Origin: Hyphomicrobium denitrificans 1NES1
GTDB taxonomy: Bacteria > Pseudomonadota > Alphaproteobacteria > Rhizobiales > Hyphomicrobiaceae
Length of the DNA: 64,000 bases
Assembly (NCBI RefSeq): GCF_000230975.2
Contig: NC_021172.1
Coordinates: 620,001-684,000, forward strand
Direction: 5' to 3'
In this document: positions 1-64,000 of the stretch, piece by piece
Layout of the letters: each line of letters begins with the position of its first letter
How positions within the stretch are numbered: position 1 is the stretch's first letter
The notes under the pieces: model-generated
What the model was told of the DNA's origin: nothing
Database searches by the model: none
The model's input: only the letters and a program-made list of their open reading frames with translations
Translations under genes and position numbers: made by a program

Positions 1-720
1 TCCCGGCGTCACCGCCACAGTCTCTCCGACCGTGAATTGTTCGGCGCCTTCCGGAGCGTCCCCCTCCTGGAACCGTGTCAAATCGTCGATGAAATTCCAA
101 AAACCATGTATGAGATTGAACCCAAACTCTGCAGTCGTTTGCGCCAGCACGTCGGGGTTCGTCATCACGAAGTTTGTCGGCGCGAAGACATCGAGAGCCT
201 GCCGGATCATGAAATCGACGCGCCGTGCATTTTGTCGGTCGACGCCGCGCACTGCTGTTGCCGCTTGGTGCCACCATTTCTCTGTCAGCAGGAAGGCTTG
301 TGCGAAAATATTGAAAGGATAATCCTTCCACCGTTCCGATGCGAACCTCCTATCGTGTGATTGGGGATCTACAGCGGGCGCGGTTCTGGCGTTGTCGAAG
401 GTTGCCGCTTGTGCGAAATGCCAAAGGTGTAGCCAATTGTGGAATGCCTTCGCGAGCAGCTCAAGCTGCAGGCCGGGCGAGCCGGCCAGGTGAATTCCCC
501 AATCGAAGAAAGCGTTGGCGCAGGCGGCGGGTGAAAGCCCTGTGGTCGTACGAGCGACAAGATAGTTGAGGCGCCGGTCGAGATCCGAAAGTCTCGACGA
601 TTCCAAATCGGACAATGCTAACGGAACAGCATTAAGTGTCGGCGTCGGGGCGCCGCGCCCTTTTTCGACGAGACCCAGAAGCAGCGGCGGGGGATCTGGA
701 TATATTGGCTCATCCAACAC
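1..720 (-). CDS. phaC: Poly(3-hydroxyalkanoate) synthase, N-terminal part
   Basis: Polymerises hydroxyacyl-CoA into PHA storage granules. Only the first 240 residues are in the window; the catalytic Cys-Asp-His part lies beyond the left edge. Residues 44-90 (AFFDWGIHLAGSPG) fit the short PHBC_N region. From about residue 120 the PhaC N-terminal domain is clear (DRRFASERWKDYPFN, FLLTEKWW, TNPDVLAQT, GFNLIHG). I chose the GTG at 720 because GGAGG sits four bases before it and an in-frame stop lies at 760-762. It is divergent from the acyl-CoA synthetase gene, and an FNR-like box lies 67 bp upstream, so synthesis is probably raised when oxygen is low. The family call is firm; the exact PHA synthase class is inferred from the long N-terminus. 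Confidence 0.88.
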   Translation of the reverse strand, partial: MLDEPIYPDPPPLLLGLVEKGRGAPTPTLNAVPLALSDLESSRLSDLDRRLNYLVARTTTGLSPAACANAFFDWGIHLAGSPGLQLELLAKAFHNWLHLWHFAQAATFDNARTAPAVDPQSHDRRFASERWKDYPFNIFAQAFLLTEKWWHQAATAVRGVDRQNARRVDFMIRQALDVFAPTNFVMTNPDVLAQTTAEFGFNLIHGFWNFIDDLTRFQEGDAPEGAEQFTVGETVAVTPG

Positions 721-780
721 GTGGCCTCCAATTTCCTTGCCGGGATAAAGGCGACCATTTCATTTTCCGCTAACCCGCCA

Positions 781-794
781 TTGATGCAACTCAA
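781..794. promoter_or_regulatory. FNR/FixK-like box for phaC
   Basis: TTGATGCAACTCAA matches the FNR/FixK dyad TTGAT-N4-ATCAA at 9 of 10 fixed bases. Its centre is 67 bp before the phaC start, while the sister box at 816-829 is 68 bp before the divergent gene, so each box appears to serve one gene. Binding is inferred from sequence only. Confidence 0.55.
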
Positions 795-815
795 CGCAGT
801 ATGCGGCTTTTTAGC

Positions 816-829
816 TTGACCGGGATCAG
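816..829. promoter_or_regulatory. FNR/FixK-like box for the acyl-CoA synthetase gene
   Basis: TTGACCGGGATCAG keeps the TTGA and TCA half-sites of the FNR/FixK dyad. Its centre is 68 bp upstream of the start at 891. An almost identical variant, TTGACCTGGATCAG, occurs upstream of the alcohol dehydrogenase at 18507-19544. Confidence 0.5.
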
Positions 830-890
830 TTTGTCGTCGGTCTGAAAAGATGATGAAATAATTTGGAAAAAGGCGTTGCGAGGATGCCTA

Positions 891-3623
891 ATGACCGTTC
901 GTAATTTGAATTATCTGACGGCGCCGCGCTCGGTTGCGCTCATAGGCGCGAGTGCGCGTCCGGGCTCAGTCGGCTCGACCGTCATGCACAACTTGCTGAC
1001 GGGTGGGTTTGCCGGAACCGTCCAACTCGTCAACCCGAAGTATCGAGAGATCGACGGCCGACCTTGTGCCGCCTCCGTCGCCGAGCTTCAGGAAACGCCG
1101 GAGATGGCGGTGATCGCAACACCATCACAGACGGTTCCTGGCTTGATCGGAGAACTGGGTCGTAAGGGCACGCGAGCGGCCATTGTGCTGACGGCAGGTC
1201 TCGGCCCTCTCACGAAGGAGATGCTTGGCGCCTCGCAGCCGTATTGCCTGCGTATCCTCGGGCCGAACTGCATCGGCTTCATGGCACCGCCGATCGGCCT
1301 CAATGCCAGCTTCGCATCTCGCGCGCCGCTTTCAGGCGATCTAGCATTCGTATCGCAATCCGGCGCGCTCATTACCGCAGTCGTCGATTGGGCGGCCGGA
1401 CGCGGCATCGGATTTTCGCAGGTCGTATCACTTGGAGAAATGGCCGACGTCGATCTCGGCGATATGCTTGATCATCTCGCTACCGACAGATCAACGCGTG
1501 CCATTCTGCTCTATGTCGAGGCCGTTACGCACGCCCGCAAGTTTTTGTCGGCCGCTCGCAGGGCTGCGCGGTTGAAGCCCGTCATCGTCGTCAAAAGCGG
1601 GCGCCATGCTGGAGGCGCGCATGCTGCGCTATCTCATACCGGAGCACTGGCGGGATCGGACGCAGCCTATAATGCCGCTTTCCGGCGCTCCGGCCTGTTG
1701 CGAGTGAAGACGCTCGACGATCTCTTCGCGGCCGCGGAGACTCTTGCACGCGTCCCGCGGCTCGGCGGCGAAAGGCTCGCCATCCTGACGAACGGCGGCG
1801 GCGCGGGCGTTCTCGCATCCGATGAGTTGCAGGACTTCGACGGAAAGCTGGCTGTCTTCGAATCCGGAACGCTTGGCTCGCTCGACCGGGTGCTGCCCTC
1901 GACTTGGTCTCGCGGAAATCCGGTCGACATCATTGGTGACGCCGATACAGCGCGTTATGCGAACGCGCTGCACGTTCTGCTCGGCGATGAGCAGTCCGAT
2001 GCCGTGCTTGTGCTCCACTGTCCGACCGCGACGGTCTCTGCGACGGACGCGGCGAAAGCCGTCGTCGATACAATTGCGAAGACGAGTGACGGAGTGAGGA
2101 GCAATCCGGTGCTCACCTGCTGGCTGGGCGGCGCGGCGGTCAAGGATGCGCGGGAGATTTTTGCGCAAAACAAAATTCCGACATTCGAGACGACCTCGGA
2201 GGCTGTTACCGGCTTCATGCAACTTGTCGGGTATGCGCGCGCGCAGGCCGAGTTGATGGAGGTGCCACCCAGCGTCGCCACCGAGCGAATCTATGACGCC
2301 GCATCCGTAGCACGCGATATCGAGAAAATTCTCGCATCCGGCCGCAGCGTGGCGTCGGCGCCCGAAACCAAATCCATCCTTGCGGCTTACGGTATTCTGG
2401 TCAACCGCGCCGTCTTCGCCCGCGACGCGGCAGACGTCCGGACGATCGCCAGCAATATCTTAAGCAGCTCGGGAGCGTGCGCCGTCAAGATCGCGTCTCC
2501 GGACATTTCACACAAGTCGGATGTCGGCGGTGTACGGCTGGGCTTGGAAAGCCCGGAGTCCGCCGCTCGCGCAGCCGATGAAATGATAAACCGTATCCAG
2601 AGCATGCATCCAGATGCGCGGATCGACGGTTTTACCGTAGAGCCGATGATCGGCAGGCCGCATGCGGTTGAAATCATAGTCGGGATGAACGTCGATCAGA
2701 CGTTCGGGCCGATGATGCTTTTCGGAGCCGGTGGCGTGGCAGTCGAGATCATGCGCGATACTGCGTTGGCGTTGCCGCCGCTCGACACGCTTCTTGCACG
2801 CCAGATGATCGCCGAAACACGCGTCGCGCGGCTTCTCGGCGGATACCGCGATCGCCCAGCTGCGAAACTCGACGATCTCGTCGAAGTCCTCGTGCGCGCC
2901 AGCGACCTCGTCATCGCTCATCCCGAAATTCGTGAATTGGATATCAATCCTCTGCTCGTCGACGAAAATGGTGTTATCGCCATCGACGCCCGCATGAAGC
3001 TCGCGAGTGAGGCGGCGAGTCCAAGAATGCCTCTCGCTATCCGGCCGTATCCTTCCCATCTTCAGCAGATCGCACAGATCGCGGGCGGCGGCGAGATGAC
3101 GGTGCGGCCGGTCCGTCCGGACGACGAGCCAAAGTATGTGCGCTTCTTCGCCGCCATTTCTCCCCGAGACATCCGTTTGCGCTTCTTTGCCGGTCGCTGT
3201 TCGTTTCCTCATACGTTCATCGCCCACCTGACACAGATCGACTACGCCAGGGAAATGGCCTTTGTTGCAATCGATAACCCAACGGGAGAGCTGCTCGGCG
3301 TGTCTCGCCTCGTCTTGGATCCCGATCTCACGCACGGCGAATTTGGCATTCTTGTGCGCTCGGATATGCAGGGCCGGGGCATCGGCTGGCAGCTCATGGA
3401 GGTTCTTCTTAAATATGCGCAAAGCGAAGGCGTGGAGGAGGTCGAGGGTATCGTTCACGCCGAAAATAAAAACATGCTCGATATGGCGCGCCAACTCGGT
3501 TTTGCTTCCAGGGACGTGGAAGGCGATGCCGCTCTTCGGGAGGTCGTATGGCGCCCGGCCAATATGGCAAGAAAGCCGACTGTGGATGGCGTGGACGTCG
3601 GTTCTACGTCGCGGGGTATTTGA
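891..3623 (+). CDS. NDP-forming acyl-CoA synthetase fused to GNAT acetyltransferase
   Basis: A 910-residue fusion. An NDP-forming acetyl/acyl-CoA synthetase occupies roughly residues 1-700: a CoA-binding Rossmann fold (SVALIGASARPGSVG), a succinyl-CoA-ligase-like part, and an ATP-grasp part (VKIASPDISHKSDVGGV, LDINPLLVDENG). A C-terminal GNAT domain follows (about 735-900; VRSDMQGRGIGWQLM is the acetyl-CoA loop). Proteins of this layout either make acyl-CoA or, as Pat-type lysine acetyltransferases, modify acyl-CoA synthetases. Which applies needs the catalytic-His status, which I did not resolve. The ATG at 891 has GAGGA six bases upstream; a TTG at 876 is in frame but less well placed. An FNR-like box lies 68 bp upstream, next to the divergent phaC. 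Confidence 0.88.
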   Translation: MTVRNLNYLTAPRSVALIGASARPGSVGSTVMHNLLTGGFAGTVQLVNPKYREIDGRPCAASVAELQETPEMAVIATPSQTVPGLIGELGRKGTRAAIVLTAGLGPLTKEMLGASQPYCLRILGPNCIGFMAPPIGLNASFASRAPLSGDLAFVSQSGALITAVVDWAAGRGIGFSQVVSLGEMADVDLGDMLDHLATDRSTRAILLYVEAVTHARKFLSAARRAARLKPVIVVKSGRHAGGAHAALSHTGALAGSDAAYNAAFRRSGLLRVKTLDDLFAAAETLARVPRLGGERLAILTNGGGAGVLASDELQDFDGKLAVFESGTLGSLDRVLPSTWSRGNPVDIIGDADTARYANALHVLLGDEQSDAVLVLHCPTATVSATDAAKAVVDTIAKTSDGVRSNPVLTCWLGGAAVKDAREIFAQNKIPTFETTSEAVTGFMQLVGYARAQAELMEVPPSVATERIYDAASVARDIEKILASGRSVASAPETKSILAAYGILVNRAVFARDAADVRTIASNILSSSGACAVKIASPDISHKSDVGGVRLGLESPESAARAADEMINRIQSMHPDARIDGFTVEPMIGRPHAVEIIVGMNVDQTFGPMMLFGAGGVAVEIMRDTALALPPLDTLLARQMIAETRVARLLGGYRDRPAAKLDDLVEVLVRASDLVIAHPEIRELDINPLLVDENGVIAIDARMKLASEAASPRMPLAIRPYPSHLQQIAQIAGGGEMTVRPVRPDDEPKYVRFFAAISPRDIRLRFFAGRCSFPHTFIAHLTQIDYAREMAFVAIDNPTGELLGVSRLVLDPDLTHGEFGILVRSDMQGRGIGWQLMEVLLKYAQSEGVEEVEGIVHAENKNMLDMARQLGFASRDVEGDAALREVVWRPANMARKPTVDGVDVGSTSRGI

Positions 3624-3669
3624 CGGGCTCGGCGCTGGTCTCTCGAAGGGAGTTGGCCGGGCATCACGT

Positions 3670-6231
3670 TCATCGCATCGCCAAAGGTTTCAACGCTTCG
3701 GCGGCTGCAAGGTAGATTACGGTAATACCCGCGATTGCCGCCAGAATCGGCATCGGCGGTGGGACAAATCCGGCAAATCGGCCGATCGGCGTTAACGCCA
3801 CCAATAAAGCGACCGCTAATGCACCCAATGACGTCCACACGAGAATCCGGTTCGGACGGCCGGTCCATGCCCGCTGCGCTGTTCTGATAACAAAAATTAC
3901 CAGAACCTGCGTCGCGATCGACTCGATAAACCACGCGGTGCGAAATACGTCGATATCCGCTTTGAAGCCGAGCTCCAGAAGGGCGAACGTCGCGAGATCG
4001 AACAGCGACGATAGCGGTCCCATGACGAGCGTGAATCCCAGTACCGAGTTGATATTCCATGCCTGTGGGCGGGCGAGCGCGGCTTCGTCCGCGGAGTCGA
4101 ATGGAATACCGATTTCCGAAAAATCATAGAGAAGATTGTTGAGAAGAATCTGTAGGGGCGTCAGCGGCAAAAAAGGTAGAGCGAGAGAAGCGAGCGCCAT
4201 CGACAGCATATTGCCGAAGTTCGAGCTTGTGCCCATGCGAACGTATTTCATGATGTTTGCGTAGGTCCGCCGGCCTTCGAAGACTCCATCGGCGAGCACG
4301 CCGAGATCGGGCGCGAGGAGAATGATGTCGGCTGCTTCGCGCGCAACGTCGGTTCCCCCCTCGACGGATAATCCGACGTCGGCAGCATGAATGGCCGTGG
4401 CATCGTTGATTCCATCACCGAGGAAGCCGACAGTATTGCCGCTCAAGCGCAACGCCCGCACTATCCGCCCCTTCTGTTCGGGCGAGATGCGGACGAAGAG
4501 ATCGGTCGCCGCCGCCCGATCCGCCAAAGCCCTATCGGTCAGACTATCGATCTCGCTGCCTGTGAGAATGCCGTGTGCCGGGATGCCCAGCATCTCGACC
4601 AGATGCGAGACGACGGGCGCGGCATCGCCGGAAATGATTTTCACGCTTATGCCGGCGTTGACGAGACGCGCCACAGCATTGCGTGCGCTTGCCTTCGGAG
4701 GATCGAGGAAAGCCGCGCATCCTATGAACGTCAGAGCCGCCTCGTCCTCGGGTCCTATTCTCGAGCAATCGGTGCGCATTGCGCGCTGGGCGACTCCAAG
4801 CAGCCGCAAGCCCTCGCGGTTTTTGTCTTCGAAAAGCTTGAGAATGTTTTGGCGCATTACATTGTCAAGCGGGACGATGCTTCCGTCGGACCGTTCCACA
4901 TCCGTGCAGAGACTCAGAAGCGCTTCCGGCGCACCTTTCGTGATCATCTGGCGTGCGTCGCCTCGTGCGACCAAGACTGACGCACGGCGGCGCTCGAAGT
5001 CGAAGGGCGCATCGTCGACGCGGTTCCAACCACCGATCGATGTGGGCGCAACTGTAAGGATCGCATCGTCAAGGTTGCTGCGCATTCCGCTCGCGAAGCG
5101 GCTGTTGAGCCGAACGAGTTCCGCAGCGCGTTCGCTTTCGCGGCCGTCTGCATCGAAATTGCCGACGTGTGCGATCTTTGCTTCAGTCAGCGTTCCTGTC
5201 TTGTCGGTGCACAAGACGTTCATGGCGCCGAGATCGTGGATGGCAGAGAGGCGCTTGACGATGACCCGGCGTTCCGACATCCGGACGGCGCCGCGTGCGA
5301 GCGTCACCGTCATGATCATCGGCAGCAATTCCGGTGTCAGGCCTACCGCTAGCGCGACGGCAAACATGAAACTTTCAAGCGAAAGCCCATGCCTTACGAG
5401 CTGTGTTAGAAGAACGAAGAGTACCAAAAAGGCCGTCAGTCGAAGAATCAGGACGCCGAGCCGGTGCAAACCGCGCTCGAAGCTCGTCGGCATTTCTCTC
5501 GTCTGAACGGAGGCTGCAATTGCACCGAAGCTCGTCTTCCCGCCGACGCGATCGACCATCATCACGGCTTCTCCGCCGACGATCGTGGTACCGGCAAACA
5601 GCGCATTGCTAGCGTCCGCAATCGACGGCGATTTTGACATCTCCGGCGACTTTTCTACCGGGTAAGGCTCGCCCGTCAGGATTGCTTCGTTGGCGAGCGC
5701 GCCACGGCTTGCGAGCACGATGCCATCAGCTGGAACAAGATCGCCGCCGCGTAATTCAACAACGTCGCCACGCACGACGTCCCTGACGGGTAATTCGACA
5801 GGAACCCCGTTGCGGCGCACAGTTGCGGTGATCGCGATCGAACGCTGTAGCGCGGCAATTGCGGATTCGGCTTTGTGTTCTTGGGAGACATCGAGCACGA
5901 TCGACAGCGCAACGATCAGGGCAATGACGACGAAGCTTTGCCAATCTCCCGTCGCGCCGGAAATTGCGGCAGAAATTAGTAGAATGGCGACCAATGGCTC
6001 GGCGACGCGACGCGCTATCTTTGCTATGAGACTTTGATGGCGGCGCGTATCGATGATGTTCGGACCATCGCGCGCGAGCCGCTCTGCCGCCTCAGCCGAC
6101 GTCAATCCCTCGCGGCGGCTTGCCAGCGCGCGCGTCGCTTCGTCGATTGAGACAAGCCAGAACGGCTGCGGTCCCTCAGATCGTGCGCTCCGAAGCGAGG
6201 AGCCGGCGTGGGGCGTCATATACTCAACCAT
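3670..6231 (-). CDS. mgtA: MgtA-type magnesium/cation P-type ATPase
   Basis: An 853-residue membrane ATPase that should import Mg2+ or a related divalent cation. It has the TGE dephosphorylation motif (186-188), the phosphorylation loop CTDKTGTLTE with Asp343, and the hinge GDGIND. The transmembrane segment VGLTPELLPM is nearly the MgtA (P3B) signature. The N-terminal cation-ATPase domain and the C-terminal cation-ATPase helices are present, so the length is normal. The start at 6231 lacks a strong Shine-Dalgarno; ATG 6219 is an alternative. It is convergent with the acyl-CoA synthetase gene and divergent from the FixL-like kinase. Mg2+ specificity is inferred from the family. Confidence 0.85.
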   Translation of the reverse strand: MVEYMTPHAGSSLRSARSEGPQPFWLVSIDEATRALASRREGLTSAEAAERLARDGPNIIDTRRHQSLIAKIARRVAEPLVAILLISAAISGATGDWQSFVVIALIVALSIVLDVSQEHKAESAIAALQRSIAITATVRRNGVPVELPVRDVVRGDVVELRGGDLVPADGIVLASRGALANEAILTGEPYPVEKSPEMSKSPSIADASNALFAGTTIVGGEAVMMVDRVGGKTSFGAIAASVQTREMPTSFERGLHRLGVLILRLTAFLVLFVLLTQLVRHGLSLESFMFAVALAVGLTPELLPMIMTVTLARGAVRMSERRVIVKRLSAIHDLGAMNVLCTDKTGTLTEAKIAHVGNFDADGRESERAAELVRLNSRFASGMRSNLDDAILTVAPTSIGGWNRVDDAPFDFERRRASVLVARGDARQMITKGAPEALLSLCTDVERSDGSIVPLDNVMRQNILKLFEDKNREGLRLLGVAQRAMRTDCSRIGPEDEAALTFIGCAAFLDPPKASARNAVARLVNAGISVKIISGDAAPVVSHLVEMLGIPAHGILTGSEIDSLTDRALADRAAATDLFVRISPEQKGRIVRALRLSGNTVGFLGDGINDATAIHAADVGLSVEGGTDVAREAADIILLAPDLGVLADGVFEGRRTYANIMKYVRMGTSSNFGNMLSMALASLALPFLPLTPLQILLNNLLYDFSEIGIPFDSADEAALARPQAWNINSVLGFTLVMGPLSSLFDLATFALLELGFKADIDVFRTAWFIESIATQVLVIFVIRTAQRAWTGRPNRILVWTSLGALAVALLVALTPIGRFAGFVPPPMPILAAIAGITVIYLAAAEALKPLAMR

Positions 6232-6324
6232 GCATGAAGCATCTCAGCCATGGGTCTGCTAAAGTGCGTGTATCGTGTTAGTTGCCCAACCAAATACGTC
6301 AAACGAACGAAAAAGGGCCGGACT

Positions 6325-8217
6325 ATGCTGCAGACGATCCTCGAATCCGCAGTCGCGGCAATACTGGCCATCGATGATAGCGGCCGAATAAAGATCGCAA
6401 ATCCTGCTGCCGAACGCATGTTCGGCTACACATCAGACGAAATGCTCGGCCGCAATGTCAGCATGTTGATGCCGGAACCGTATCGCACGCAGCATGACCG
6501 ATATATGGAACGCTATCTACGTACGGGGGAGAAGCGGATCATAGGTATCGGCCGGGAGGCTGAAGGCCAGCGCAAGGATGGAACTATTTTTCCAATTCAC
6601 CTTGCCGTCGGTGAGTTTGAGATGTCTGATGAACGGTTCTTTTCGGGGATTATCACAGACCTTAGCGCGCATGCCCGTCTGCAGGCGGAGATTGACCGCC
6701 AGTCGCTGTTGTTTCAGGCCGTCTTTGATTATGTACCCGAAACGCTCGTCATCTCAGCACCCGAGGGCCAGATCGTTCTGATCAATCCGGCTGCTACGCG
6801 CATGTTCGGCTATAGCGCAAGCGAAGCTACCGGACTTGACTGGACAGCGCTTTTCGACGTCCCGCCCGACAAGAAGCAACTGGAAAAAGACTTGGCTGGG
6901 CAACAGGCAGGCGATGGCGGGAGCGTTGCAATCTCCACGGTTCTGCGCCGCAAGGATGGGCGCAAGTTTCCCGCACAGGGGCATATTGCGGTCATTACCG
7001 GTGCTGACCAGACGCAGATGGCAGTCGTCAGTCTTTTCCGAGATATGACCGAGGAGTTGAAGCGGAGAGAAAGTTCTCTGAGGCTTCAAAAACTCGAGGC
7101 TGTTGGGCAACTAACAGGCGGCATAGCCCATGACTTCAATAATCTGTTGACGATCATTTCCGGAAATCTCGAGCTTCTAGAAGGATCGATCTCGAATGCC
7201 GAGGACCGTGAGCTTCTTTCTCGCGCAACGAGGGCCGCTGATTCCGGCGCGCGGCTTACCCGGAGACTGCTGACGTTCGCGCGGCGCAGGCAATTGGCTC
7301 CGGAGGTGATCAATCTGAACGAGCAGGTCCGAAGCATGACCGAGCTTCTTCACCGTACGCTTGGGGATACGATCGACCTGCAAACGAGTTTCGCTCGGGA
7401 TCTTTGGCTGACACGCGCGGATGCGGGCGAAGTCGAAGCCGCGGTCATCAATCTGGCGATCAACGCGCGTGATGCGATGCCAAATGGCGGTAAGCTCTCT
7501 ATCCGAACCAACAATGCAATGCTGGAAAGCGATGAGGTGGGGTTTGAAGGGCCGCTCGTAGCGGGCGATTACGTGCAGATATCGGTTTCCGACAATGGCA
7601 TCGGAATGAATAGAGCAGTGCTTACCCGCGTCTTCGAGCCATTCTTCACGACTAAGCCGCCCGGACGCGGAACAGGATTGGGGCTCAGCACTATCTATGG
7701 TTTCATCAAGCAATCTGGCGGGAACATCACGATTTACAGTGAACCGGGCGTTGGTACGACGGTAAACCTCTATTTCCCGCGCTGCCCCGATTATTCCGGC
7801 GCGGCGGCTTCGGTGGCGGACGCGTCGAAGGAGGAAAGAGGGAGTGGTGAGCGTATCCTAGTCGTCGAAGACAATGGCGACGTGCGCGCATTGACGGTGC
7901 AGCGCCTGCACCGCCTCGGCTATGAGGTTGTCGAGTTTGCCACGGGCGCGGCGGCGCGAGATGCGCTCAAGGGTGGGCTGGAGGTCGATCTGGTATTTAG
8001 CGATATTATGATGCCTGGGGGATTGACGGGGGTCGATCTTGGAAAATGGATCGGTGAATGCCGTTCGGCGCTGCCGGTGATTCTGACGACTGGATTTGCG
8101 GACGAGGCAACCGACATTGCGGCCGTCGCCGACGTATGGCCCATCTTACGCAAGCCCTATACGCAGCGGGATCTTGCGGAAGTCGTGCGCAAAACACTTG
8201 AAAAGCGCAAGGTTTGA
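6325..8217 (+). CDS. Soluble FixL-like heme-PAS hybrid histidine kinase
   Basis: A 630-residue kinase with no membrane segment: PAS1 (1-118), PAS2 (about 128-245), HisKA with His269 (GGIAHDFNNLL), HATPase_c, and a C-terminal receiver (about 510-630, VFSDIMMP). PAS1 closely resembles the FixL oxygen-sensing domain. His57 (TQHDRY) aligns with the proximal heme ligand (His200 of B. japonicum FixL), Arg63 with Arg206, and Arg77 in IIGIGR with the distal Arg220. It should therefore bind heme and switch on oxygen. The His214 equivalent is replaced by Arg71. ATG 6325 has AAGGG upstream; a longer frame opens at 6250. No FixJ-type partner is adjacent, but an OmpR-type regulator and a FixK-like protein follow within 2 kb. 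Confidence 0.88.
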   Translation: MLQTILESAVAAILAIDDSGRIKIANPAAERMFGYTSDEMLGRNVSMLMPEPYRTQHDRYMERYLRTGEKRIIGIGREAEGQRKDGTIFPIHLAVGEFEMSDERFFSGIITDLSAHARLQAEIDRQSLLFQAVFDYVPETLVISAPEGQIVLINPAATRMFGYSASEATGLDWTALFDVPPDKKQLEKDLAGQQAGDGGSVAISTVLRRKDGRKFPAQGHIAVITGADQTQMAVVSLFRDMTEELKRRESSLRLQKLEAVGQLTGGIAHDFNNLLTIISGNLELLEGSISNAEDRELLSRATRAADSGARLTRRLLTFARRRQLAPEVINLNEQVRSMTELLHRTLGDTIDLQTSFARDLWLTRADAGEVEAAVINLAINARDAMPNGGKLSIRTNNAMLESDEVGFEGPLVAGDYVQISVSDNGIGMNRAVLTRVFEPFFTTKPPGRGTGLGLSTIYGFIKQSGGNITIYSEPGVGTTVNLYFPRCPDYSGAAASVADASKEERGSGERILVVEDNGDVRALTVQRLHRLGYEVVEFATGAAARDALKGGLEVDLVFSDIMMPGGLTGVDLGKWIGECRSALPVILTTGFADEATDIAAVADVWPILRKPYTQRDLAEVVRKTLEKRKV

Positions 8218-8278
8218 CCTTCGCTCGCGGTCAAGCAATGTCCGGCCCGGCTTTCGGGTCGCGATGGCGGCGCCGCTA

Positions 8279-8292
8279 TTGATACGCATCAA
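8279..8292. promoter_or_regulatory. Perfect FNR/FixK box before hsp20
   Basis: TTGATACGCATCAA is a perfect TTGAT-N4-ATCAA dyad, centred 93 bp before the Hsp20 start codon. It is the best match of the eight similar boxes in the window. Confidence 0.65.
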
Positions 8293-8378
8293 GGTCGCCC
8301 CATTTTCAGGGAGTATCCGATGTCTGCACAGTGGCGGATATCCCTGTGTCTGTTCAAAGTAAGCGAATGGAGGCTGTG

Positions 8379-8906
8379 ATGTCAGTTCGAAACACGTTGC
8401 CCCGGCTTTGGCGAGACGACCGCCATCCTCTGAGTTCATTGCGCGATGAAATGGACGAGCTCTTCGAAAGCTGGACTAAGGATTTCGGCTTTCCGCAGAT
8501 GCCGTGGGCGCAGGAGGCCCAGTGGGTGACAGAGATAAGCCCGCGTATGAACGTCTCTGAAACCGATAAGGAATTGCAGATCACGGCCGAATTGCCGGGC
8601 GTTGATCAGAAGGATATCGAGATCACGCTCACCGGCGGCGATCTCCTTATCAAGGGCGAGAAAAAGTCCGAGACCGACGAGAAGAAGGACGAGCGCAGCC
8701 GCTCCTATCACCGCGTCGAGCGATCCTTCGGCTCGTTCCAAAGACGGCTTTCGCTGCCCTATGACGTTGATCCCGACAAGGTTCAGGCGTCGTTCAAGGA
8801 TGGCATCCTCACCCTGACGCTACCGAAGCCACCCGAGGTGCAGAAGGCCGCCAAGAAAATTGAGATCAAGGGCGAGAAGCAGATCGAGGCAAAAAAAGCT
8901 GCGTGA
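8379..8906 (+). CDS. Hsp20-family small heat-shock chaperone
   Basis: A 175-residue ATP-independent holdase that binds unfolding proteins in the cytoplasm. The alpha-crystallin domain spans about residues 55-155 (MNVSETDKELQITAELPGV to the FKDGILTLTLPKP hallmark), followed by a Lys-rich tail. The N-terminal LRDEMDELFESW is typical of class A bacterial Hsp20. ATG 8379 has GGAGG six bases upstream, so the longer frame from 8331 is rejected. A perfect FNR/FixK box upstream suggests induction by low oxygen rather than, or in addition to, heat. A weak GGACGCC/GGCGTCC stem at 8933-8957 may end the transcript. Confidence 0.93.
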   Translation: MSVRNTLPRLWRDDRHPLSSLRDEMDELFESWTKDFGFPQMPWAQEAQWVTEISPRMNVSETDKELQITAELPGVDQKDIEITLTGGDLLIKGEKKSETDEKKDERSRSYHRVERSFGSFQRRLSLPYDVDPDKVQASFKDGILTLTLPKPPEVQKAAKKIEIKGEKQIEAKKAA

Positions 8907-8973
8907 GCGCATCGCTCCTGCGTGCCGATAGGGGACGCCGAGCCGCCTTTGGCGTCCTCAATCGCGGCTCAGC

Positions 8974-9702
8974 TTAGCCTTTCTTGCGCCTCACATCGCA
9001 TGCGAAAATATAACCGATACTGCGGATAGACTTAATTTTTGCCGATGCGCCTGGACCCGAGTCAATTTTACGGCGGAGTCTACTCACCAAGGCGTCAATC
9101 GAGCGGTCAAGCGGCGAGTAGTCGTGGCCCTTTAACAGGTCCATGATCTCATCGCGTGTGAGCGCGCGATGCGGGCGCCGAACAAATATCTCTAGAAGGT
9201 TAAACTCCGCCGTCGTCAGCTCGCGCAGGGCGCCTTTTTCATCCTTCATCTCTCGGCTTGTCAAATCCATTGTCCAGCCTGCGAACTCGTAAACTTCGTG
9301 CGCTGGGGAAGGAGTGGCCAAGGCCGCCCTGTTGCTTCCTTCGTGTCGTCTCAAGACGGAGCGAACGCGGGCAAGAACCTCCCGCAAGTTAAAGGGCTTC
9401 GAGATGTAATCGTCGGCTCCGATCTCAAGACCGACGATACGGTCGACGGTATCGCCCTTGCCTGAGACCATGACGATGGGAACATCGTGCCGCGCACGTA
9501 TTTCGCGTGCGAGACAGAGTCCATCTTCCTGGCCAAGAGATAGGTCGAGCGTGACGAGGCTCACCGTATCGTGCTCGAGAGCGGCACGCGTCGCCGCTCC
9601 ATCCGCGGCTTCTGCGACGGTATACCCTTCTCGTTCGAAGCACGTCCTCAACAGACGCCGGATTTCGGGTTCGTCGTCAACGACAAGTATTTTCGTTGTC
9701 AC
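8974..9702 (-). CDS. OmpR/PhoB-family response regulator
   Basis: A 242-residue DNA-binding response regulator. The receiver domain (1-120) has the acidic pair in VVDDEPEI, the phospho-acceptor Asp in TLDLSLGQ, and Lys in ISKPFN. The winged-helix trans_reg_C domain spans about 140-238 (LTTAEFNLLEIFVRRPHRAL). GTG 9702 has GGAGAG six bases upstream. No histidine kinase gene adjoins it on this strand; the FixL-like hybrid kinase at 6325-8217 is a possible partner. It is divergent from the FixK-like gene over a 145-bp spacer in which I see no FNR box. Confidence 0.92.
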   Translation of the reverse strand: MTTKILVVDDEPEIRRLLRTCFEREGYTVAEAADGAATRAALEHDTVSLVTLDLSLGQEDGLCLAREIRARHDVPIVMVSGKGDTVDRIVGLEIGADDYISKPFNLREVLARVRSVLRRHEGSNRAALATPSPAHEVYEFAGWTMDLTSREMKDEKGALRELTTAEFNLLEIFVRRPHRALTRDEIMDLLKGHDYSPLDRSIDALVSRLRRKIDSGPGASAKIKSIRSIGYIFACDVRRKKG

Positions 9703-9847
9703 GTCAGCTCTCCGAGGCCTGGCGCGGTGGAGTTTCGAATTACAAATTGTTACAATTATTCACTGTTCGCGCATACCCGCGCGATCCTTGGCCGCTTCTA
9801 TGCCGACCGATCGATGAAGCCTTTCGGCAGAGCCAAGGAGAGCGGAT

Positions 9848-10546
9848 ATGTTGGGCGCAACGGGTGTTCATGATGTTGTTCCGTACAATCCTTATGCGGG
9901 GCTGTCGAGCGAGGAGAGACCTTGCGCCCGGCAGCGCGATGGGTTTGAGAATGCCACATTCCGGAAGATCGGAGCCAAAGAATACGTTTTCTGTGACGGC
10001 GACCCGAGGACGCACATTTTCTACGTTGAGCAAGGGGTCATTGCGCTGTCGAAAATTCTGGGGGATGGCCGCCGGCAAGTCATCGACTTCGCATACCCGG
10101 GGGATTACATCGGCCTTGGCCTCCTCAAAGAGTACATTTTCGATGCTCAAGCGACCTGCCTCGCTAAGGTTAAGTGCATCCCGGCGTCGGCACTGGAACA
10201 GGCGGCTGCGTCCGATCCAGACCTCGCATTGAAGCTTTACAAGGCGGTATCGGCGGAGCTTACAACCGCTCGAAATCTCCTTGTCTGTGTCGGCCAAGGC
10301 ACCGCAATGGAGCGGATCGCCATGTTTCTGGTCAGGCTGCGCAATCGCGCAGCGATCTCCGGCGCCAACGACGGCGTTTTCAGTCTGCTGATGCGCCGCT
10401 CCGACATCGCAGATCTTCTGGGTCTGACGATCGAGACGGTCAGCCGAACGCTGACGAAGTTGCGCGGTATGCATGTCATCGACATCGTCAATGCGACTGA
10501 GATCCATGTTCTTGACGAGGACAAGCTGGAGCAGCTGGCCGCTTGA
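9848..10546 (+). CDS. Crp/Fnr-family regulator of FixK type
   Basis: A 232-residue transcription factor: a cyclic-nucleotide-binding-like beta-roll (about 25-145), a dimerisation helix, and a C-terminal helix-turn-helix RSDIADLLGLTIETVSRTL. The E-x-x-S-R recognition residues are those of FNR and FixK, which read TTGA half-sites. The N-terminal CX2CX5C cluster of oxygen-sensing FNR is absent, so it should not bind a 4Fe-4S cluster. That makes it FixK-like and dependent on upstream signalling. ATG 9848 has GGAG eight bases upstream. It is the best candidate to bind the TTGA-N6-TCAA boxes spread over the window; that link is inferred. Confidence 0.88.
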   Translation: MLGATGVHDVVPYNPYAGLSSEERPCARQRDGFENATFRKIGAKEYVFCDGDPRTHIFYVEQGVIALSKILGDGRRQVIDFAYPGDYIGLGLLKEYIFDAQATCLAKVKCIPASALEQAAASDPDLALKLYKAVSAELTTARNLLVCVGQGTAMERIAMFLVRLRNRAAISGANDGVFSLLMRRSDIADLLGLTIETVSRTLTKLRGMHVIDIVNATEIHVLDEDKLEQLAA

Positions 10547-10554
10547 GCGTTAAG

Positions 10555-10572
10555 GATCGTGAACGATCTTTT
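10555..10572 (+). terminator. Possible terminator after the fixK-like gene
   Basis: GATCGT-GA-ACGATC followed by TTTT, starting about 9 bp after the stop. The stem is short (6 bp), so this is a weak candidate. Confidence 0.4.
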
Positions 10573-10923
10573 ACTTAATGCTTATCGCAGGTGCCTTTTC
10601 CGACGCCGACCAACGACAGCGTTTCCACGCGGGGGCAGTATTGCTCCCGCCCGGGATCGCTGAAGTTACATGCCATCGAAGCGTTTCCATTCCGGAGCCC
10701 GGCGCACGTGTTTCGCAAGCTTTCAAGAATTTTTGCCGATACGCACTCGATACGAGGCCTTACGATACATGAGGAACCTTGCTTCACTTCCATATCTTTA
10801 TTTTCTGGGACGCGTGCTTCGGCTTATTCGATTTCCAGTCTGTTGATCTGCCGCAAGTGCAAGTGTGCCGTCCTATAATTAGTTGAGTATCTCAAATCGC
10901 GAGACGAGCGCGATGGTGCGAGC
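10573..10923. other. Intergenic stretch without a convincing gene
   Basis: About 350 bp between the FixK-like gene and the PCMT fusion. A minus-strand frame at 10575-10793 could encode 72 residues with six cysteines but has no Shine-Dalgarno and no recognisable family. TTGAGTATCTCAA at 10883-10895 is a perfect 13-bp palindrome 35 bp before the next start; it is one base too short for an FNR box. Confidence 0.4.
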
Positions 10924-12939
10924 ATGAAGCACGACACCGATTACCAAGAAGCCGAACGAAGACAGTTTGTCGGAAAACAGATCGAGGCGCGCGGCGTGCG
11001 CGACCAGCTCGTGCTCTATGCCATGCGGAAGGTTCGGCGCGAACTGTTCGTGCCGAAGGAACTCCGAGCCGAAGCTTATGAGGATAGCCCTCTTCCCATC
11101 GGATCGGGCCAGACGATTTCACAACCCTATATCGTAGCGTTCATGATCGAGGCCCTGGCGCTCCAGGGTGGAGAGAAGGTACTGGAGATCGGTGCCGGCT
11201 CAGGATACGCGGCGGCCGTTCTTTCACAGATCGCAGGCGATGTTTTCACCGTCGAGCGCGTTGGCGAGCTTGCGCGACGAGCGGCTGCGAACCTGAAAAA
11301 GGCAGGTTGCGAGAGGGTCCACGTTCGTCACGCGGATGGTACCGAGGGTTGGGCGGAAGAAGCGCCGTTCGATGCGATACTCGTATCGGCTGGCGCCCCT
11401 GACGTGCCAACGTCGCTGATGCGCCAATTGAGGGTAGGCGGGCGCATGGTCATTCCGATTGGAAGGAACCCGCGCGCACAAGAGCTCATTCGCATCACGC
11501 GTGCTGCAGAGGACGACTTCCAGCGCGAGGATATTGCAGATGTCCGTTTCGTGCCGTTGATCGGCAAGGAGGGCTGGGAAAGCGAAGACGACGGATGGCA
11601 GGCACACCCTCCGCGCGTCATTCAGACGAGACCAGCGATGAGTGTCTCACTGCCGGGGCTCATCGCAAAAAAAGCGCATGTGTTCCCGGATTTGAAGAAT
11701 GTCGATCTCGAATCGCTGGAACGGCGGATCGGAGCGGCGCGCGTTGTGCTCATCGGCGAGGCGACCCACGGCACGTCAGAATTCTACAGAATGCGAGCGC
11801 GTATTACACGGCGACTGATCGAGTCCAAGGGTTTCAATATCGTTGCCGCGGAGGCGGACTGGCCCGATGCTGCGCGCATCGATCACTATATCCGTCATCG
11901 CGATGTGCCGCGATCCGAATGGACGGCATTTGCGCGCTTCCCGACCTGGATGTGGCGAAATCAGGAAACCCGGACGTTCGTCGACTGGCTGCATAAACGC
12001 AATGCGACGTTGGAATATGAAAAGCGCACCGCGTTCTACGGATTGGATCTTTACAGTCTTTACAACTCTGTGCGTGTCGTCATCAGCTACCTGGAATCGG
12101 TCGACCCGGACCTCGCTGAAGTGGCACGTCAGCGTTACGGATGTCTGATGCCGTGGGAAGCGGATCCGGCAGCCTACGGTCACGCGGCTTTGACAGGCGC
12201 TTATCGTAAATGCGAGCAGGATGTCGCGCATTTGCTGGTCGAACTTCTGCAAAAGCAGCAAGCGTATTTAACTGGCGACGGTGATCGTTTTTTCGATGCT
12301 GCGCAGAATGCGCGTCTCGTCGCGAATGCCGAGCGTTACTATCGCGTGATGTATTACGGATCCCGCGCGTCCTGGAATTTGCGCGACAGCCACATGTTCG
12401 AGACTCTAAAACATGTGCTCCATTTCCATGGGCCCGACGCGAAGGTGATCGTCTGGGCACACAACTCCCATGTCGGAGATGCATCCGCGACGGAAATGAG
12501 TCGGCGCGGCGAATACAACATCGGGCAGCTTTGCCGGCAATATTTCGATCCCGAATGCTATTCCATTGGCTTCGGAACAAACGACGGGACCGTTGCGGCC
12601 GCCTCGGCATGGGATGGTCCGATGCAGGTCATGAACATCCGCCCCGCACATCCACAGAGCTACGAACGACTTTTTCACCTCACGAACGCACCGGCATTGA
12701 TGCTGCCACTCAAAGGAAGGACTCAGGAGGATCTCGTCGGAAGATTGATGAAGCCGCTGCTCGAACGCGCGATCGGCGTGATCTACCGCCCCGAGAGCGA
12801 GCTTGCCAGTCATTACTTCGAAGCGAAGCTGCCGCTGCAATTCGATGAATACATCTGGATCGACCGGACCTCGGCCATACATCCGCTGGAAGTTCTGGAG
12901 GTCGAGGGAATGCCCGAAACATATCCGTTCGGAGTCTAA
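10924..12939 (+). CDS. Protein-isoaspartate methyltransferase fused to erythromycin-esterase-like domain
   Basis: A 671-residue fusion. Residues 1-220 form a PCMT domain: LPIGSGQTISQPYIVAFM is the PCMT entry motif and VLEIGAGSGYAAAVL binds S-adenosylmethionine. It should methylate isoaspartyl residues in aged proteins. Residues about 240-660 form an erythromycin esterase-like (EreA/B, DUF-type) domain with RVVLIGEATHGTSEFYRMR, AAEADWPDAARID and VIVWAHNSHVGD, carrying the conserved Glu and His residues. Native members outside antibiotic-resistance plasmids have no settled substrate, so I do not infer drug resistance. A universal stress gene starts 2 bp after the stop, which suggests a protein-repair and survival operon. 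Confidence 0.9.
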   Translation: MKHDTDYQEAERRQFVGKQIEARGVRDQLVLYAMRKVRRELFVPKELRAEAYEDSPLPIGSGQTISQPYIVAFMIEALALQGGEKVLEIGAGSGYAAAVLSQIAGDVFTVERVGELARRAAANLKKAGCERVHVRHADGTEGWAEEAPFDAILVSAGAPDVPTSLMRQLRVGGRMVIPIGRNPRAQELIRITRAAEDDFQREDIADVRFVPLIGKEGWESEDDGWQAHPPRVIQTRPAMSVSLPGLIAKKAHVFPDLKNVDLESLERRIGAARVVLIGEATHGTSEFYRMRARITRRLIESKGFNIVAAEADWPDAARIDHYIRHRDVPRSEWTAFARFPTWMWRNQETRTFVDWLHKRNATLEYEKRTAFYGLDLYSLYNSVRVVISYLESVDPDLAEVARQRYGCLMPWEADPAAYGHAALTGAYRKCEQDVAHLLVELLQKQQAYLTGDGDRFFDAAQNARLVANAERYYRVMYYGSRASWNLRDSHMFETLKHVLHFHGPDAKVIVWAHNSHVGDASATEMSRRGEYNIGQLCRQYFDPECYSIGFGTNDGTVAAASAWDGPMQVMNIRPAHPQSYERLFHLTNAPALMLPLKGRTQEDLVGRLMKPLLERAIGVIYRPESELASHYFEAKLPLQFDEYIWIDRTSAIHPLEVLEVEGMPETYPFGV

Positions 12940-12940
12940 G

Positions 12941-13768
12941 ATGCAGTATCAGACAATATTGTTGAGCCTCAATGACGAGCCGCGCGTGCCGAATCTCGTC
13001 AGTGCGGCGCTGTCACTCATGGGCGATAACGCGCACATCATCGGTCTTTACGCAATGCCGGCAGTGGTCCCTCCGCAGGAGATCATTGGCGCGGGAGACA
13101 GGTCGTGGCTGGATGAGCAACTGCGCGCGTTCGAGGAGCAGGCAGGGCGTGTAAAGAATAAATTTGAAGGTTTGTTCAAAGACCGTCCGGCAACCCATGA
13201 ATGGCGCTTCGATAACTCGAGCTTCGATGCAACCGTTGCGGATTCGGTCATTGAGCACGGCCGTGCGGCAGATCTGATTGTTACGAGCCGGGCATCGAGA
13301 AACGGATGGATCGATGATGTTGCCGAACGGGCTGCCATCGAGAGCGGGCGTCCGGTTATCGTTCTACCGGAAGAAGGCGACTTGCTATCGATTGGCACGG
13401 AAATCACCATCGCCTGGAAAAGTTCGAAAGAGGCGGCACGCGCTGTTTTCGATGCTTTGCCATTGCTGCGCAAAGCGCGACACGTGCGCCTTCTGACCGT
13501 TGTCGAAGATGGCATCGATGCTGATCGTGCTTCCAGAGCCCAGCTCGTGGCCTCGCTCTCGAGGCACGGCGTCGAGGCCGAGATCGAATCCATCCCGAAG
13601 ATCGGGTTGTCCCCCGGAGATGCCCTTCTGGATTACGCTAAGCGCCGAAATCAGAACCTGCTTGTCATGGGGCTCTACGGGCATTCCCGATTCCGGGAAT
13701 TCTTTTTAGGCGGGGCATCGCGCGACGTGCTTAGCGACGTGTCCGTTCCAGTATTGCTATCGCACTAG
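12941..13768 (+). CDS. Universal stress protein with two Usp domains
   Basis: A 275-residue tandem UspA protein: domain 1 about residues 1-145, domain 2 about 150-275. The second domain ends with the nucleotide-binding signature GLYGHSRFREFFLGGASR (G-2x-G-9x-G-S/A type). The first domain lacks a clear copy, so only one half is likely to bind ATP. ATG 12941 follows GGAGTCTAAG and lies 1 bp after the preceding stop codon, so it is translated with the PCMT fusion. Such proteins are commonly induced under hypoxia or carbon limitation. Confidence 0.92.
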   Translation: MQYQTILLSLNDEPRVPNLVSAALSLMGDNAHIIGLYAMPAVVPPQEIIGAGDRSWLDEQLRAFEEQAGRVKNKFEGLFKDRPATHEWRFDNSSFDATVADSVIEHGRAADLIVTSRASRNGWIDDVAERAAIESGRPVIVLPEEGDLLSIGTEITIAWKSSKEAARAVFDALPLLRKARHVRLLTVVEDGIDADRASRAQLVASLSRHGVEAEIESIPKIGLSPGDALLDYAKRRNQNLLVMGLYGHSRFREFFLGGASRDVLSDVSVPVLLSH

Positions 13769-13796
13769 GAGCTGGACACCGCAGACGGAGGTGACA

Positions 13797-14147
13797 TTGA
13801 AACACTATCGAAACAGGCGGGTGTGCTATGGAGTCGCGATGGCCACCGGGTTTATGCTATCGCTTTCAGCTTACGCGCAGGAGCCAGGCGATGCGCAGAC
13901 AGGTTACGCCTTCGCACAGCGAAATTGCGCAGAGTGTCATGCTGTCAGGCGCGGTCAAACAGAATCTCCAAATCAGGATGCGCCGAGCTTCGAGAGCGTC
14001 GCCAAGACGCGTGGTATGACGGGACGGGCACTCGTTGTCTGGTTACAGACCTCGCATCCCACGATGCCGAATTTTCTCATTCCAGAAAAGGATCGTGACG
14101 ACGTCGTCGCATATATCCTGAGTCTGAAGCCCGTGCCGGCGCAATGA
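13797..14147 (+). CDS. Small periplasmic c-type cytochrome
   Basis: A 116-residue exported monoheme cytochrome c. The N-terminus (to about residue 28, ending AYAQ) is a signal peptide. The heme motif is C44-A-E-C47-H48, and the distal Met is probably in HPTMPNF. TTG 13797 has GGAGG five bases upstream; a GTG at 13791 overlaps that ribosome site and is less likely. It lies 28 bp after the Usp gene. An electron-carrier role is inferred; no oxidase genes are near. Confidence 0.85.
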   Translation: MKHYRNRRVCYGVAMATGFMLSLSAYAQEPGDAQTGYAFAQRNCAECHAVRRGQTESPNQDAPSFESVAKTRGMTGRALVVWLQTSHPTMPNFLIPEKDRDDVVAYILSLKPVPAQ

Positions 14148-14193
14148 GGGAGTGGTATACGAGATATCCGGGCTCTCCTGCATTCAACCGGAC

Positions 14194-14550
14194 TCACGGT
14201 TTGTTTGGTGTGGCCTGTTTGAGACTGTCGAGATAGGCCAGAATCGCGCCGATCTCGTCGGGCTGGAACACAAATTCCGGCATGTCCGGATGCCCGGAAA
14301 CGATGCCCTCGCCTAACGCTTCGGCGAGATCTTCCACGGGATACCGCTTGACGATATCACGAAATGGCGGCGCTTGCGGGTGATGGCTCTTATCGGTCAT
14401 TTCAATTGCATGGCATCGCATGCACTTTTTCTGAAGGATTGCTTTGCCGCGATCGATATCGCTGGACTGGGCGCAAAGGCCGGTGGCTGAGAGGCTTAGT
14501 GCGGAGAAGATGCACGCAGTCAATAGCGGCGGCCAGGCAAAAGAAGGCAT
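14194..14550 (-). CDS. Small periplasmic c-type cytochrome
   Basis: A 118-residue monoheme cytochrome c of the same general type as its convergent neighbour. The signal peptide ends near ATGLCAQ (residue 28), the heme motif is C43-M-R-C46-H47, and the likely Met ligand is in GHPDMPEFVF. ATG 14550 has GAGGA eight bases upstream; two earlier in-frame ATGs lack a ribosome site. An FNR-like box lies 77 bp upstream in the divergent promoter shared with the Mla genes. Confidence 0.87.
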   Translation of the reverse strand: MPSFAWPPLLTACIFSALSLSATGLCAQSSDIDRGKAILQKKCMRCHAIEMTDKSHHPQAPPFRDIVKRYPVEDLAEALGEGIVSGHPDMPEFVFQPDEIGAILAYLDSLKQATPNKP

Positions 14551-14620
14551 TCCGCTGCTTCCTCGCATAAGCTTGCTAACTCCGGAGCGGGCAATAAAGG
14601 CTCTGGCCGATATGTAGTCG

Positions 14621-14634
14621 TTGACAGGTATCAA
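14621..14634. promoter_or_regulatory. FNR/FixK-like box in the cytochrome/mlaE divergent promoter
   Basis: TTGACAGGTATCAA matches TTGAY-N4-ATCAA. Its centre is 77 bp from the cytochrome start and 134 bp from the mlaE start. Confidence 0.58.
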
Positions 14635-14761
14635 CGCCCAGGAAAAACATTACCGCATAATCTCAGCAATCATCTCGATCAACGTCGTAACTATGGATTG
14701 AGCCGTTCGGATCGGATGATAAAAGTGGCCTGTCAAAGATCTGGAAGCCTTGGAGGCTGCT

Positions 14762-15883
14762 TTGAAAAGTGAGCTGCTGCAGCCCGTTGACGAAGGCGGC
14801 GGATTGAAGCTCAAGGCAAGAGGGGCCTGGACAGCGGATCACGCATCTGAACTCGACGATATCGTGCAAGGATTCGTGGGCACGCGATCTTTCAGGATAG
14901 ATGCGACGGGTATCGAAGCGCTCGATACATTCGGTGCTCGGACGCTCGATCGGCTGGTACGCAGCTCTGCAATAGAGGCCCATGACGTTTCTCTACTCGG
15001 CCTGCCGCAGCGCTATGGCGATTTATTCGATCGCGTAAGGCAAGCTGCCGACAAACCATATGAGGCCGCTGGAGCTGGTTGGCGGCTAAGTGCTGGCATA
15101 AGCGTCATCTGGCAAAACATTGTCCGCATGGGCGTTGGCTTTTTAGACTTCCTGGCGATGCTGGGAGAGATAGGCAACGCCGCATTCCGCGTGTCTCTCA
15201 ATCCGCGGAGCTTCCGCTTTACGTCGGCCGTCAACCAGCTTGATCGTGTTGGTTGGCAGGCCGTTCCGATCATTCTTCTGATCACATTTCTGATCGGCTG
15301 CATTATCGCGCAGCAGGGCTTCTTCCATTTCCGCAAGTTCGGTGCGGATGAATATGTCGTCGACATGGTCGGCATACTCATCCTGCGCGAGATTGGCGTC
15401 CTGATCGTGGCGATCATGGTCGCCGGCCGATCCGGAAGCGCCTACACCGCCGAGCTTGGGTCGATGAAGATGCGCGAGGAAATTGACGCATTGCGAACCA
15501 TGGGCCTCGATCCTGTCGAAATCCTCGTGCTTCCCCGCGTCGTGGCATTGATCGTTGCTCTGCCGATACTCGATTTTCTAGGCTCCATGGCCGCGCTCTA
15601 CGGCAGCGGACTTACCGCTTGGCTTTACGGGCATATGAGCCCCGAGATATTCATCGCCCGCCTGAAAGACGCGATCTCGATTACCCATTTCAAGGTCGGC
15701 ATCATCAAGGCGCCGTTCATGGCGCTGGCGATCGGAGCGGTGGCGTGCGCCGAAGGCTTTGCCGTCAAGGGCAGCGCGGAATCTCTCGGACGCCAAACTA
15801 CGTCGTCCGTCGTCAAATCGATATTTCTTGTGATCGTGTTGGACGGATTGTTCGCCATTTTCTTTGCGTCGATCGGGATGTGA
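14762..15883 (+). CDS. mlaE: MlaE-family lipid ABC transporter permease with STAS domain
   Basis: Membrane permease of an Mla/Mce-type phospholipid transport system, 373 residues. The N-terminal 110 residues form a STAS-like domain (MlaB function fused in cis, FRIDATGIEALDTFGARTL). The MlaE permease follows with five or so helices; MVAGRSGSAYTAELGSM and GSMKMREEIDALRTMG are diagnostic. TTG 14762 has GGAGG five bases upstream; a TTG at 14750 would place that motif inside the coding region. mlaF and mlaD follow directly. The system should move phospholipids between the outer and inner membranes. Confidence 0.9.
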   Translation: MKSELLQPVDEGGGLKLKARGAWTADHASELDDIVQGFVGTRSFRIDATGIEALDTFGARTLDRLVRSSAIEAHDVSLLGLPQRYGDLFDRVRQAADKPYEAAGAGWRLSAGISVIWQNIVRMGVGFLDFLAMLGEIGNAAFRVSLNPRSFRFTSAVNQLDRVGWQAVPIILLITFLIGCIIAQQGFFHFRKFGADEYVVDMVGILILREIGVLIVAIMVAGRSGSAYTAELGSMKMREEIDALRTMGLDPVEILVLPRVVALIVALPILDFLGSMAALYGSGLTAWLYGHMSPEIFIARLKDAISITHFKVGIIKAPFMALAIGAVACAEGFAVKGSAESLGRQTTSSVVKSIFLVIVLDGLFAIFFASIGM

Positions 15884-15887
15884 GGTC

Positions 15888-16676
15888 ATGGGGGAGTTCG
15901 GCAATCCAATCATTCGCGTGCGAGACCTTGTCGTCGGCTTTAATGAAGTCACCGTCCTCAATCACGTTTCCCTGGATCTCTTTCGCGGAGAGATCCTGGG
16001 GCTTGTCGGGGGTTCAGGAAGCGGCAAGTCGGTACTACTGCGGACGATCATCGGCCTGCTGCAGAAGAGGCAGGGTTCGATCGAGATCCTCGGCAACGAC
16101 ATCGACGGCATGAGCTACGAAGAAAGGCGCGGAATCGAGCGACGCTGCGGCGTTCTCTTCCAGCACGGAGCGCTATTCTCCTCCCTTACGGTTTTAGAGA
16201 ATGTCCAGTTTCCGATGCGCGAATACTTGAGCATCTCGCAGAAATTCATGGACGACGTCGCTCTTGCGAAGCTCGATATGGTTGGCCTCAATGCCGGGGA
16301 CGCGGAGAAGTATCCTTCAGAACTTTCCGGAGGCATGACCAAGCGCGCGGCTCTTGCCCGCGCACTGGCGCTCGATCCGGAGATTGTTTTTCTCGACGAA
16401 CCAACGTCCGGCCTCGATCCCATTTCCGCAAGTGAGTTTGACGCATTGATCCGCACGCTACAACAAACCCTCGGCCTGACGGTCTTCATGGTGACGCACG
16501 ATCTGGCAAGCCTGGCCAATATCTGTGATCGCATTGCCGCGCTCGTAAACGGCAGAATTGTCGCCACGGGGCCGCTTGAAGCGATGAAGTCATCGACAGA
16601 TCCTTGGGTGCGAACGTACTTCAGCGGAAGAAGAGCGCAGCGTGTTTCTGCAGGCGACGCGAGTCAGCACGGGTGA
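15888..16676 (+). CDS. mlaF: MlaF-family lipid ABC transporter ATPase
   Basis: A 262-residue ATPase subunit. Walker A GGSGSGKSVLLRTI, signature ELSGGMTKRAALARAL (the SGGM form is typical of MlaF), Walker B IVFLDEPTSGLDP, and H-loop MVTHD are all present. ATG 15888 lies 4 bp after the mlaE stop. It supplies energy for lipid movement by MlaE with the MlaD ring. The length is normal. Confidence 0.92.
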   Translation: MGEFGNPIIRVRDLVVGFNEVTVLNHVSLDLFRGEILGLVGGSGSGKSVLLRTIIGLLQKRQGSIEILGNDIDGMSYEERRGIERRCGVLFQHGALFSSLTVLENVQFPMREYLSISQKFMDDVALAKLDMVGLNAGDAEKYPSELSGGMTKRAALARALALDPEIVFLDEPTSGLDPISASEFDALIRTLQQTLGLTVFMVTHDLASLANICDRIAALVNGRIVATGPLEAMKSSTDPWVRTYFSGRRAQRVSAGDASQHG

Positions 16677-16678
16677 GC

Positions 16679-17830
16679 ATGGCTATGGAAAATAGAGCTC
16701 GTTATATTCTCGTTGGTCTCTTTACGCTCGCCGTTATCGCCGCTGGCTTCGCTTTCACCTATTGGCTCAATACTGCGGGCGCTCTTCAGCAACGATCGTA
16801 CTATCGAATTCGCTACCAGAATTCCGTGGCGGGGCTGCTCGTTGGCTCTGCTGTGCAGTTCAACGGCGTCCGCGTCGGGGAGGTAACGGCTCTCGACCTC
16901 AGTCCGGATAATCCTAAGGACGTTGTCGTCACGGTGGCGATCACGCCGTCGACACCGGTGCGTGCCGATACCAAAGCCGGAATTGCCTTTCAGGGCTTGA
17001 TGGGTGCGCCTGCGGTTGCGCTTGCTGGTGGATCGGGTGCGCCGCTGTCCTCAGAAACGTCCTCTGCGGATATGCCTGTTCTGGTGGCAGAACCGAATGC
17101 TGGAGAAACGATGACGGAGGCCGCGCTCGCCGCGCTGCACCGGGTCGATGCCGTTGTCTCGGAAAACGCCGCGCCGCTGAAGAGCACGATGGCCAATCTC
17201 AGCAAGTTCACAGATGCGCTGGCGCGCAATTCCGATCGCGTTGATGGTATTCTCGCAGGCATCGAGCGTATGACCGGCGGCGCGTCGAAGGCGCAGAATG
17301 CCGCCTTTGATCTGGCGGCTGCGCGCACGTTCCCGAAATTCGAGAAGCCTGCCGTGGGGCTACTGATCGTACAATATCCGATAGCTGCCGCAATGCTCGG
17401 GCAGGATAAGATCCTGATCCGGGATGCGGGCGGGCTCAAGCCCTTTATTCCAGAGGCGAAGTGGAGCGACATGCTGCTGGAGGAGGTGCAATCGAGCTTT
17501 GTACGGAGTTTCGAGAACGCTGGCTTTCTGGGGCAGGTCTCACGGCCGGTCGAAGGTGCGACGCCAGATTTTCAGCTCGTAACGGATATTCGCAATTTTC
17601 AAATTCTTGCAGGGACGCCGGCAACTGCGGATGTCGAGTTCTCGACCAAGGTTCTTAATAGCGAAGGCCATGTCGCCGGCGCACGTCTTTTCCACGCCAA
17701 TAGCCCGCTACATTCCGAGGATGCTGTGGGCGCAGCCAGCGCGCTCAATGCGGCGTTTGGGTCGATGCTGCCCGATCTTGTGGTCTGGACATCGACAACC
17801 ATTGGCAACGTCGCTTCAACGCCGCACTAA
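16679..17830 (+). CDS. mlaD: MlaD/MCE-family lipid-binding protein
   Basis: A 383-residue periplasmic protein anchored by one N-terminal helix (about residues 8-29). The MCE domain (about 38-120) starts YYRIRYQNSVAGLLVGSAVQ and contains FNGVRVGEV. A long helical region and a C-terminal ABC-type lipoprotein-like part (DUF330/PqiC-like, about 220-375: VGLLIVQYPI, FVRSFENAGFLGQVSRP) follow, so it appears to be an MCE plus auxiliary-lipoprotein fusion. ATG 16679 is 2 bp after the mlaF stop. The fusion explains why no separate mlaC-like gene follows. Confidence 0.87.
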   Translation: MAMENRARYILVGLFTLAVIAAGFAFTYWLNTAGALQQRSYYRIRYQNSVAGLLVGSAVQFNGVRVGEVTALDLSPDNPKDVVVTVAITPSTPVRADTKAGIAFQGLMGAPAVALAGGSGAPLSSETSSADMPVLVAEPNAGETMTEAALAALHRVDAVVSENAAPLKSTMANLSKFTDALARNSDRVDGILAGIERMTGGASKAQNAAFDLAAARTFPKFEKPAVGLLIVQYPIAAAMLGQDKILIRDAGGLKPFIPEAKWSDMLLEEVQSSFVRSFENAGFLGQVSRPVEGATPDFQLVTDIRNFQILAGTPATADVEFSTKVLNSEGHVAGARLFHANSPLHSEDAVGAASALNAAFGSMLPDLVVWTSTTIGNVASTPH

Positions 17831-17873
17831 CCGATCAAAGCAGAACCGCCTAACCATGCGGGTTCGCTAGTCC

Positions 17874-18416
17874 TCAGAGACCGGCCGGGAGCTTGGCGGC
17901 CATCATCTTTCGGCGATCATACTTGCGTCCGTCGGCGATGAACGTGCCGTCGCCGACTGCATGCAGCATGCGCTTCTCCTTCCGCATGGCATCGATGTGA
18001 GCGGCGATGCCCTCAAGCACTACAATGTCGTGCCGGGGAATGAGATCAATGACCTTGCACTCGATGTTGGCGAGGCATTCTGCAAGCAAAGGCGCGTTGA
18101 CGGCCTTCCCAGCGACGGCCGTGAATCCAAATTTCGCGAACTTGTCGGTATCGGCTCCCGAGCACGTTCCGATACCGACCACCCGATCGAGCATGTCAAC
18201 GGTGGGAATGGCAATCACGCACTCCTTGGTCCTTCGCAGAGCGGCGAAGGAATAGTTCCAACTGCCAGTAGTAAGCGCGAATATCGGGGTAAAACCCAGC
18301 ACCATTGTCCACGAGATGGTCATGATGTTGCTCTTGCCTGCGTCGCAGGTGGTTACAAGAACCACCGGCCCTGGTTCAATCAGGGTGAAGGCGCGGCTTA
18401 ATTTCATCTCTCGCAT
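17874..18416 (-). CDS. Flavin reductase-like FMN-binding protein
   Basis: A 180-residue protein of the flavin reductase/DIM6-NTAB family. The split-barrel motif VVLVTTCDAGKSNIMTISW and the later GSWNYSFAALRRTKECVIAIP are typical. Members reduce or bind FMN in the cytoplasm; the physiological partner is unknown here. The ATG at 18416 has GGAGAAG ten bases upstream. It is convergent with mlaD and lies 90 bp downstream of an alcohol dehydrogenase on the same strand. Confidence 0.83.
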   Translation of the reverse strand: MREMKLSRAFTLIEPGPVVLVTTCDAGKSNIMTISWTMVLGFTPIFALTTGSWNYSFAALRRTKECVIAIPTVDMLDRVVGIGTCSGADTDKFAKFGFTAVAGKAVNAPLLAECLANIECKVIDLIPRHDIVVLEGIAAHIDAMRKEKRMLHAVGDGTFIADGRKYDRRKMMAAKLPAGL

Positions 18417-18506
18417 GCAAGCACTTCTCCAGACTGCGCTTAAAGCTCGTCTCCAAGTAAGGTCTTGGCGCTGCTGTGTGGGTAATTCGCGCGCTGTATG
18501 AGCCGA

Positions 18507-19544
18507 TCAAGCCTCAATGATAACCTTTAAGGCCTGCGTCTCGGACGCTCGGCTGAACGTGTCGTAGGCATCGAGAATTCTATCGAGCTTGAACCGGTGC
18601 GTGATGAGCTTTGTCGGATCGATTTTGTGTGCCGCTACCGTCTTCAGCAGCATCGGTGTAGTGACGGTGTCGACGAGGCGCGTCGTTATGGTGATGTTCT
18701 GACTCCAGAGGCGCTCGAGGTGCAGATCGACTTTGGTCCCGTGGACGCCGACATTCGCAATCGTTCCTCCCGGTGCAATTATATCCTCGCAGACCAGAAA
18801 CGAAGCAGGTACGCCGACGGCCTCTACGGCCGTATCAACGCCGCGTCCGCCGGTCAATTTCATCACGGCTTCCACAGCCTTGCTTCCCGCGCCATTGATC
18901 GTCTTTGTGGCGCCGAAGCGTTTTGCGGCTTCAAGCCGGTTATCGTCGAGATCAATCATGATAATTTCGGCCGGCGAATAGAATTGCGCCGTCAGCAGTG
19001 CTGCAAGGCCGATCGGCCCGGCGCCGACAATTGCGATCGTACTGCCCGGCACAACCTTACCGTTGAGAACTCCGCACTCGAAGCCGGTTGGAAGGATATC
19101 GCTGAGCATCACGAGGGCTTCCTCGTCCACCTCTTCCGGTATGCGATAGAGGCTCGTATCGGCATGTGGAATGCGAACGTATTCGGCTTGTGTCCCGTCG
19201 ATCTGGTTGCCAAGAATCCAGCCGCCCGTTGAGCAGTGCGAGTACATGCCCCGCCGACAATATTCGCAGCGGCCACACGCGGAGATGCAAGAGATAAGAA
19301 CGTGGTCGCCGGTTCGAAACGCCGCAACACCTGCTCCGACTTTCTCGACAACGCCAGTTCCCTCATGGCCCAGGATTCGTCCGGGACTGCACGTTGGAAC
19401 ATCGCCCTTCAAGATGTGCAGATCGGTACCGCATATCGTCGTCTTGGAAATTTTCACGATAGCATCGCCTGGATCCTTCACGTCCGGTACGGGTCGGTCT
19501 TCGACGGCTTTCTCGCCAGGGCCTTTGTAGACAAGTGCTTTCAT
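18507..19544 (-). CDS. Zinc-dependent alcohol dehydrogenase
   Basis: A 345-residue medium-chain dehydrogenase. Catalytic zinc ligands are Cys38 (ICGTDLH), His60 and Glu61 (GHEGTGVVEKVG). The structural zinc site is Cys90, Cys93, Cys96 and Cys104. The NAD(P) fold has VGAGPIGLAALLTAQ followed by IDLDDNR, whose Asp favours NAD. It resembles the class that oxidises or reduces short alcohols and aldehydes (threonine-dehydrogenase-like subgroup); the substrate cannot be read from sequence. An FNR-like box lies 80 bp upstream, which would suit a fermentative aldehyde-reducing role. Confidence 0.9.
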   Translation of the reverse strand: MKALVYKGPGEKAVEDRPVPDVKDPGDAIVKISKTTICGTDLHILKGDVPTCSPGRILGHEGTGVVEKVGAGVAAFRTGDHVLISCISACGRCEYCRRGMYSHCSTGGWILGNQIDGTQAEYVRIPHADTSLYRIPEEVDEEALVMLSDILPTGFECGVLNGKVVPGSTIAIVGAGPIGLAALLTAQFYSPAEIIMIDLDDNRLEAAKRFGATKTINGAGSKAVEAVMKLTGGRGVDTAVEAVGVPASFLVCEDIIAPGGTIANVGVHGTKVDLHLERLWSQNITITTRLVDTVTTPMLLKTVAAHKIDPTKLITHRFKLDRILDAYDTFSRASETQALKVIIEA

Positions 19545-19617
19545 TGTGCGTCTCGCTTCGATGCCAAGGGGAAAATGCTTTACCGCTTACGATTTACAAT
19601 CGCGGGCCTCCGCACCC

Positions 19618-19631
19618 TTGACCTGGATCAG
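19618..19631. promoter_or_regulatory. FNR/FixK-like box before the alcohol dehydrogenase gene
   Basis: TTGACCTGGATCAG, centred 80 bp from the start at 19544. It differs by one base from the box at 816-829. Confidence 0.5.
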
Positions 19632-19705
19632 TCATTTAGGCGGGGCTAAATGTGGAAACCGCAGACCAGCTTTGCGCAAGCAGGAGGCGATTTATAAGTA
19701 GTGAA

Positions 19706-20290
19706 CTATCGTCGGTCCGGCGCGTCTGATATGCCGGCAGCGATACGCGTCGGCCCTATAATCACTTCGGCCGTCGCGAGACGACGATAGAGATCACGGC
19801 GTCGTTTCAGAGGCCACCAGTCGTAGAGAAACGTTTCGATCGGCTTCCAGTTCGCAACCCAGCCGACAAGAAGCAAGCTTTCTGCAATCGTGCTGGCAAG
19901 TGGACCGGCGCCGAGTCGCGAACGCACAATCTGGCTCGACATGAAGCAGGCAATGAGGATCGGCAGGCCAATTGCGGCGTAACGGCGCCCTATCCTGAAA
20001 AGCTCGTTAAGTTCGTGCTGTTGGGCCTCGGCGCGTTGCTGAAAATAATTGAGAAGCGCCGTTCTTAGGTCGCGCTCCTCTGCCTTCCTGGTTTCAGGTT
20101 CGGGAAGATGAATGGCTATTGCAAGCTTCTCATGTATTGGGAGTTCGCGCGCCCACCCCACGATATACTCCGCAGCATCGTCATCCAGATCCCTTTCCGG
20201 AAATGGCGAAGGATCGAGAGAATTGAAGAGTTGGGAAAGCTCCTTCACGCGCACTTCGATGATCGGGCGAGGTGAGGAGTTGGGAGGCAT
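19706..20290 (-). CDS. Conserved membrane protein of unknown function
   Basis: A 194-residue protein. The soluble N-terminal half contains DLDDDAAEYIVGWARELP, followed by a basic, Gln-rich helix and two hydrophobic segments (about residues 108-125 and 133-148), then a basic C-terminus. I recognise the sequence type as a recurrent hypothetical in alphaproteobacterial stress gene clusters but know no function. It begins 24 bp after the hibernation-factor gene and is probably the third gene of a cytochrome-raiA operon. Confidence 0.75.
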   Translation of the reverse strand: MPPNSSPRPIIEVRVKELSQLFNSLDPSPFPERDLDDDAAEYIVGWARELPIHEKLAIAIHLPEPETRKAEERDLRTALLNYFQQRAEAQQHELNELFRIGRRYAAIGLPILIACFMSSQIVRSRLGAGPLASTIAESLLLVGWVANWKPIETFLYDWWPLKRRRDLYRRLATAEVIIGPTRIAAGISDAPDRR

Positions 20291-20314
20291 ATCGACCGTT
20301 GACCGTTGCCCGCG

Positions 20315-20680
20315 TTAGCTGTGCCCCGGATCAGCTTCATTTATCTTAGGGCGCCTCTGTCGCTTGCGGACGAGGTCCTGCAATTGGCGGCGGGCGGCGG
20401 CAAATGCGTCGGAGATTGCGACGTGGAGATCCTCATGCCGGCCGGTTTCGGCCGGGTCGCGCGTGATTGCGATGTCCTCGGCGCCTGGGATCGAGAGAAC
20501 GAGCCGGACACTGTAGCTGTCGCCTTTGTTATGGCGATGCTGTTCCTTGCCGATGACGACGCGAGCCGCAGTCAGACGCCCACAGAACTGTTCAAGCTTA
20601 TCGAGTTCCTCGCGGACACGATACTCAATAGCGCCGCTATGCTCGATGTGCTCGAAGCTAATTTGGATTGGTGTCTGCAT
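20315..20680 (-). CDS. Short HPF/RaiA-type ribosome hibernation factor
   Basis: A 121-residue protein of the S30EA/HPF family. The fold runs from IQISFEHIEHSGAIEYRVREEL to LHVAISDAFAAARRQLQDLVRK. It lacks the C-terminal dimerisation domain of long HPF. Such proteins bind the 30S decoding region and silence ribosomes during starvation or hypoxia. It sits 12 bp after a cytochrome c gene and 24 bp before an unknown membrane protein, all on the minus strand behind an FNR-like box, so hibernation is probably tied to oxygen limitation. Confidence 0.88.
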   Translation of the reverse strand: MQTPIQISFEHIEHSGAIEYRVREELDKLEQFCGRLTAARVVIGKEQHRHNKGDSYSVRLVLSIPGAEDIAITRDPAETGRHEDLHVAISDAFAAARRQLQDLVRKRQRRPKINEADPGHS

Positions 20681-20692
20681 GTCTTACTAACC

Positions 20693-21151
20693 TTACTTCT
20701 TCTGAATGGACTGAAGATAGGTCTTGAGTTCAATGACGGCGCGCCGGGAATAGGCGGCACCGCTCTTGCCGCCGTGAGCCTCGTTGCTGAAGATCAAGCT
20801 CCAAATCGGCATGGCACGCGTTCCGTGTTCGGAAATGTCGCCACCAAATCGGATAATGTCGGCAACACGTGCGGCGTCGAACTTGCCATTCGCCCTCTTG
20901 CTGAGGGTCGTCAGATCTGCGGGTTTCACCTTGAGCGTGCTGGCCTTGGGTCCATTGCCGGTGCCATCGTTGCCGTGGCATTGGGCGCAATGCTCAATGA
21001 ACAAGTCTTTGCCTGACGGCACATCGGCAGCACCGAGCGGCTTGGCATTTGCCGATGTCGGAGAGATCGGTACGACGGTGAGCGTGCAAACAACAAGCGC
21101 AAAAGCGGCGCAGCAGCTTTGCACGGAACGCGATCGGTTTATGACTACCAT
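20693..21151 (-). CDS. Periplasmic c-type cytochrome
   Basis: A 152-residue exported monoheme cytochrome c. The signal peptide runs to about residue 36 (ending TSANA). The heme site is C55-A-Q-C58-H59 in EHCAQCHGNDGTGNGP, the class I spacing, and a Met-containing loop (RAMPIWSLIF) supplies the likely sixth ligand. It is the first gene of the operon cytochrome-raiA-hypothetical. An FNR-like box lies 67 bp upstream. Confidence 0.9.
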   Translation of the reverse strand: MVVINRSRSVQSCCAAFALVVCTLTVVPISPTSANAKPLGAADVPSGKDLFIEHCAQCHGNDGTGNGPKASTLKVKPADLTTLSKRANGKFDAARVADIIRFGGDISEHGTRAMPIWSLIFSNEAHGGKSGAAYSRRAVIELKTYLQSIQKK

Positions 21152-21211
21152 CTGAGCAACCGGCGGCTATGTTGGCTAGTAGAAATTGAAGAGCAACTAA
21201 CGACGCGAGCA

Positions 21212-21225
21212 TTGACAAGCATCAA
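21212..21225. promoter_or_regulatory. FNR/FixK-like box before the cytochrome-raiA operon
   Basis: TTGACAAGCATCAA matches TTGAY-N4-ATCAA. It is centred 67 bp from the cytochrome start and lies in the divergent region shared with the HlyD-RbbA operon. Confidence 0.6.
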
Positions 21226-21414
21226 TAAAAATGGGGCGCGCGGCCGGTCGCTTTGCGTTCGATGATATTGCACGGCTTCCGAACTTGTTCCAGGTCAACG
21301 CACGCGCTCGTTCCATCCTTAACGCTAACTCAGACTGAGGTGGGCTGCTGCTTTCTATTCTCGTTTGGGGCTGGGCGCTTGCATAGTTTCCCGGTGCTGC
21401 GAGAGCAGCAAGAG

Positions 21415-22545
21415 ATGTCTCTTGAACCTATTAGGCAGAGTAGGCGATGTGCCATGCAGCCTGAGCAAAATACAGAAAAAGAGATCGTCGCCACCGAGCG
21501 GCTGCCGTCTCAACAACAGCAACTCGTGCCTAGGGTCGAGAAGCTGCCGAAGTCGACTTCGGTTCGCCGCTTCCTTCGTTGGCGTCCGGTTCTTGTAGCG
21601 CTTGTGGGTATCGCCGCTTCTGTCGGAGCTGCGTACTGGTGGACGCACCGGACGCCGCCACTTCCTGCCGCAATCGTAATGGGCAACGGGCGGATCGAAG
21701 CCGACCCGATCGACATAGCGACGAAATTGCCGGGACGGGTTCTTGAGCTACGCGTTGACGAAGGCGCCAGGGTGACGGCCGGTCAGGTCCTAGCTGTCAT
21801 GGATACGCGCGACCTTGAGGCTTCATTGAAGAAGGCGGAGGCACAGGCAGAGCAGGCAAATAAGGTCATCAACGAGGCAAACGCTCTTTTGAATCAGCAG
21901 CATTCGCAGCTCGTGCTCGCGCAGCAGCAAATGGATCGGGCCAGCTCATTGTTCAAAAGCGGATGGATCACGAAAGAGGTCTTTGATCAGCGGCAGCAAG
22001 CTCTCAATGCGGCGCAGGCCGGCGAGATAGCGGCTCGGGCGCGCGTAACAGAAGCGGTGCACGCTCTGGACGCGGCCAATCACGATTCGGAACTTCTCCG
22101 GGTCAACATCGCTGATAACACCCTGGTTGCGCCCCGTAATGGCCGGATCGCCTATCGGATTGCCAATACGGGTGAGGTTCTGGCTGCAGGCGGCAAGGTC
22201 TTCACCATGCTCGATTTCGGTTACGTCTACATGGACATTTATCTTCCGACGCTCGACGCAGGCCGGGTCAGAATTGGAGATGACGCCCGCATCGTGCTCG
22301 ACGCCTATCCAGATCATCCCATTCCCGCGAACGTGACCTTCATTGCCGATCAGGCCCAGTTTACGCCGAAGATGGTTGAGACGCAGACCGAACGCGATAA
22401 GCTGATGTTTCGTGTGCGTGTGCGGATCGATCCGGCCCGCTCGATGGCACACGCCGACTACGTCCGAAGTGGATTGCCGGGCGCGGCGTATGTCCTGACA
22501 GATGTCAACATAAAGTGGCCGGAGCGTCTGCAGGCGAGGTCGTGA
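21415..22545 (+). CDS. HlyD-family membrane fusion protein (YhiI-like)
   Basis: Periplasmic adaptor of an ABC exporter, about 376 residues. One membrane helix (near WRPVLVALVGIAASVGAAYWW) is followed by a biotinyl-lipoyl half-domain (LPGRVLELRVDEGARVTAGQ), a coiled coil rich in Gln and Ala, and a beta-barrel. The start is uncertain: ATG 21415 and ATG 21454 are both in frame, and neither has an ideal ribosome site. It overlaps the next operon member closely (stop 22545, next start 22548). Together with RbbA- and YhhJ-like genes it matches the E. coli yhiI-rbbA-yhhJ order. Confidence 0.85.
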   Translation: MSLEPIRQSRRCAMQPEQNTEKEIVATERLPSQQQQLVPRVEKLPKSTSVRRFLRWRPVLVALVGIAASVGAAYWWTHRTPPLPAAIVMGNGRIEADPIDIATKLPGRVLELRVDEGARVTAGQVLAVMDTRDLEASLKKAEAQAEQANKVINEANALLNQQHSQLVLAQQQMDRASSLFKSGWITKEVFDQRQQALNAAQAGEIAARARVTEAVHALDAANHDSELLRVNIADNTLVAPRNGRIAYRIANTGEVLAAGGKVFTMLDFGYVYMDIYLPTLDAGRVRIGDDARIVLDAYPDHPIPANVTFIADQAQFTPKMVETQTERDKLMFRVRVRIDPARSMAHADYVRSGLPGAAYVLTDVNIKWPERLQARS

Positions 22546-22547
22546 CG

Positions 22548-25298
22548 ATGGCGGGCGAAGCACTTGTCGCTCGTCTCGAAAACGTTACTCATACCTATGC
22601 GAGCGTTTTTGCGCTCGATGACCTGACTGTCGATATTCCGAGTGGAAGGATGGTCGGCCTTATCGGGCCCGACGGTGTCGGCAAGTCGACGCTCCTCGCC
22701 TTAGTCTCGGGTGCGCGCCAAATTCAATCAGGCCGCGTAACCGTTCTAGGTGCGGATATGTCCAAGGCCGTGGATCGAGTGGCGGTCTGTCCGCGCATTG
22801 CATACATGCCGCAGGGCTTGGGCAAAAATCTTTATCCCGATCTCAGCGTGCGCGAAAACATCGAGTTTTTCGGCCGATTGTTCGGCCAAAATCGGATAAA
22901 GCGCGATGCGCGCATCTCTCACTTACTAGAGAGTACAGAGCTTTTATCGTTCGCTGATCGACCGGCACAAAAGCTTTCGGGCGGCATGCGTCAGAAGCTG
23001 GGTCTTTGCTGCTCGCTCATCCACGATCCGGATCTCTTGATCCTCGATGAACCCACGACGGGCGTCGATCCGCTTTCGCGGCGGCAGTTTTGGAGGCTCA
23101 TCCAGCGTATGCGCAGCCGACGCGTGGGCATGAGTGTCATCGTTGCAACCGCATACATGGAAGAGGCGGAACAGTTCGACTGGCTCATCGCAATGAACGC
23201 CGGGAAGATTCTCGCCATGGGAACGCCCGCCGATATCAAGAACGAGACGGGCGCAGAGACGATCGAAAACGCCTTCATTCGTCTTCTTCCTCCAGGGCTG
23301 AGAGCTGGGCACCGCACGCTCAAGATTCCGCCGCTCATCGAATCGGTCGATGGCCCAGTGATCGTTGCACGCGGTCTTACACGAAGGTTTGGCGACTTCA
23401 CCGCCGTCGATCACGTAAGCTTCGACATCCGGCGCGGAGAGATTTTTGGGTTTGTCGGCTCGAATGGATGCGGCAAATCTACGACGATGAAGATGCTGAC
23501 CGGCCTCTTGCCCTCGACGGAGGGCTCCGCGACGCTATTCGGCCACCCGATAAACGCGGGCGATATGAGCTTGCGCGCGCGTGTCGGTTATATGTCGCAA
23601 TCGTTCTCGCTCTATAGCGAATTGACTGTGCGGCAGAACCTCGACCTGCACGCGCGGTTGTTCCATTTGCCTCCTAACTCCATGAAGAGCCGTATCGACT
23701 ATCTCGTTTGGCGGTTCGGCCTTTCGGACTATATCGACAAGCTTGCTGAAGATATTCCGCTCGGCATCCGACAGCGACTGTCGCTGGCCGTTGCGGTCGT
23801 GCACGAGCCCGAGCTTCTGATTCTCGATGAACCCACGTCTGGGGTCGATCCGATCGCACGCGACGGCTTTTGGGAATTGCTCATCGAGCTCTCTCGCAAG
23901 AACGGTGTGACGATCTTCGTCTCCACGCATTTTATGAGCGAAGCGGCGCGCTGTGATCGTATATCCCTCATGGATGCTGGCCGCGTTTTGGCGACAGATA
24001 CCCCGGATAACCTGATCAGGGCGCGCGATGCGACCAGTCTCGAAGAGGCGTTTATATCGTATACTGAGGAGGCGGTCGGCTCTCGGTCACGGCCGCCCGG
24101 TGACGAGACGCCATTCGACACAGCATACGAGACGGCGCGTTCGACAGAGACGGCGAACGCATCTTCGATTCTTTCTCTGCGTCGCATGCTCGCCTACACG
24201 ATCCGGGAATCGCTCGAGCTGTCGCGTGATCCGATCCGCCTGAGCTTCGCACTGCTCGGGACTGCATTTTTAATGCTCATTTTCGGCTTCGGCATAACGA
24301 CGGATGTCAACTCGCTATCCTTCGCGGCGCTCGACCGCGACAACAGCTTCGAAAGTCGCGCCTATCTGAGCGAGCTTCAAGGTTCCCCCTATTTCATCGA
24401 GCAGCCTCCGCTCGCAAATACTTCCGAACTGCAGAGTCGGCTGAAGAGTGGCAAGGTTTCGGCAACGATAGAAATTCCTCCCGGCTTCGGCCGCGACATC
24501 CGACGCGGGCGGCCAACGGAGGTTGGGGTTTGGATCGATGGCGCGATGCCCTTCAGGGCCGAAACCATTCACGGTTACTTACAGGGCGCGCACCGGCAGT
24601 TTCTATCCGATCCCGCCATTCGTGGCCATGTGGGCCTGTCAGGCACGACCACGGCTGCGAATATCGAGATTCGCTTTCGCTACAATCAGGACTTTGACAG
24701 CATCTACGCAATGGTACCCTCGACAATGGCCATGCAGCTCGCGCTGATTCCCGCAATTTTAATGGCACTCGCCATCGTGCGCGAGAAGGAGCTTGGCTCG
24801 ATCACCAACCTCTATGTGACACCCGTGACGCGGCTTGAATTTCTACTCGGCAAGCAGGCTCCCTACATCGTCGTGGCGATGCTCAATTTTGTTATGCTGT
24901 TCCTGATGGCCACTTTCATTTTCAAGGTACCGCTCAAGGGAAGCTTTCTCACCCTGTTGGTCGGATCGCTCGTCTACGTCACGGCAACGACCGGCTATGG
25001 AATGATGATTTCCTCGTTCACGCGAACGCAGATCGCGGCGTTATTCGGCACGGCCATTCTGACGGTTCTGCCTGCGACGATGTTTTCCGGCATGATGACG
25101 CCCGTTTCATCGATCACAGGTTTCGGAGCGATCATGGGCCGAATGTTTCCGATGACCTACTTCGTTCCGATCAGCGTAGGGACCTTTACGAAGGGACTCG
25201 GATTCGCCGATCTCACGAGATACATCGGAGCGCTCGCGCTTTTCGTCCCGACCCTCACGGCTATCAGCCTGCTCCTTCTCCGCAAACAAGAGAAGTGA
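22548..25298 (+). CDS. rbbA: RbbA-type fused ABC ATPase/permease
   Basis: A 916-residue protein with two ATPase domains and one ABC-2 permease. ATPase 1 has GPDGVGKSTLL, LSGGMRQKL and LLILDEPTTGVDP. ATPase 2 has GSNGCGKSTTMK and LLILDEPTSGVDP. The C-terminal part (about 560-916) has an N-terminal helix, a large periplasmic domain and five helices. This layout is that of E. coli RbbA, described as ribosome-associated ATPase or exporter. The second signature region reads IPLGIRQRLSLAVA instead of LSGGQ, so that site is degenerate. ATG 22548 has GAGG eight bases upstream. The substrate is unknown. Confidence 0.9.
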   Translation: MAGEALVARLENVTHTYASVFALDDLTVDIPSGRMVGLIGPDGVGKSTLLALVSGARQIQSGRVTVLGADMSKAVDRVAVCPRIAYMPQGLGKNLYPDLSVRENIEFFGRLFGQNRIKRDARISHLLESTELLSFADRPAQKLSGGMRQKLGLCCSLIHDPDLLILDEPTTGVDPLSRRQFWRLIQRMRSRRVGMSVIVATAYMEEAEQFDWLIAMNAGKILAMGTPADIKNETGAETIENAFIRLLPPGLRAGHRTLKIPPLIESVDGPVIVARGLTRRFGDFTAVDHVSFDIRRGEIFGFVGSNGCGKSTTMKMLTGLLPSTEGSATLFGHPINAGDMSLRARVGYMSQSFSLYSELTVRQNLDLHARLFHLPPNSMKSRIDYLVWRFGLSDYIDKLAEDIPLGIRQRLSLAVAVVHEPELLILDEPTSGVDPIARDGFWELLIELSRKNGVTIFVSTHFMSEAARCDRISLMDAGRVLATDTPDNLIRARDATSLEEAFISYTEEAVGSRSRPPGDETPFDTAYETARSTETANASSILSLRRMLAYTIRESLELSRDPIRLSFALLGTAFLMLIFGFGITTDVNSLSFAALDRDNSFESRAYLSELQGSPYFIEQPPLANTSELQSRLKSGKVSATIEIPPGFGRDIRRGRPTEVGVWIDGAMPFRAETIHGYLQGAHRQFLSDPAIRGHVGLSGTTTAANIEIRFRYNQDFDSIYAMVPSTMAMQLALIPAILMALAIVREKELGSITNLYVTPVTRLEFLLGKQAPYIVVAMLNFVMLFLMATFIFKVPLKGSFLTLLVGSLVYVTATTGYGMMISSFTRTQIAALFGTAILTVLPATMFSGMMTPVSSITGFGAIMGRMFPMTYFVPISVGTFTKGLGFADLTRYIGALALFVPTLTAISLLLLRKQEK

Positions 25299-25304
25299 CC
25301 GAAC

Positions 25305-26429
25305 GTGCGCAAGCTCTCAAACATATTTTGGCTTGGTACAAAGGAGTTGCGCAGCTTCTTCCGCGATTGGGTCCTGCTCGGGCTCGTTATTTACTCCTTC
25401 TCGATTGCGGTTATAGCACAGGCGCAGAGTAACTCGCAGGAGCTGCACAATGCTTCGATCGCGATCGTCGATGAGGATCATTCGGAGCTCTCGCGACGTA
25501 TCACAGGCGCTTTCCTGCCGCCTTATTTCAGATCACCACAGCACGTCGAGGAGCGGGACGTCGACCGGTTGATGAATACCGGTCAATATACGTTCGTCGT
25601 GGACATTCCTCCGCGTTTCGAAGCCGATGTTCTTGGCCGTCGCAATCCCGCGCTGCAAGCCAACGTGGATGCGACAGCCATGGTACAGGCCGGGATCGGC
25701 TCGAGCTACGCCGAGCAGATTATCGCGTCCGAGATCAATAAGTTTGTTTCCCGCACCGAGAACCTCCCGCCATCGCCGGTGACGCTCTCCGTTCGGATTG
25801 CTTTCAATCCCAACATCACGACTGCTTGGTTCACGTCCGTAATGGGCATCATCAATTCCGTCACCATGCTCGCCATCATTCTAGCTGGTGCGGCTGTCGT
25901 ACGCGAGCGTGAGCACGGTACGATGGACCACCTTCTGGTTATGCCGCTGACACCATTCGAGATCGCGATGTCGAAGATTTGGGCCAACGCGCTCGTGATC
26001 GCTGCCGCAGTTGGGTTTTCTCTGACGTTCGTCGTACAACGCCTGCTTGACATTCCAATTGCCGGGTCCGTGCCGCTCTTCATGTGCGGCGTCATTATCT
26101 ATCTTTTCTTTTCGACGGCGGTCGGAATTTTTCTGGCAACGATTGCTCGCACGATGCCGCAACTCGGCCTGCTCTACATTCTGACCGCCGTGCCTCTTAA
26201 CATGCTATCGGGCGCCAATACGCCTCTCGAAAGCATGCCGCCGTTTCTACGCACGATCATGCAGGCGTCGCCGTCGACGCATTTTGTATCGTTCGCGCAG
26301 GCGATTCTCTATCGCGGTGCCGGCCTCGACGTAGTCTGGCCCAGGTTCGTTGCCGTGGCCGCAATCGGCGGGCTTTTCCTGTTCCTGGCGCTGCTTCGCT
26401 TCCGGAGCGTTACGTCCTCAGCAAGCTGA
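25305..26429 (+). CDS. ABC-2 type permease (YhhJ-like)
   Basis: A 374-residue permease with an N-terminal helix, a periplasmic domain (about 45-170) and five C-terminal helices. VREREHGTMDHLLVMPLTPFEI is the conserved ABC-2 loop. GTG 25305 lies 7 bp after the rbbA stop. It should pair with the permease half of RbbA to form the membrane channel. It completes the three-gene exporter operon. Confidence 0.9.
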   Translation: MRKLSNIFWLGTKELRSFFRDWVLLGLVIYSFSIAVIAQAQSNSQELHNASIAIVDEDHSELSRRITGAFLPPYFRSPQHVEERDVDRLMNTGQYTFVVDIPPRFEADVLGRRNPALQANVDATAMVQAGIGSSYAEQIIASEINKFVSRTENLPPSPVTLSVRIAFNPNITTAWFTSVMGIINSVTMLAIILAGAAVVREREHGTMDHLLVMPLTPFEIAMSKIWANALVIAAAVGFSLTFVVQRLLDIPIAGSVPLFMCGVIIYLFFSTAVGIFLATIARTMPQLGLLYILTAVPLNMLSGANTPLESMPPFLRTIMQASPSTHFVSFAQAILYRGAGLDVVWPRFVAVAAIGGLFLFLALLRFRSVTSSAS

Positions 26430-26569
26430 GGGAACGTTACCGCTCATGGTGCCGCGCAATGGCAATGCTGCTTTAACGATCTGGGTGTTAGCGCTTGCTG
26501 AACCGAACTCTTATTTACAATGTGTCGCTGACGTACGATGGGCGCCCATTTGTATTCAGGGGATGGAAT

Positions 26570-27553
26570 ATGCGTGCGATGATCTTAGAGAGGCCTGGTC
26601 ATCCTTTGAAACTTGTCGAGCTGCCTGACCCGCAGCCCGGCTACGGAGAGGTACGCGTCAAGGTTACGGCATGTGGTGTTTGCCGGACTGATCTTCACGT
26701 CATAGATGGTGAGCTACCAGACGCACGCCTTCCCATCATTCCTGGCCATGAAATCGTCGGTAGAATAGACGCGGTCGGGGAGGGCGTGGATGGTTTCAAT
26801 GTCGGCCAACGGGTTGGTATTCCCTGGCTGGCAAAAACTTGCGGCAAATGTTCGTTCTGCCTGCAGGGGCGCGAAAATCTGTGCGATGTGCCCGAGTTTA
26901 CCGGCTACACTCGTAACGGTGGGTACGCTTCTCACGCTGTTGCAGACGCGCAGTTCGTCTTTGTCCTTCCCGATGAGGGAGACGATGTTGCGAGCGCACC
27001 GCTGCTTTGTGCGGGGCTGATCGGCTGGCGATCCTTGTGCATCGCTGGCAACGGGAAGCGCATCGGCCTCTATGGCTTCGGAGCGGCAGCCCATATCATC
27101 GCGCAAGTTGCACGATGGCAGAACAGAGTTGTGTTCGCATTTACGCGAAGTTCCGATACAGCAAGTCAGGATTTTGCGCGCAGGCTTGGTGCCTGTTGGG
27201 CCGGAAGCTCAGACGAGCAGCCGCCCGAGTTTCTTGATTGTGCAATAATCTATGCGCCTGTGGGCGCCCTTGTTCCCGCAGCGCTCAGAGCGGTGCGCAA
27301 GGGCGGTCGTGTCGTTTGCGCAGGAATCCATATGAGCGATATTCCAGGATTTCCATATGATCTTCTATGGGGGGAGCGGCAACTCGCGTCTGTCGCCAAT
27401 CTGACAAGAGCCGACGGACTTGAGTTCTTCGAAGTCGCAAGAAAAGCGCGGATCGTTACTGAGACCGTGACCTATCCACTGGCACACGCGAACGAAGCAC
27501 TTTCGGACCTGCGCGCAGGAAGGCTTCAGGGGGCTGCAGTGCTTGTTCCTTAA
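26570..27553 (+). CDS. Zinc-dependent alcohol dehydrogenase (AdhP/CAD type)
   Basis: A 327-residue medium-chain dehydrogenase, only distantly like the one at 18507-19544. Catalytic zinc ligands are Cys38 (CGVCRTDLH), His60 and Glu61 (PGHEIVGRID). Structural zinc ligands are Cys91, Cys94, Cys97 and Cys105. The nucleotide fold has GLYGFGAAAHIIAQVA. It fits the group of hypoxia-associated alcohol dehydrogenases that reduce aldehydes. The start at 26570 follows a GGGGATGGAAT stretch; the frame is open from 26495. No FNR box is visible upstream. A clear terminator follows. Confidence 0.9.
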   Translation: MRAMILERPGHPLKLVELPDPQPGYGEVRVKVTACGVCRTDLHVIDGELPDARLPIIPGHEIVGRIDAVGEGVDGFNVGQRVGIPWLAKTCGKCSFCLQGRENLCDVPEFTGYTRNGGYASHAVADAQFVFVLPDEGDDVASAPLLCAGLIGWRSLCIAGNGKRIGLYGFGAAAHIIAQVARWQNRVVFAFTRSSDTASQDFARRLGACWAGSSDEQPPEFLDCAIIYAPVGALVPAALRAVRKGGRVVCAGIHMSDIPGFPYDLLWGERQLASVANLTRADGLEFFEVARKARIVTETVTYPLAHANEALSDLRAGRLQGAAVLVP

Positions 27554-27574
27554 GTTGCAATCGACGCATAACAA

Positions 27575-27599
27575 AAGGCCGCACCAAAAGTGCGGCCTT
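27575..27599. terminator. Intrinsic terminator hairpin
   Basis: AAGGCCGCAC-CAAAA-GTGCGGCCTT is a perfect 10-bp stem with a 5-nt loop, starting 22 bp after the alcohol dehydrogenase stop. It also lies 88 bp beyond the end of the minus-strand cupin gene, so it may act in both directions. Confidence 0.75.
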
Positions 27600-27687
27600 C
27601 GTATTTATCGATTATAAGAATTCGCCCTCACGCTCCGAGATCGAGAGCCGTTCGACGTTGCCACTGACGGCGGAACGGCTCGGGATG

Positions 27688-28047
27688 TCAGGCGATCCGG
27701 ATCGCGAAGATCTTGCGAATTCTCTCTTCGGTTTTCCAGGTGCCGACGAAACCGGCGTCGATCTGGAAGCTGTCGCCGGCCGAGAACTGCGCCGTCTTGC
27801 CGGTGCCGTCCTCCGTCAGCGTCACCTTGCCTTCGAACAGGTGGATCAGTTCGTCGGCCTTGTAGGTGACGTGGTAGGTCCCCGGCATCGCTTCCCAGAA
27901 GCCGGTGAGGAATTTTCCGTCGGCCGTCTTGTTCTCGATCCAGGTTTTCATGGACGGTGTGCCGGCGACCGGCTTCCAGCCGTCGAGGTCGGCGGTGATG
28001 GGTGTCGATTTGGGAGCGGTGTATTTTCCGAATGCGGTGATGGTCAT
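27688..28047 (-). CDS. Small cupin protein downstream of dimethylamine dehydrogenase
   Basis: A 119-residue single-domain cupin (cupin_3-like): WKPVAGTPSMKTWIENKT, FWEAMPGTYHVTYKADELIHLFEGKVTL and AGDSFQIDAGFVGTW. The Glu of the first metal motif and one His are present, but the classic HxH pair is not obvious. It starts 55 bp after the dimethylamine dehydrogenase stop and is probably cotranscribed. Its role in amine oxidation is unknown; ligand binding or a protective role is a guess. ATG 28047 is the first start in frame after the dmd stop codon. Confidence 0.85.
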   Translation of the reverse strand: MTITAFGKYTAPKSTPITADLDGWKPVAGTPSMKTWIENKTADGKFLTGFWEAMPGTYHVTYKADELIHLFEGKVTLTEDGTGKTAQFSAGDSFQIDAGFVGTWKTEERIRKIFAIRIA

Positions 28048-28102
28048 CGTCTGATCCTCATTCTTTGATGCGTTTGTCTCTGCGATCGGGAGCGGAGGAG
28101 CG

Positions 28103-30316
<2,214 letters not shown>

Positions 30317-30323
30317 TTATGAC

Positions 30324-30350
30324 TCCTTGGTTCTCCCGAGAACCAAGGAT
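30324..30350 (-). promoter_or_regulatory. Hairpin enclosing the dmd ribosome-binding site
   Basis: On the coding (minus) strand a perfect 12-bp stem, TCCTTGGTTCTC / GAGAACCAAGGA, with a minimal loop ends exactly in the Shine-Dalgarno AAGGAG (324-329), nine bases before the ATG at 30313. Folded RNA would hide the ribosome site. As DNA the same palindrome could be a repressor or activator site. Confidence 0.6.
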
Positions 30351-30499
30351 TGGCTATGGCGCGACGCCTTTCGTCTATTGCCACGACCGATTACTCCATA
30401 GGGGGTAGAATCGTGCTGCACGTGCGAAGCGTGGAACTTCCATGATGCGAATTGCGCATTCTTGCCTATCGAGCGCCAAGCGCAGTCAGACCGATTGCA

Positions 30500-31660
30500 C
30501 TAGGAAGACACCGGATCATTTATGATCAGATCATGGAATCCTTCGAGCACCCCTCGGGCTTTGGCGCTGTCTCCCGCAATGACTGTGATGAAGCCTTCCA
30601 GCGCCAATAATTCTCCACTGGCGGAATAGACGCCTCGTCCCTGCTCCCAAATCCACTTCACGTGTCCGGATCGATCGATGATCCGGTAGACAAGCTGGAA
30701 GTTGCGTTTCAGCATTACCTGTTTATGCACATGGTTCCATGCGTAGTCGCGGTCGTCCGGAAACATGATCTGCTGGAAATACAAGTTGGGGTCGTTCACC
30801 AAGTGGTAGGGTTCATAGCCGGTGACTTCAAGGCAGCCATCACTCGCGAATTCGAAACTCCAGTTGCGATCGCTTTTGCAGCGATATACCATGCCCGGAA
30901 TGCTGTTGAGCAGGGTGCTGAGAGAGCGCCGCACCGCGCGTAGCCGCGCTTCGATCTCCTTCTGATGGTTGATGTCCGTCAATGTTCCGATGACGCTACG
31001 TTCCGGGTCATTGACGCCTTTGACGCGCATCTCGAGCCAGCGCGATGTATGGTTGCGCGCGATCATGCGCATTTCCATTCGGCAGTTGTCGCGATTGCCG
31101 CGTAGCAAGCCGCTGATCTGCGCATCGACCAGAGGTCGGTCTTCCGGATGAACGAAGGTGCCGAAGGGCTGGTTCACGCTGTCCGCGATGGTGTAGTCCA
31201 GCAGGTGTTCCCAAGATGAGCTGAGGACGGAAATATTGCCGTTGGAATCGGTCTTGAAGACGATCTGCTCCATATGCTCGATAATTTGTCGGTAATCGAC
31301 CGGCGCGGCGCTGTCCTTCGTCGGTGATTGGACGGAAGATCCGGCCGATGGGATCGAACGGTCGTGAGTGGTTGTCAGATCGGGCGAGGGAATTGCTTGA
31401 GGCGCGTCCTGTTTGACTTTAATCAATACAGACGTTGCCGGTTCCGGCTCATGATTGGCTAATTCGCTTTGCTCATCGCGCCGCACAATTGGGGAGAGCA
31501 CAAGTACGATAACGCCAACGAGTATTGCGGCCGCCCCAAGGCCGAACAGGGCGAACGCTTGTGTGGTGCTGAAAATGAGCATCGTCATGACCACGACCAG
31601 TCGGATGATCACCGAGATAGCGCGCTCTATCGTACAACCTCGCCTCGGTGATTGCTGCAA
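30500..31660 (-). CDS. Membrane-anchored PAS-domain protein
   Basis: Up to 386 residues: a hydrophobic N-terminus able to form two helices (about 15-57), a low-complexity linker, then PAS domains at about 120-235 and 245-365 (PAC-type endings EMRMIARNHTSRWLEMRVKG and GHVKWIWEQGRG). No kinase, cyclase or methyl-accepting domain follows, so it is a stand-alone sensor or a truncated receptor. The start is uncertain: TTG 31660 gives the paired helices, and ATG 31588 is an alternative. Its start lies within 25 bp of the divergent NarX-like kinase, suggesting shared control. The signal is unknown. Confidence 0.7.
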   Translation of the reverse strand: MQQSPRRGCTIERAISVIIRLVVVMTMLIFSTTQAFALFGLGAAAILVGVIVLVLSPIVRRDEQSELANHEPEPATSVLIKVKQDAPQAIPSPDLTTTHDRSIPSAGSSVQSPTKDSAAPVDYRQIIEHMEQIVFKTDSNGNISVLSSSWEHLLDYTIADSVNQPFGTFVHPEDRPLVDAQISGLLRGNRDNCRMEMRMIARNHTSRWLEMRVKGVNDPERSVIGTLTDINHQKEIEARLRAVRRSLSTLLNSIPGMVYRCKSDRNWSFEFASDGCLEVTGYEPYHLVNDPNLYFQQIMFPDDRDYAWNHVHKQVMLKRNFQLVYRIIDRSGHVKWIWEQGRGVYSASGELLALEGFITVIAGDSAKARGVLEGFHDLIINDPVSS

Positions 31661-31682
31661 CCATTTTGCTTATATCTCTCGG

Positions 31683-33425
31683 ATGCGCAAAGTATTACGG
31701 CGCTACCCGCTCTATTTCGGAACTGCTGCGTTCCTCACGAGCGCCGCGTTCGCAGCTCTTCTGATCTTCACGAGCTCCTTCTTCTTATCAAACTATAATG
31801 CCGCCGTACGCACCGCCGTTGGCAAACTCCATCTAGCCCAGCTTTCATGGGTCGGGCAGGCATCAGAAGATAAGGTGAGCCGAAGTACGGATGTGGTTGC
31901 GGAGCCGTCACCTGATCTAGCCATCTTCAACGATCAGATGATCCTGCGGAATTCGGGTGTCAGCCTCGACTCTCTGAAGGATGGCAATCAACTCAAGAGC
32001 AAAAGCGCATCCCGCGACGCACTCGCCTTGCTGCAGCAGGCTGAAAAGAACCTCGAGCGAAATCTGGAGGCGAAACGTGTTCAAGTCGCGCTTCTCCAAA
32101 TTATAAGCTTTTGTTTCCTTCTCTTTTGCCTTGCACGCTTGAGCATCAACGCACGACGGGTTCTTATCGATGGCGTCGACCGGATCGTGGGATCGGTATC
32201 TGTCTGCGAGAGCCAATCGCAATCTTTTCCAGCGCGCGATGAAATAGCACGACTTGAGCAGAGCATCAGCGGAGTTCTTACGCAGATCGCCAATTCCAGC
32301 ACGGTCGCCGAGTCCCGCGCCTCTCTGGTACGCATGGGGCGCATACAGGATTATTTATCCAACGCCATAGGCTTAATGTTGCGCCATTCCTTCGGCGATT
32401 GGATGTTGCGGAAGTTCCTCTACGCTTTGGAGCGCGCTCTCGATCTTGAGAATACGGCTATCTTATTTTCGGAGGATGCGTCTGCGTTACATTCCGGACG
32501 ATGCCTTTTCTCGAACCGAGAGCCCGTTCCACTGACAAAGGAGTTCTACGCGGAGTTATCCGCAGCCGGAGCCGGGACGATCGTTGAAGCGCAGTCGGAT
32601 ATTCCAGACGCCCGCAGGGCTGGTATCGGATTTGTGGACGCAACAGGGGAGATGAGTGTGCTTCTGGTAGAGTTTCCAGGAGACAGATCGCTTGAAGCGC
32701 TGGAGACCAAGACGCTGCGGATAACGGCAAGCCTGCTTTCTATGGCTGCAAAACTTGACGGCCATGACCAGGAAGCTCGACGCATTGCCGTGCTGGAAGA
32801 GCGCGCGGCCATCGCGCGGGAGCTCCATGACTCGCTCGCGCAATCCTTATCCTTCATGAAGATTCAGCTCGCGCGCCTTCAATCCTATCAAAACAATACC
32901 AGCGTAGAGTCCAAGAAGCAGATGAAGACTATTACGAGCGATCTACGTCATGGCTTGGACAACGCCTACAGGGAACTGCGCGAGTTGCTTGCCACCTTCC
33001 GAGTTCATATGGACGTCCGAGGTCTCGATTTTGCAATCGAGTCTGCAATCGAGGAATTCAGCCAGAGGTCCGGGCTGCCGATTTCCTTGGACAACAGACT
33101 AGTTGGCGCGCCTCTCACGGTGAATGAGGAATTTCACGTTCTGCATGTCGTGCGCGAGGCGCTGAGCAACATTCTCCATCATGCACGTGCCAACAATGTT
33201 TGGATTACGATGGCGCTTCGGCGAAATGGAGCGGTGGCCGTAACCATAGATGATGATGGGGTCGGGTACCGTCCGGCGGAAATCAAGGAATCCTCCCACC
33301 ACGGCCAAACGATCATGAAGGAGCGCGCTTTCAGTCTCGGCGGAACGATTGACATCGCTCCCAGGCGAAACGGCGGCACACGCGTGAAACTGACGTTCAC
33401 GCCGAAGAAATTGCAATACCAATGA
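31683..33425 (+). CDS. NarX-like membrane sensor histidine kinase
   Basis: A 580-residue kinase with two membrane helices (about 10-36 and 142-162) flanking a periplasmic sensor of about 105 residues, then a GAF-like region, HisKA_3 (AAIARELHDSLAQSLSFMKIQLARL, with the phospho-His in ELHDS) and HATPase_c (DDDGVGYRP). This is the NarX/NarQ layout, but the periplasmic P-box of true nitrate sensors is not evident, so the ligand is open. ATG 31683 has a poor ribosome site. It is followed 17 bp later by its NarL-type partner. Confidence 0.87.
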   Translation: MRKVLRRYPLYFGTAAFLTSAAFAALLIFTSSFFLSNYNAAVRTAVGKLHLAQLSWVGQASEDKVSRSTDVVAEPSPDLAIFNDQMILRNSGVSLDSLKDGNQLKSKSASRDALALLQQAEKNLERNLEAKRVQVALLQIISFCFLLFCLARLSINARRVLIDGVDRIVGSVSVCESQSQSFPARDEIARLEQSISGVLTQIANSSTVAESRASLVRMGRIQDYLSNAIGLMLRHSFGDWMLRKFLYALERALDLENTAILFSEDASALHSGRCLFSNREPVPLTKEFYAELSAAGAGTIVEAQSDIPDARRAGIGFVDATGEMSVLLVEFPGDRSLEALETKTLRITASLLSMAAKLDGHDQEARRIAVLEERAAIARELHDSLAQSLSFMKIQLARLQSYQNNTSVESKKQMKTITSDLRHGLDNAYRELRELLATFRVHMDVRGLDFAIESAIEEFSQRSGLPISLDNRLVGAPLTVNEEFHVLHVVREALSNILHHARANNVWITMALRRNGAVAVTIDDDGVGYRPAEIKESSHHGQTIMKERAFSLGGTIDIAPRRNGGTRVKLTFTPKKLQYQ

Positions 33426-33442
33426 AATACTAGGTGTCGATC

Positions 33443-34114
33443 ATGATCAAAGTTGTCCTCATTGACGATCATCCTTTGTTTCGCAAAGGCGTTCGGCAAA
33501 TGATCTCGCAAGACCCGAGTTTCAAAGTTGTCGGAGAAGCCGCATCCGGTCAGCAAGGCTTGGAACTCGCGCAAGCATTAAACCCCGACATCGTGCTGAT
33601 CGACATCAACATGAAGGGCATGAGCGGGATTGATACTCTCCGCCGTTTGAAGGCAACGGATCTCCAGGCGAGATATATCATTCTGACTGTGTCGAATTCT
33701 GAGGATGATCTGATTGAGGCCCTACGCGCGGGCGCCGATGGCTATCTGCTCAAGGATATGGAACCAGAAGACTTGTGCACAAACCTCCTCAAGGCGTGGA
33801 GTGGAGCTACTGTTCTGCAAGATACGCTGACAGAGGTCCTTAGAAGCGCGTTGCTCTCGCCGGTGGGCGTGGGAAGTACAGGAGAGGAAACGCTGACACC
33901 TCGGGAGCGCGAGATCCTTGAATGCTTGGCAGACGGACTGAACAACAAGACGATCGCGCGCAAACTTGGTATCAGCGACGCTACCGTAAAGGTTCATGTC
34001 AAAAATGTTCTACGTAAGCTGAACCTCGCGAGCCGGCTTGAGGCTGCAGTCTGGAAACATAAATCCAAGCAGCCTAACCGAAGTCCGAGCAAAATCGATC
34101 AGGGGCTTCATTGA
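33443..34114 (+). CDS. NarL/LuxR-family response regulator
   Basis: A 223-residue regulator: a receiver (about 1-120) with LIDDHPLFRKGVRQM, phospho-Asp in VLIDINMKGMSG and Lys in YLLKDME. A GerE/LuxR helix-turn-helix (about 148-210) follows: LTPREREILECLADGLNNKTIARKLG in continuous order. ATG 33443 has AGGTG seven bases upstream; an in-frame GTG at 33434 overlaps that motif. It is the evident partner of the NarX-like kinase. The next gene on this strand may overlap its stop, and a porin gene is convergent. Confidence 0.92.
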   Translation: MIKVVLIDDHPLFRKGVRQMISQDPSFKVVGEAASGQQGLELAQALNPDIVLIDINMKGMSGIDTLRRLKATDLQARYIILTVSNSEDDLIEALRAGADGYLLKDMEPEDLCTNLLKAWSGATVLQDTLTEVLRSALLSPVGVGSTGEETLTPREREILECLADGLNNKTIARKLGISDATVKVHVKNVLRKLNLASRLEAAVWKHKSKQPNRSPSKIDQGLH

Positions 34115-34278
34115 CTACAGCTCGCCGTCCGGTAGACGAAGAGGTACAACCGACTCCTGATGTTGCATCTGCGGCAATTAGGAGCCTCATTCAGGGTGTC
34201 ATCGCGGCCAAAGGGCGAATGATCAGCGTCCTGTCACTCGACATGATAGCCGCGACCTCGGATGTTTTGGCAGCATAA
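34111..34278 (+). CDS. Possible 55-residue protein coupled to the narL-like gene
   Basis: A TTG start overlaps the regulator's stop (TTGA), with AGGGG five bases upstream. The product begins MTTARRPVDEEVQPTPD and has a hydrophobic-amphipathic second half (SLIQGVIAAKGRMISVLSL). I recognise no family. Overlap and ribosome site favour translation; the short length and rare start codon argue for caution. Confidence 0.4.
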   Translation: MTTARRPVDEEVQPTPDVASAAIRSLIQGVIAAKGRMISVLSLDMIAATSDVLAA

Positions 34279-34391
34279 GAAGGGTACACAACTCACAGGG
34301 AGAAGCAGGACGACGTTCCCCGTCCTTTCCCGGTACATTTTGCGTCAACGACGCAATATCCGCGCTCATCTCAATACGCACAAACTGAATC

Positions 34392-35696
34392 TTAGAAATT
34401 GATCAGACCGCCGACACTGACGAGGTCGAGCCCTTGGAGGTCTGTCAACGCTGTCGTACCCGAGACGTCCGCACCGTAGTGCTGAACCTTCAGATAGACC
34501 GTCATCGCTGCCGCGTCGATTTCCTGTGCTATGCCACCACCGTAGCGGGAGAACTTGCTTCCGGTAGCACCAAGCTGCAGCGCCGCGGGCCCAAGCTGAT
34601 CATCGTATTCAGCGTAATCGCCATAGATCACTGTCGCGCCGAGCGAGTTCCATTTTTTGCGAATGCCTGATTTGACGTACCAATGGTGGCTGTTCGGCGC
34701 GACACTTCCGTTTGTCAAAAGCGCATCGTTGTTGTCTTCGTGGCCGTAAGCGGCATGAACGAAAAGCCCCGTAGGCTCGTGTTCGATGTATCCGCCGGCC
34801 TGGAAGAACTGCGAATCTTTCGACACCATGACGACGGTGCCGCTGATCCCCTTATCGGTATTTTCGGAGTAGCCAGCACCGAGCAGAACCTTGAATTCGT
34901 TCCAGCGGCCGGCGTAGCGCGCGGCAATCTGCCAATCGTCGTCCTCACCCCAGCTTGCCGAAAACGACAAGCCGCCGAACACGGGCGAATCGTAGCGCAC
35001 GGAATTCATCACCAGGCCATCGCAGTCACCGCCCAGCGGGACGTTTTGAGCATAGCAATAGCCAAGCTGGCCCCATGTCATGCCGGGCACAAGCACGCCG
35101 TTCCGGCGAATGCCAAACTGCGGGAAACCGGCAAGGAACGTGTAGTTGTCAATGATCTGCGTGCCCGATTGATCCGTAAGCATAGCGGCGCTCTTGGATG
35201 CAGGGGCCTGTCGCCCGACGCCGACTCTGCCGAGGTCCTTGCTCTGAACATACCAGAATGACATCTGGACATTGATGCCCTGGTTGAAGTCGGGCGAGGA
35301 CTGATTGATAGCTGCGCCGGTCGTGGCGTTACGCCCAAACGGATTGTCGGCAAGGTTCTGTAGGCGGAGTGTATAGCCCGCTGTCCAACCGGGTGCGAAT
35401 TGCGCTTCGCCCGTGAACTTCACATGCGTCGCCTGGGTCGGGCCGAGTCCGTGGAGATAGGCATTGCTCTCGGCACCATCGTCCCACCATGTCAACTCTT
35501 GGGCGACGTAACCCGATATCGCCAACGAGACCTTGCGATTGCCTTTGCGCGCTGTTGTGGCTTCAAGCTCGGCGACGCGCTCCTGGAGATCGCTGCAGCA
35601 GCCGTCCCCTAGATCCGCGGCATGCGATATGCTGGGCAAGCTCACCAACGCGCCGATTGCCAGCGCTACACGAAGATAATTGTTTGCTCGTTTCAA
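34392..35696 (-). CDS. Outer-membrane porin
   Basis: A 434-residue outer-membrane beta-barrel. The signal peptide ends SISHA (about residue 26). A short coiled segment (LQERVAELEATTARK) is followed by alternating amphipathic strands starting VSLAISGYVAQELTWWDDG and ending in Phe (VGGLINF), the outer-membrane insertion signal. It belongs to the alphaproteobacterial porin family (porin_2/OmpA-unrelated). TTG 35696 is the likely start, with a modest GAGTGA upstream. Position next to a NarXL-like pair suggests regulated uptake of a small solute, but the solute is unknown. Confidence 0.85.
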   Translation of the reverse strand: MKRANNYLRVALAIGALVSLPSISHAADLGDGCCSDLQERVAELEATTARKGNRKVSLAISGYVAQELTWWDDGAESNAYLHGLGPTQATHVKFTGEAQFAPGWTAGYTLRLQNLADNPFGRNATTGAAINQSSPDFNQGINVQMSFWYVQSKDLGRVGVGRQAPASKSAAMLTDQSGTQIIDNYTFLAGFPQFGIRRNGVLVPGMTWGQLGYCYAQNVPLGGDCDGLVMNSVRYDSPVFGGLSFSASWGEDDDWQIAARYAGRWNEFKVLLGAGYSENTDKGISGTVVMVSKDSQFFQAGGYIEHEPTGLFVHAAYGHEDNNDALLTNGSVAPNSHHWYVKSGIRKKWNSLGATVIYGDYAEYDDQLGPAALQLGATGSKFSRYGGGIAQEIDAAAMTVYLKVQHYGADVSGTTALTDLQGLDLVSVGGLINF

Positions 35697-35699
35697 GGG

Positions 35700-35960
35700 T
35701 CACTCTGCTGCTTTGAGTTTCTGCGCTTCAATGATTGGTCCGATTTCGGTGTGGCACAATCCGCAATTCGTACCTTGAGTGTCTCTCCAATCGTTGCGAC
35801 CGTGCGGTAACCTGCGCTGCGCAGCCGCTGTTATTTCCGTGATGCCGCCGTCGGTGATCTTGAAATGCGCTGCTGCGCCACGACGCCGCGTCGCAAAGCT
35901 TGCGCTGCGTGGAGGGCGCTCGAGGGCCTGACGCGTTGACGGAGACGAAGACTTTGCCGA
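35700..35960 (-). pseudogene. Decayed reading frame ending in a BFD-like 2Fe-2S motif
   Basis: An open frame without a start codon. Its end contains RDTQGTNCGLCHTEIGPI, which resembles the C-terminal BFD-like 2Fe-2S domain of assimilatory nitrate or nitrite reductases (GTNCGxC pattern), although CxxCH could equally bind heme. Only one Cys pair is present and the preceding codons show no homology I can name. The stop at 35700 lies against the porin ribosome site. A remnant of a lost gene is my best reading; chance is possible. Confidence 0.3.
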
Positions 35961-36378
35961 TTACTTCAAGGTCGACGAGATGATCGAGCCGGCCGATGAA
36001 GAGCATTGCACCGCCGTCCAGCTTTGTCGGCAAACGTAGCTCTGCAAGATCGGCTGTCATCATGCGCCGCGAACCAATCAGCACGATCCCGCGTTCAGCC
36101 GCTTTGCTATTTGCGGCAACGATGCGCTGATAAAGAAACCGGATGACACCATGCGAGATTCGAGTCAACACGCGCGGTCAAATCCGAGAGAGCCACAAGA
36201 TCCTCGTAGCAGACAGGCACCGTTCGGTGCTGGACGGGCGCTTGTCCCCGCAATCGAAGGCGTTGTGCACAACCCTGAGTTGGGTAATGTTTGCTGAGCC
36301 GATGAAGCCCTTTGTTCGCGTCACGATGAACGTTTCCGACGCCGCGCCTGCGAGGTACTTGGCCCGCGCAGGCTGCGT
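35961..36378. other. Intergenic stretch between the gene remnant and folD
   Basis: No convincing gene. A minus-strand frame reading up to 36171 (KAAERGIVLIGSRRMMTADL) looks protein-like in part but changes frame near 35960 and lacks a start or ribosome site, which fits decayed coding sequence downstream of folD. Confidence 0.35.
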
Positions 36379-37251
36379 CTACGATGCTTGCAAGACCTGG
36401 GTGCAGGCTCGTTCGGCCGAACTGATCGTGTTCACCAGAAGCATTGTCACGGTCATCGGGCCGACACCGCCAGGCACTGGTGTAATCATCGAGGCCCTCC
36501 GACGCACGGCCTCGAAATCGCAATCGCCGACAAGCTGCCCGTTTGCGAGACGATTGATGCCGACGTCGATGACGACAGCGCCCGATTTCACCATTGGTCC
36601 CGTTATGAGATTTGGGCATCCGGCGGCGACAACCAGAATGTCGGCAAGGATGGTGAATTGAGCGAGGTCTCGCGTCCTGGCGTGGCAAACCGATACCGTC
36701 GCTTCGCGCTGCATAAGCATAAGCGCCATGGGTTTGCCGACGATGTTGCTGGCGCCGACCACAACCGCATTCCGTCCCGCGATTTCGACTCCTGAATTGT
36801 CGAGAAGCAGCATGACTCCGTAAGGCGTGCACGGAGGAAAAACCGTGCCGCCAACGACCAGTCCCCCGACGTTATAGAGATGAAAGCCGTCGACGTCCTT
36901 TTCCTGGTCTATCGCTCCGAGGACTTCTTTGAGATCAAAGTGCTTGGGGAGCGGCAATTGCACGAGAATCCCGTGGATTCGCGGATCGGCACTTAGCTCT
37001 CTGATTTTGTCGATCAGAACACTCTGCTTTTCATCTCGGGAGAATAAGAATTTGTGCGATCGAATCCCCACATCGGCACAAGCCTGGATCTTTTTACGCA
37101 CGTAAACGGCGGACGCAGGATCATCCCCAACCATAAGGACAGCGAGTCCCGGCGACACACCGTATCGAGCCTTCAGATCGTCTACGCGGGCGCGGCAGTC
37201 CAACCGCACTTTCGCAGCCACGGATTTTCCATCGATAATCGTTGCAGTCAT
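36379..37251 (-). CDS. folD: Methylene-THF dehydrogenase / methenyl-THF cyclohydrolase FolD
   Basis: A 290-residue bifunctional cytoplasmic enzyme interconverting methylene-, methenyl- and formyl-tetrahydrofolate with NADP. The catalytic motif YVRKKIQA holds the essential Lys. GILVQLPLPKH, PPCTPYGVMLLLD and VPGGVGPMTVTMLL are FolD signatures, and VVVGASNIVGKPMA is the Rossmann loop. ATG 37251 has AAGTGAG upstream and gives the usual N-terminus; an ATG at 37290 has no ribosome site. It lies 73 bp downstream of ftfL and is probably in the same transcript, linking formate activation to methylene-THF for the serine cycle. Confidence 0.95.
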   Translation of the reverse strand: MTATIIDGKSVAAKVRLDCRARVDDLKARYGVSPGLAVLMVGDDPASAVYVRKKIQACADVGIRSHKFLFSRDEKQSVLIDKIRELSADPRIHGILVQLPLPKHFDLKEVLGAIDQEKDVDGFHLYNVGGLVVGGTVFPPCTPYGVMLLLDNSGVEIAGRNAVVVGASNIVGKPMALMLMQREATVSVCHARTRDLAQFTILADILVVAAGCPNLITGPMVKSGAVVIDVGINRLANGQLVGDCDFEAVRRRASMITPVPGGVGPMTVTMLLVNTISSAERACTQVLQAS

Positions 37252-37324
37252 CGGGTGCTCACTTAAAATTGTGTCGATCGTTTTGCTCATGCGCGGCGCG
37301 CGACGGTGGGGTTTAACAAGCGGA

Positions 37325-39001
37325 CTAGAACAGACCCTCGATTTTGCCTTCGGCGTCGAGACGGATCTGTTCGGCTGATGGGGCCTTTGGCAATCCCGGC
37401 ATGGTCATGATCTCGCCGGTCACGACGACGATGAACTCGGCGCCGGCCGAGAGGCGTAATTCGCGGATCGGCACGACGTGGCCGGTCGGCGCGCCGCGCT
37501 TCCCCGGGTCGGTCGAGAACGAGTACTGGGTCTTGGCCATGCACACCGGGAAATGGCCGAAGCCGCCGGCTTCGAAGTCCTTGAACTGCGTCTCGACGCT
37601 GGCGTCGCAGGCGATGTCGGCGGCGCGATAGATTTCCTGGGCGATGGTTTTCACCTTGTCGCGCAGCTTCATCTCGACCGGGTAGAGCGGCTTGAAGCTC
37701 GCCTTGCCCTCGTCGATGACCTTGACGACGTGGTGGGCGAGGGCTTCCGTGCCCTTGCCGCCGTCGGACCAGTGCGTGCACGAGAACGCCCGCGTGCCCA
37801 TGCTTTCCGCCGCCTTCTGAACCTCGGCGATTTCGGCATCGGTGTCGGCGATGAACTTGTTCACCGCGACGACCGCCGGGACGCCGAACTTGTTGACGTT
37901 CTCGATGTGGCGCTTGAGGTTCTCGCAGCCCTTGATGACGGCTTCGACGTTCTCGGCCTTCAGGTTGTCCTTGGCGACGCCGCCGTGCATCTTGAGCGCG
38001 CGGACGGTCGCGACGATGACGACGACCGACGGGGCGATGCCGGCCTTGCGGCACTTGATGTCGAAGAACTTCTCGGCGCCGAGGTCGGCGCCGAATCCGG
38101 CTTCGGTCACCACGTAATCGGCGAGCTTCAGGGCCGTCGTCGTGGCCAGCACCGAGTTGCAGCCGTGCGCGATGTTGGCGAACGGACCGCCGTGAATGAA
38201 GACAGGGTTGTTTTCGAGCGTCTGCACGAGGTTCGGCTGCAGCGCGTCCTTCAGGAGCACCGTCATGGCGCCGTCGGCCTTGAGGTCGCGGGCGCGGATC
38301 GGCTTCTTGTCGCGCGTGTAGGCGACGATGATGTTGCCGAGACGCTCTTCGAGGTCCTTCAGGTTCTTGGCGAGGCAGAAGACGGCCATCACCTCGGAGG
38401 CGACGGTGATGTCGAAGCCGCTCTCGCGCGGGTAGCCGTTGGCGACGCCGCCGAGCGAATTGACGATCTGGCGCAGCGCGCGGTCGTTGACGTCGAGGAC
38501 GCGCTTCCAGGCGACGCGGCGTTGGTCGATGCCAAGGGCGTTGCCCCAGTAGATGTGGTTGTCGATCATCGCGGCGAGCAGATTGTTGGCGGCGGTGATG
38601 GCGTGGAAGTCGCCGGTGAAATGCAGGTTGATGTCTTCCATCGGCACGACCTGGGCGTAACCGCCGCCGGCGGCGCCGCCCTTCATGCCGAAGCACGGCC
38701 CGAGCGAGGGTTCGCGCAGCGCCATGATCGCCTTCTTGCCGATGCGATTGAGGCCGTCGCCGAGACCGACCGTCGTCGTCGTCTTGCCCTCACCCGCAGG
38801 CGTCGGGCTGATCGCCGTCACCAGGATCAGATTGCCGTCGCTGAAAGACTGAATGTTATCGAGGTAGTCGAAGGAGACTTTGGCTTTGGTCCATCCGTAG
38901 GGAACGAGAGCGTCAGCCGGGATTCCAATTTTTGCAGCGATGTCGGTGATCGGCTTTAGTTTTGCACGACGTGCAATTTCGATGTCGGATCCTTGAGACA
39001 T
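37325..39001 (-). CDS. ftfL: Formate-tetrahydrofolate ligase
   Basis: A 558-residue cytoplasmic enzyme making 10-formyl-THF from formate, THF and ATP. The P-loop [11 protein letters not shown] is at 67-77. [42 protein letters not shown] (in continuous order) and the C-terminal [11 protein letters not shown] are family hallmarks. The length is normal. It is the entry step of C1 units into the serine cycle in methylotrophs. Codons are strongly biased to G or C at the third position, as in dmd, which leaves a long antisense open frame. The ATG at 39001 has GGAG upstream. Confidence 0.97.
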
Positions 39002-39730
39002 GCTGCTCGCTCCGCGGTTTCAGTTTATAGGCCGCGTTTCGTATAACGAAAAAAAAATTCTAGTAAAGCAACGTTGTCGACCGGGCGGCGATGCGGACTT
39101 ATGTTGCGCCGCAGTCGGATGAGTTCCGGAGTGTGCGCATGGCGTTGAGTGAGCCTTCAAACTCGCAGTCAGGCAATGCGTGTGTAGCGAAATGCTCTTG
39201 TTTTCGGCGTATCTGTTATCGATCGAGTTATGTTGGCCTCTCTCTATAAGGCGAGGCTTATCATGATGAGTGCGCAAACCACTCAGGCAACAAGTTTTCT
39301 TTGATATAAATAAAACTAATTGACGAGCAAATATTCCAGCTTACCGCCGGCATCGATCACGGCTCGCACGATTGAGCCCATGTCGTGACGCGTGATCGAA
39401 TCGTTTCAAATGCGCGGCACCGAACGCTCACCCGCCTGGTGAGAGATGCAATGGCGAAGAGATCCGCGAGAAGCTTTCAAATGCCATCGGCCATTGCCTT
39501 GCCGAGTCAAATCGTTCCGCTCTTATTGGCGACAGAGGCGCGTCCACGAAGCCACGCGACGTCTTGAGGACGAAGAAGCCGTCGACTTTCTGATCAACGC
39601 GCCTGACTATATGAAGCCGATGCGCTGAGCTCTGCCTCTCCTAAAAGGTCGCCTGGCTCATCGCGATAGCTATGCGTGGCTTCGTGGACGCGACCTTGCC
39701 ATTGCTGCTCGATTTGCTGGCGGCGCGTAC
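39002..39730. other. Intergenic stretch upstream of ftfL
   Basis: About 730 bp with no gene I can support. The part next to ftfL is AT-rich (around 39040-39065 and 39300-39340) and probably holds its promoter. Plus-strand frames around 39385-39628 give short peptides without ribosome sites. A 19-bp perfect inverted repeat is annotated separately. Confidence 0.5.
39539..39692. repeat. 19-bp inverted repeat with 116-bp spacer
   Basis: CGCGTCCACGAAGCCACGC at 39539-39557 recurs as its exact reverse complement at 39674-39692. Flanking bases show weak further similarity, so the arms may come from an older, larger inverted duplication. No transposase is present. Function unknown. Confidence 0.6.
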
Positions 39731-41295
39731 TTAATCGGAAGCTCCTGATAAAGGAATTGATGCTTTGAGTAGCGACACGCTGGCCGGGCTCGCAGCGACG
39801 GCGACGGAGTAATAGTAGAGTTTGCTGGCGAGATTGCCGGGCAGGATTTCGATTTTTCCGAACCACGGGCTCGCCGGATTGCTGCTCGCCCAGTAGTAGA
39901 TTGGCAAATCCACGCAGAAGGCGTCGACTTTGCCTTCCGCCAAGCAGTCGTGGATGCGGCCTTGATCCGAATAGGCGACAAGGTTGGCGAGAAAAATTCT
40001 CCCACCGGGCTTGTCCCTGTTAGCAGACCAGCGAACGCCGGCCGCCTCCAAGACTTCGAATGCACCGGGATCATTGATGACACCGAGAACCTTCCCATCG
40101 AGATCCTCGAGTTTGCGGATTCGCGTATCGCCGGCGCGCCGAGCCAGAACGAATGGCAGGTAGGTATAGGTTTCTGAATACGCAACTTCGCGGTATGACG
40201 CGTTTGGAGGCAACGCGCTCCAGATGACGTCGACGGGCTGCTCGCGCTGTTTGGTGCCGACATGAAGCAATCCCGTCACGCATCCCACGGATACTCGACG
40301 AATGCGCACGTCACGCCGATCGACTGTGCATAGGCGCGTGCATAGTCGACATCCAGACCCATGAGGTCTTCGCGGGGGTGGCGGCGGAACGATAATCCCA
40401 CAAACCCAGGTTCAATTCCGACCCGCAGAACTCCTCGCCTTTTGATTTCTTCAAGGCGGTCTCTCATCGGCGCAAGATTCCATCTTCGCGCAGCCTGGAG
40501 CAGCGGTTCGTGGGCGTCTTCGGCATTCACAGTCGCGGATGCGATATCCTCCAATTCCTGGACAGCCCAGCCGAGCCGCGCGCGTAAGCGGCGACCGGTG
40601 GTTCTTTGCATATCGACGAGTTCATCGATGACTTTGTTATTATCTGCGACGTCTCCGAGATTGACTGCCATCTCACTGATTGTCGTCGAAACGCGGCCGA
40701 GCGAGTCATTACTGGTCTTTCGAACCGCTGCAACGGCATCGCGAAACCGTTGCGCCGCGTTGTCAATCTGACTTTCCACATCACCGAAGTTCAGCAGAAC
40801 CTCAGCTTCCTTTGCATGTCCCATGGTCGTTTCTGCGAGTCTGCCGACCTCGTTCGCCACGACGGCAAATCCCCGACCGGCTTCGCCTGCACGGGCTGCC
40901 TCGATGCGCGCGTTTATTGAGAGGATCTTGATCTGATGACCGATCTCGACGATCGCGGCCAGAATTTTCTTGGTATCTTCGGATTTATTGGAGATGAGTT
41001 CCATCAACGCGCTGAAGTCGCGATCGAGCTCATCGGACATGTTCTTGAGAGCGTCGCGGGTCTCAGTCTGGATATTCGTTGCGTTTGCGCTGCAGGTCTC
41101 CAAACCCTTGTTGGCGGCCTTCAGCGCCTCAGCAAGGCTATCCGTCCGGTGGGTTGTTTCTTCGAGAAGTCGATTTTGGTTTTCGGCAGCGTCCAGGGAT
41201 TGGGCCGTAAGGTGCCCGCATTGAGAAGCGGCTTCGTGTACGATCACAATCGGAGACGTGAAGGGTTCGCGTGGCGTGGAGCGCCTGCTGGTCAT
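39731..41295 (-). pseudogene. Frameshifted cytoplasmic chemoreceptor with C-terminal solute-binding domain
   Basis: The first frame (41295-40276) has a methyl-accepting signalling domain: [40 protein letters not shown] in continuous order is the MCP tip. A type-3 solute-binding domain begins after it ([18 protein letters not shown]). That frame stops at VEYPWDA, and the rest of the binding domain continues in another frame from about 40290 to 39731 (DVIWSALPPNASYREVAYSETYTY to LKASIPLSGASD). Loss of one base within TGGGATGCG would account for it. No membrane helix or signal peptide is visible, so both domains are cytoplasmic. ATG 41295 has GAGG upstream. A sequencing error cannot be excluded. 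Confidence 0.75.
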
Positions 41296-41824
41296 TGTTG
41301 CCTCGCTGAATGCGTCGCCGAATGCGCGATGGCAATTTCAAACGGTGTCCATCATCGGCCGAGATACGGACAAACCACGTAGGTAAAAATGGCCGGAGAA
41401 CGTCCCCGGCCAAGTTGATGAGCTCGTGGGTCAAACTGGAGGAAGCCATTTGGACCGCGGCTACGGTACGTGCCTCGTTCACTAAGAGGAACTATTTTTT
41501 ACATACAATAATATCGATTTATACATCGCATAAGTGCGGACCGGTTGCCGTTCTTGGGGAGTTAGAGCCGAACTCGCGGTTTGAAGAACGCTATAAGGAG
41601 TATTGGTGCAGCGTGGTTTCTGAGCAGACGTCAGGGTGTTGCGTCGGCTGGTGATGGAGCCCGGCAAGGGGATTCAAAGCGGTAGCCAGCGATCAGGACA
41701 ATGGTCTTCGGGCAAAGCGGCGACGGTGCGTGGGGATACCTTTTGTCGTCGGCTGTAAAGCTGACGCAGTAACGATCGCCATCGTGCGCGGGGTAGACCT
41801 CAGCGGAAGATTGGAAAGGTGCAA
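41296..41824. other. Intergenic stretch without a supported gene
   Basis: About 530 bp. GGCCGG-AGAACGTCC-CCGGCC near 41390-41412 is a short GC-rich hairpin. A plus-strand frame at 41310-41654 has no family resemblance or ribosome site. I see nothing else. Confidence 0.4.
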
Positions 41825-41983
41825 TCAGGAGGATGACTTGCGCGCATTACGCGTCGCTACCTCCGCTTTATGACACAACTCTTTTCTGCCAATCGTGCGG
41901 GCGACGTACAGCAAGTACGTGAAAATAACAGGCATGATGGTGACTGCTATCAGAAATGAGACGTCATGCTTGAATGTTGCCAT
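41825..41983 (-). CDS. Small single-pass membrane protein
   Basis: A 52-residue protein with one membrane helix (about residues 9-28, SFLIAVTIMPVIFTYLLYVA), a short N-terminus (MATFKHDV) and a basic tail. ATG 41983 has GAAGG four bases upstream, a good ribosome site. An FNR-like dyad lies 63 bp upstream. The size and topology recall small accessory subunits of oxidases or other membrane complexes, but I recognise no family, so no function is assigned. Confidence 0.6.
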   Translation of the reverse strand: MATFKHDVSFLIAVTIMPVIFTYLLYVARTIGRKELCHKAEVATRNARKSSS

Positions 41984-42039
41984 GGGACCTTCTCTCACAC
42001 CGTCAGATAAGCAATGAGCTAATAAAATAATTCAGAATC

Positions 42040-42053
42040 TTGAGGGAGCTCAA
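42040..42053. promoter_or_regulatory. FNR/FixK-like dyad before the small membrane protein
   Basis: TTGAGGGAGCTCAA has symmetric TTGAG and CTCAA arms with the 4-bp FNR spacing. The fifth base departs from consensus (G for T). It is centred 63 bp before the start at 41983. Confidence 0.4.
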
Positions 42054-42101
42054 ACTAAGATCTCGAACACGGGCATAGCATCATCCTAGATTCCCTCGCG
42101 C

Positions 42102-42134
42102 CGCTGCAATAACCTTTGAGATATTATTGCAGCG
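42102..42134. promoter_or_regulatory. 11-bp inverted repeat upstream of hsp20-lon
   Basis: CGCTGCAATAA and TTATTGCAGCG are perfect arms with an 11-bp spacer, the geometry of a regulator operator (compare CIRCE, 9-bp arms with 9-bp spacer, though the sequence differs). It lies between the small membrane protein and the Hsp20-Lon operon; either could be its target. A hairpin terminator is an alternative. Confidence 0.5.
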
Positions 42135-42348
42135 CGTCCCGAACAATGCGTCGCATAACATTAGGGGTGGTTCAGCGGCTGTAGCAGTCTTAACCTACGA
42201 TCTGGTCTTTGGCGCTTGATCACTTGCGGCTGTATGCACCTATTGTCGCTAGCCGGGGCGATGATGACATCAAGCTCCGATTGGATCGGAAACCGTCCCC
42301 ATCGCGACTTGCTGCGCGGGCCCGCTCTCGCGTCGCAGGAGGGAGCAC

Positions 42349-42756
42349 ATGCAAAATCGGAACCCCTTGAATTGGATGCTGTCGGAAGCGATCGATACGC
42401 TTGCTCGCGCCGAGCGTCTGCATCGGCAGTTTTTCCAGCTGCGCTCTGGCGGTGGTATGGGAGAGCCATCATGGCAACCGCCAATAGACGTGCTCGAAAC
42501 CGCGCGCGAGGTGCTGGTATTCGTTGCTTTGCCCGGTGTCGATCCTGCACAGATCACTGCAGTCATTGAGGGCGATGCGCTTGTAGTCGCGGGACGGCGC
42601 ACACTTCCTCCGGAACTACGGGACGCGGTCATTCATCATCTCGAGTTACCGCAGGGTCGTTTCGAGCGGCGCGTTCCGTTGCCGCCAGGGCGCTATTCCC
42701 TTCGCCAGCACGTTGAGAATGGCTGCTTGGTTTTCAACCTCGCAAAGATGGCTTGA
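42349..42756 (+). CDS. Hsp20-family small chaperone
   Basis: A 135-residue alpha-crystallin-type protein, divergent from the Hsp20 at 8379. The domain (about 45-130) has PPIDVLETAREVLVFVALPGV and HHLELPQGRFERRVPLPPGRY; the terminal NGCLVFNLAK replaces the usual GVLTVTLPK. It lacks the long C-terminal tail. GGAGG lies six bases before the ATG. The lon gene starts 11 bp after its stop, so chaperone and protease are produced together. Confidence 0.88.
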   Translation: MQNRNPLNWMLSEAIDTLARAERLHRQFFQLRSGGGMGEPSWQPPIDVLETAREVLVFVALPGVDPAQITAVIEGDALVVAGRRTLPPELRDAVIHHLELPQGRFERRVPLPPGRYSLRQHVENGCLVFNLAKMA

Positions 42757-42766
42757 GGAGAAGCAT

Positions 42767-45181
42767 ATGGCACTTTCGGGAGATCCCAGCGAAGCCGGTC
42801 ACGGCAACGCGGTAGCTCCGAAGATCGGTGATCAGAACGCTGCGCTTCCGTCCGACGCTCTGATTTTGCTTCCGGCTAGAAAGTCCGTTCTCTTTCCGGG
42901 GCTCATCCTACCGCTCATGATCGGTCGGGAGAAATCGATAGCCGCCGTTCAGCAGGCGGTGCGCGAGCAACGCCAGGTTGGCGTCGTCCTACAGCGCGAC
43001 GCAGCGGCCGACGATCCTGGTCCGGACGGTGTTTATCGTATAGGCACGGTTGCCAACATCGTTCGTTACATCACGATGCCCGATGGTACCCATCACGTCA
43101 TCTTGCAAGGCGTGCAGCGTATCCGGATACTCGACTTCATTCCGGGCACACCGTTTCCCGTTGCAAGGGTTGCGCATATTCCTGAAACGGAAACACGCTC
43201 GCCAGAGATCGAAGCGCGTTTCCGCAACCTGCAGAGCCAGGCTCTCGAGGCCATGCAATTGCTGCCTCAGGCACCTCAGGAATTGATTGCCGCCATCCAG
43301 GATGCGACTTCGGCCGGCGCACTCGCCGATCTTGCGGCTGGCTACATGGACATTCCTGCAGAGCAGAAACAGGAGATCCTTGAAACGGTTGATCTCATCA
43401 CCCGTATCGACCGCGTATCGCGCCTTCTCGGCGAGCGCATCGAGGTCATGCGCCTCACTCAAGAAATCGGCAGGCAAACCAAGGCCGCGTTGGATGAGCG
43501 GCAACGCGAAGCTGTCCTGCGCGAACAGATGGCGGCGATCCAACGTCAGTTGGGAGAAGGTGACGGCAAGACAGAGGAGGTGAGGGAACTCAGCGAGTCC
43601 ATCGCTAAGGCCAACATGCCCCGTGACGTGGAGGAGCAGGCGCGCAAAGAGCTTAAACGCTACGAGCGTATGCCCGATGCCGCAGCCGAAACGGGGATGA
43701 TACGCACATATCTCGACTGGTTGACCGAGCTTCCTTGGCAATTGCCGGAGGAGAAGCCGATTGATATCTCCGGAGCGCGACGCATTCTCGATGAGGACCA
43801 CTTCGGCCTCGATAAGATCAAGCGCCGCGTTCTTGAATATCTTGCCGTGCGTAAACTGGCACCGGAAGGCAAAGCGCCGATCCTATGCTTCGTGGGCCCG
43901 CCGGGCGTCGGCAAGACATCGCTCGGACAATCGATTGCTCGCGCGATGGGGCGCCCCTTCGTTCGCGTCAGCCTTGGTGGTGTCCACGACGAAGCAGAGA
44001 TACGCGGTCATCGACGAACTTACATCGGCGCTCTGCCGGGCAACATCATTCAAGCCATCCGTAAGGCCGGCACACGCAATTGCGTGATGATGCTCGACGA
44101 GATTGACAAGATGGGCCGCGGCATTCAAGGCGATCCTGCCGCCGCCATGCTGGAAGTGCTCGATCCTGAGCAAAATAACACCTTCCGCGACAACTACCTC
44201 GGCGCGCCTTTCGATCTGAGCCGTGTCGTATTCATCGCGACGGCGAATATGCTGGACACAATCCCCGGACCGCTGCGCGATCGCATGGAGGTCATCAGCC
44301 TCAGTGGATACACTGAAAGCGAGAAACTTGAAATTGCGCGGCGTTATCTGGTGCGCAGACAATTCGAGGCGAACGGGCTAACGGCCGAACAGGCGGATAT
44401 CGACGACGAGGCATTGCGTGCGATCATTCGCGGCTACACTCGGGAAGCCGGGGTTCGCAATCTCGAGCGGGAAATTGGCCAGGCGTTGCGAACGGCCGCC
44501 GTGCGCATTGCAGATCACAGTACGGAGCATGTCCACATCGGTGTGAACGATCTTGTGGGTGCGCTGGGTCCGCCGCGCTTTGAAAATGAGGTTGCCATGC
44601 GCACCAGTGTGCCTGGAGTTGCGACGGGCCTTGCATGGACGCCGGTCGGGGGCGACATTCTTTTCATTGAAGCGACGCGCGCGCCAGGCAAAGGCAGCTT
44701 CATTCTTACGGGACAGCTCGGCGACGTGATGCGCGAAAGCGCACAAGCCGCCATGACACTCGTGAAGAGCAGGGCCTCGTCCCTCGATATTGATCCGAAG
44801 ATATTTGAAACGAGCGACATTCACGTTCATGTGCCGGCAGGTGCAACGCCGAAAGACGGACCAAGCGCGGGGGTCGCGATGTTTACTGCGCTAGTTTCAC
44901 TTTTGACGGATAGGACGGTCAGAAGCGATACTGCAATGACCGGCGAAATTTCGCTCCGTGGGTTGGTTTTGCCGGTAGGCGGTATCAAGGAAAAGGTGGT
45001 TGCGGCGGCCGCTGCGGGTATCACCCGTGTGGTCCTGCCGGCACGCAACCGGCGCGATTTCGAAGACATTCCGGAAGATGCCCGTAACCGGTTGGAGTTC
45101 CTCTGGGCCGAGCGGGTCGACGATGTTATCGCAGCGGCGCTGGAAGAAAAACGTGCGAGGACGAGCCAAGCTGTGGGCTGA
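42767..45181 (+). CDS. lon: ATP-dependent Lon protease
   Basis: An 804-residue cytoplasmic protease degrading damaged and regulatory proteins. The N-terminal LON substrate domain (about 25-220) opens ALILLPARKSVLFPGLILPL (20 residues). The AAA+ module has Walker A GPPGVGKTSLGQSIA and Walker B MMLDEIDKMG. The protease domain has catalytic Ser in PKDGPSAG and Lys in GGIKEKVVAA. GAGGAG lies five bases before ATG 42767. Coupling to an Hsp20 gene suggests a stress-specific second Lon rather than the housekeeping copy next to clpX; that is inference. Confidence 0.96.
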   Translation: MALSGDPSEAGHGNAVAPKIGDQNAALPSDALILLPARKSVLFPGLILPLMIGREKSIAAVQQAVREQRQVGVVLQRDAAADDPGPDGVYRIGTVANIVRYITMPDGTHHVILQGVQRIRILDFIPGTPFPVARVAHIPETETRSPEIEARFRNLQSQALEAMQLLPQAPQELIAAIQDATSAGALADLAAGYMDIPAEQKQEILETVDLITRIDRVSRLLGERIEVMRLTQEIGRQTKAALDERQREAVLREQMAAIQRQLGEGDGKTEEVRELSESIAKANMPRDVEEQARKELKRYERMPDAAAETGMIRTYLDWLTELPWQLPEEKPIDISGARRILDEDHFGLDKIKRRVLEYLAVRKLAPEGKAPILCFVGPPGVGKTSLGQSIARAMGRPFVRVSLGGVHDEAEIRGHRRTYIGALPGNIIQAIRKAGTRNCVMMLDEIDKMGRGIQGDPAAAMLEVLDPEQNNTFRDNYLGAPFDLSRVVFIATANMLDTIPGPLRDRMEVISLSGYTESEKLEIARRYLVRRQFEANGLTAEQADIDDEALRAIIRGYTREAGVRNLEREIGQALRTAAVRIADHSTEHVHIGVNDLVGALGPPRFENEVAMRTSVPGVATGLAWTPVGGDILFIEATRAPGKGSFILTGQLGDVMRESAQAAMTLVKSRASSLDIDPKIFETSDIHVHVPAGATPKDGPSAGVAMFTALVSLLTDRTVRSDTAMTGEISLRGLVLPVGGIKEKVVAAAAAGITRVVLPARNRRDFEDIPEDARNRLEFLWAERVDDVIAAALEEKRARTSQAVG

Positions 45182-45235
45182 CGTTTGTCCAAGTAGCTAA
45201 CGCTCAGCAGGCAACGATCTGCCTAAAGAGTATTT

Positions 45236-45343
45236 TCAAGTCTTCTGCGGGCAAAGCCCACGCTGCATCGACGCGGGCCTTGCCGCACCGGCTGATAAGG
45301 CTAAAGCCGCTGCAGCGATCGCAACTTTGGATATGATCTTCAT
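45236..45343 (-). CDS. Possible 35-residue exported peptide or gene stub
   Basis: MKIISKVAIAAAALALSAGA is a convincing signal peptide, but only about 15 residues follow before the stop (ending RGLCPQKT). No clear Shine-Dalgarno. It may be a very small secreted peptide or the surviving start of a lost gene. Confidence 0.3.
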   Translation of the reverse strand: MKIISKVAIAAAALALSAGAARPASMQRGLCPQKT

Positions 45344-45418
45344 TGTAAGCTTTTTTACGGGTAAGGACCCAGAAGTCCAGCTTCGTCAGCGGGGCTCCTG
45401 GGATCTCGCGGCGAGCGA

Positions 45419-46255
45419 CTAAGCGAGGATGATGATGTCGACCACTTCGTAGGTGTCGGGGTCGATGATCGCGATACGGTCGTCGTCCAGGAGGATGTAG
45501 TCATAGTCGCGATACGCTGGAACAATCTCGATCACTTCACTGGGCACCGGGTACAAATGTACCGAATGCGGTATCCGAACGCCAACGTTGACGGCGATGT
45601 TGAGATCGTGCGCAGGTTCGACGCGGTGGTTGGTGAAGACCGAACGAACACGCGTCTTTTGTTCCGTCGTCACGCTCGCGATCGAGCCTCGGCCGCCGGA
45701 TCTGCCTTCTGTGCCCTCGCTGGCACCGGTTGAAGCGCCGCGTTCATTACGGTTCTTAAGATCACGTTCGTTGGTCGCATTGCGGCCGGAACGATCTCTG
45801 CCGCTCTCATCCTTTGCGTTGTGTTCAGAACTCTTCTTGCCACGCTCCGCGCGTTCGCGATTTTTGCTGTCGCGATCAAGATGCTCCGATCGCTTGTCTA
45901 ACTTATCGGAGCTGTCTTTTTGATGCCCTGGCGAATAGTCGCGCGCCGAACCTTCTGACTTCATATGACCGGGTGACGACTCTTTAGCCGAACTGCTACC
46001 CTTCTGATGTCCAGGCGCAAAGTCGGACGCGGAAGATCCTGACGTTCCTTCGCTTGCGCCCGACGATCCACCGCCAGAACGTTCGTGAGATGGGCCACCG
46101 GACTTCAACTCGGAGGAACCTGAGCCAGAGGAGCTTGCTCCTGGGCTCGACATTCCCGTTCCGCCGCCGTTCTTGCCCATGTCACCTGCCCCTTGTGCAA
46201 ATGCCACGGGGGCACCGAGCAATAAGGTGGCAACTGCAATCGAATATCTTAACAT
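45419..46255 (-). CDS. Secreted low-complexity protein with DUF1236-like C-terminus
   Basis: A 278-residue exported protein. The signal peptide ends at AFAQ (residue 21). Residues about 25-190 are Ser/Gly-rich, then charged (Lys, Arg, Asp, Glu), with three SPGHxK-type repeats (APGHQK, SPGHMK, SPGHQK). The last 90 residues match the DUF1236 type: two short beta-rich units, VEPAHDLNIAVNVGVRIPHS and DYILLDDDRIAIIDPDTYEV. DUF1236 proteins are common in Hyphomicrobiales, periplasmic and functionally undefined. The ATG has GGAGA six bases upstream. Confidence 0.85.
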   Translation of the reverse strand: MLRYSIAVATLLLGAPVAFAQGAGDMGKNGGGTGMSSPGASSSGSGSSELKSGGPSHERSGGGSSGASEGTSGSSASDFAPGHQKGSSSAKESSPGHMKSEGSARDYSPGHQKDSSDKLDKRSEHLDRDSKNRERAERGKKSSEHNAKDESGRDRSGRNATNERDLKNRNERGASTGASEGTEGRSGGRGSIASVTTEQKTRVRSVFTNHRVEPAHDLNIAVNVGVRIPHSVHLYPVPSEVIEIVPAYRDYDYILLDDDRIAIIDPDTYEVVDIIILA

Positions 46256-46689
46256 CTGCTTCTCCTACGTCGAATTCACTTCCCGAGTGTTTGAGATACA
46301 GAACGGAAAATTCTTCCCTCGGTTCCGTCAACCGTCGCAAACCGAGTAATCATAGTGCGGATCTATCGGACGTTCATGAGAATGCCGCGCAGCATTTATC
46401 GACATCGCAAAACGTGCGCGTGCTTCCAGCATGCTTCTGAATGGGCAGACTTAACTTGCTACAAACTGCGGTACAGTCAGCTTGTAATTTTCAGGCTGTT
46501 CTGAAACGGAAGATCGCGTTTGGAACGGCGAGTAGGCGCCTCTTCATCCTCTTGTCCGTCGCCGTTTTGTACGTTGAAATAGTGGGAGCCCTTGGCTTTT
46601 CACACCAAGGGCTCCTGGACCCTACTTTTTCAATCTCTCGAATTTTGGATCTTGATTGTCCAACCAAGGTCACTCAGAAGGGATTTCGG
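46256..46689. other. Intergenic stretch with one strong hairpin
   Basis: About 430 bp. No gene with a ribosome site is visible; a plus-strand frame at 46441-46713 has a hydrophobic middle but starts poorly and runs across the hairpin at 46585-46615. Confidence 0.4.
46585..46615. terminator. Terminator-like hairpin
   Basis: GGAGCCCTTGG and CCAAGGGCTCC form a perfect 11-bp stem around a 9-nt loop. It lies beyond the 3' end of the minus-strand gene at 46690-47130, with a T-rich run (CTACTTTTTC) on the plus strand after it. It may end transcription in either direction. Confidence 0.5.
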
Positions 46690-47130
46690 CTACTTTATTT
46701 CAGAGAGTTGTGAAATAGGGTCCGATGCTGTGCCCAGTTGAGCGCGGCTCGGTTGAAGGAAACCTGCGGGTTCCGTCATGGCTCCGTTCCGAGAGACATG
46801 AGGCTCGGGAAGAAGCCAAGCCGTCACGCCCGGGCCAAGTTTCTGCAAACTCACGATCTTACCGTTCCGGAATTGCACGCTGTCGCGGTGAAATGGACCA
46901 TCCACTTGGACAAACGTTACCATTTCGGTCTCGCCGACATCTGCCATGGTCTGCACGCTGTCGGGTATGCGCGCCAGCTTCAATTCTGCGTCGCACGCGA
47001 GGCAAATCGCGATTGATTGGTCGCCGGGACTTATAAAACCCACGCTACCGCTCAGAAATCTATTGCTCACATACTCTTCGCCGTGGCGGGCAGGTCTGCT
47101 TTGATACATTTCAAGGGAATAATCGCACAT
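46690..47130 (-). CDS. Conserved protein of unknown function (MCDYSL family)
   Basis: A 146-residue cytoplasmic protein. The opening MCDYSLEMYQSRPARHGEEY is a pattern I recognise from many alphaproteobacterial hypotheticals; the middle GFISPGDQSIAICLACDAEL and DSVQFRNGKIVSLQKL also fit. The function is unknown. GGAG lies seven bases before ATG 47130. It is isolated from neighbours on both sides. Confidence 0.75.
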   Translation of the reverse strand: MCDYSLEMYQSRPARHGEEYVSNRFLSGSVGFISPGDQSIAICLACDAELKLARIPDSVQTMADVGETEMVTFVQVDGPFHRDSVQFRNGKIVSLQKLGPGVTAWLLPEPHVSRNGAMTEPAGFLQPSRAQLGTASDPISQLSEIK

Positions 47131-47488
47131 GACCGAACTCCATCAGTTTGGCTGACGGAGGCGCCTCGCAGGCAGGCATTCATCGTTCCTCATCTGGGAA
47201 GGGCCGGAAACCGAGAGTTGCTCACCAGTCGGAGCGCAGCAATGCTGCCCACGTACGTCTCCCACAAACTCACATCAACTTCAGACATGCTAACAATTGA
47301 CACGTGAGCTATGTTCCGGGTCAGGCATGACAAATGTGCATGTCGGAGCCCCAAGTTTGCAAATTTCAGCATGTCGACGCACATGAGGAGCGCGATAAGG
47401 TCCACGCACAGGAATGCTCGCTGCGTCACGCGTGGATACAGCGATTCATGTGATCGAGAAAAAGGCTTATCTATCTTGCTGCCGGGGA
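47131..47488. other. Intergenic stretch without a supported gene
   Basis: About 360 bp between the MCDYSL-family gene and the permease terminator. Frames present are short, lack ribosome sites and show no family resemblance. Confidence 0.4.
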
Positions 47489-47516
47489 AAGCCGCGCGGC
47501 AAGTGCCGCGCGGCTT
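47489..47516 (-). terminator. Intrinsic terminator of the permease gene
   Basis: AAGCCGCGCGGCA and TGCCGCGCGGCTT form a perfect 13-bp GC-rich stem, 7 bp past the permease stop on the minus strand, followed there by TTTCCCC. Confidence 0.75.
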
Positions 47517-47522
47517 CGCGAG

Positions 47523-49277
47523 TCAAGCCGGCGGCAGTTGGAAGTAGTAGTGCCCGAACAATATCACGGCGACACCGAGCGCGAGAGCGAGGTATGGCAA
47601 TAAGCCTGCGCGGCGCTCGCCAAGGTCCTGACTCTTAAGGTCAAGGTCCATGAGCATGTGGTCCGGAAACTTGCCTTTGTCCTGGATGTAGTGACGGAAG
47701 AAGAACACCGGCAGGATCAGCAGCCCAAAACCAATGCCGTACCAAAGCGAGTTCGGATTGCCCCAGACCTTCGCGCCGGCGCCCATAAGCAACAGATTGA
47801 AGAAGCCGAGGAGGACGTTGAAAGCGACGAGCCAGTTCGGCGTGCGGTAAGGCCTTGGAATGTTCGGGCTGTCGATGCGATGGATCCAGACGGACTGCAG
47901 ATTGAGGAAGATGAAAATCATGTAGCCGACGTTAGAGATCGCGAGAATGAAGTAGTAGGCGTTCGTATCGGATGAGGCGAACGATAGTAGTCCAAGGTTG
48001 AAGATCAGGTCCGTCCACATGGCCCTGGTGGGCGCGCCGTGCTCATTCACGTGGCTGAGGTATTTCGGAAGCCATCCATCGACGCCGCCTTGGTAGAGCG
48101 TCCGGGAGGAGCCTGCCATCGCCATCATGATGGCAAGGATGAGGGCCAGGACCATCATCATCTCAAGAAGATGCGTGACGAAGGTAGAGCCGGCGCCCAC
48201 CATTTGGCCCATGGCGGCAGCGACACCCGTTCCATCCACGATGCCAGGAGCCGTCATTCCCTCTAAGCCGAGATAGCCCTGGAACGTGGCAGCGACGAGA
48301 GAATAGAGCACCACGCAAAGGAGACCGGCGCGCACGATCGACTTTTTCGTATCGACGGCCGGATTCTTGAACTCACGCGTGTAGCAGACGGCCGTTTCGA
48401 ATGCGTATGTCGACCAACCGGCGATGAACAGTGCACCAAGAAACTGAGTCCAGCCGCCGTTGCTCCAGTTGCCGACGGGCGGCACAAGGGGAACGAAGTT
48501 ATTTGCGTGCACACTGCCGTTGAAGAAGGGCACAAGTCCGACGATCAGCATCGGCACGATGACCAGGAGCCCAATCCACATTTGCACGCGTGCCGTTCCG
48601 AGAATGCCACGGTGCTGAATGGCGAAGGCCATCAACATCAGGGCCGCGCCGATGAAGAAGGTCGAGCCGATTTCGACGTTGACAAAGCCGAAGAATGAAA
48701 AGTTGACGAGCGTGAGGCTGCGAAGGAGCGGCGTGTGCACTTGGGTTACGGCGGCAATGGCCAGCTTGGCCGCTTCTTCTGCGGACTTGCCGTCGATGAC
48801 TGCTGCATTGGCCGCGGAGTGCAGCCATGCCACGACCTCCGGTGAGTTTGCCGTGAACGTGGGAATGGGCGCGATGGCGTTCAGGATATAGCCCGCCGCA
48901 ATGGTGCACCCGAGCGATAGAACCGGCGTCCAGGCATACCAGTTACACCACACCGACAAGGGCGCGATAAGCTTACTGTAGCGCAGCCACGCGGCGGCAC
49001 CGTAAACGGCCGCGCCGCCCGACTTATTCGCGAATAGGCCTGCGATCTCCGCGTAGCTGTAGGCCTGGAAAAAGCCCATCAGAACCGAAATGGCCCATAC
49101 GAGAAACGCGAGCTTGCCCGCGGCCGCGCCCATGCCTCCGATCGAAATCATAACGAGAGCGGGAACGCCGCTCGCAATCCAGAACGCTCCTCTCCAGTCG
49201 ATGGCTCGATGGAGGCCTGCTTCTTGGTGCGGGGCGGGGGCAAAAACCTCCGCTCTCGTCTCACTGACCATTGTCAT
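47523..49277 (-). CDS. APC-superfamily amine or amino-acid permease
   Basis: A 584-residue inner-membrane transporter with about 12 helices. The amino-acid/polyamine/organocation fold shows GGMGAAAGKLAFLVWAISVL near the N-terminus and a conserved GWSTYAFETAVCYTREF segment in the middle. A 50-residue periplasmic loop (about 150-200) is longer than usual. ATG 49277 has GGAGG seven bases upstream; TTG 49280 is less likely. It is divergent from the XRE-cupin regulator over three operator-like repeats, and the cluster downstream handles gamma-glutamyl amines, so import of methylamine, ethylamine or a diamine is likely. Confidence 0.85.
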   Translation of the reverse strand: MTMVSETRAEVFAPAPHQEAGLHRAIDWRGAFWIASGVPALVMISIGGMGAAAGKLAFLVWAISVLMGFFQAYSYAEIAGLFANKSGGAAVYGAAAWLRYSKLIAPLSVWCNWYAWTPVLSLGCTIAAGYILNAIAPIPTFTANSPEVVAWLHSAANAAVIDGKSAEEAAKLAIAAVTQVHTPLLRSLTLVNFSFFGFVNVEIGSTFFIGAALMLMAFAIQHRGILGTARVQMWIGLLVIVPMLIVGLVPFFNGSVHANNFVPLVPPVGNWSNGGWTQFLGALFIAGWSTYAFETAVCYTREFKNPAVDTKKSIVRAGLLCVVLYSLVAATFQGYLGLEGMTAPGIVDGTGVAAAMGQMVGAGSTFVTHLLEMMMVLALILAIMMAMAGSSRTLYQGGVDGWLPKYLSHVNEHGAPTRAMWTDLIFNLGLLSFASSDTNAYYFILAISNVGYMIFIFLNLQSVWIHRIDSPNIPRPYRTPNWLVAFNVLLGFFNLLLMGAGAKVWGNPNSLWYGIGFGLLILPVFFFRHYIQDKGKFPDHMLMDLDLKSQDLGERRAGLLPYLALALGVAVILFGHYYFQLPPA

Positions 49278-49347
49278 CAATGCTCCTCCCTACGGAACAG
49301 GGCCCATTTCAGGCTTGGAAATTATGAGGAGCGATGAATTCATATAA

Positions 49348-49406
49348 TTGCATACAACGCAAGCATTTTGCATTGTGTGCATTATAAACTTTTGTATTAT
49401 GTGCAA
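49348..49406. promoter_or_regulatory. Three operator-like 15-mers in the permease/regulator promoter
   Basis: TTGCATACAACGCAA (49348-49362), TTGCATTGTGTGCAT (49368-49382) and TTGTATTATGTGCAA (49392-49406) are imperfect palindromes with centres 20 and 24 bp apart. The same motif occurs at 54648-54662. They are the probable binding sites of the XRE-cupin regulator encoded next door. Confidence 0.65.
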
Positions 49407-49509
49407 AGCAGCATCTTCGATTTTGTGAACGAGGCCAGTCGTTGCACAAAAATTGCGCTGACTCCGGAGTCGTAATAGGCTCAGAAAAAACACGGGAAGT
49501 TAGCCAAAC

Positions 49510-50166
49510 ATGAGCAAAGAGAAGGGGCTGCGTAAAATTCGCCGGCCCGCAGCGCGCAAGCCTGCGCCGGACGCGGCGGACAACAGGGATTTCGCAAATC
49601 TTCCCCTTGAGAGTCGCATCGGGGCGGTCATCAAGCGTCGCCGTTCGGAAGCTAATCTGACACTCGCCGACCTGAGCGCGGGGGCGGGGTTGTCGAGCGC
49701 CATGCTGAGCCGCATCGAAAACGGCATGGCGATGGCTAGTCTCGATGCGCTGGAACGCTTATGCGCGGCCGTTGGCATCGGTCTGGGCGACCTTTTCAAG
49801 GAGACCGATACCCAGCGGGGAAGCGCTCAACTCGTCAAGCGAGCAGAGCAGATGGAAGTCGTGCGTGTCGGAACGAAATACGGTCACACGTATCGGCTGC
49901 TTGCCTACGATCGTGGGCCCCGCAAGCTTTTCGAGCCCTTCTTCATCGAAATGGATAAGAAAAGCGAATCCTATCCGCGATTTTCCCATCCTGGCACGGA
50001 ATTCATTTACATGCTTCAAGGCCGGATGGAGTATCGCTTCGGAGATAAAACGTATCTCGTCGAACCGGGCGATGCCTTCACCTTTTCCGGCGACGTCGTG
50101 CATGGCCCGGAAAAGCTTCTCGATGACCGGATAAGATTTCTGGCGATTATTTTCTATAATTCTTGA
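49510..50166 (+). CDS. XRE-family regulator with cupin domain (PuuR-like)
   Basis: A 218-residue transcription factor. A basic N-terminal arm precedes an HTH_3 domain (about 34-92: IGAVIKRRRSEANLTLADLS, then GLSSAMLSRIENG), and a C-terminal cupin (about 140-215: FSHPGTEFIYMLQGRMEY, VEPGDAFTFSGDVVHGPEKL) should bind the inducer. The layout is that of PuuR and related repressors of amine catabolism. Divergence from the permease and the shared palindromes point to control of both divergent promoters in this cluster. Confidence 0.9.
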   Translation: MSKEKGLRKIRRPAARKPAPDAADNRDFANLPLESRIGAVIKRRRSEANLTLADLSAGAGLSSAMLSRIENGMAMASLDALERLCAAVGIGLGDLFKETDTQRGSAQLVKRAEQMEVVRVGTKYGHTYRLLAYDRGPRKLFEPFFIEMDKKSESYPRFSHPGTEFIYMLQGRMEYRFGDKTYLVEPGDAFTFSGDVVHGPEKLLDDRIRFLAIIFYNS

Positions 50167-50182
50167 GATCGCGCACAAAAAG

Positions 50183-50206
50183 GCCGGAGGCTTGTAAGCC
50201 TCCGGC
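50183..50206. terminator. Bidirectional terminator hairpin
   Basis: GCCGGAGGCTT and AAGCCTCCGGC form a perfect stem between the convergent regulator and mgsC, with an A-run before it (T-run on the minus strand). It should stop both transcripts. Confidence 0.7.
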
Positions 50207-50229
50207 AAGTGGAGGTAACCGCGGAGTGG

Positions 50230-51561
50230 TTACCTCGCTCCTGGGATCCATGATGTGCCGGCCAGCGGAACGCGAGCCATTGCAGAAGCTTCCAACGTGA
50301 GAGCCACGAGGTCTTCGGGCTCGAGATTGTGCAAGTGGTTCTTGCCGCAGGCGCGCGCGAGTGTCTGCGCTTCAAGCGTCAAGACTTTGAGGTAGTTTGC
50401 GAGGCGGTGGCCAGCGAGCACCGGATCGAGACGCCGGGTAAGTTCCGGCGTCTGTGTGGTGATGCCCGCCGGATCTTTGCCCTCGTGCCAATCGTCATAA
50501 CATCCGGCCCGAGTACCAAGCTTCTCGTATTCCTTTTCCCACTTCGGATCGTTGTCGCCGAGCGCGACAAGTGCGGCGGTTCCGATGGCCACTGCATCCG
50601 CACCCAGAGCCAGAGCCTTGGCGACGTCAGCGCCGCTCCTGATGCCGCCTGAGACGATCAACTGTACCTTGCGATGCATGCCGAGATCCTGGAGCGCTTG
50701 CACGGCCGGAGGGATCGCCGACAACAGCGGAATGCCAACGTGCTCGATAAAGACTTCCTGCGTCGCCGCCGTGCCGCCCTGCATGCCGTCGAGAACGATG
50801 ACATCGGCACCGGCTTTGACGGCAAGGTTGACATCGAAGTATGGGCGGCTCGCACCGATCTTCAAATAAATCGGTTTTTCCCAGTCGGTGATTTCGCGCA
50901 ACTCTTGGATCTTGATTTCCAAATCGTCCGCGCCCGTCCAGTCCGGGTGCCGGCATGCCGATCGCTGGTCGATCCCCTTGGGAAGCTGGCGCATCTCGGC
51001 AACGCGATCGGAGATCTTTTGACCGAGCAGCATGCCGCCGCCGCCGGGCTTGGCGCCTTGGCCGATCACGATCTCGATGGCGTCAGCTTTGCGGAGATCG
51101 TCCGGGTTCATGCCGTATCGCGATGGAAGATATTGATAGACGAGATATTTCGATTGCCCGCGTTCTTCGGGCGTCATGCCACCGTCGCCCGTCGTGGTCG
51201 AGGTCCCGGCCGACGATGCACCGCGCCCAAGCGCTTCTTTGGTGTTGGCCGACAACGAGCCGAAGCTCATCCCTGCAATGGTGATTGGTATAGAAAGCTT
51301 CAGCGGTTTCTTTGCGAAGCGCGAACCAAGCACGACTTCCGTACCGCACTTCTCACGGTATCCCTCGAGCGGATAGCGCGACATGGATGCACCGAGAAGG
51401 AGCAGATCGTCGAAGCAGGGAACTTTGCGTTTCGATCCGCCACCGCGGATATCGTAGATGCCCGTCGTGGCAGCGCGCCGGATTTCCGAAAGCGTATACT
51501 CATCGAAGGTTGCCGACGGACGCGGAGCGGTCGTTGGCCAGGATCTCTCATGCTGAGTCAT
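50230..51561 (-). CDS. mgsC: N-methylglutamate synthase subunit C (glutamate-synthase-like FMN domain)
   Basis: A 443-residue protein matching the FMN/3Fe-4S synthase domain of glutamate synthase. ITIAGMSFGSLSANTKEALG, QGAKPGGGGMLLGQK and the TIM-barrel phosphate motif VSGGIRSGADVAKALALGAD are clear. With MgsA and MgsB it should transfer the methylamino group of gamma-glutamylmethylamide to 2-oxoglutarate, giving N-methylglutamate. Rhizobial GlxD is the same family. The start overlaps the mgsB stop by one base (TGATG), so translation is coupled. Whether methylamine or another amine is the true substrate is not decided by sequence. Confidence 0.88.
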   Translation of the reverse strand: MTQHERSWPTTAPRPSATFDEYTLSEIRRAATTGIYDIRGGGSKRKVPCFDDLLLLGASMSRYPLEGYREKCGTEVVLGSRFAKKPLKLSIPITIAGMSFGSLSANTKEALGRGASSAGTSTTTGDGGMTPEERGQSKYLVYQYLPSRYGMNPDDLRKADAIEIVIGQGAKPGGGGMLLGQKISDRVAEMRQLPKGIDQRSACRHPDWTGADDLEIKIQELREITDWEKPIYLKIGASRPYFDVNLAVKAGADVIVLDGMQGGTAATQEVFIEHVGIPLLSAIPPAVQALQDLGMHRKVQLIVSGGIRSGADVAKALALGADAVAIGTAALVALGDNDPKWEKEYEKLGTRAGCYDDWHEGKDPAGITTQTPELTRRLDPVLAGHRLANYLKVLTLEAQTLARACGKNHLHNLEPEDLVALTLEASAMARVPLAGTSWIPGAR

Positions 51562-52250
51562 CAGTACGCTCCCGCGTTGTCGATATTGAAATTGTAGAGC
51601 TTGCGTGCGGAGCCATAACGGCGGAAATCCGAGACATCGACCTTGAATGCCTCGCCGGACGCTTTGAGCAACTCATGGAGTTCGGCTTTGTGCTCGTCAC
51701 GCATTTGCTTTTCGATGCAATCGGCACCGAGGCTTGCAACGGGGCCGCGGACGTAGATGTGCGCTTCGTAAAGCGAATCTCCGAGCGCATCTCCTGCTTC
51801 GCCGAATACGACGAGCCGTCCGTTCTGGCCCATGAACGCGGAAAGATGGCCGATATCGCCTTTGACGACGATGTCGATGCCCTTCATCGAAATCCCGCAG
51901 CGTGCCGACGCATTGCCGTCGACGATCAATCGTCCGCCGCGTCCCGTTGCGCCGGCGCTCTGGCTGGCATCGCCTTTGACATGGATGAACCCTGACATCA
52001 TGTTTTCGCCGACGCCTTGTCCGGCGCTCCCTTCGACGATGATCGTGGCCTGCTTGTTCATGCCGCCGCAGTAATAGCCGGCATTGCCTTGGATACTGAT
52101 GGTGATGTCCGCATCGACGCCTGCGGCGATCGAGTGCTCTCCACCCGGATTGGAGACGGTCCAGAGCGTCTCGTTAGTATCGGGCGTGAGACGATGAAGT
52201 GCTGCATTGAGTTCGCGGACGGGTGTTTTTGAAAGATCGATATTCGGCAT
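51561..52250 (-). CDS. mgsB: N-methylglutamate synthase subunit B (GXGXG repeat protein)
   Basis: A 229-residue protein equivalent to the C-terminal beta-helix (GXGXG) domain of glutamate synthase: repeated turns such as GNAGYYCGGMNK, GSAGQGVGENMMSG and GRGGRLIVDGNASARCG. It is a structural subunit between the amidotransferase and the FMN barrel. ATG 52250 overlaps the mgsA stop by one base (TAATG). The long frame upstream to 52295 is out of register with that coupling and is rejected. Confidence 0.88.
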   Translation of the reverse strand: MPNIDLSKTPVRELNAALHRLTPDTNETLWTVSNPGGEHSIAAGVDADITISIQGNAGYYCGGMNKQATIIVEGSAGQGVGENMMSGFIHVKGDASQSAGATGRGGRLIVDGNASARCGISMKGIDIVVKGDIGHLSAFMGQNGRLVVFGEAGDALGDSLYEAHIYVRGPVASLGADCIEKQMRDEHKAELHELLKASGEAFKVDVSDFRRYGSARKLYNFNIDNAGAY

Positions 52251-53149
52251 TAGGTGCGCTCCCAGAAGTAAACTGTCGCCGGCTTCGGTTCCCAAACCTT
52301 GGCGGAAGATATGCCGGGAAGCCCTGCGAGGCTTTTGTACTCGGAGGCGAAGGCGACGTACTGATCGGTCTCGGCCATCACCGCCGGCTTGCAGGCGATC
52401 GGATCGCGAAGAACACCAAATCCTTTTTCCGTCCCGACAACGAACGTAAAGAAACCATCGAGGTCATTGAGGCTCGACTTGAGTGCGCCTTCCAGCGATT
52501 GCCCGCTCCGCATCTGCTTCGTCAGATATCCGGCGGCGACCTCGCTGTCGTTCTGAGTTTTGATTTTGATGCCTTCGCGCTCAAGCATCCGGCGCAGGCT
52601 CGCGTGATTTGAAAGGGAGCCGTTGTGCACGAGGCACTGGTCTGCGCCGGTCGAGAACGGGTGTGCGCCATCCGTGCTCACCGCGGATTCTGTCGCCATC
52701 CGCGTGTGCGTGATGCCGTGGGTGCCGGACATCCCGCCAATTCCGAATAGCGCCGCAACGTCATCGGGGTCCCCGACTTCCTTGAAGATCTCGAGCCGTT
52801 GACCTTCGCTGACGATGTCGACTTCGGGTAAGTTCGCCTCAAGCCAGGCTTTTGCCTTGGGGATCTGCTCCGAAGCAAGTGTCAAGACGGCATGCGAATA
52901 GTGAGTGGCAACCGGTGCTTTCGGAGCGACGGCATCGCGCAATCGCTTTGCTGCCGTCTCGATATCGTAAGCGGGTGTCGGCCCGGCGATAGTCAGCTTC
53001 GTTTTGCCATCCTGGCCAGCGCTGTAGATTGCGAAACCCGCAGAATCCGGACCACGGCTGCATAAAGTCGCCGTCATTTTGCTCAGAAGCGCCCCGAGCT
53101 GAGGCTCAAGTTTCGGATCTTTGATGAATAGTCCGGCGATGCCACACAT
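52250..53149 (-). CDS. mgsA: N-methylglutamate synthase subunit A (class II glutamine amidotransferase)
   Basis: A 299-residue Ntn-type amidotransferase. After Met removal Cys2 (MCGIAGLF) is the N-terminal nucleophile. RMATESAVSTDGAHPF and CLVHNGSLSNHASLR bind the glutaminyl substrate. It resembles the N-terminal domain of glutamate synthase and GlxB. In this complex it should release the amine from the gamma-glutamylamide. It starts 29 bp after the ligase gene and is coupled to mgsB. Confidence 0.9.
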   Translation of the reverse strand: MCGIAGLFIKDPKLEPQLGALLSKMTATLCSRGPDSAGFAIYSAGQDGKTKLTIAGPTPAYDIETAAKRLRDAVAPKAPVATHYSHAVLTLASEQIPKAKAWLEANLPEVDIVSEGQRLEIFKEVGDPDDVAALFGIGGMSGTHGITHTRMATESAVSTDGAHPFSTGADQCLVHNGSLSNHASLRRMLEREGIKIKTQNDSEVAAGYLTKQMRSGQSLEGALKSSLNDLDGFFTFVVGTEKGFGVLRDPIACKPAVMAETDQYVAFASEYKSLAGLPGISSAKVWEPKPATVYFWERT

Positions 53150-53178
53150 AATTTTCTCTCCTGCTGTATTTCAAATCC

Positions 53179-54576
53179 TCAAAAGAAGCTGAGGTAGCGT
53201 TGGGTTTCCCAATCGGAGACATGACGGTGGTAGTCCAGCCATTCGTCACGCTTGAGGGAAACGAACTCGTCGATGAAGTCATTGCCGAGCGTTGACCGGA
53301 AGAGATCGCTTTGTTCGAGCTCGTCGATAGCCTCGCTGAGCGACTGAGGAAGAATTTCGATTTTTCTTTCTCTGATTTCGGGCGGTGTCAGCGCGTAGAA
53401 GTTGATATTCTGGGGCGGGCCCGGATTGATTTTGCGATCGATGCCATCGAGGCCGGCCGCAATAAGAGCAGCTTGCGCGAGATAGGGATTCATCCCGGAA
53501 TCGCCGACACGCAACTCGACGCGTCCATAAGGAATGCGCACCATTGCGGTGCGGTTGTTGTTGCCGTAGGCGACGAAAACAGGAGCCCACGTCGTTCCCG
53601 ATGCCGTGCGGCCGACAACCAGCCGCTTGTAGGAATTGACCGATGGCGCAAGCAACGCGGTCAAGGGACCGGCATGAGTGAGGATTCCGCCGGTGAAGTG
53701 GTAGGCCAGCTGAGACAGACCCATGCCGGTCTTGTCTGAGGCATCATGGAAGAGATTCTTGCCATTCCCGTCGGCAATCGAACAATGAATGTGCATGCCA
53801 TTGCCCGTCATCGAACTCTTGGGCTTCGGCATGAATGAGCAGATCGCGCCGAGCTCGTGAGCAATTTCGGCAGCCGCCATCTTGAACAGAATGATCTGGT
53901 CTGCCGAGGTTAGCGCGTCCGCATATTTGAAATTGATCTCGTACTGGCCATTGGCGTCTTCGTGGTCGATCTGATAAACATCGATGCCAAGCGTTTGCAG
54001 GCACTCGGTGACGCGTTCCAGAAAAGTGCGCACACGTGACAGACCACGAAAATCGTATGCGGGTTTCTGCAGGCTGTCGGTATCGTCGAAGGGCGCAATT
54101 GATCCATCAGCTCTACGCTGAAGCAGCGAAAATTCGGGCTCGATGCCGGTCATCAACGACCAGCCGCGCTCCGATAGGCGAGCAATCTGCGCTTTCAGGA
54201 TGTTGCGCGTATCGATGAGATGCGGTTTGCCGTTGACCATTCCCGTGCCCATCATGCGAGCGTATCCCGGAGCCCAGGGCACGAGCGTCAAGGTCGAAAG
54301 ATCGCCGACGACCATGTACTCGGGCTCATGCGGCGCGAGACGCATGCCGAAGACGCCGCCACCCGCAAATCCGACGCCGTCCGTCAGAATGTCCTCGAAA
54401 TGCTCGACGGGGACAGCCTTGCTCTTCGCCACTCCATAGATGTCGACGAATTGAGCCAGCACATAACGGATGTGGTTTTTTGCCAGGAATTGCTTCGCTC
54501 CCGCGACGTCGAGGTTTGCGGGTGTTGCGTATTGGTTTGGTGCACGGCGCAAGGCCCAGTGGTCCGTTTGCAGCAT
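53179..54576 (-). CDS. Glutamine-synthetase-like gamma-glutamylamine ligase (GmaS/PuuA/GlnT type)
   Basis: A 465-residue ATP-dependent ligase. The beta-grasp N-terminus carries [18 protein letters not shown] and the catalytic domain [24 protein letters not shown] and [11 protein letters not shown]. These belong to GS-like enzymes that join glutamate to an amine (gamma-glutamylmethylamide synthetase, gamma-glutamylputrescine synthetase, rhizobial GlnT). Immediate linkage to mgsABC favours methylamine (GmaS); the PuuB-like neighbour and PuuR-like regulator leave other amines open. ATG 54576 has GGAGG eight bases upstream. It is the first gene of the operon ligase-mgsA-mgsB-mgsC. Confidence 0.88.
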
Positions 54577-54647
54577 TCCATGTTCCTCCCGCGGCGTCCT
54601 GAACGTGAGGCCGCTTCTCTTATTGTCGCCTTCTCCATACAAAACTA

Positions 54648-54662
54648 TTGCATACAGTGCAA
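54648..54662. promoter_or_regulatory. Operator-like palindrome in the ligase/oxidoreductase promoter
   Basis: TTGCATACAGTGCAA is a near-perfect palindrome and the best copy of the motif found three times before the permease and regulator. It lies between the divergent ligase and FAD-oxidoreductase genes, 72 and 44 bp from their starts. Confidence 0.65.
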
Positions 54663-54705
54663 TAAACTTGTAGCACATGAAATACGAGACTTTAGAGGAA
54701 TGCCC

Positions 54706-56067
54706 ATGATCTCAAACGGAGGATCCTCGCGGAGCCCAACCGCCTGGGAGCTTGCTGCGGGTAAACGTGATCCTGCCCATGCTCTCGCGTACAAGCCCTA
54801 TTGGTGGGAGGCGCTACCTGATGAGCCGGCAAATCTTGAAAAGACTGTTCCGCGCAAATGCGATGTTGCGATCGTCGGATCGGGGTTCACCGGACTCTCC
54901 GCGGCGTTGACACTTCTCCGCAACGGACGCCAGACGGTTGTTTTTGAGCGCGATCGGGTGGGATACGGAGCAAGTACGCGCAACGGTGGTCAGATCGGCA
55001 GCGGCAATCAGAAATTCCGTGTCAAAAAGCTGATTGCTTTGCGCGGCAGGAAAAAAGCCGAAGACATGCTGCGCGAGGGAACGCGCATGCTGGACTACAT
55101 CGCAACGTTGATCGCGGATGAAGGGATCGACTGCCATTTCCGCCGCTGCGGCCGCTTCCGCGCTGCCATCCGTCCCGAGCACTACGAGGCGATGGCCCGA
55201 GACATGGACGACCTGAAAGAAGTCGCCGGCGTCGAGAGCTTCATGGTTCCGAAATCGGAGCAGGCTTCCGAAATCGGCAGCGACGTGTTCTTCGGCGGCT
55301 CGGTCCTTCCGAGCGACGCCTCATTACACCCCGGTCTCTACCATGCAGGCTTGCTCCAAAGGGTCGAAAGCGCGGGCGGTTTGGTTCTCGACCACAATCC
55401 CGTCACCTCCGTTTCCGCGAAAAACGGAGGGTTCGTCGTTTCGACCGGTCGCGGAAGTACGTTTGCGCGGAACGTGATCATTGCCACGAACGGCTACACG
55501 GACGGTCTTGTTCCGGAGCTTGGCCGTCGTATCGTCTCGATCGGTTCCGCAATCGTTGCCACCGACGAGCTCCCCGAGACCGTCTTCAATAAATTGCTGC
55601 CGAAAAACCGCGTCTACGGCAACACCAACCGCGTCTTCTACTATTTCCGCGGCGCGCCCGATGCGCGTCGCATCCTTTGGGGCGGACGCATCGGAAGATT
55701 GGTGCGAAGCGCTTCGGCGGCAGCGTTCGCACACCTGGCGCGCGATATGATTTCGGTATTTCCGGAGCTGAAGGATGTAGCCGTCACGTATGCTTGGGAC
55801 GGCAAGATCGGTTACACGTTTGATGAGGTCCCGCATCTCGGCTGCGCCGTATCGGGCGTGCATTACGCTCTCGGCTATTGCGGCACGGGTGTTTCTCGCG
55901 CCACCTATTTCGGCAATAAAATCGCTTTGCAGGTCCTGGCGAAATCCGACGGCCGCACGTCTTTCGACGATCTGACGTTTCCGACATTTCCGGTCCACCC
56001 GCTTGCCAAGCGCGCCGTTCCAGCGGTCGAGACCTGGTATCGCATTCGTGACGCAGCAAATATTTGA
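54706..56067 (+). CDS. FAD-dependent amine oxidoreductase (PuuB/DAO family)
   Basis: A 453-residue flavoprotein of the DAO family. The dinucleotide fold starts at [21 protein letters not shown] (GSGxTG at 58-63), and a second FAD contact is [13 protein letters not shown]. The substrate domain and C-terminal [20 protein letters not shown] motif resemble gamma-glutamylputrescine oxidase and sarcosine-oxidase-like enzymes. It could oxidise N-methylglutamate or a gamma-glutamylamine, a job otherwise done by MgdABCD, which is absent here. ATG 54706 has AGAGGA six bases upstream; ATG 54700 is in frame too. A RidA gene follows 17 bp later. Confidence 0.87.
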
Positions 56068-56084
56068 GAGGATGGAAATCTGAA

Positions 56085-56495
56085 ATGGCCAAGAGCAGTG
56101 CGACGAAGCGCATCAACATTTCTTCCGGCGGCGCTTACGAATCCGTCTTCGGATATTCGCGCGCCGTGCGTGTGGGAAAGGACGTGCATGTTTCGGGAAC
56201 ATGCGCGCCTGCGAGCCACGAGAAGAGCGACGCCTATGCGCAAGCACGCGCTGCATTGGAAATCATTGAGAAAGCGTTGGGCGAAGCCGGAGCAACGGTC
56301 GCCGACGTCGTTCGCACCGTCGTCTACCTTCGTGACGTCAATGATGCCGAGGCGGTCGCCAAGGCGCACTTGGAGACATTCGACAAGATCCGGCCCGCCA
56401 GCACGCTCATACAAGTTACGTCCATGCTGAGGCCGTGGCAAAAGGTGGAGATCGAAGCTTATGCCAGCCTAGTCTCCTCGGAGAATGCGAAATAA
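56085..56495 (+). CDS. RidA-family (YjgF/YER057c) enamine/imine deaminase
   Basis: A 136-residue trimeric-fold protein. Typical motifs are YSRAVRVGKDVHVSGTCAP and ALGEAGATVADVVRTVVYLRD, and the C-terminal RPASTLIQVTSM aligns with the conserved Arg-Pro region. RidA hydrolyses reactive imines or enamines released by flavin and PLP enzymes. Its position 17 bp after the FAD oxidoreductase suggests it handles that enzyme's imine product. ATG 56085 is preceded by a modest GGAAATCTGA. Confidence 0.92.
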   Translation: MAKSSATKRINISSGGAYESVFGYSRAVRVGKDVHVSGTCAPASHEKSDAYAQARAALEIIEKALGEAGATVADVVRTVVYLRDVNDAEAVAKAHLETFDKIRPASTLIQVTSMLRPWQKVEIEAYASLVSSENAK

Positions 56496-56964
56496 GGCAC
56501 GCGAAGCCCTTTAAAAACTCGAACGTAACGTGAATTCTTTTGCGCGCTTACGTCCATCGGGCGTCTGCGTCAGCTCTCCACTTGTTGCCCGATGCTGCTT
56601 CAGGGGCGGATCGCGCAGAATCCTGGACTGGCCGGAAGCGAGCGTCTGGTTTTGCTGTCCGGCGAGTTCGGCGAAGCTCTGCGGCGGGATTTCACCCAGA
56701 AACGGTTTCCGATTCACGAGCAGTTTCATCAAGAACTTTTTGCGATGCGCTGAGTGTCGGCCTCTCCGCGGTCCCCACGAGGACTGGGACGGAGTTCGGC
56801 TCGACAACGCGAAAGAGCACCCCAGTGTCGTCATTTGAGGTTATTTCTGCGTCAGCATGCCACGATGAAGATAGGACGCAGAAGAATTTGCGACGATAGC
56901 AATGATAGCTCTTTTCGCCATAGGGATTGAATTAGGGTGTCTCACACGATCAGAACTCGTCGGA
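56496..56964. other. Intergenic stretch with a doubtful minus-strand frame
   Basis: A frame at 56511-56738 on the minus strand (MKLLVNRKPFLGEIPPQS to EFTLRSSF) has a natural-looking composition but no ribosome site and no family I know. It may be a remnant. Nothing else is visible. Confidence 0.3.
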
Positions 56965-56978
56965 TTGAGCGGGATCAA
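56965..56978. promoter_or_regulatory. FNR/FixK-like box before the P1B-5 ATPase
   Basis: TTGAGCGGGATCAA has the 14-bp FNR geometry with one arm perfect (ATCAA). Its centre is 65 bp before the start at 57037. Confidence 0.5.
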
Positions 56979-57036
56979 ATGATCCGGTCTGTGAGCTTTG
57001 TTATTCCTCACCGACACGGAGTCCTGCGAGGATCTC

Positions 57037-59331
57037 ATGCCAAGTTGGTTATCTGACAGTCTGATCCGGCGGATCCTATTCGGTATCGCGCTATCCGGGA
57101 TCGCGCTGGGCGGACTCGCGTGGCTGTTCGGCCGGCCCTTTTGGGCACAGAGTATCTGGGCCTTCGCGACTTTCCCGGTTATCGCCGGACTGGCAGTGTC
57201 GATTGTTCGCGACCTTGCAGTCGGCCGTTTCGGAGTCGACGCAATCGCCCTTCTTTCCATGAGTGGCGCGCTGCTTCTTGGCGAGAACCTTGCCGGGATC
57301 GTGGTCGCGATCATGTATGCGGGCGGCAATCTGCTTGAAGACTATGCCGTCGGTCGGGCGGAACGAGACCTGAAGACGCTCATCGATCGTGCCCCGCGGA
57401 TTGCACATCGATACTCAGGTCGGCAAGTCCAAGACGTCGCGGTTGATGAAATCACCGTTGGCGATCGGCTTTTGGTGCGAGCGGGTGAAGTTCTTCCGGT
57501 CGATGGAATTCTCGCGTCGGAATTCGGCGCAATTGATGAGGCTGCTGTTACGGGCGAACCTTTGCCCGTTGTCCGGCAGCGTAACGCACCTCTTCGCAGC
57601 GGTTCGGTCAACGCCGGCGAGACGTTCGACATGACAGCAACCACGGTTGCTGGTGAGAGTACGTATGCCGGAATCGTTCGAATGGTCACCGCGGCGCAAA
57701 CTGCAAAGGCGCCCTTTATCCGTGTGGCGGATCGCTTTGCGCTGGCATTGGTGCCCACTACGCTCATACTTGCCGGCGGCGCCTGGCTGTTTTCGGGAGA
57801 TGCGGTTCGCGCGCTCGCCGTGCTCGTGGCCTCCACGCCTTGTCCTCTTATTCTTGCGGCGCCTGTTGCCTTCGTGGCGGGCGTCTCGCGCGCTGCGAGA
57901 GACGGCATACTGATCAAGGGCAGTTCCGCGCTTGAATCATTGGCGCGCACGCACACAGTCATGTTTGATAAAACCGGAACGTTGACTGTTGGCGGCGCCC
58001 GACTCGTGGCTATCGAGACGGCGCCGCATTTTTCCTCCGATGATATCCTGCACTTCGCCGGATCGTTGGAGCAGGCATCCCATAATGTTGTGGCGGGTGC
58101 CATCGTAACGGCCGCTCGTGCTCGCGGCATTGCCCTCGTAGGGCCTGAGAATGTCCGTGAAGCGATGGGCTCCGGCATTGAAGGGCGTGTTGCCGGAAAA
58201 TTGGTGAAAGCGGGTTCTGACAAGTTTGTCTTCGGACACGCTAAGCTTCAGCCTTGGGCTGTCCGGGTTCTGCGAAGGGCATCCTGGCGTTCCGCTTTAA
58301 GCGTTTTCGTTTCCGTTGATGAGCAACCTATCGGGGCCCTGCTTCTTGCCGACGAGCTTCGCCGTGAAACGCCGAGAGCCATTCAGGCACTTAGGATGTC
58401 TGGAATTAAGCGCATTGTGATGGTGACGGGAGATCGGGCGGATGCGGCTGAGACAATCGGTGCGGCATTGGATATCGATGCGGTACTTGCCGACCGAGTG
58501 CCTTCCGATAAGGTCGAGGCCGTAGCGGTAGAGCGGCGTTTGCATCCGACCATTATGGTCGGTGATGGCATCAACGATGCGCCGGCCCTGGCGGCGGCTG
58601 ACGTCGGCGTAGCGATGGGCGCGAGGGGTGCCAGCGCTTCGTCGGAAGCGGCCGACGTCGTCATCTTGGTGGATCGCCTTGATAGAGTTGCGGACGCGGT
58701 AACCATTGCCCGGAGGGCATATGGCATAGCCTTGCAGAGTATCTTTATCGGATTGGGGCTTTCCGGTATCGCAATGGTTGCCGCCGCCTTCGGATTGCTA
58801 TCGCCTGTCGCAGGCGCGGTATCGCAGGAATTGATCGATGTGGCGGTGATTCTGAATGCCCTACGGGCACTTTCTCGGGACCGCCGCATGGGCAAGAGCG
58901 CTCTTCCGCGATCGGCGATACGTGAGCTCGAACAAGATCACGAAGTCCTCAATGAAGCTTTGAACAGGTTACGGGAAATCGCCGACAATCTCGACGACGT
59001 ACCGAAAGACATTGCGACGAGCCTCGTCAGCGAGGCACATCAAATTGTCACAAAGCGAGTCGTGGAGCACGAGCGTGAAGATGAGATGGTTGTCTACCCT
59101 CGCCTCAATCGCTCGCTGGGCAGCAATCCCGCTCTTGCGGCCATGAGCCGGGCGCATCGAGAAATTTTGCATCTCTCGCGACTCCTATCCCGGCTGACAG
59201 ATGACATGACAGTCGAAAACGTCGACCGGTACTTTATTCGCGATGCCCAGCGAATTATCGAATCGATCGAAGCGCTCGTCCGGATGCATAACGCGCAGGA
59301 GGAAGATATCTACGAACACGCGTCGATCTGA
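57037..59331 (+). CDS. P1B-5-type metal ATPase with C-terminal hemerythrin domain
   Basis: A 764-residue inner-membrane metal pump. It has the actuator motif AVTGEPLPV, phosphorylation loop MFDKTGTLTVGG and hinge MVGDGINDAPAL. The metal-site motif STPCPL in the transmembrane segment is the TPC signature of P1B-5 pumps (Ni/Fe exporters such as S. meliloti Nia). The nucleotide-site His-Pro of P1B pumps is His-Asn (ASHNVVA). No N-terminal metal domain is present. Residues about 628-764 form a hemerythrin fold: His635, His678 (HEREDE), His707 and His751 with nearby acidic residues, able to bind a di-iron O2 or redox site. ATG 57037 has GAGGA six bases upstream. An FNR-like box precedes it. Confidence 0.88.
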   Translation: MPSWLSDSLIRRILFGIALSGIALGGLAWLFGRPFWAQSIWAFATFPVIAGLAVSIVRDLAVGRFGVDAIALLSMSGALLLGENLAGIVVAIMYAGGNLLEDYAVGRAERDLKTLIDRAPRIAHRYSGRQVQDVAVDEITVGDRLLVRAGEVLPVDGILASEFGAIDEAAVTGEPLPVVRQRNAPLRSGSVNAGETFDMTATTVAGESTYAGIVRMVTAAQTAKAPFIRVADRFALALVPTTLILAGGAWLFSGDAVRALAVLVASTPCPLILAAPVAFVAGVSRAARDGILIKGSSALESLARTHTVMFDKTGTLTVGGARLVAIETAPHFSSDDILHFAGSLEQASHNVVAGAIVTAARARGIALVGPENVREAMGSGIEGRVAGKLVKAGSDKFVFGHAKLQPWAVRVLRRASWRSALSVFVSVDEQPIGALLLADELRRETPRAIQALRMSGIKRIVMVTGDRADAAETIGAALDIDAVLADRVPSDKVEAVAVERRLHPTIMVGDGINDAPALAAADVGVAMGARGASASSEAADVVILVDRLDRVADAVTIARRAYGIALQSIFIGLGLSGIAMVAAAFGLLSPVAGAVSQELIDVAVILNALRALSRDRRMGKSALPRSAIRELEQDHEVLNEALNRLREIADNLDDVPKDIATSLVSEAHQIVTKRVVEHEREDEMVVYPRLNRSLGSNPALAAMSRAHREILHLSRLLSRLTDDMTVENVDRYFIRDAQRIIESIEALVRMHNAQEEDIYEHASI

Positions 59332-59457
59332 AAATAGCTTCAATGCTGGCGATTTCGATCACTTGGAATCGCTCAGCGAGATCGCCGTCGCGTGGCATAG
59401 CGATGGAATTCGGGCTCATATCGATAGCCATTACGATGAGTTGGTATGAGCTGGCAC

Positions 59458-59476
59458 CAGCGCCATTCGGGCGCTG
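59458..59476. terminator. Terminator-like hairpin between convergent genes
   Basis: CAGCGCC-ATTCG-GGCGCTG lies between the ATPase stop and the regulator stop. The stem is 7 bp and there is no T-run, so efficiency is doubtful. Confidence 0.4.
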
Positions 59477-59482
59477 AATAGG

Positions 59483-60829
59483 CTACGCCGTCGATACGAT
59501 CGACGGCTCCAGCGCGTCTACCGCGTCGTGAAGAGATCTTCGGCTGCTTTGATCGAGACCCAACGCCTCAAACGTTCGCTCAAGATATCCGAGAAAAACC
59601 TTCCAATCGCTGGCGTTGATCGGAAGATGCGCGTGAGCGCTCACCATATCTCGCCCAGCATATCGCGTCGGCCCCCCGAGCTCGGAGCAAAGGTACTGAA
59701 TGAGAAGTTTCTCTTCTTGTCGTATGCCGACCATGCTTCGATCGGACCAGAAGCGGCCAACCTGGGGATCGGCTTGCATTCGACCAAGGAGATCGCGAGC
59801 CAATGCCGTGATCGTCGCTCGTCCTCCAATCCGCAAATAAAGCGAGTTTGGCGCTGGGCGCCGGATATCCAAAGCCTTGAGACGGGAGGCCAGGGTCGAT
59901 GGATTCATCTGCAGGAGGTTTGCAGCACCGCCTTTGCCGGACACGCGCCATTTTGCAGCTTCTAGTGCGGCAATGAGATTATTGCGTTCGAAAGCCAGAA
60001 CCTCCTCGGCGGTGACATAATCTCCGTCAATCGTTTCGGCCGGCGTACGGGGGAGGGCCGCCGCCCTTGGCTTCGGACTTGGTGGCAGGACTGCATCCAA
60101 ATCTGACGCGTTACCAAGGATAATTACGCGTTCGAGCACGTTGCGCAGCTCGCGGATATTGCCTGGCCAATCGTAAGCACGAAGCTGCCGCACTTGCTGC
60201 TTTGAAAGACGCGGCGGCTTGCGCCGCAGGCGGCCCGCAATCTCGACGAGAAAATGATCCGACAGCAATCCGATGTCGTCGGCTCGCTCTCGCAGGGGAG
60301 GCACCTCGATCGGGAATGTGCTGAGCCTGTAATAGAGATCAGGCCGAAATCTTCCGGAAGCGGCATCCGCAGCCAAGCAGCGATTCGTTGCTGCAATCAC
60401 TCGGACATCAACCTGCCGGGTTTGATCGTCGCCAACGCGCTCGAACGACATTTGCTGGAGTGCGCGGAGCAGCTTTCCCTGTAGCTCAGGCGGAATCTCT
60501 CCAACTTCGTCGAGAAACAGTGTTCCTTGATGCGCGGTTTCGAGACGCCCTTTCCGGTCACGTGTCGCGCCGCTGAAGGCTCCTCTTACGTGCCCAAAAA
60601 ATTCGCTTTCGAATAGGTCTCTCGGAACGGCTGCGCAATTCACCACCACAAGGGGTTGGCGTGCACGTCGGCTGTGCTCATGGATTCGTCTGGCGATGAG
60701 TTCTTTGCCAACACCGGACTCTCCGAGGACGAGTACGGTGGCATCGGTCATCGCAACCGCGTCTGCGCGCGCCACACACTGCAGAAGGGTTCGGCTTTGA
60801 CCGATAATCGAGGAACCTGCATCGATCAT
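59483..60829 (-). CDS. Sigma-54 activator with C-terminal truncated-globin domain
   Basis: A 448-residue regulator. The AAA+ core starts at once, without a receiver, GAF or PAS domain: Walker A GESGVGKE (36-43), sigma-54 contact loop GAFSGA (83-88, Ser for the usual Thr), Walker B LFLDEVGE, and R-finger region FRPDLYYRL. A FIS-type helix-turn-helix follows (about 282-323). Residues about 328-425 read as a truncated hemoglobin: YLRIGGRATITALARDLL, DPQVGRFW with Phe360 at the CD1 position, LGGPTRYAGRDM, and His399 (SAHAHL) at the proximal heme-ligand position. A heme-bound C-terminal sensor for O2 or NO would control ATPase activity in trans. I know no characterised protein with this order. It is convergent with the hemerythrin-ATPase. 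Confidence 0.85.
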   Translation of the reverse strand: MIDAGSSIIGQSRTLLQCVARADAVAMTDATVLVLGESGVGKELIARRIHEHSRRARQPLVVVNCAAVPRDLFESEFFGHVRGAFSGATRDRKGRLETAHQGTLFLDEVGEIPPELQGKLLRALQQMSFERVGDDQTRQVDVRVIAATNRCLAADAASGRFRPDLYYRLSTFPIEVPPLRERADDIGLLSDHFLVEIAGRLRRKPPRLSKQQVRQLRAYDWPGNIRELRNVLERVIILGNASDLDAVLPPSPKPRAAALPRTPAETIDGDYVTAEEVLAFERNNLIAALEAAKWRVSGKGGAANLLQMNPSTLASRLKALDIRRPAPNSLYLRIGGRATITALARDLLGRMQADPQVGRFWSDRSMVGIRQEEKLLIQYLCSELGGPTRYAGRDMVSAHAHLPINASDWKVFLGYLERTFEALGLDQSSRRSLHDAVDALEPSIVSTA

Positions 60830-60890
60830 TTACGAAAATTCGCAAGCAGTTATGATTTTTCACGATACCGCTGTTGCGAGTTTTCGTAAA
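60829..60890. promoter_or_regulatory. Inverted repeat at the globin-regulator start, likely enhancer/operator
   Basis: TTTACGAAAATTCGCAA (60829-60845) and TTGCGAGTTTTCGTAAA (60874-60890) are inverted copies matching at 16 of 17 positions with a 28-bp spacer. One arm abuts the regulator's start codon, so binding would repress its own gene. The pair lies 73-134 bp upstream of a sigma-54-like promoter, a usual distance for activator sites. Confidence 0.6.
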
Positions 60891-60962
60891 TGCATCGCCG
60901 TGAATCAGGAAGCGCAGCAGTAAGTACATCATAATACAGAAGATTTTCTGCCTGCACGGCCA

Positions 60963-60978
60963 TGGCACGCGAAATGCT
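60963..60978 (+). promoter_or_regulatory. Sigma-54 (-24/-12) promoter before the secreted cupin gene
   Basis: TGGCACG-CGAA-ATGCT matches the consensus TGGCACG-N4-TTGCW with one mismatch. Transcription would start near 60990, about 30 bp before the ATG at 61022. The divergent gene encodes a sigma-54 activator. Confidence 0.55.
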
Positions 60979-61021
60979 CTGGGCACTTGCGCGAAGTGAG
61001 GCCCAAGGGAGAGATACGTGC

Positions 61022-61507
61022 ATGCTCAAAACATCGATTTTTTTATCAGCGCTTTTTCTGACTGCGCAAAGCGCCAGCGCGGCCGAGATCGGTTCTAATC
61101 TTCAGCCGCTCTCCTTCGGCAAGGATCAAACGATCGTCGATATCAGCAAGGCTGTTTGGGGCCCGCTCAAGGTTGATGGGCTACCGGAGGGAGGAGAGAT
61201 TGCCGTGCTCCGGGGCGATCTTTCCAAGGGTGACGCCGAAGTGCTTCTGCGGTTTCCGCCCGGTTATAGGGTTCCCAATCATAGCCATACATCGGATGAA
61301 CTTTATCTCTGGCTGAGCGGTTCATTCACCCTCATCGCGCACGATGGGACGAAGACGGTTTTCAACGGACCAGCGTATATCAGCTTTCCCGGCAACGCTC
61401 CGCCACATGGCCTCGAATGTGGAGCGGCCGCACCGTGTGTGCTCTATCTCAAGTATTCCCGACCATTCGACATCCAATATTTTCCGGAACCGCCGCCGAA
61501 AAGATAG
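61022..61507 (+). CDS. Exported cupin-domain protein
   Basis: A 161-residue periplasmic protein. The signal peptide ends ASAA (residue 20). A single cupin fold follows: FPPGYRVPNHSHTSDELYLWLSGSF in continuous order gives the metal motif HSH-x(4)-E, with the second motif near FPGNAPPHGLEC. This is a complete metal-binding cupin. The function is unknown; small exported cupins of this type resemble ChrR-like and DUF4437-type proteins. GGGAGAG lies eight bases before ATG 61022. A sigma-54-like promoter suggests it is the target of the globin-containing activator. Confidence 0.82.
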   Translation: MLKTSIFLSALFLTAQSASAAEIGSNLQPLSFGKDQTIVDISKAVWGPLKVDGLPEGGEIAVLRGDLSKGDAEVLLRFPPGYRVPNHSHTSDELYLWLSGSFTLIAHDGTKTVFNGPAYISFPGNAPPHGLECGAAAPCVLYLKYSRPFDIQYFPEPPPKR

Positions 61508-61550
61508 TCCATGAGGACGAGCTTCTCGATGGAAGAGGAAGGGAAGGCAA

Positions 61551-62024
61551 ATGGGGATAAGGAGCGCGACCAATCGCGTCGGGGTGTTCGCCGTGTGCGC
61601 AATGGCGTTCACGCAGACCACGGCGCAGGGTACTGGCTTGACCCATGTCCTGCAGCCCGGCAGCTACCAAGTCGAAGTAATTGCCGAAGACCCCGCGACT
61701 GGGCGACAGCGAACGGTCCGACGCGTAGAGCGATGTCTCGAAGCGTCGGCGATCGTCAACCATGAAATCTTTGCCATATTGAGCGACATACCTGCATCGG
61801 CGTGCCCCAAATATGAGGTTTGTGCCGGCGAGACGCGCACCGGCTTTATCGCGCAATGCGCACCTGCCAATCCATCTACTGCCGTCGGCATGTTTGCTCT
61901 CGAGAGCTCCGCCTTCCGCGGCCGAATCGAGGTCAAGGACGCAACTGGCAAAGTGACGAACGTCGAAATCCAATATGGCCTGCGGACTGGGGCATGCAAT
62001 GCGCCAGCGTCGTCGCCGCAATGA
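61551..62024 (+). CDS. Exported protein of unknown function (DUF3617-like)
   Basis: A 157-residue protein with a signal peptide (cleavage near TTAQG, residue 27). LQPGSYQVEVIAEDPATG and later cysteines in CLEAS, ACPKYEVC and AQCAP recall the DUF3617 beta-barrel family, but the match is loose. It begins 43 bp after the cupin stop with AAGG close to the ATG, so the two are probably cotranscribed. The function is unknown. Confidence 0.7.
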   Translation: MGIRSATNRVGVFAVCAMAFTQTTAQGTGLTHVLQPGSYQVEVIAEDPATGRQRTVRRVERCLEASAIVNHEIFAILSDIPASACPKYEVCAGETRTGFIAQCAPANPSTAVGMFALESSAFRGRIEVKDATGKVTNVEIQYGLRTGACNAPASSPQ

Positions 62025-62041
62025 ATGGACATGGGCGTTGC

Positions 62042-63580
62042 TTAGCGACTATCTTTCCCGAGTGCATGCACCACGCAGGCAGCGACATGTGCCGGCTCGC
62101 CACGAGCGGATGTTTCAATCCATCCTGTGGGCTCGCGCTTATGCGTGGCCTGCAGCCGGACGACGTCGGCTGTCGCATCGGAGACATCATTGCATCTCGC
62201 CTCCACACGCTTAAGGAGCATTGCGGTCGGCGCGTCGAGCCAAATGCCTGTGAACGATACTCCGGCATTGCGCGCGCAGCTTGCGATCCGATTGCGGTCC
62301 GCTTCACGGTCGAATACGGCTTCCGCAAGCACCGCGTGGCCGGACGTCAGAATCGCCGCCGCTTCGTCGGCCTGGGTAGCATAGACCTTCTCCGTGATTT
62401 CGCTGCGATAGGCTTCGGTCGGCAATCGCGTTTCGGCGGAGACATGGAAAAGGCGCTTGCGAATACGATCGCTGGCGAGCACGCAGGCGCCCGGCGCTTC
62501 GCCTACGCGATCGGCTATCATCGCGGCGATTGTCGATTTGCCCGTGCCGCTTAGGCCACCGATGGCGACGAGCCGGGCGGGCCGCGGCGCAAGCAGCGAC
62601 TGTGCTAACTCAAGATACTCTTTTGCTTGTGTGGCGATGCCTTCACCCATCGGTCCAAGGGTCTGACTTTGGGTCGCCAGAACATGCGCGCGGATCGAAG
62701 ATCTCACCGCCATGAAGAACGGCAAGAGAGCGATACCGTCGGCCTCGTCCGCCTCATCGAAATAGCGGTTGAAGACGAGATTAGCGGCCGACCTCTCCCC
62801 ACAATGCCAGAGGTCCATCAGGAGAAATGCGAGGTCATAAAGTACATCGATTGTCGCTATGGCATCGTCGAATTCGATGCAATCAAATAGCGTCGGAGCA
62901 TTGTCCACGAGGCAGATATTACCCAGATGGAGGTCGCCGTGGCAGTGGCGCACCTTGCCTGCCATCGCGCGGGAATCGAGAAGATCGCGACGGCGGTCGA
63001 GAGCCGCGCTCAATGCTCTGTTCAGTGAGGCTAGGCTTGCACTTGGGAAAATGTCTGTCGTCGCGAAGGCCGCGGCGTTGATGGCGAGCACATTGGCCAT
63101 AATTGCAGCGCCGGTGTTTTTCCGGTTTGCCACTGCAGCGGCGTGAAAACGCGCAATGGAGCGCGCCGTCGCCGTTAGAAGCGTCGGCGTCAGCATTCCT
63201 CTCTTCGCAAGCCGGTCGAACAACGTGCTCTCGTCAAAGCGCAACATCTCCACGACCGCGTCGATGAGACGGCCCTCTCCATCGAGCGCGAGCGATCCGT
63301 CAGGCTCGGCCGTGATACGGCGGACGCCGAGATAGATCGCCGGTGCGGTTCGCCGGTTAAGCTCCACCTCGCGGCGGCATGCTGCGAGACGCCGATCTGC
63401 GGTCGAGAAATCGACGTATGGCAGCTTTACAGCGCGCTTCAGCTTAAATGCACGAGGCCCGATCAGCAGGATGATGGAGATATGCGTCTTGATGATTGTA
63501 ACATCCGATGGCGCTAAACCATGCGTTCTTGGGTCCTTTAGCAGATTGATCGTAGCGGCCTGATTATCCTCGAGCGGCAT
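62042..63580 (-). CDS. Aminoglycoside-phosphotransferase-like domain fused to AAA/zeta-type kinase
   Basis: A 512-residue fusion. Residues about 1-320 form an APH/choline-kinase-like domain with Brenner motif CHGDLHLGNICLVD and metal motif FDCIEFDD. Residues about 335-500 form a P-loop kinase (GGLSGTGKSTIAAMIA, ASDRIRKRLF) of the AAA_33/zeta family. Such bifunctional proteins are widespread and uncharacterised; there is no reason to infer antibiotic resistance. ATG 63580 has GGAAG upstream; frames extending to 63766 lack a ribosome site. It is convergent with the DUF3617-like gene (17-bp gap). Confidence 0.85.
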   Translation of the reverse strand: MPLEDNQAATINLLKDPRTHGLAPSDVTIIKTHISIILLIGPRAFKLKRAVKLPYVDFSTADRRLAACRREVELNRRTAPAIYLGVRRITAEPDGSLALDGEGRLIDAVVEMLRFDESTLFDRLAKRGMLTPTLLTATARSIARFHAAAVANRKNTGAAIMANVLAINAAAFATTDIFPSASLASLNRALSAALDRRRDLLDSRAMAGKVRHCHGDLHLGNICLVDNAPTLFDCIEFDDAIATIDVLYDLAFLLMDLWHCGERSAANLVFNRYFDEADEADGIALLPFFMAVRSSIRAHVLATQSQTLGPMGEGIATQAKEYLELAQSLLAPRPARLVAIGGLSGTGKSTIAAMIADRVGEAPGACVLASDRIRKRLFHVSAETRLPTEAYRSEITEKVYATQADEAAAILTSGHAVLAEAVFDREADRNRIASCARNAGVSFTGIWLDAPTAMLLKRVEARCNDVSDATADVVRLQATHKREPTGWIETSARGEPAHVAACVVHALGKDSR

Positions 63581-63906
63581 ATGCGTCTGCTTCCTTACCG
63601 TTCGCGGCGCAGTGCGGTTTCGACTGCACGACCTTTGTACGCTATCATGACGGCTTGCATAATGAAGCGCTCGACCTGTGCGCAAAGCATAAACTTGGTG
63701 TGTCGCGCATGATATCTGATAAGCTGCGCGAGCTTTAGTAACGCGGTACAGGGCGACGAGCGACAAACGGGGGAGGGAAGCATCGTATGCTGGGGCATGC
63801 GTTGGCTAATCCAAAATAGGCCGCTTCCTTCGAGAAAAAAGAAGTATTAGGCTGCGCGCAACCTGATCGGCATACGACGATGCGCCGGTCCTCTGGTGCC
63901 AAAAAT
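63581..63906. other. Intergenic stretch without a supported gene
   Basis: About 325 bp upstream of the kinase fusion. No ribosome-site-preceded frame is visible. It should contain the kinase promoter. Confidence 0.4.
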
Positions 63907-63943
63907 CAAATAACGTCTGCGCTTTTCGCGTAGGCGTTATTTG
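63907..63943. terminator. Strong terminator-like hairpin near the right edge
   Basis: CAAATAACG and CGTTATTTG continue inward through two G-U pairs to a 15-bp stem with a CTTTT loop. TTTTG follows on the plus strand and ATTTTTGG on the minus strand, so it could end transcription from either side, including a gene beyond the right edge. Confidence 0.65.
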
Positions 63944-64000
63944 TTTTGCGGCTAGTTAGAGACCACGGCGTGTTACCGCATTGCCAAGCCAATTGGTATG

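Follow-up and report, generated by a model that had tools for sequence, protein, structure and literature searches.

A sigma-54 activator gene of Hyphomicrobium denitrificans with a truncated globin behind its DNA-binding domain: a conserved family and a candidate heme sensor

Sigma-54 activators are usually gated via an N-terminal domain. In the stretch of the Hyphomicrobium denitrificans 1NES1 genome analysed here (64,000 nucleotides; the window), one activator gene encodes a truncated globin behind the helix-turn-helix (HTH), and a sensor in this place raises the question whether DNA binding or ring assembly could be the step on which a signal acts. The gene and its domains are the following.

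59483..60829, minus strand: sigma-54 activator gene with a C-terminal truncated globin, 448 aa, ATG start (open reading frame, translation and Pfam)
60095..60808, minus strand: AAA+ domain with its lid, residues 8-245, L1 motif GAFSGA (PF00158, PF25601 and motif counts)
59873..59992, minus strand: Fis-type HTH, residues 280-319 (HTH_8, PF02954; 1.9e-5, 24.7 bits against a cut-off of 22)
59504..59845, minus strand: truncated globin domain, residues 329-442 (Bac_globin, PF01152; 1.1e-11, 45.4 bits against a cut-off of 21)

The domain architecture of this protein is certain. The original prediction had proposed a sigma-54 AAA+ core followed by a Fis-type HTH and a globin, and all four Pfam domains were found in the sequence: Sigma54_activat at residues 8-175 (8.7e-67), AAA_lid_14 at residues 180-245 (1.3e-19), the HTH and the globin, the last by a significant match in the PF01152 search that had been suggested as a check. 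The ATG is immediately preceded by an in-frame TAA. Pfam found no N-terminal sensor and no receiver domain, the AAA+ domain starting at residue 8; this lack of an N-terminal sensor, also predicted, is shared by 43 of the 51 fused proteins collected below. The features expected of a sigma-54 activator, namely an AAA+ domain with Walker motifs, a GAFTGA-type L1 loop and a Fis-type HTH, are all present, and Ser for Thr in the L1 motif (GAFSGA for GAFTGA) is presumably tolerated without loss. The host genome contains one RpoN gene and, elsewhere, two further PF01152 matches. Among the NCBIfam models NorR scored best on the AAA+/HTH part, but assignment to the NorR equivalog was rejected, the score being 337.8 bits against a cut-off of 476 and covering model positions 190-508 only, without the N-terminal GAF. 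The PADLOC RtcR/PspF CARF models also matched the activator (4.1e-102), but through the AAA+/HTH part alone, and were set aside.

We collected 51 full-length fused proteins of the same domain order from several sources, this one and 50 others, and their standing as a family is well supported. Listing the proteins that combine a sigma-54 AAA+ core and a globin, as suggested with the original prediction, thus gives at least 51, a lower bound because the search with the AAA+ part scored 7999 candidates and the best 120 of 3399 proteins were used. The search with the globin part among activator-length proteins gave 24 proteins and that with the globin part of a PAS-containing relative gave 7; the AAA+-part search added more. 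P0021, P0035 and P0048 (incomplete or frame-shifted) and P0026 (a longer reading of P0027) were dropped. The prediction had known no characterised example, and this is borne out as far as searches of one open-access library reach, in which no published sigma-54 activator with a C-terminal globin was found. One source's automatic protein name reads 'transcriptional regulator with GAF, ATPase, and Fis domain/truncated hemoglobin YjbI', so the domains are already on record in databases.

Within the family, the Walker A Lys and the Walker B Asp are present in 51/51 proteins and a GAFTGA-type L1 (GAFTGA, GAFSGA, GSFTGA or GSFSGA) in 49/51. The AAA+ core is N-terminal in 43, with at most 85 residues ahead of Walker A. 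In the remaining eight the N-terminus is longer; a PAS match was obtained there in six, P0033 gave no match, and P0024 matched PF00211, by its name a cyclase family. Since an N-terminal region, PAS-type or unassigned, precedes the AAA+ domain in seven relatives, the globin is not always the sole possible input. P0024 (637 aa, the protein with the PF00211 N-terminus) has a degenerate L1 (RSLPGM) and Walker B (LDHV) and is perhaps no longer a sigma-54 activator. In the AAA+ tree, midpoint-rooted only and calculated without P0024, three groups were obtained: 43 fused proteins without an N-terminal domain, 7 fused proteins with one, and 75 non-fused proteins. The nearest non-fused relatives, among the matches listed, are mostly PAS activators that end just past the HTH. 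In the globin tree, which has few columns and many unresolved forks and left out L001, L064 and L067, the fused state needs three changes.

The distribution was measured with a profile of the globin part. In the genus 3/22 genomes match, all in frames of 448-502 aa, and in the family 10/103, the other seven being in frames of 127-204 aa. With at most 11 candidates scored per genome, at least 15 of 397 genomes of the order match, two of them in activator-length frames, and at a stricter threshold at least 2 of 385 genomes of the class, this one and one with a 127-aa frame. In a named collection, 32 loci encode a globin relative: two are fused (L014, a Hyphomicrobium MAG, and L027, a Woeseiaceae MAG), 27 encode a globin alone (121-155 aa) and come from several phyla, the open frame of L023 is longer and lacks Walker A, and the frames of L034 and L045 are broken. 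As far as length (53,203) and sequence tell, L014 and the Hyphomicrobium genome G289 are the same contig. Around the standalone globin genes no recurrent neighbour function was found among 106 heuristically called ORFs at 28 loci, with at most 4 of the 106 ORFs per family among the families listed (TfoX_N, PNPOx_N).

To place the globin residues, the domain was mapped by sequence alignment to the solved TrHbN of Shewanella benthica (8UGZ, PMC11904497); in the PDB the globin profile matches group 1 truncated hemoglobins best, among them 9yg7 (6.9e-17) and 8ugz. The prediction of His399 as the proximal residue holds: it takes position F8, aligned with the heme ligand His69(F8) of the S. benthica protein, and is His in 51/51 fused proteins. 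The Phe that had been predicted at CD1 was misplaced, because the residue aligned with Tyr34 of S. benthica TrHbN is Trp361, and Phe360 sits one position earlier. The other pocket positions are Leu348 (B10), Glu372 (E7), Leu375 (E10) and Leu376 (E11); G8 is presumably Phe412, placed by its usual offset from F8. Among the collected fused proteins Trp361 is kept in 51/51 and Glu372 in 50/51, while Leu348 is found in 38/51, with Phe there in 9; the glycines 335, 336 and 385 are kept in 51/51, 48/51 and 51/51. Family score, glycine motifs and proximal His all mark the domain as a truncated hemoglobin (PF01152). The standalone relatives have His at F8 in 51/51, Trp at CD1 in 40 and Glu at E7 in 43, and since the two sets agree at the pocket positions, the fused domain retains the pocket of its standalone kin. 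The standalone set left out L034 and L045 (open frames of 73 and 43 aa); the pocket alignment left out L064 and L067, and its fused side comprised 29 rows, including P0021 and P0026 and without P0029, P0030, P0031 and P0033.

The globin domain is under strong purifying selection and as constrained as the AAA+ domain: between this genome (G000) and a second Hyphomicrobium genome, G397, dN/dS was 0.026 for the globin and 0.024 for the AAA+ domain, with dS near saturation. Identity between G000 and G289 was 22% in the linker, 77% in the AAA+ domain, 81% in the HTH and 68% in the globin. Taken from the alignment, the domain is predicted to bind heme. A sensory role for it is likely, and it is plausible that the globin is a heme sensor and implies a different control mechanism for a sigma-54 activator.

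Directly upstream of the activator lies an inverted repeat that is the only one of its kind in the window (19-nt arms, at most one mismatch, gap 10-60). It resolves to two of three 16-bp dyads of the form TTRYGA-N4-TCRYAA, which are followed by a promoter-like box.

60830..60845, no strand: dyad A TTACGAAAATTCGCAA, candidate enhancer site, abutting the activator start codon
60850..60865, no strand: dyad M TTATGATTTTTCACGA, candidate enhancer site, 11/12 fixed positions
60874..60889, no strand: dyad B TTGCGAGTTTTCGTAA, candidate enhancer site
60963..60977, plus strand: candidate sigma-54 (-24/-12) promoter TGGCACGCGAAATGC, starting 89 bp after the dyad B start

Three dyads with a spacing of 20/24 were found at all three Hyphomicrobium loci examined, the orthologous ones starting at 10090, 10110 and 10134 in G397 (L073) and at 1521, 1541 and 1565 in G289 (L074). 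Of a possible 36, the arrays of G000, G397 and G289 scored 35, 33 and 31, the best of 5000 dinucleotide shuffles each being 26, a test that is partly circular because the dyad consensus was read from those three loci; in G397 the score of 33 is also reached with a spacing of 30/24. The locus of a distant PAS-containing relative, L027, did not enter the consensus; within its 244-bp intergenic region one dyad matches at 12/12 positions and a second at 11/12, and across 20.4 kb nothing else reaches 11. The middle dyad is absent there, and the outer two lie 42 bp apart instead of 44. In the 3.8-Mb host genome the dyad motif has three exact matches, two at this locus and the third in the first codons of another ORF. 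The conservation of the dyads as a candidate enhancer array is, on this comparison, well supported. An earlier dyad pattern, TTNCGAANNTTCGNAA, was rejected since with one mismatch it matched 18 places against 12 for the backward control; its sole other exact match is inside an ORF. Dyad A abuts the activator start codon in G000 and G289, and in G397 it overlaps the start codon by one base if the protein starts at the Met of MTDN; this position suggests autoregulation of the activator.

The box, of the form GG-N10-GC, is kept at the orthologous place in G397 and was found at four loci, reading TGGCACGCGAAATGC, TGGCACGCAAAATGC, TGGCATGCCTTCTGC and TGGCACGGTTTCTGC in G000, G397, G289 and L027. 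In the same order, its start is 89, 87, 90 and 90 bp away from that of the nearest dyad and 133, 131, 134 and 132 bp away from that of the outer dyad. Taken alone, the box does not exceed its chance frequency in the window (5 against 4.72 expected). A pattern of half-site plus box was tried as a specific marker and rejected: 11/22 genus genomes match, 8 of them without the activator, with 15 matches against 7 for the backward control, and in G289 the match is not at the activator.

The box faces two genes transcribed away from the activator.

61022..61507, plus strand: divergent cupin gene, 161 aa, probable target (PF12973, 2.7e-7; ortholog in G397)
61551..62024, plus strand: second gene of the probable operon, 157 aa (its ortholog adjoins the cupin gene in G397)

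An ATG at 60962 would lengthen the cupin ORF; the start at 61022 was set after the G397 ortholog, whose ORF begins there. No family was found for the 157-aa second protein; in both G000 and G397 the divergent genes encode the cupin protein and a protein of 155-157 aa without family. At E <= 1e-20 the cupin gene occurs in exactly 2/22 genus genomes, G000 and G397, both with the activator, and the second protein has strong matches in these two and weak ones in five more of the 22. In G289, which has the activator, the cupin gene is absent and the divergent genes are a molybdopterin oxidoreductase and then a PQQ dehydrogenase. In L027 the genes at 5238-8327 on the minus strand, divergent to the PAS-bearing globin activator, encode a protein without Pfam match, a Cu/Zn superoxide dismutase, an HTHP heme protein and an AhpC/TSA redoxin, and a ferritin-like gene follows beyond the redoxin gene after a gap. 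The gene set of L027 points to oxidative stress as a first candidate signal, and the other loci do not decide.

The computation gave the domain order, the conserved family, the kept heme-pocket positions and the conserved dyad array with its box. The explanation that we prefer, with a probability of about 0.6, is that the protein is a one-component heme-based sigma-54 (RpoN) activator that serves one local operon and responds to a redox, peroxide or gas signal. Its dimers would bind the three dyads in a row between the activator gene and the divergent operon, and three dimers would form one AAA+ hexamer. The hexamer could then reach sigma-54 RNA polymerase at the -24/-12 box, which lies some 80 bp from the centre of the last dyad, and this contact would turn on transcription of the cupin operon. 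Whether the hexamer becomes active would be decided from the C-terminal side by a change at the heme of the globin (O2, NO, CO, peroxide or iron redox state), and the heme state may act on DNA binding by the HTH dimers or on assembly of the AAA+ ring on the three dyads. Heme binding, the ligand, the sign of control, the activation of the cupin operon and autoregulation are what we infer. The variation of the divergent genes by locus (cupin; molybdopterin oxidoreductase; SOD/HTHP/redoxin) counts against this explanation. More tentatively, at slightly less than even odds, the family may be a class of one-component activators that have a truncated hemoglobin, positioned after the DNA-binding domain, as their only sensor; it would gate AAA+ ring assembly on a three-dyad enhancer and read a redox, peroxide or gas signal at heme in an unusual Trp(CD1)/Glu(E7) pocket. 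If this is true, truncated globins would serve directly as sensors of transcription factors, and sigma-54 activators would gain a sensor working from the C-terminal side; a little-studied kind of truncated globin may be linked to gene control. Through the predicted enhancers and promoter box, a reporter can test the idea directly.

It is also conceivable, although unlikely, that the globin tethered to the activator has an enzyme-like, scavenging or dimerisation role and is not a signal input, and that control is exerted via the activator level or a partner protein, as PspF is controlled by its partner protein PspA. A partner is conceivable because 43/51 fused proteins have no N-terminal input, and many truncated globins are enzymes on NO or peroxide (PMC4720485). 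Against such a module speaks the fixed place of the globin behind the HTH in 51 proteins, with or without an N-terminal domain, and a regulator that, judged from the motif counts, serves one or a few local genes would be a poor site for a bulk enzyme. A partner nearby was considered in the neighbouring P-type ATPase with a hemerythrin domain and rejected, there being no such gene among the ORFs of the G397 stretch. The globin fold could further be kept for sensing without heme, as in the stressosome protein RsbR, where a non-heme globin domain is the sensor. The unusual Trp at CD1 and Glu at E7 would fit this, but the proximal His, invariant in both the fused and the standalone set, and the agreement of the two sets at the pocket positions make it rather improbable.

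That the activator acts on genes elsewhere, with the dyads beside the cupin gene used for autoregulation only, we regard as very improbable. Such activators (bEBPs) are often self-regulating and dyad A abuts the start codon of the activator itself, but two of the three exact motif copies in the whole genome are at this locus, at four loci the divergent side carries the box at a constant distance, and the cupin gene accompanies the activator in 2/22 genus genomes. A chance fusion, an assembly error or a decaying gene has next to no probability for this protein and is excluded for the family, as the same junction occurs in 51 full-length proteins from several sources. Single members do show damage, the globin part of P0048 looking frame-shifted, P0021 and P0035 being incomplete and the L1 and Walker B of P0024 being degenerate; against decay here stand the low dN/dS in the globin and AAA+ parts and the presence of the fusion in three genus genomes.

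The preferred reading, a heme-based activator, can be compared with several known systems. To our knowledge PspF has no domain behind its HTH, unlike the globin activator. Sigma-54 activators without an N-terminal domain (PMC7175178), PspF among them, resemble it in their N-terminal AAA+ core followed by a DNA-binding domain. By analogy, the closest worked-out model is NorR. According to PMC2941729, NorR is the NO-responsive sigma-54 activator of norVW, its three enhancer sites are the scaffold for the oligomer, and repression of the AAA+ domain by its N-terminal iron domain ends when NO binds. Both are one-component sigma-54 activators beside a divergent target with three enhancer sites, the target here being a probable one and the sites candidates, and iron-based sensing is proposed here also; whereas NorR has an N-terminal GAF domain with non-heme iron, the globin activator lacks such an N-terminus and has its globin behind the HTH. 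In Myxococcus (PMC11841059) a separate globin kinase feeds an NtrC-like sigma-54 activator of oxygen-related genes (NmpRSTU / AfGcHK). There a heme globin feeds the activator, as is proposed here, but it is a protoglobin domain in a separate histidine kinase with a phosphorelay, and here globin and activator are one protein. Globin-coupled sensors are likewise chimeric regulators with a globin sensor, but they are described with an N-terminal 3/3 globin and a variable C-terminal part (PMC1457004); as the globin here is C-terminal and of the PF01152 type, membership of that class was rejected.

For the pocket, the S. benthica protein (subgroup TrHbN-2) is the nearest reference. According to PMC11904497, it forms no stable O2 complex and Tyr(CD1) is implicated in its peroxide reactivity. 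The fused family shares with it the proximal His and hydrophobic B10 and E11 residues, but that protein is single-domain, has Tyr at CD1 and Val at E7 in place of Trp and Glu, and is three residues shorter between CD1 and the E helix. Since the fused family has neither Tyr(CD1) nor a hydrophobic E7, it may follow a different chemistry; at CD1 (Trp, no hydroxyl) and at E7 (Glu) the analogy to the peroxide-reactive protein is weak. As to a possible membership of TrHbN-2, the best PDB matches are of the S. benthica type, but at E7 Glu stands where that protein has a hydrophobic residue.

Other genes and sites of the window were noted as well. The P-type ATPase, of the cadmium/heavy-metal kind and with a C-terminal hemerythrin domain (PF01814, 2.8e-11), is encoded at 56998-59331 on the plus strand, and its 3' end faces the globin activator. 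Beyond the second gene of the probable operon, at 63766-62042 on the minus strand, a protein combines an aminoglycoside-phosphotransferase-like part (PF01636) with an AAA_33 kinase part (PF13671). The window has nine TTGA-N6-TCAA sites, which we take to be FNR/FixK-like, against 1.06 expected (0/100 shuffles reach 9), and it may hold a gene cluster under an FNR/FixK-type regulator. The sites are at 781, 8279, 14621, 21212, 30969, 31413, 42040, 47101 and 56965, the last just upstream of the first start codon of the P-type ATPase.
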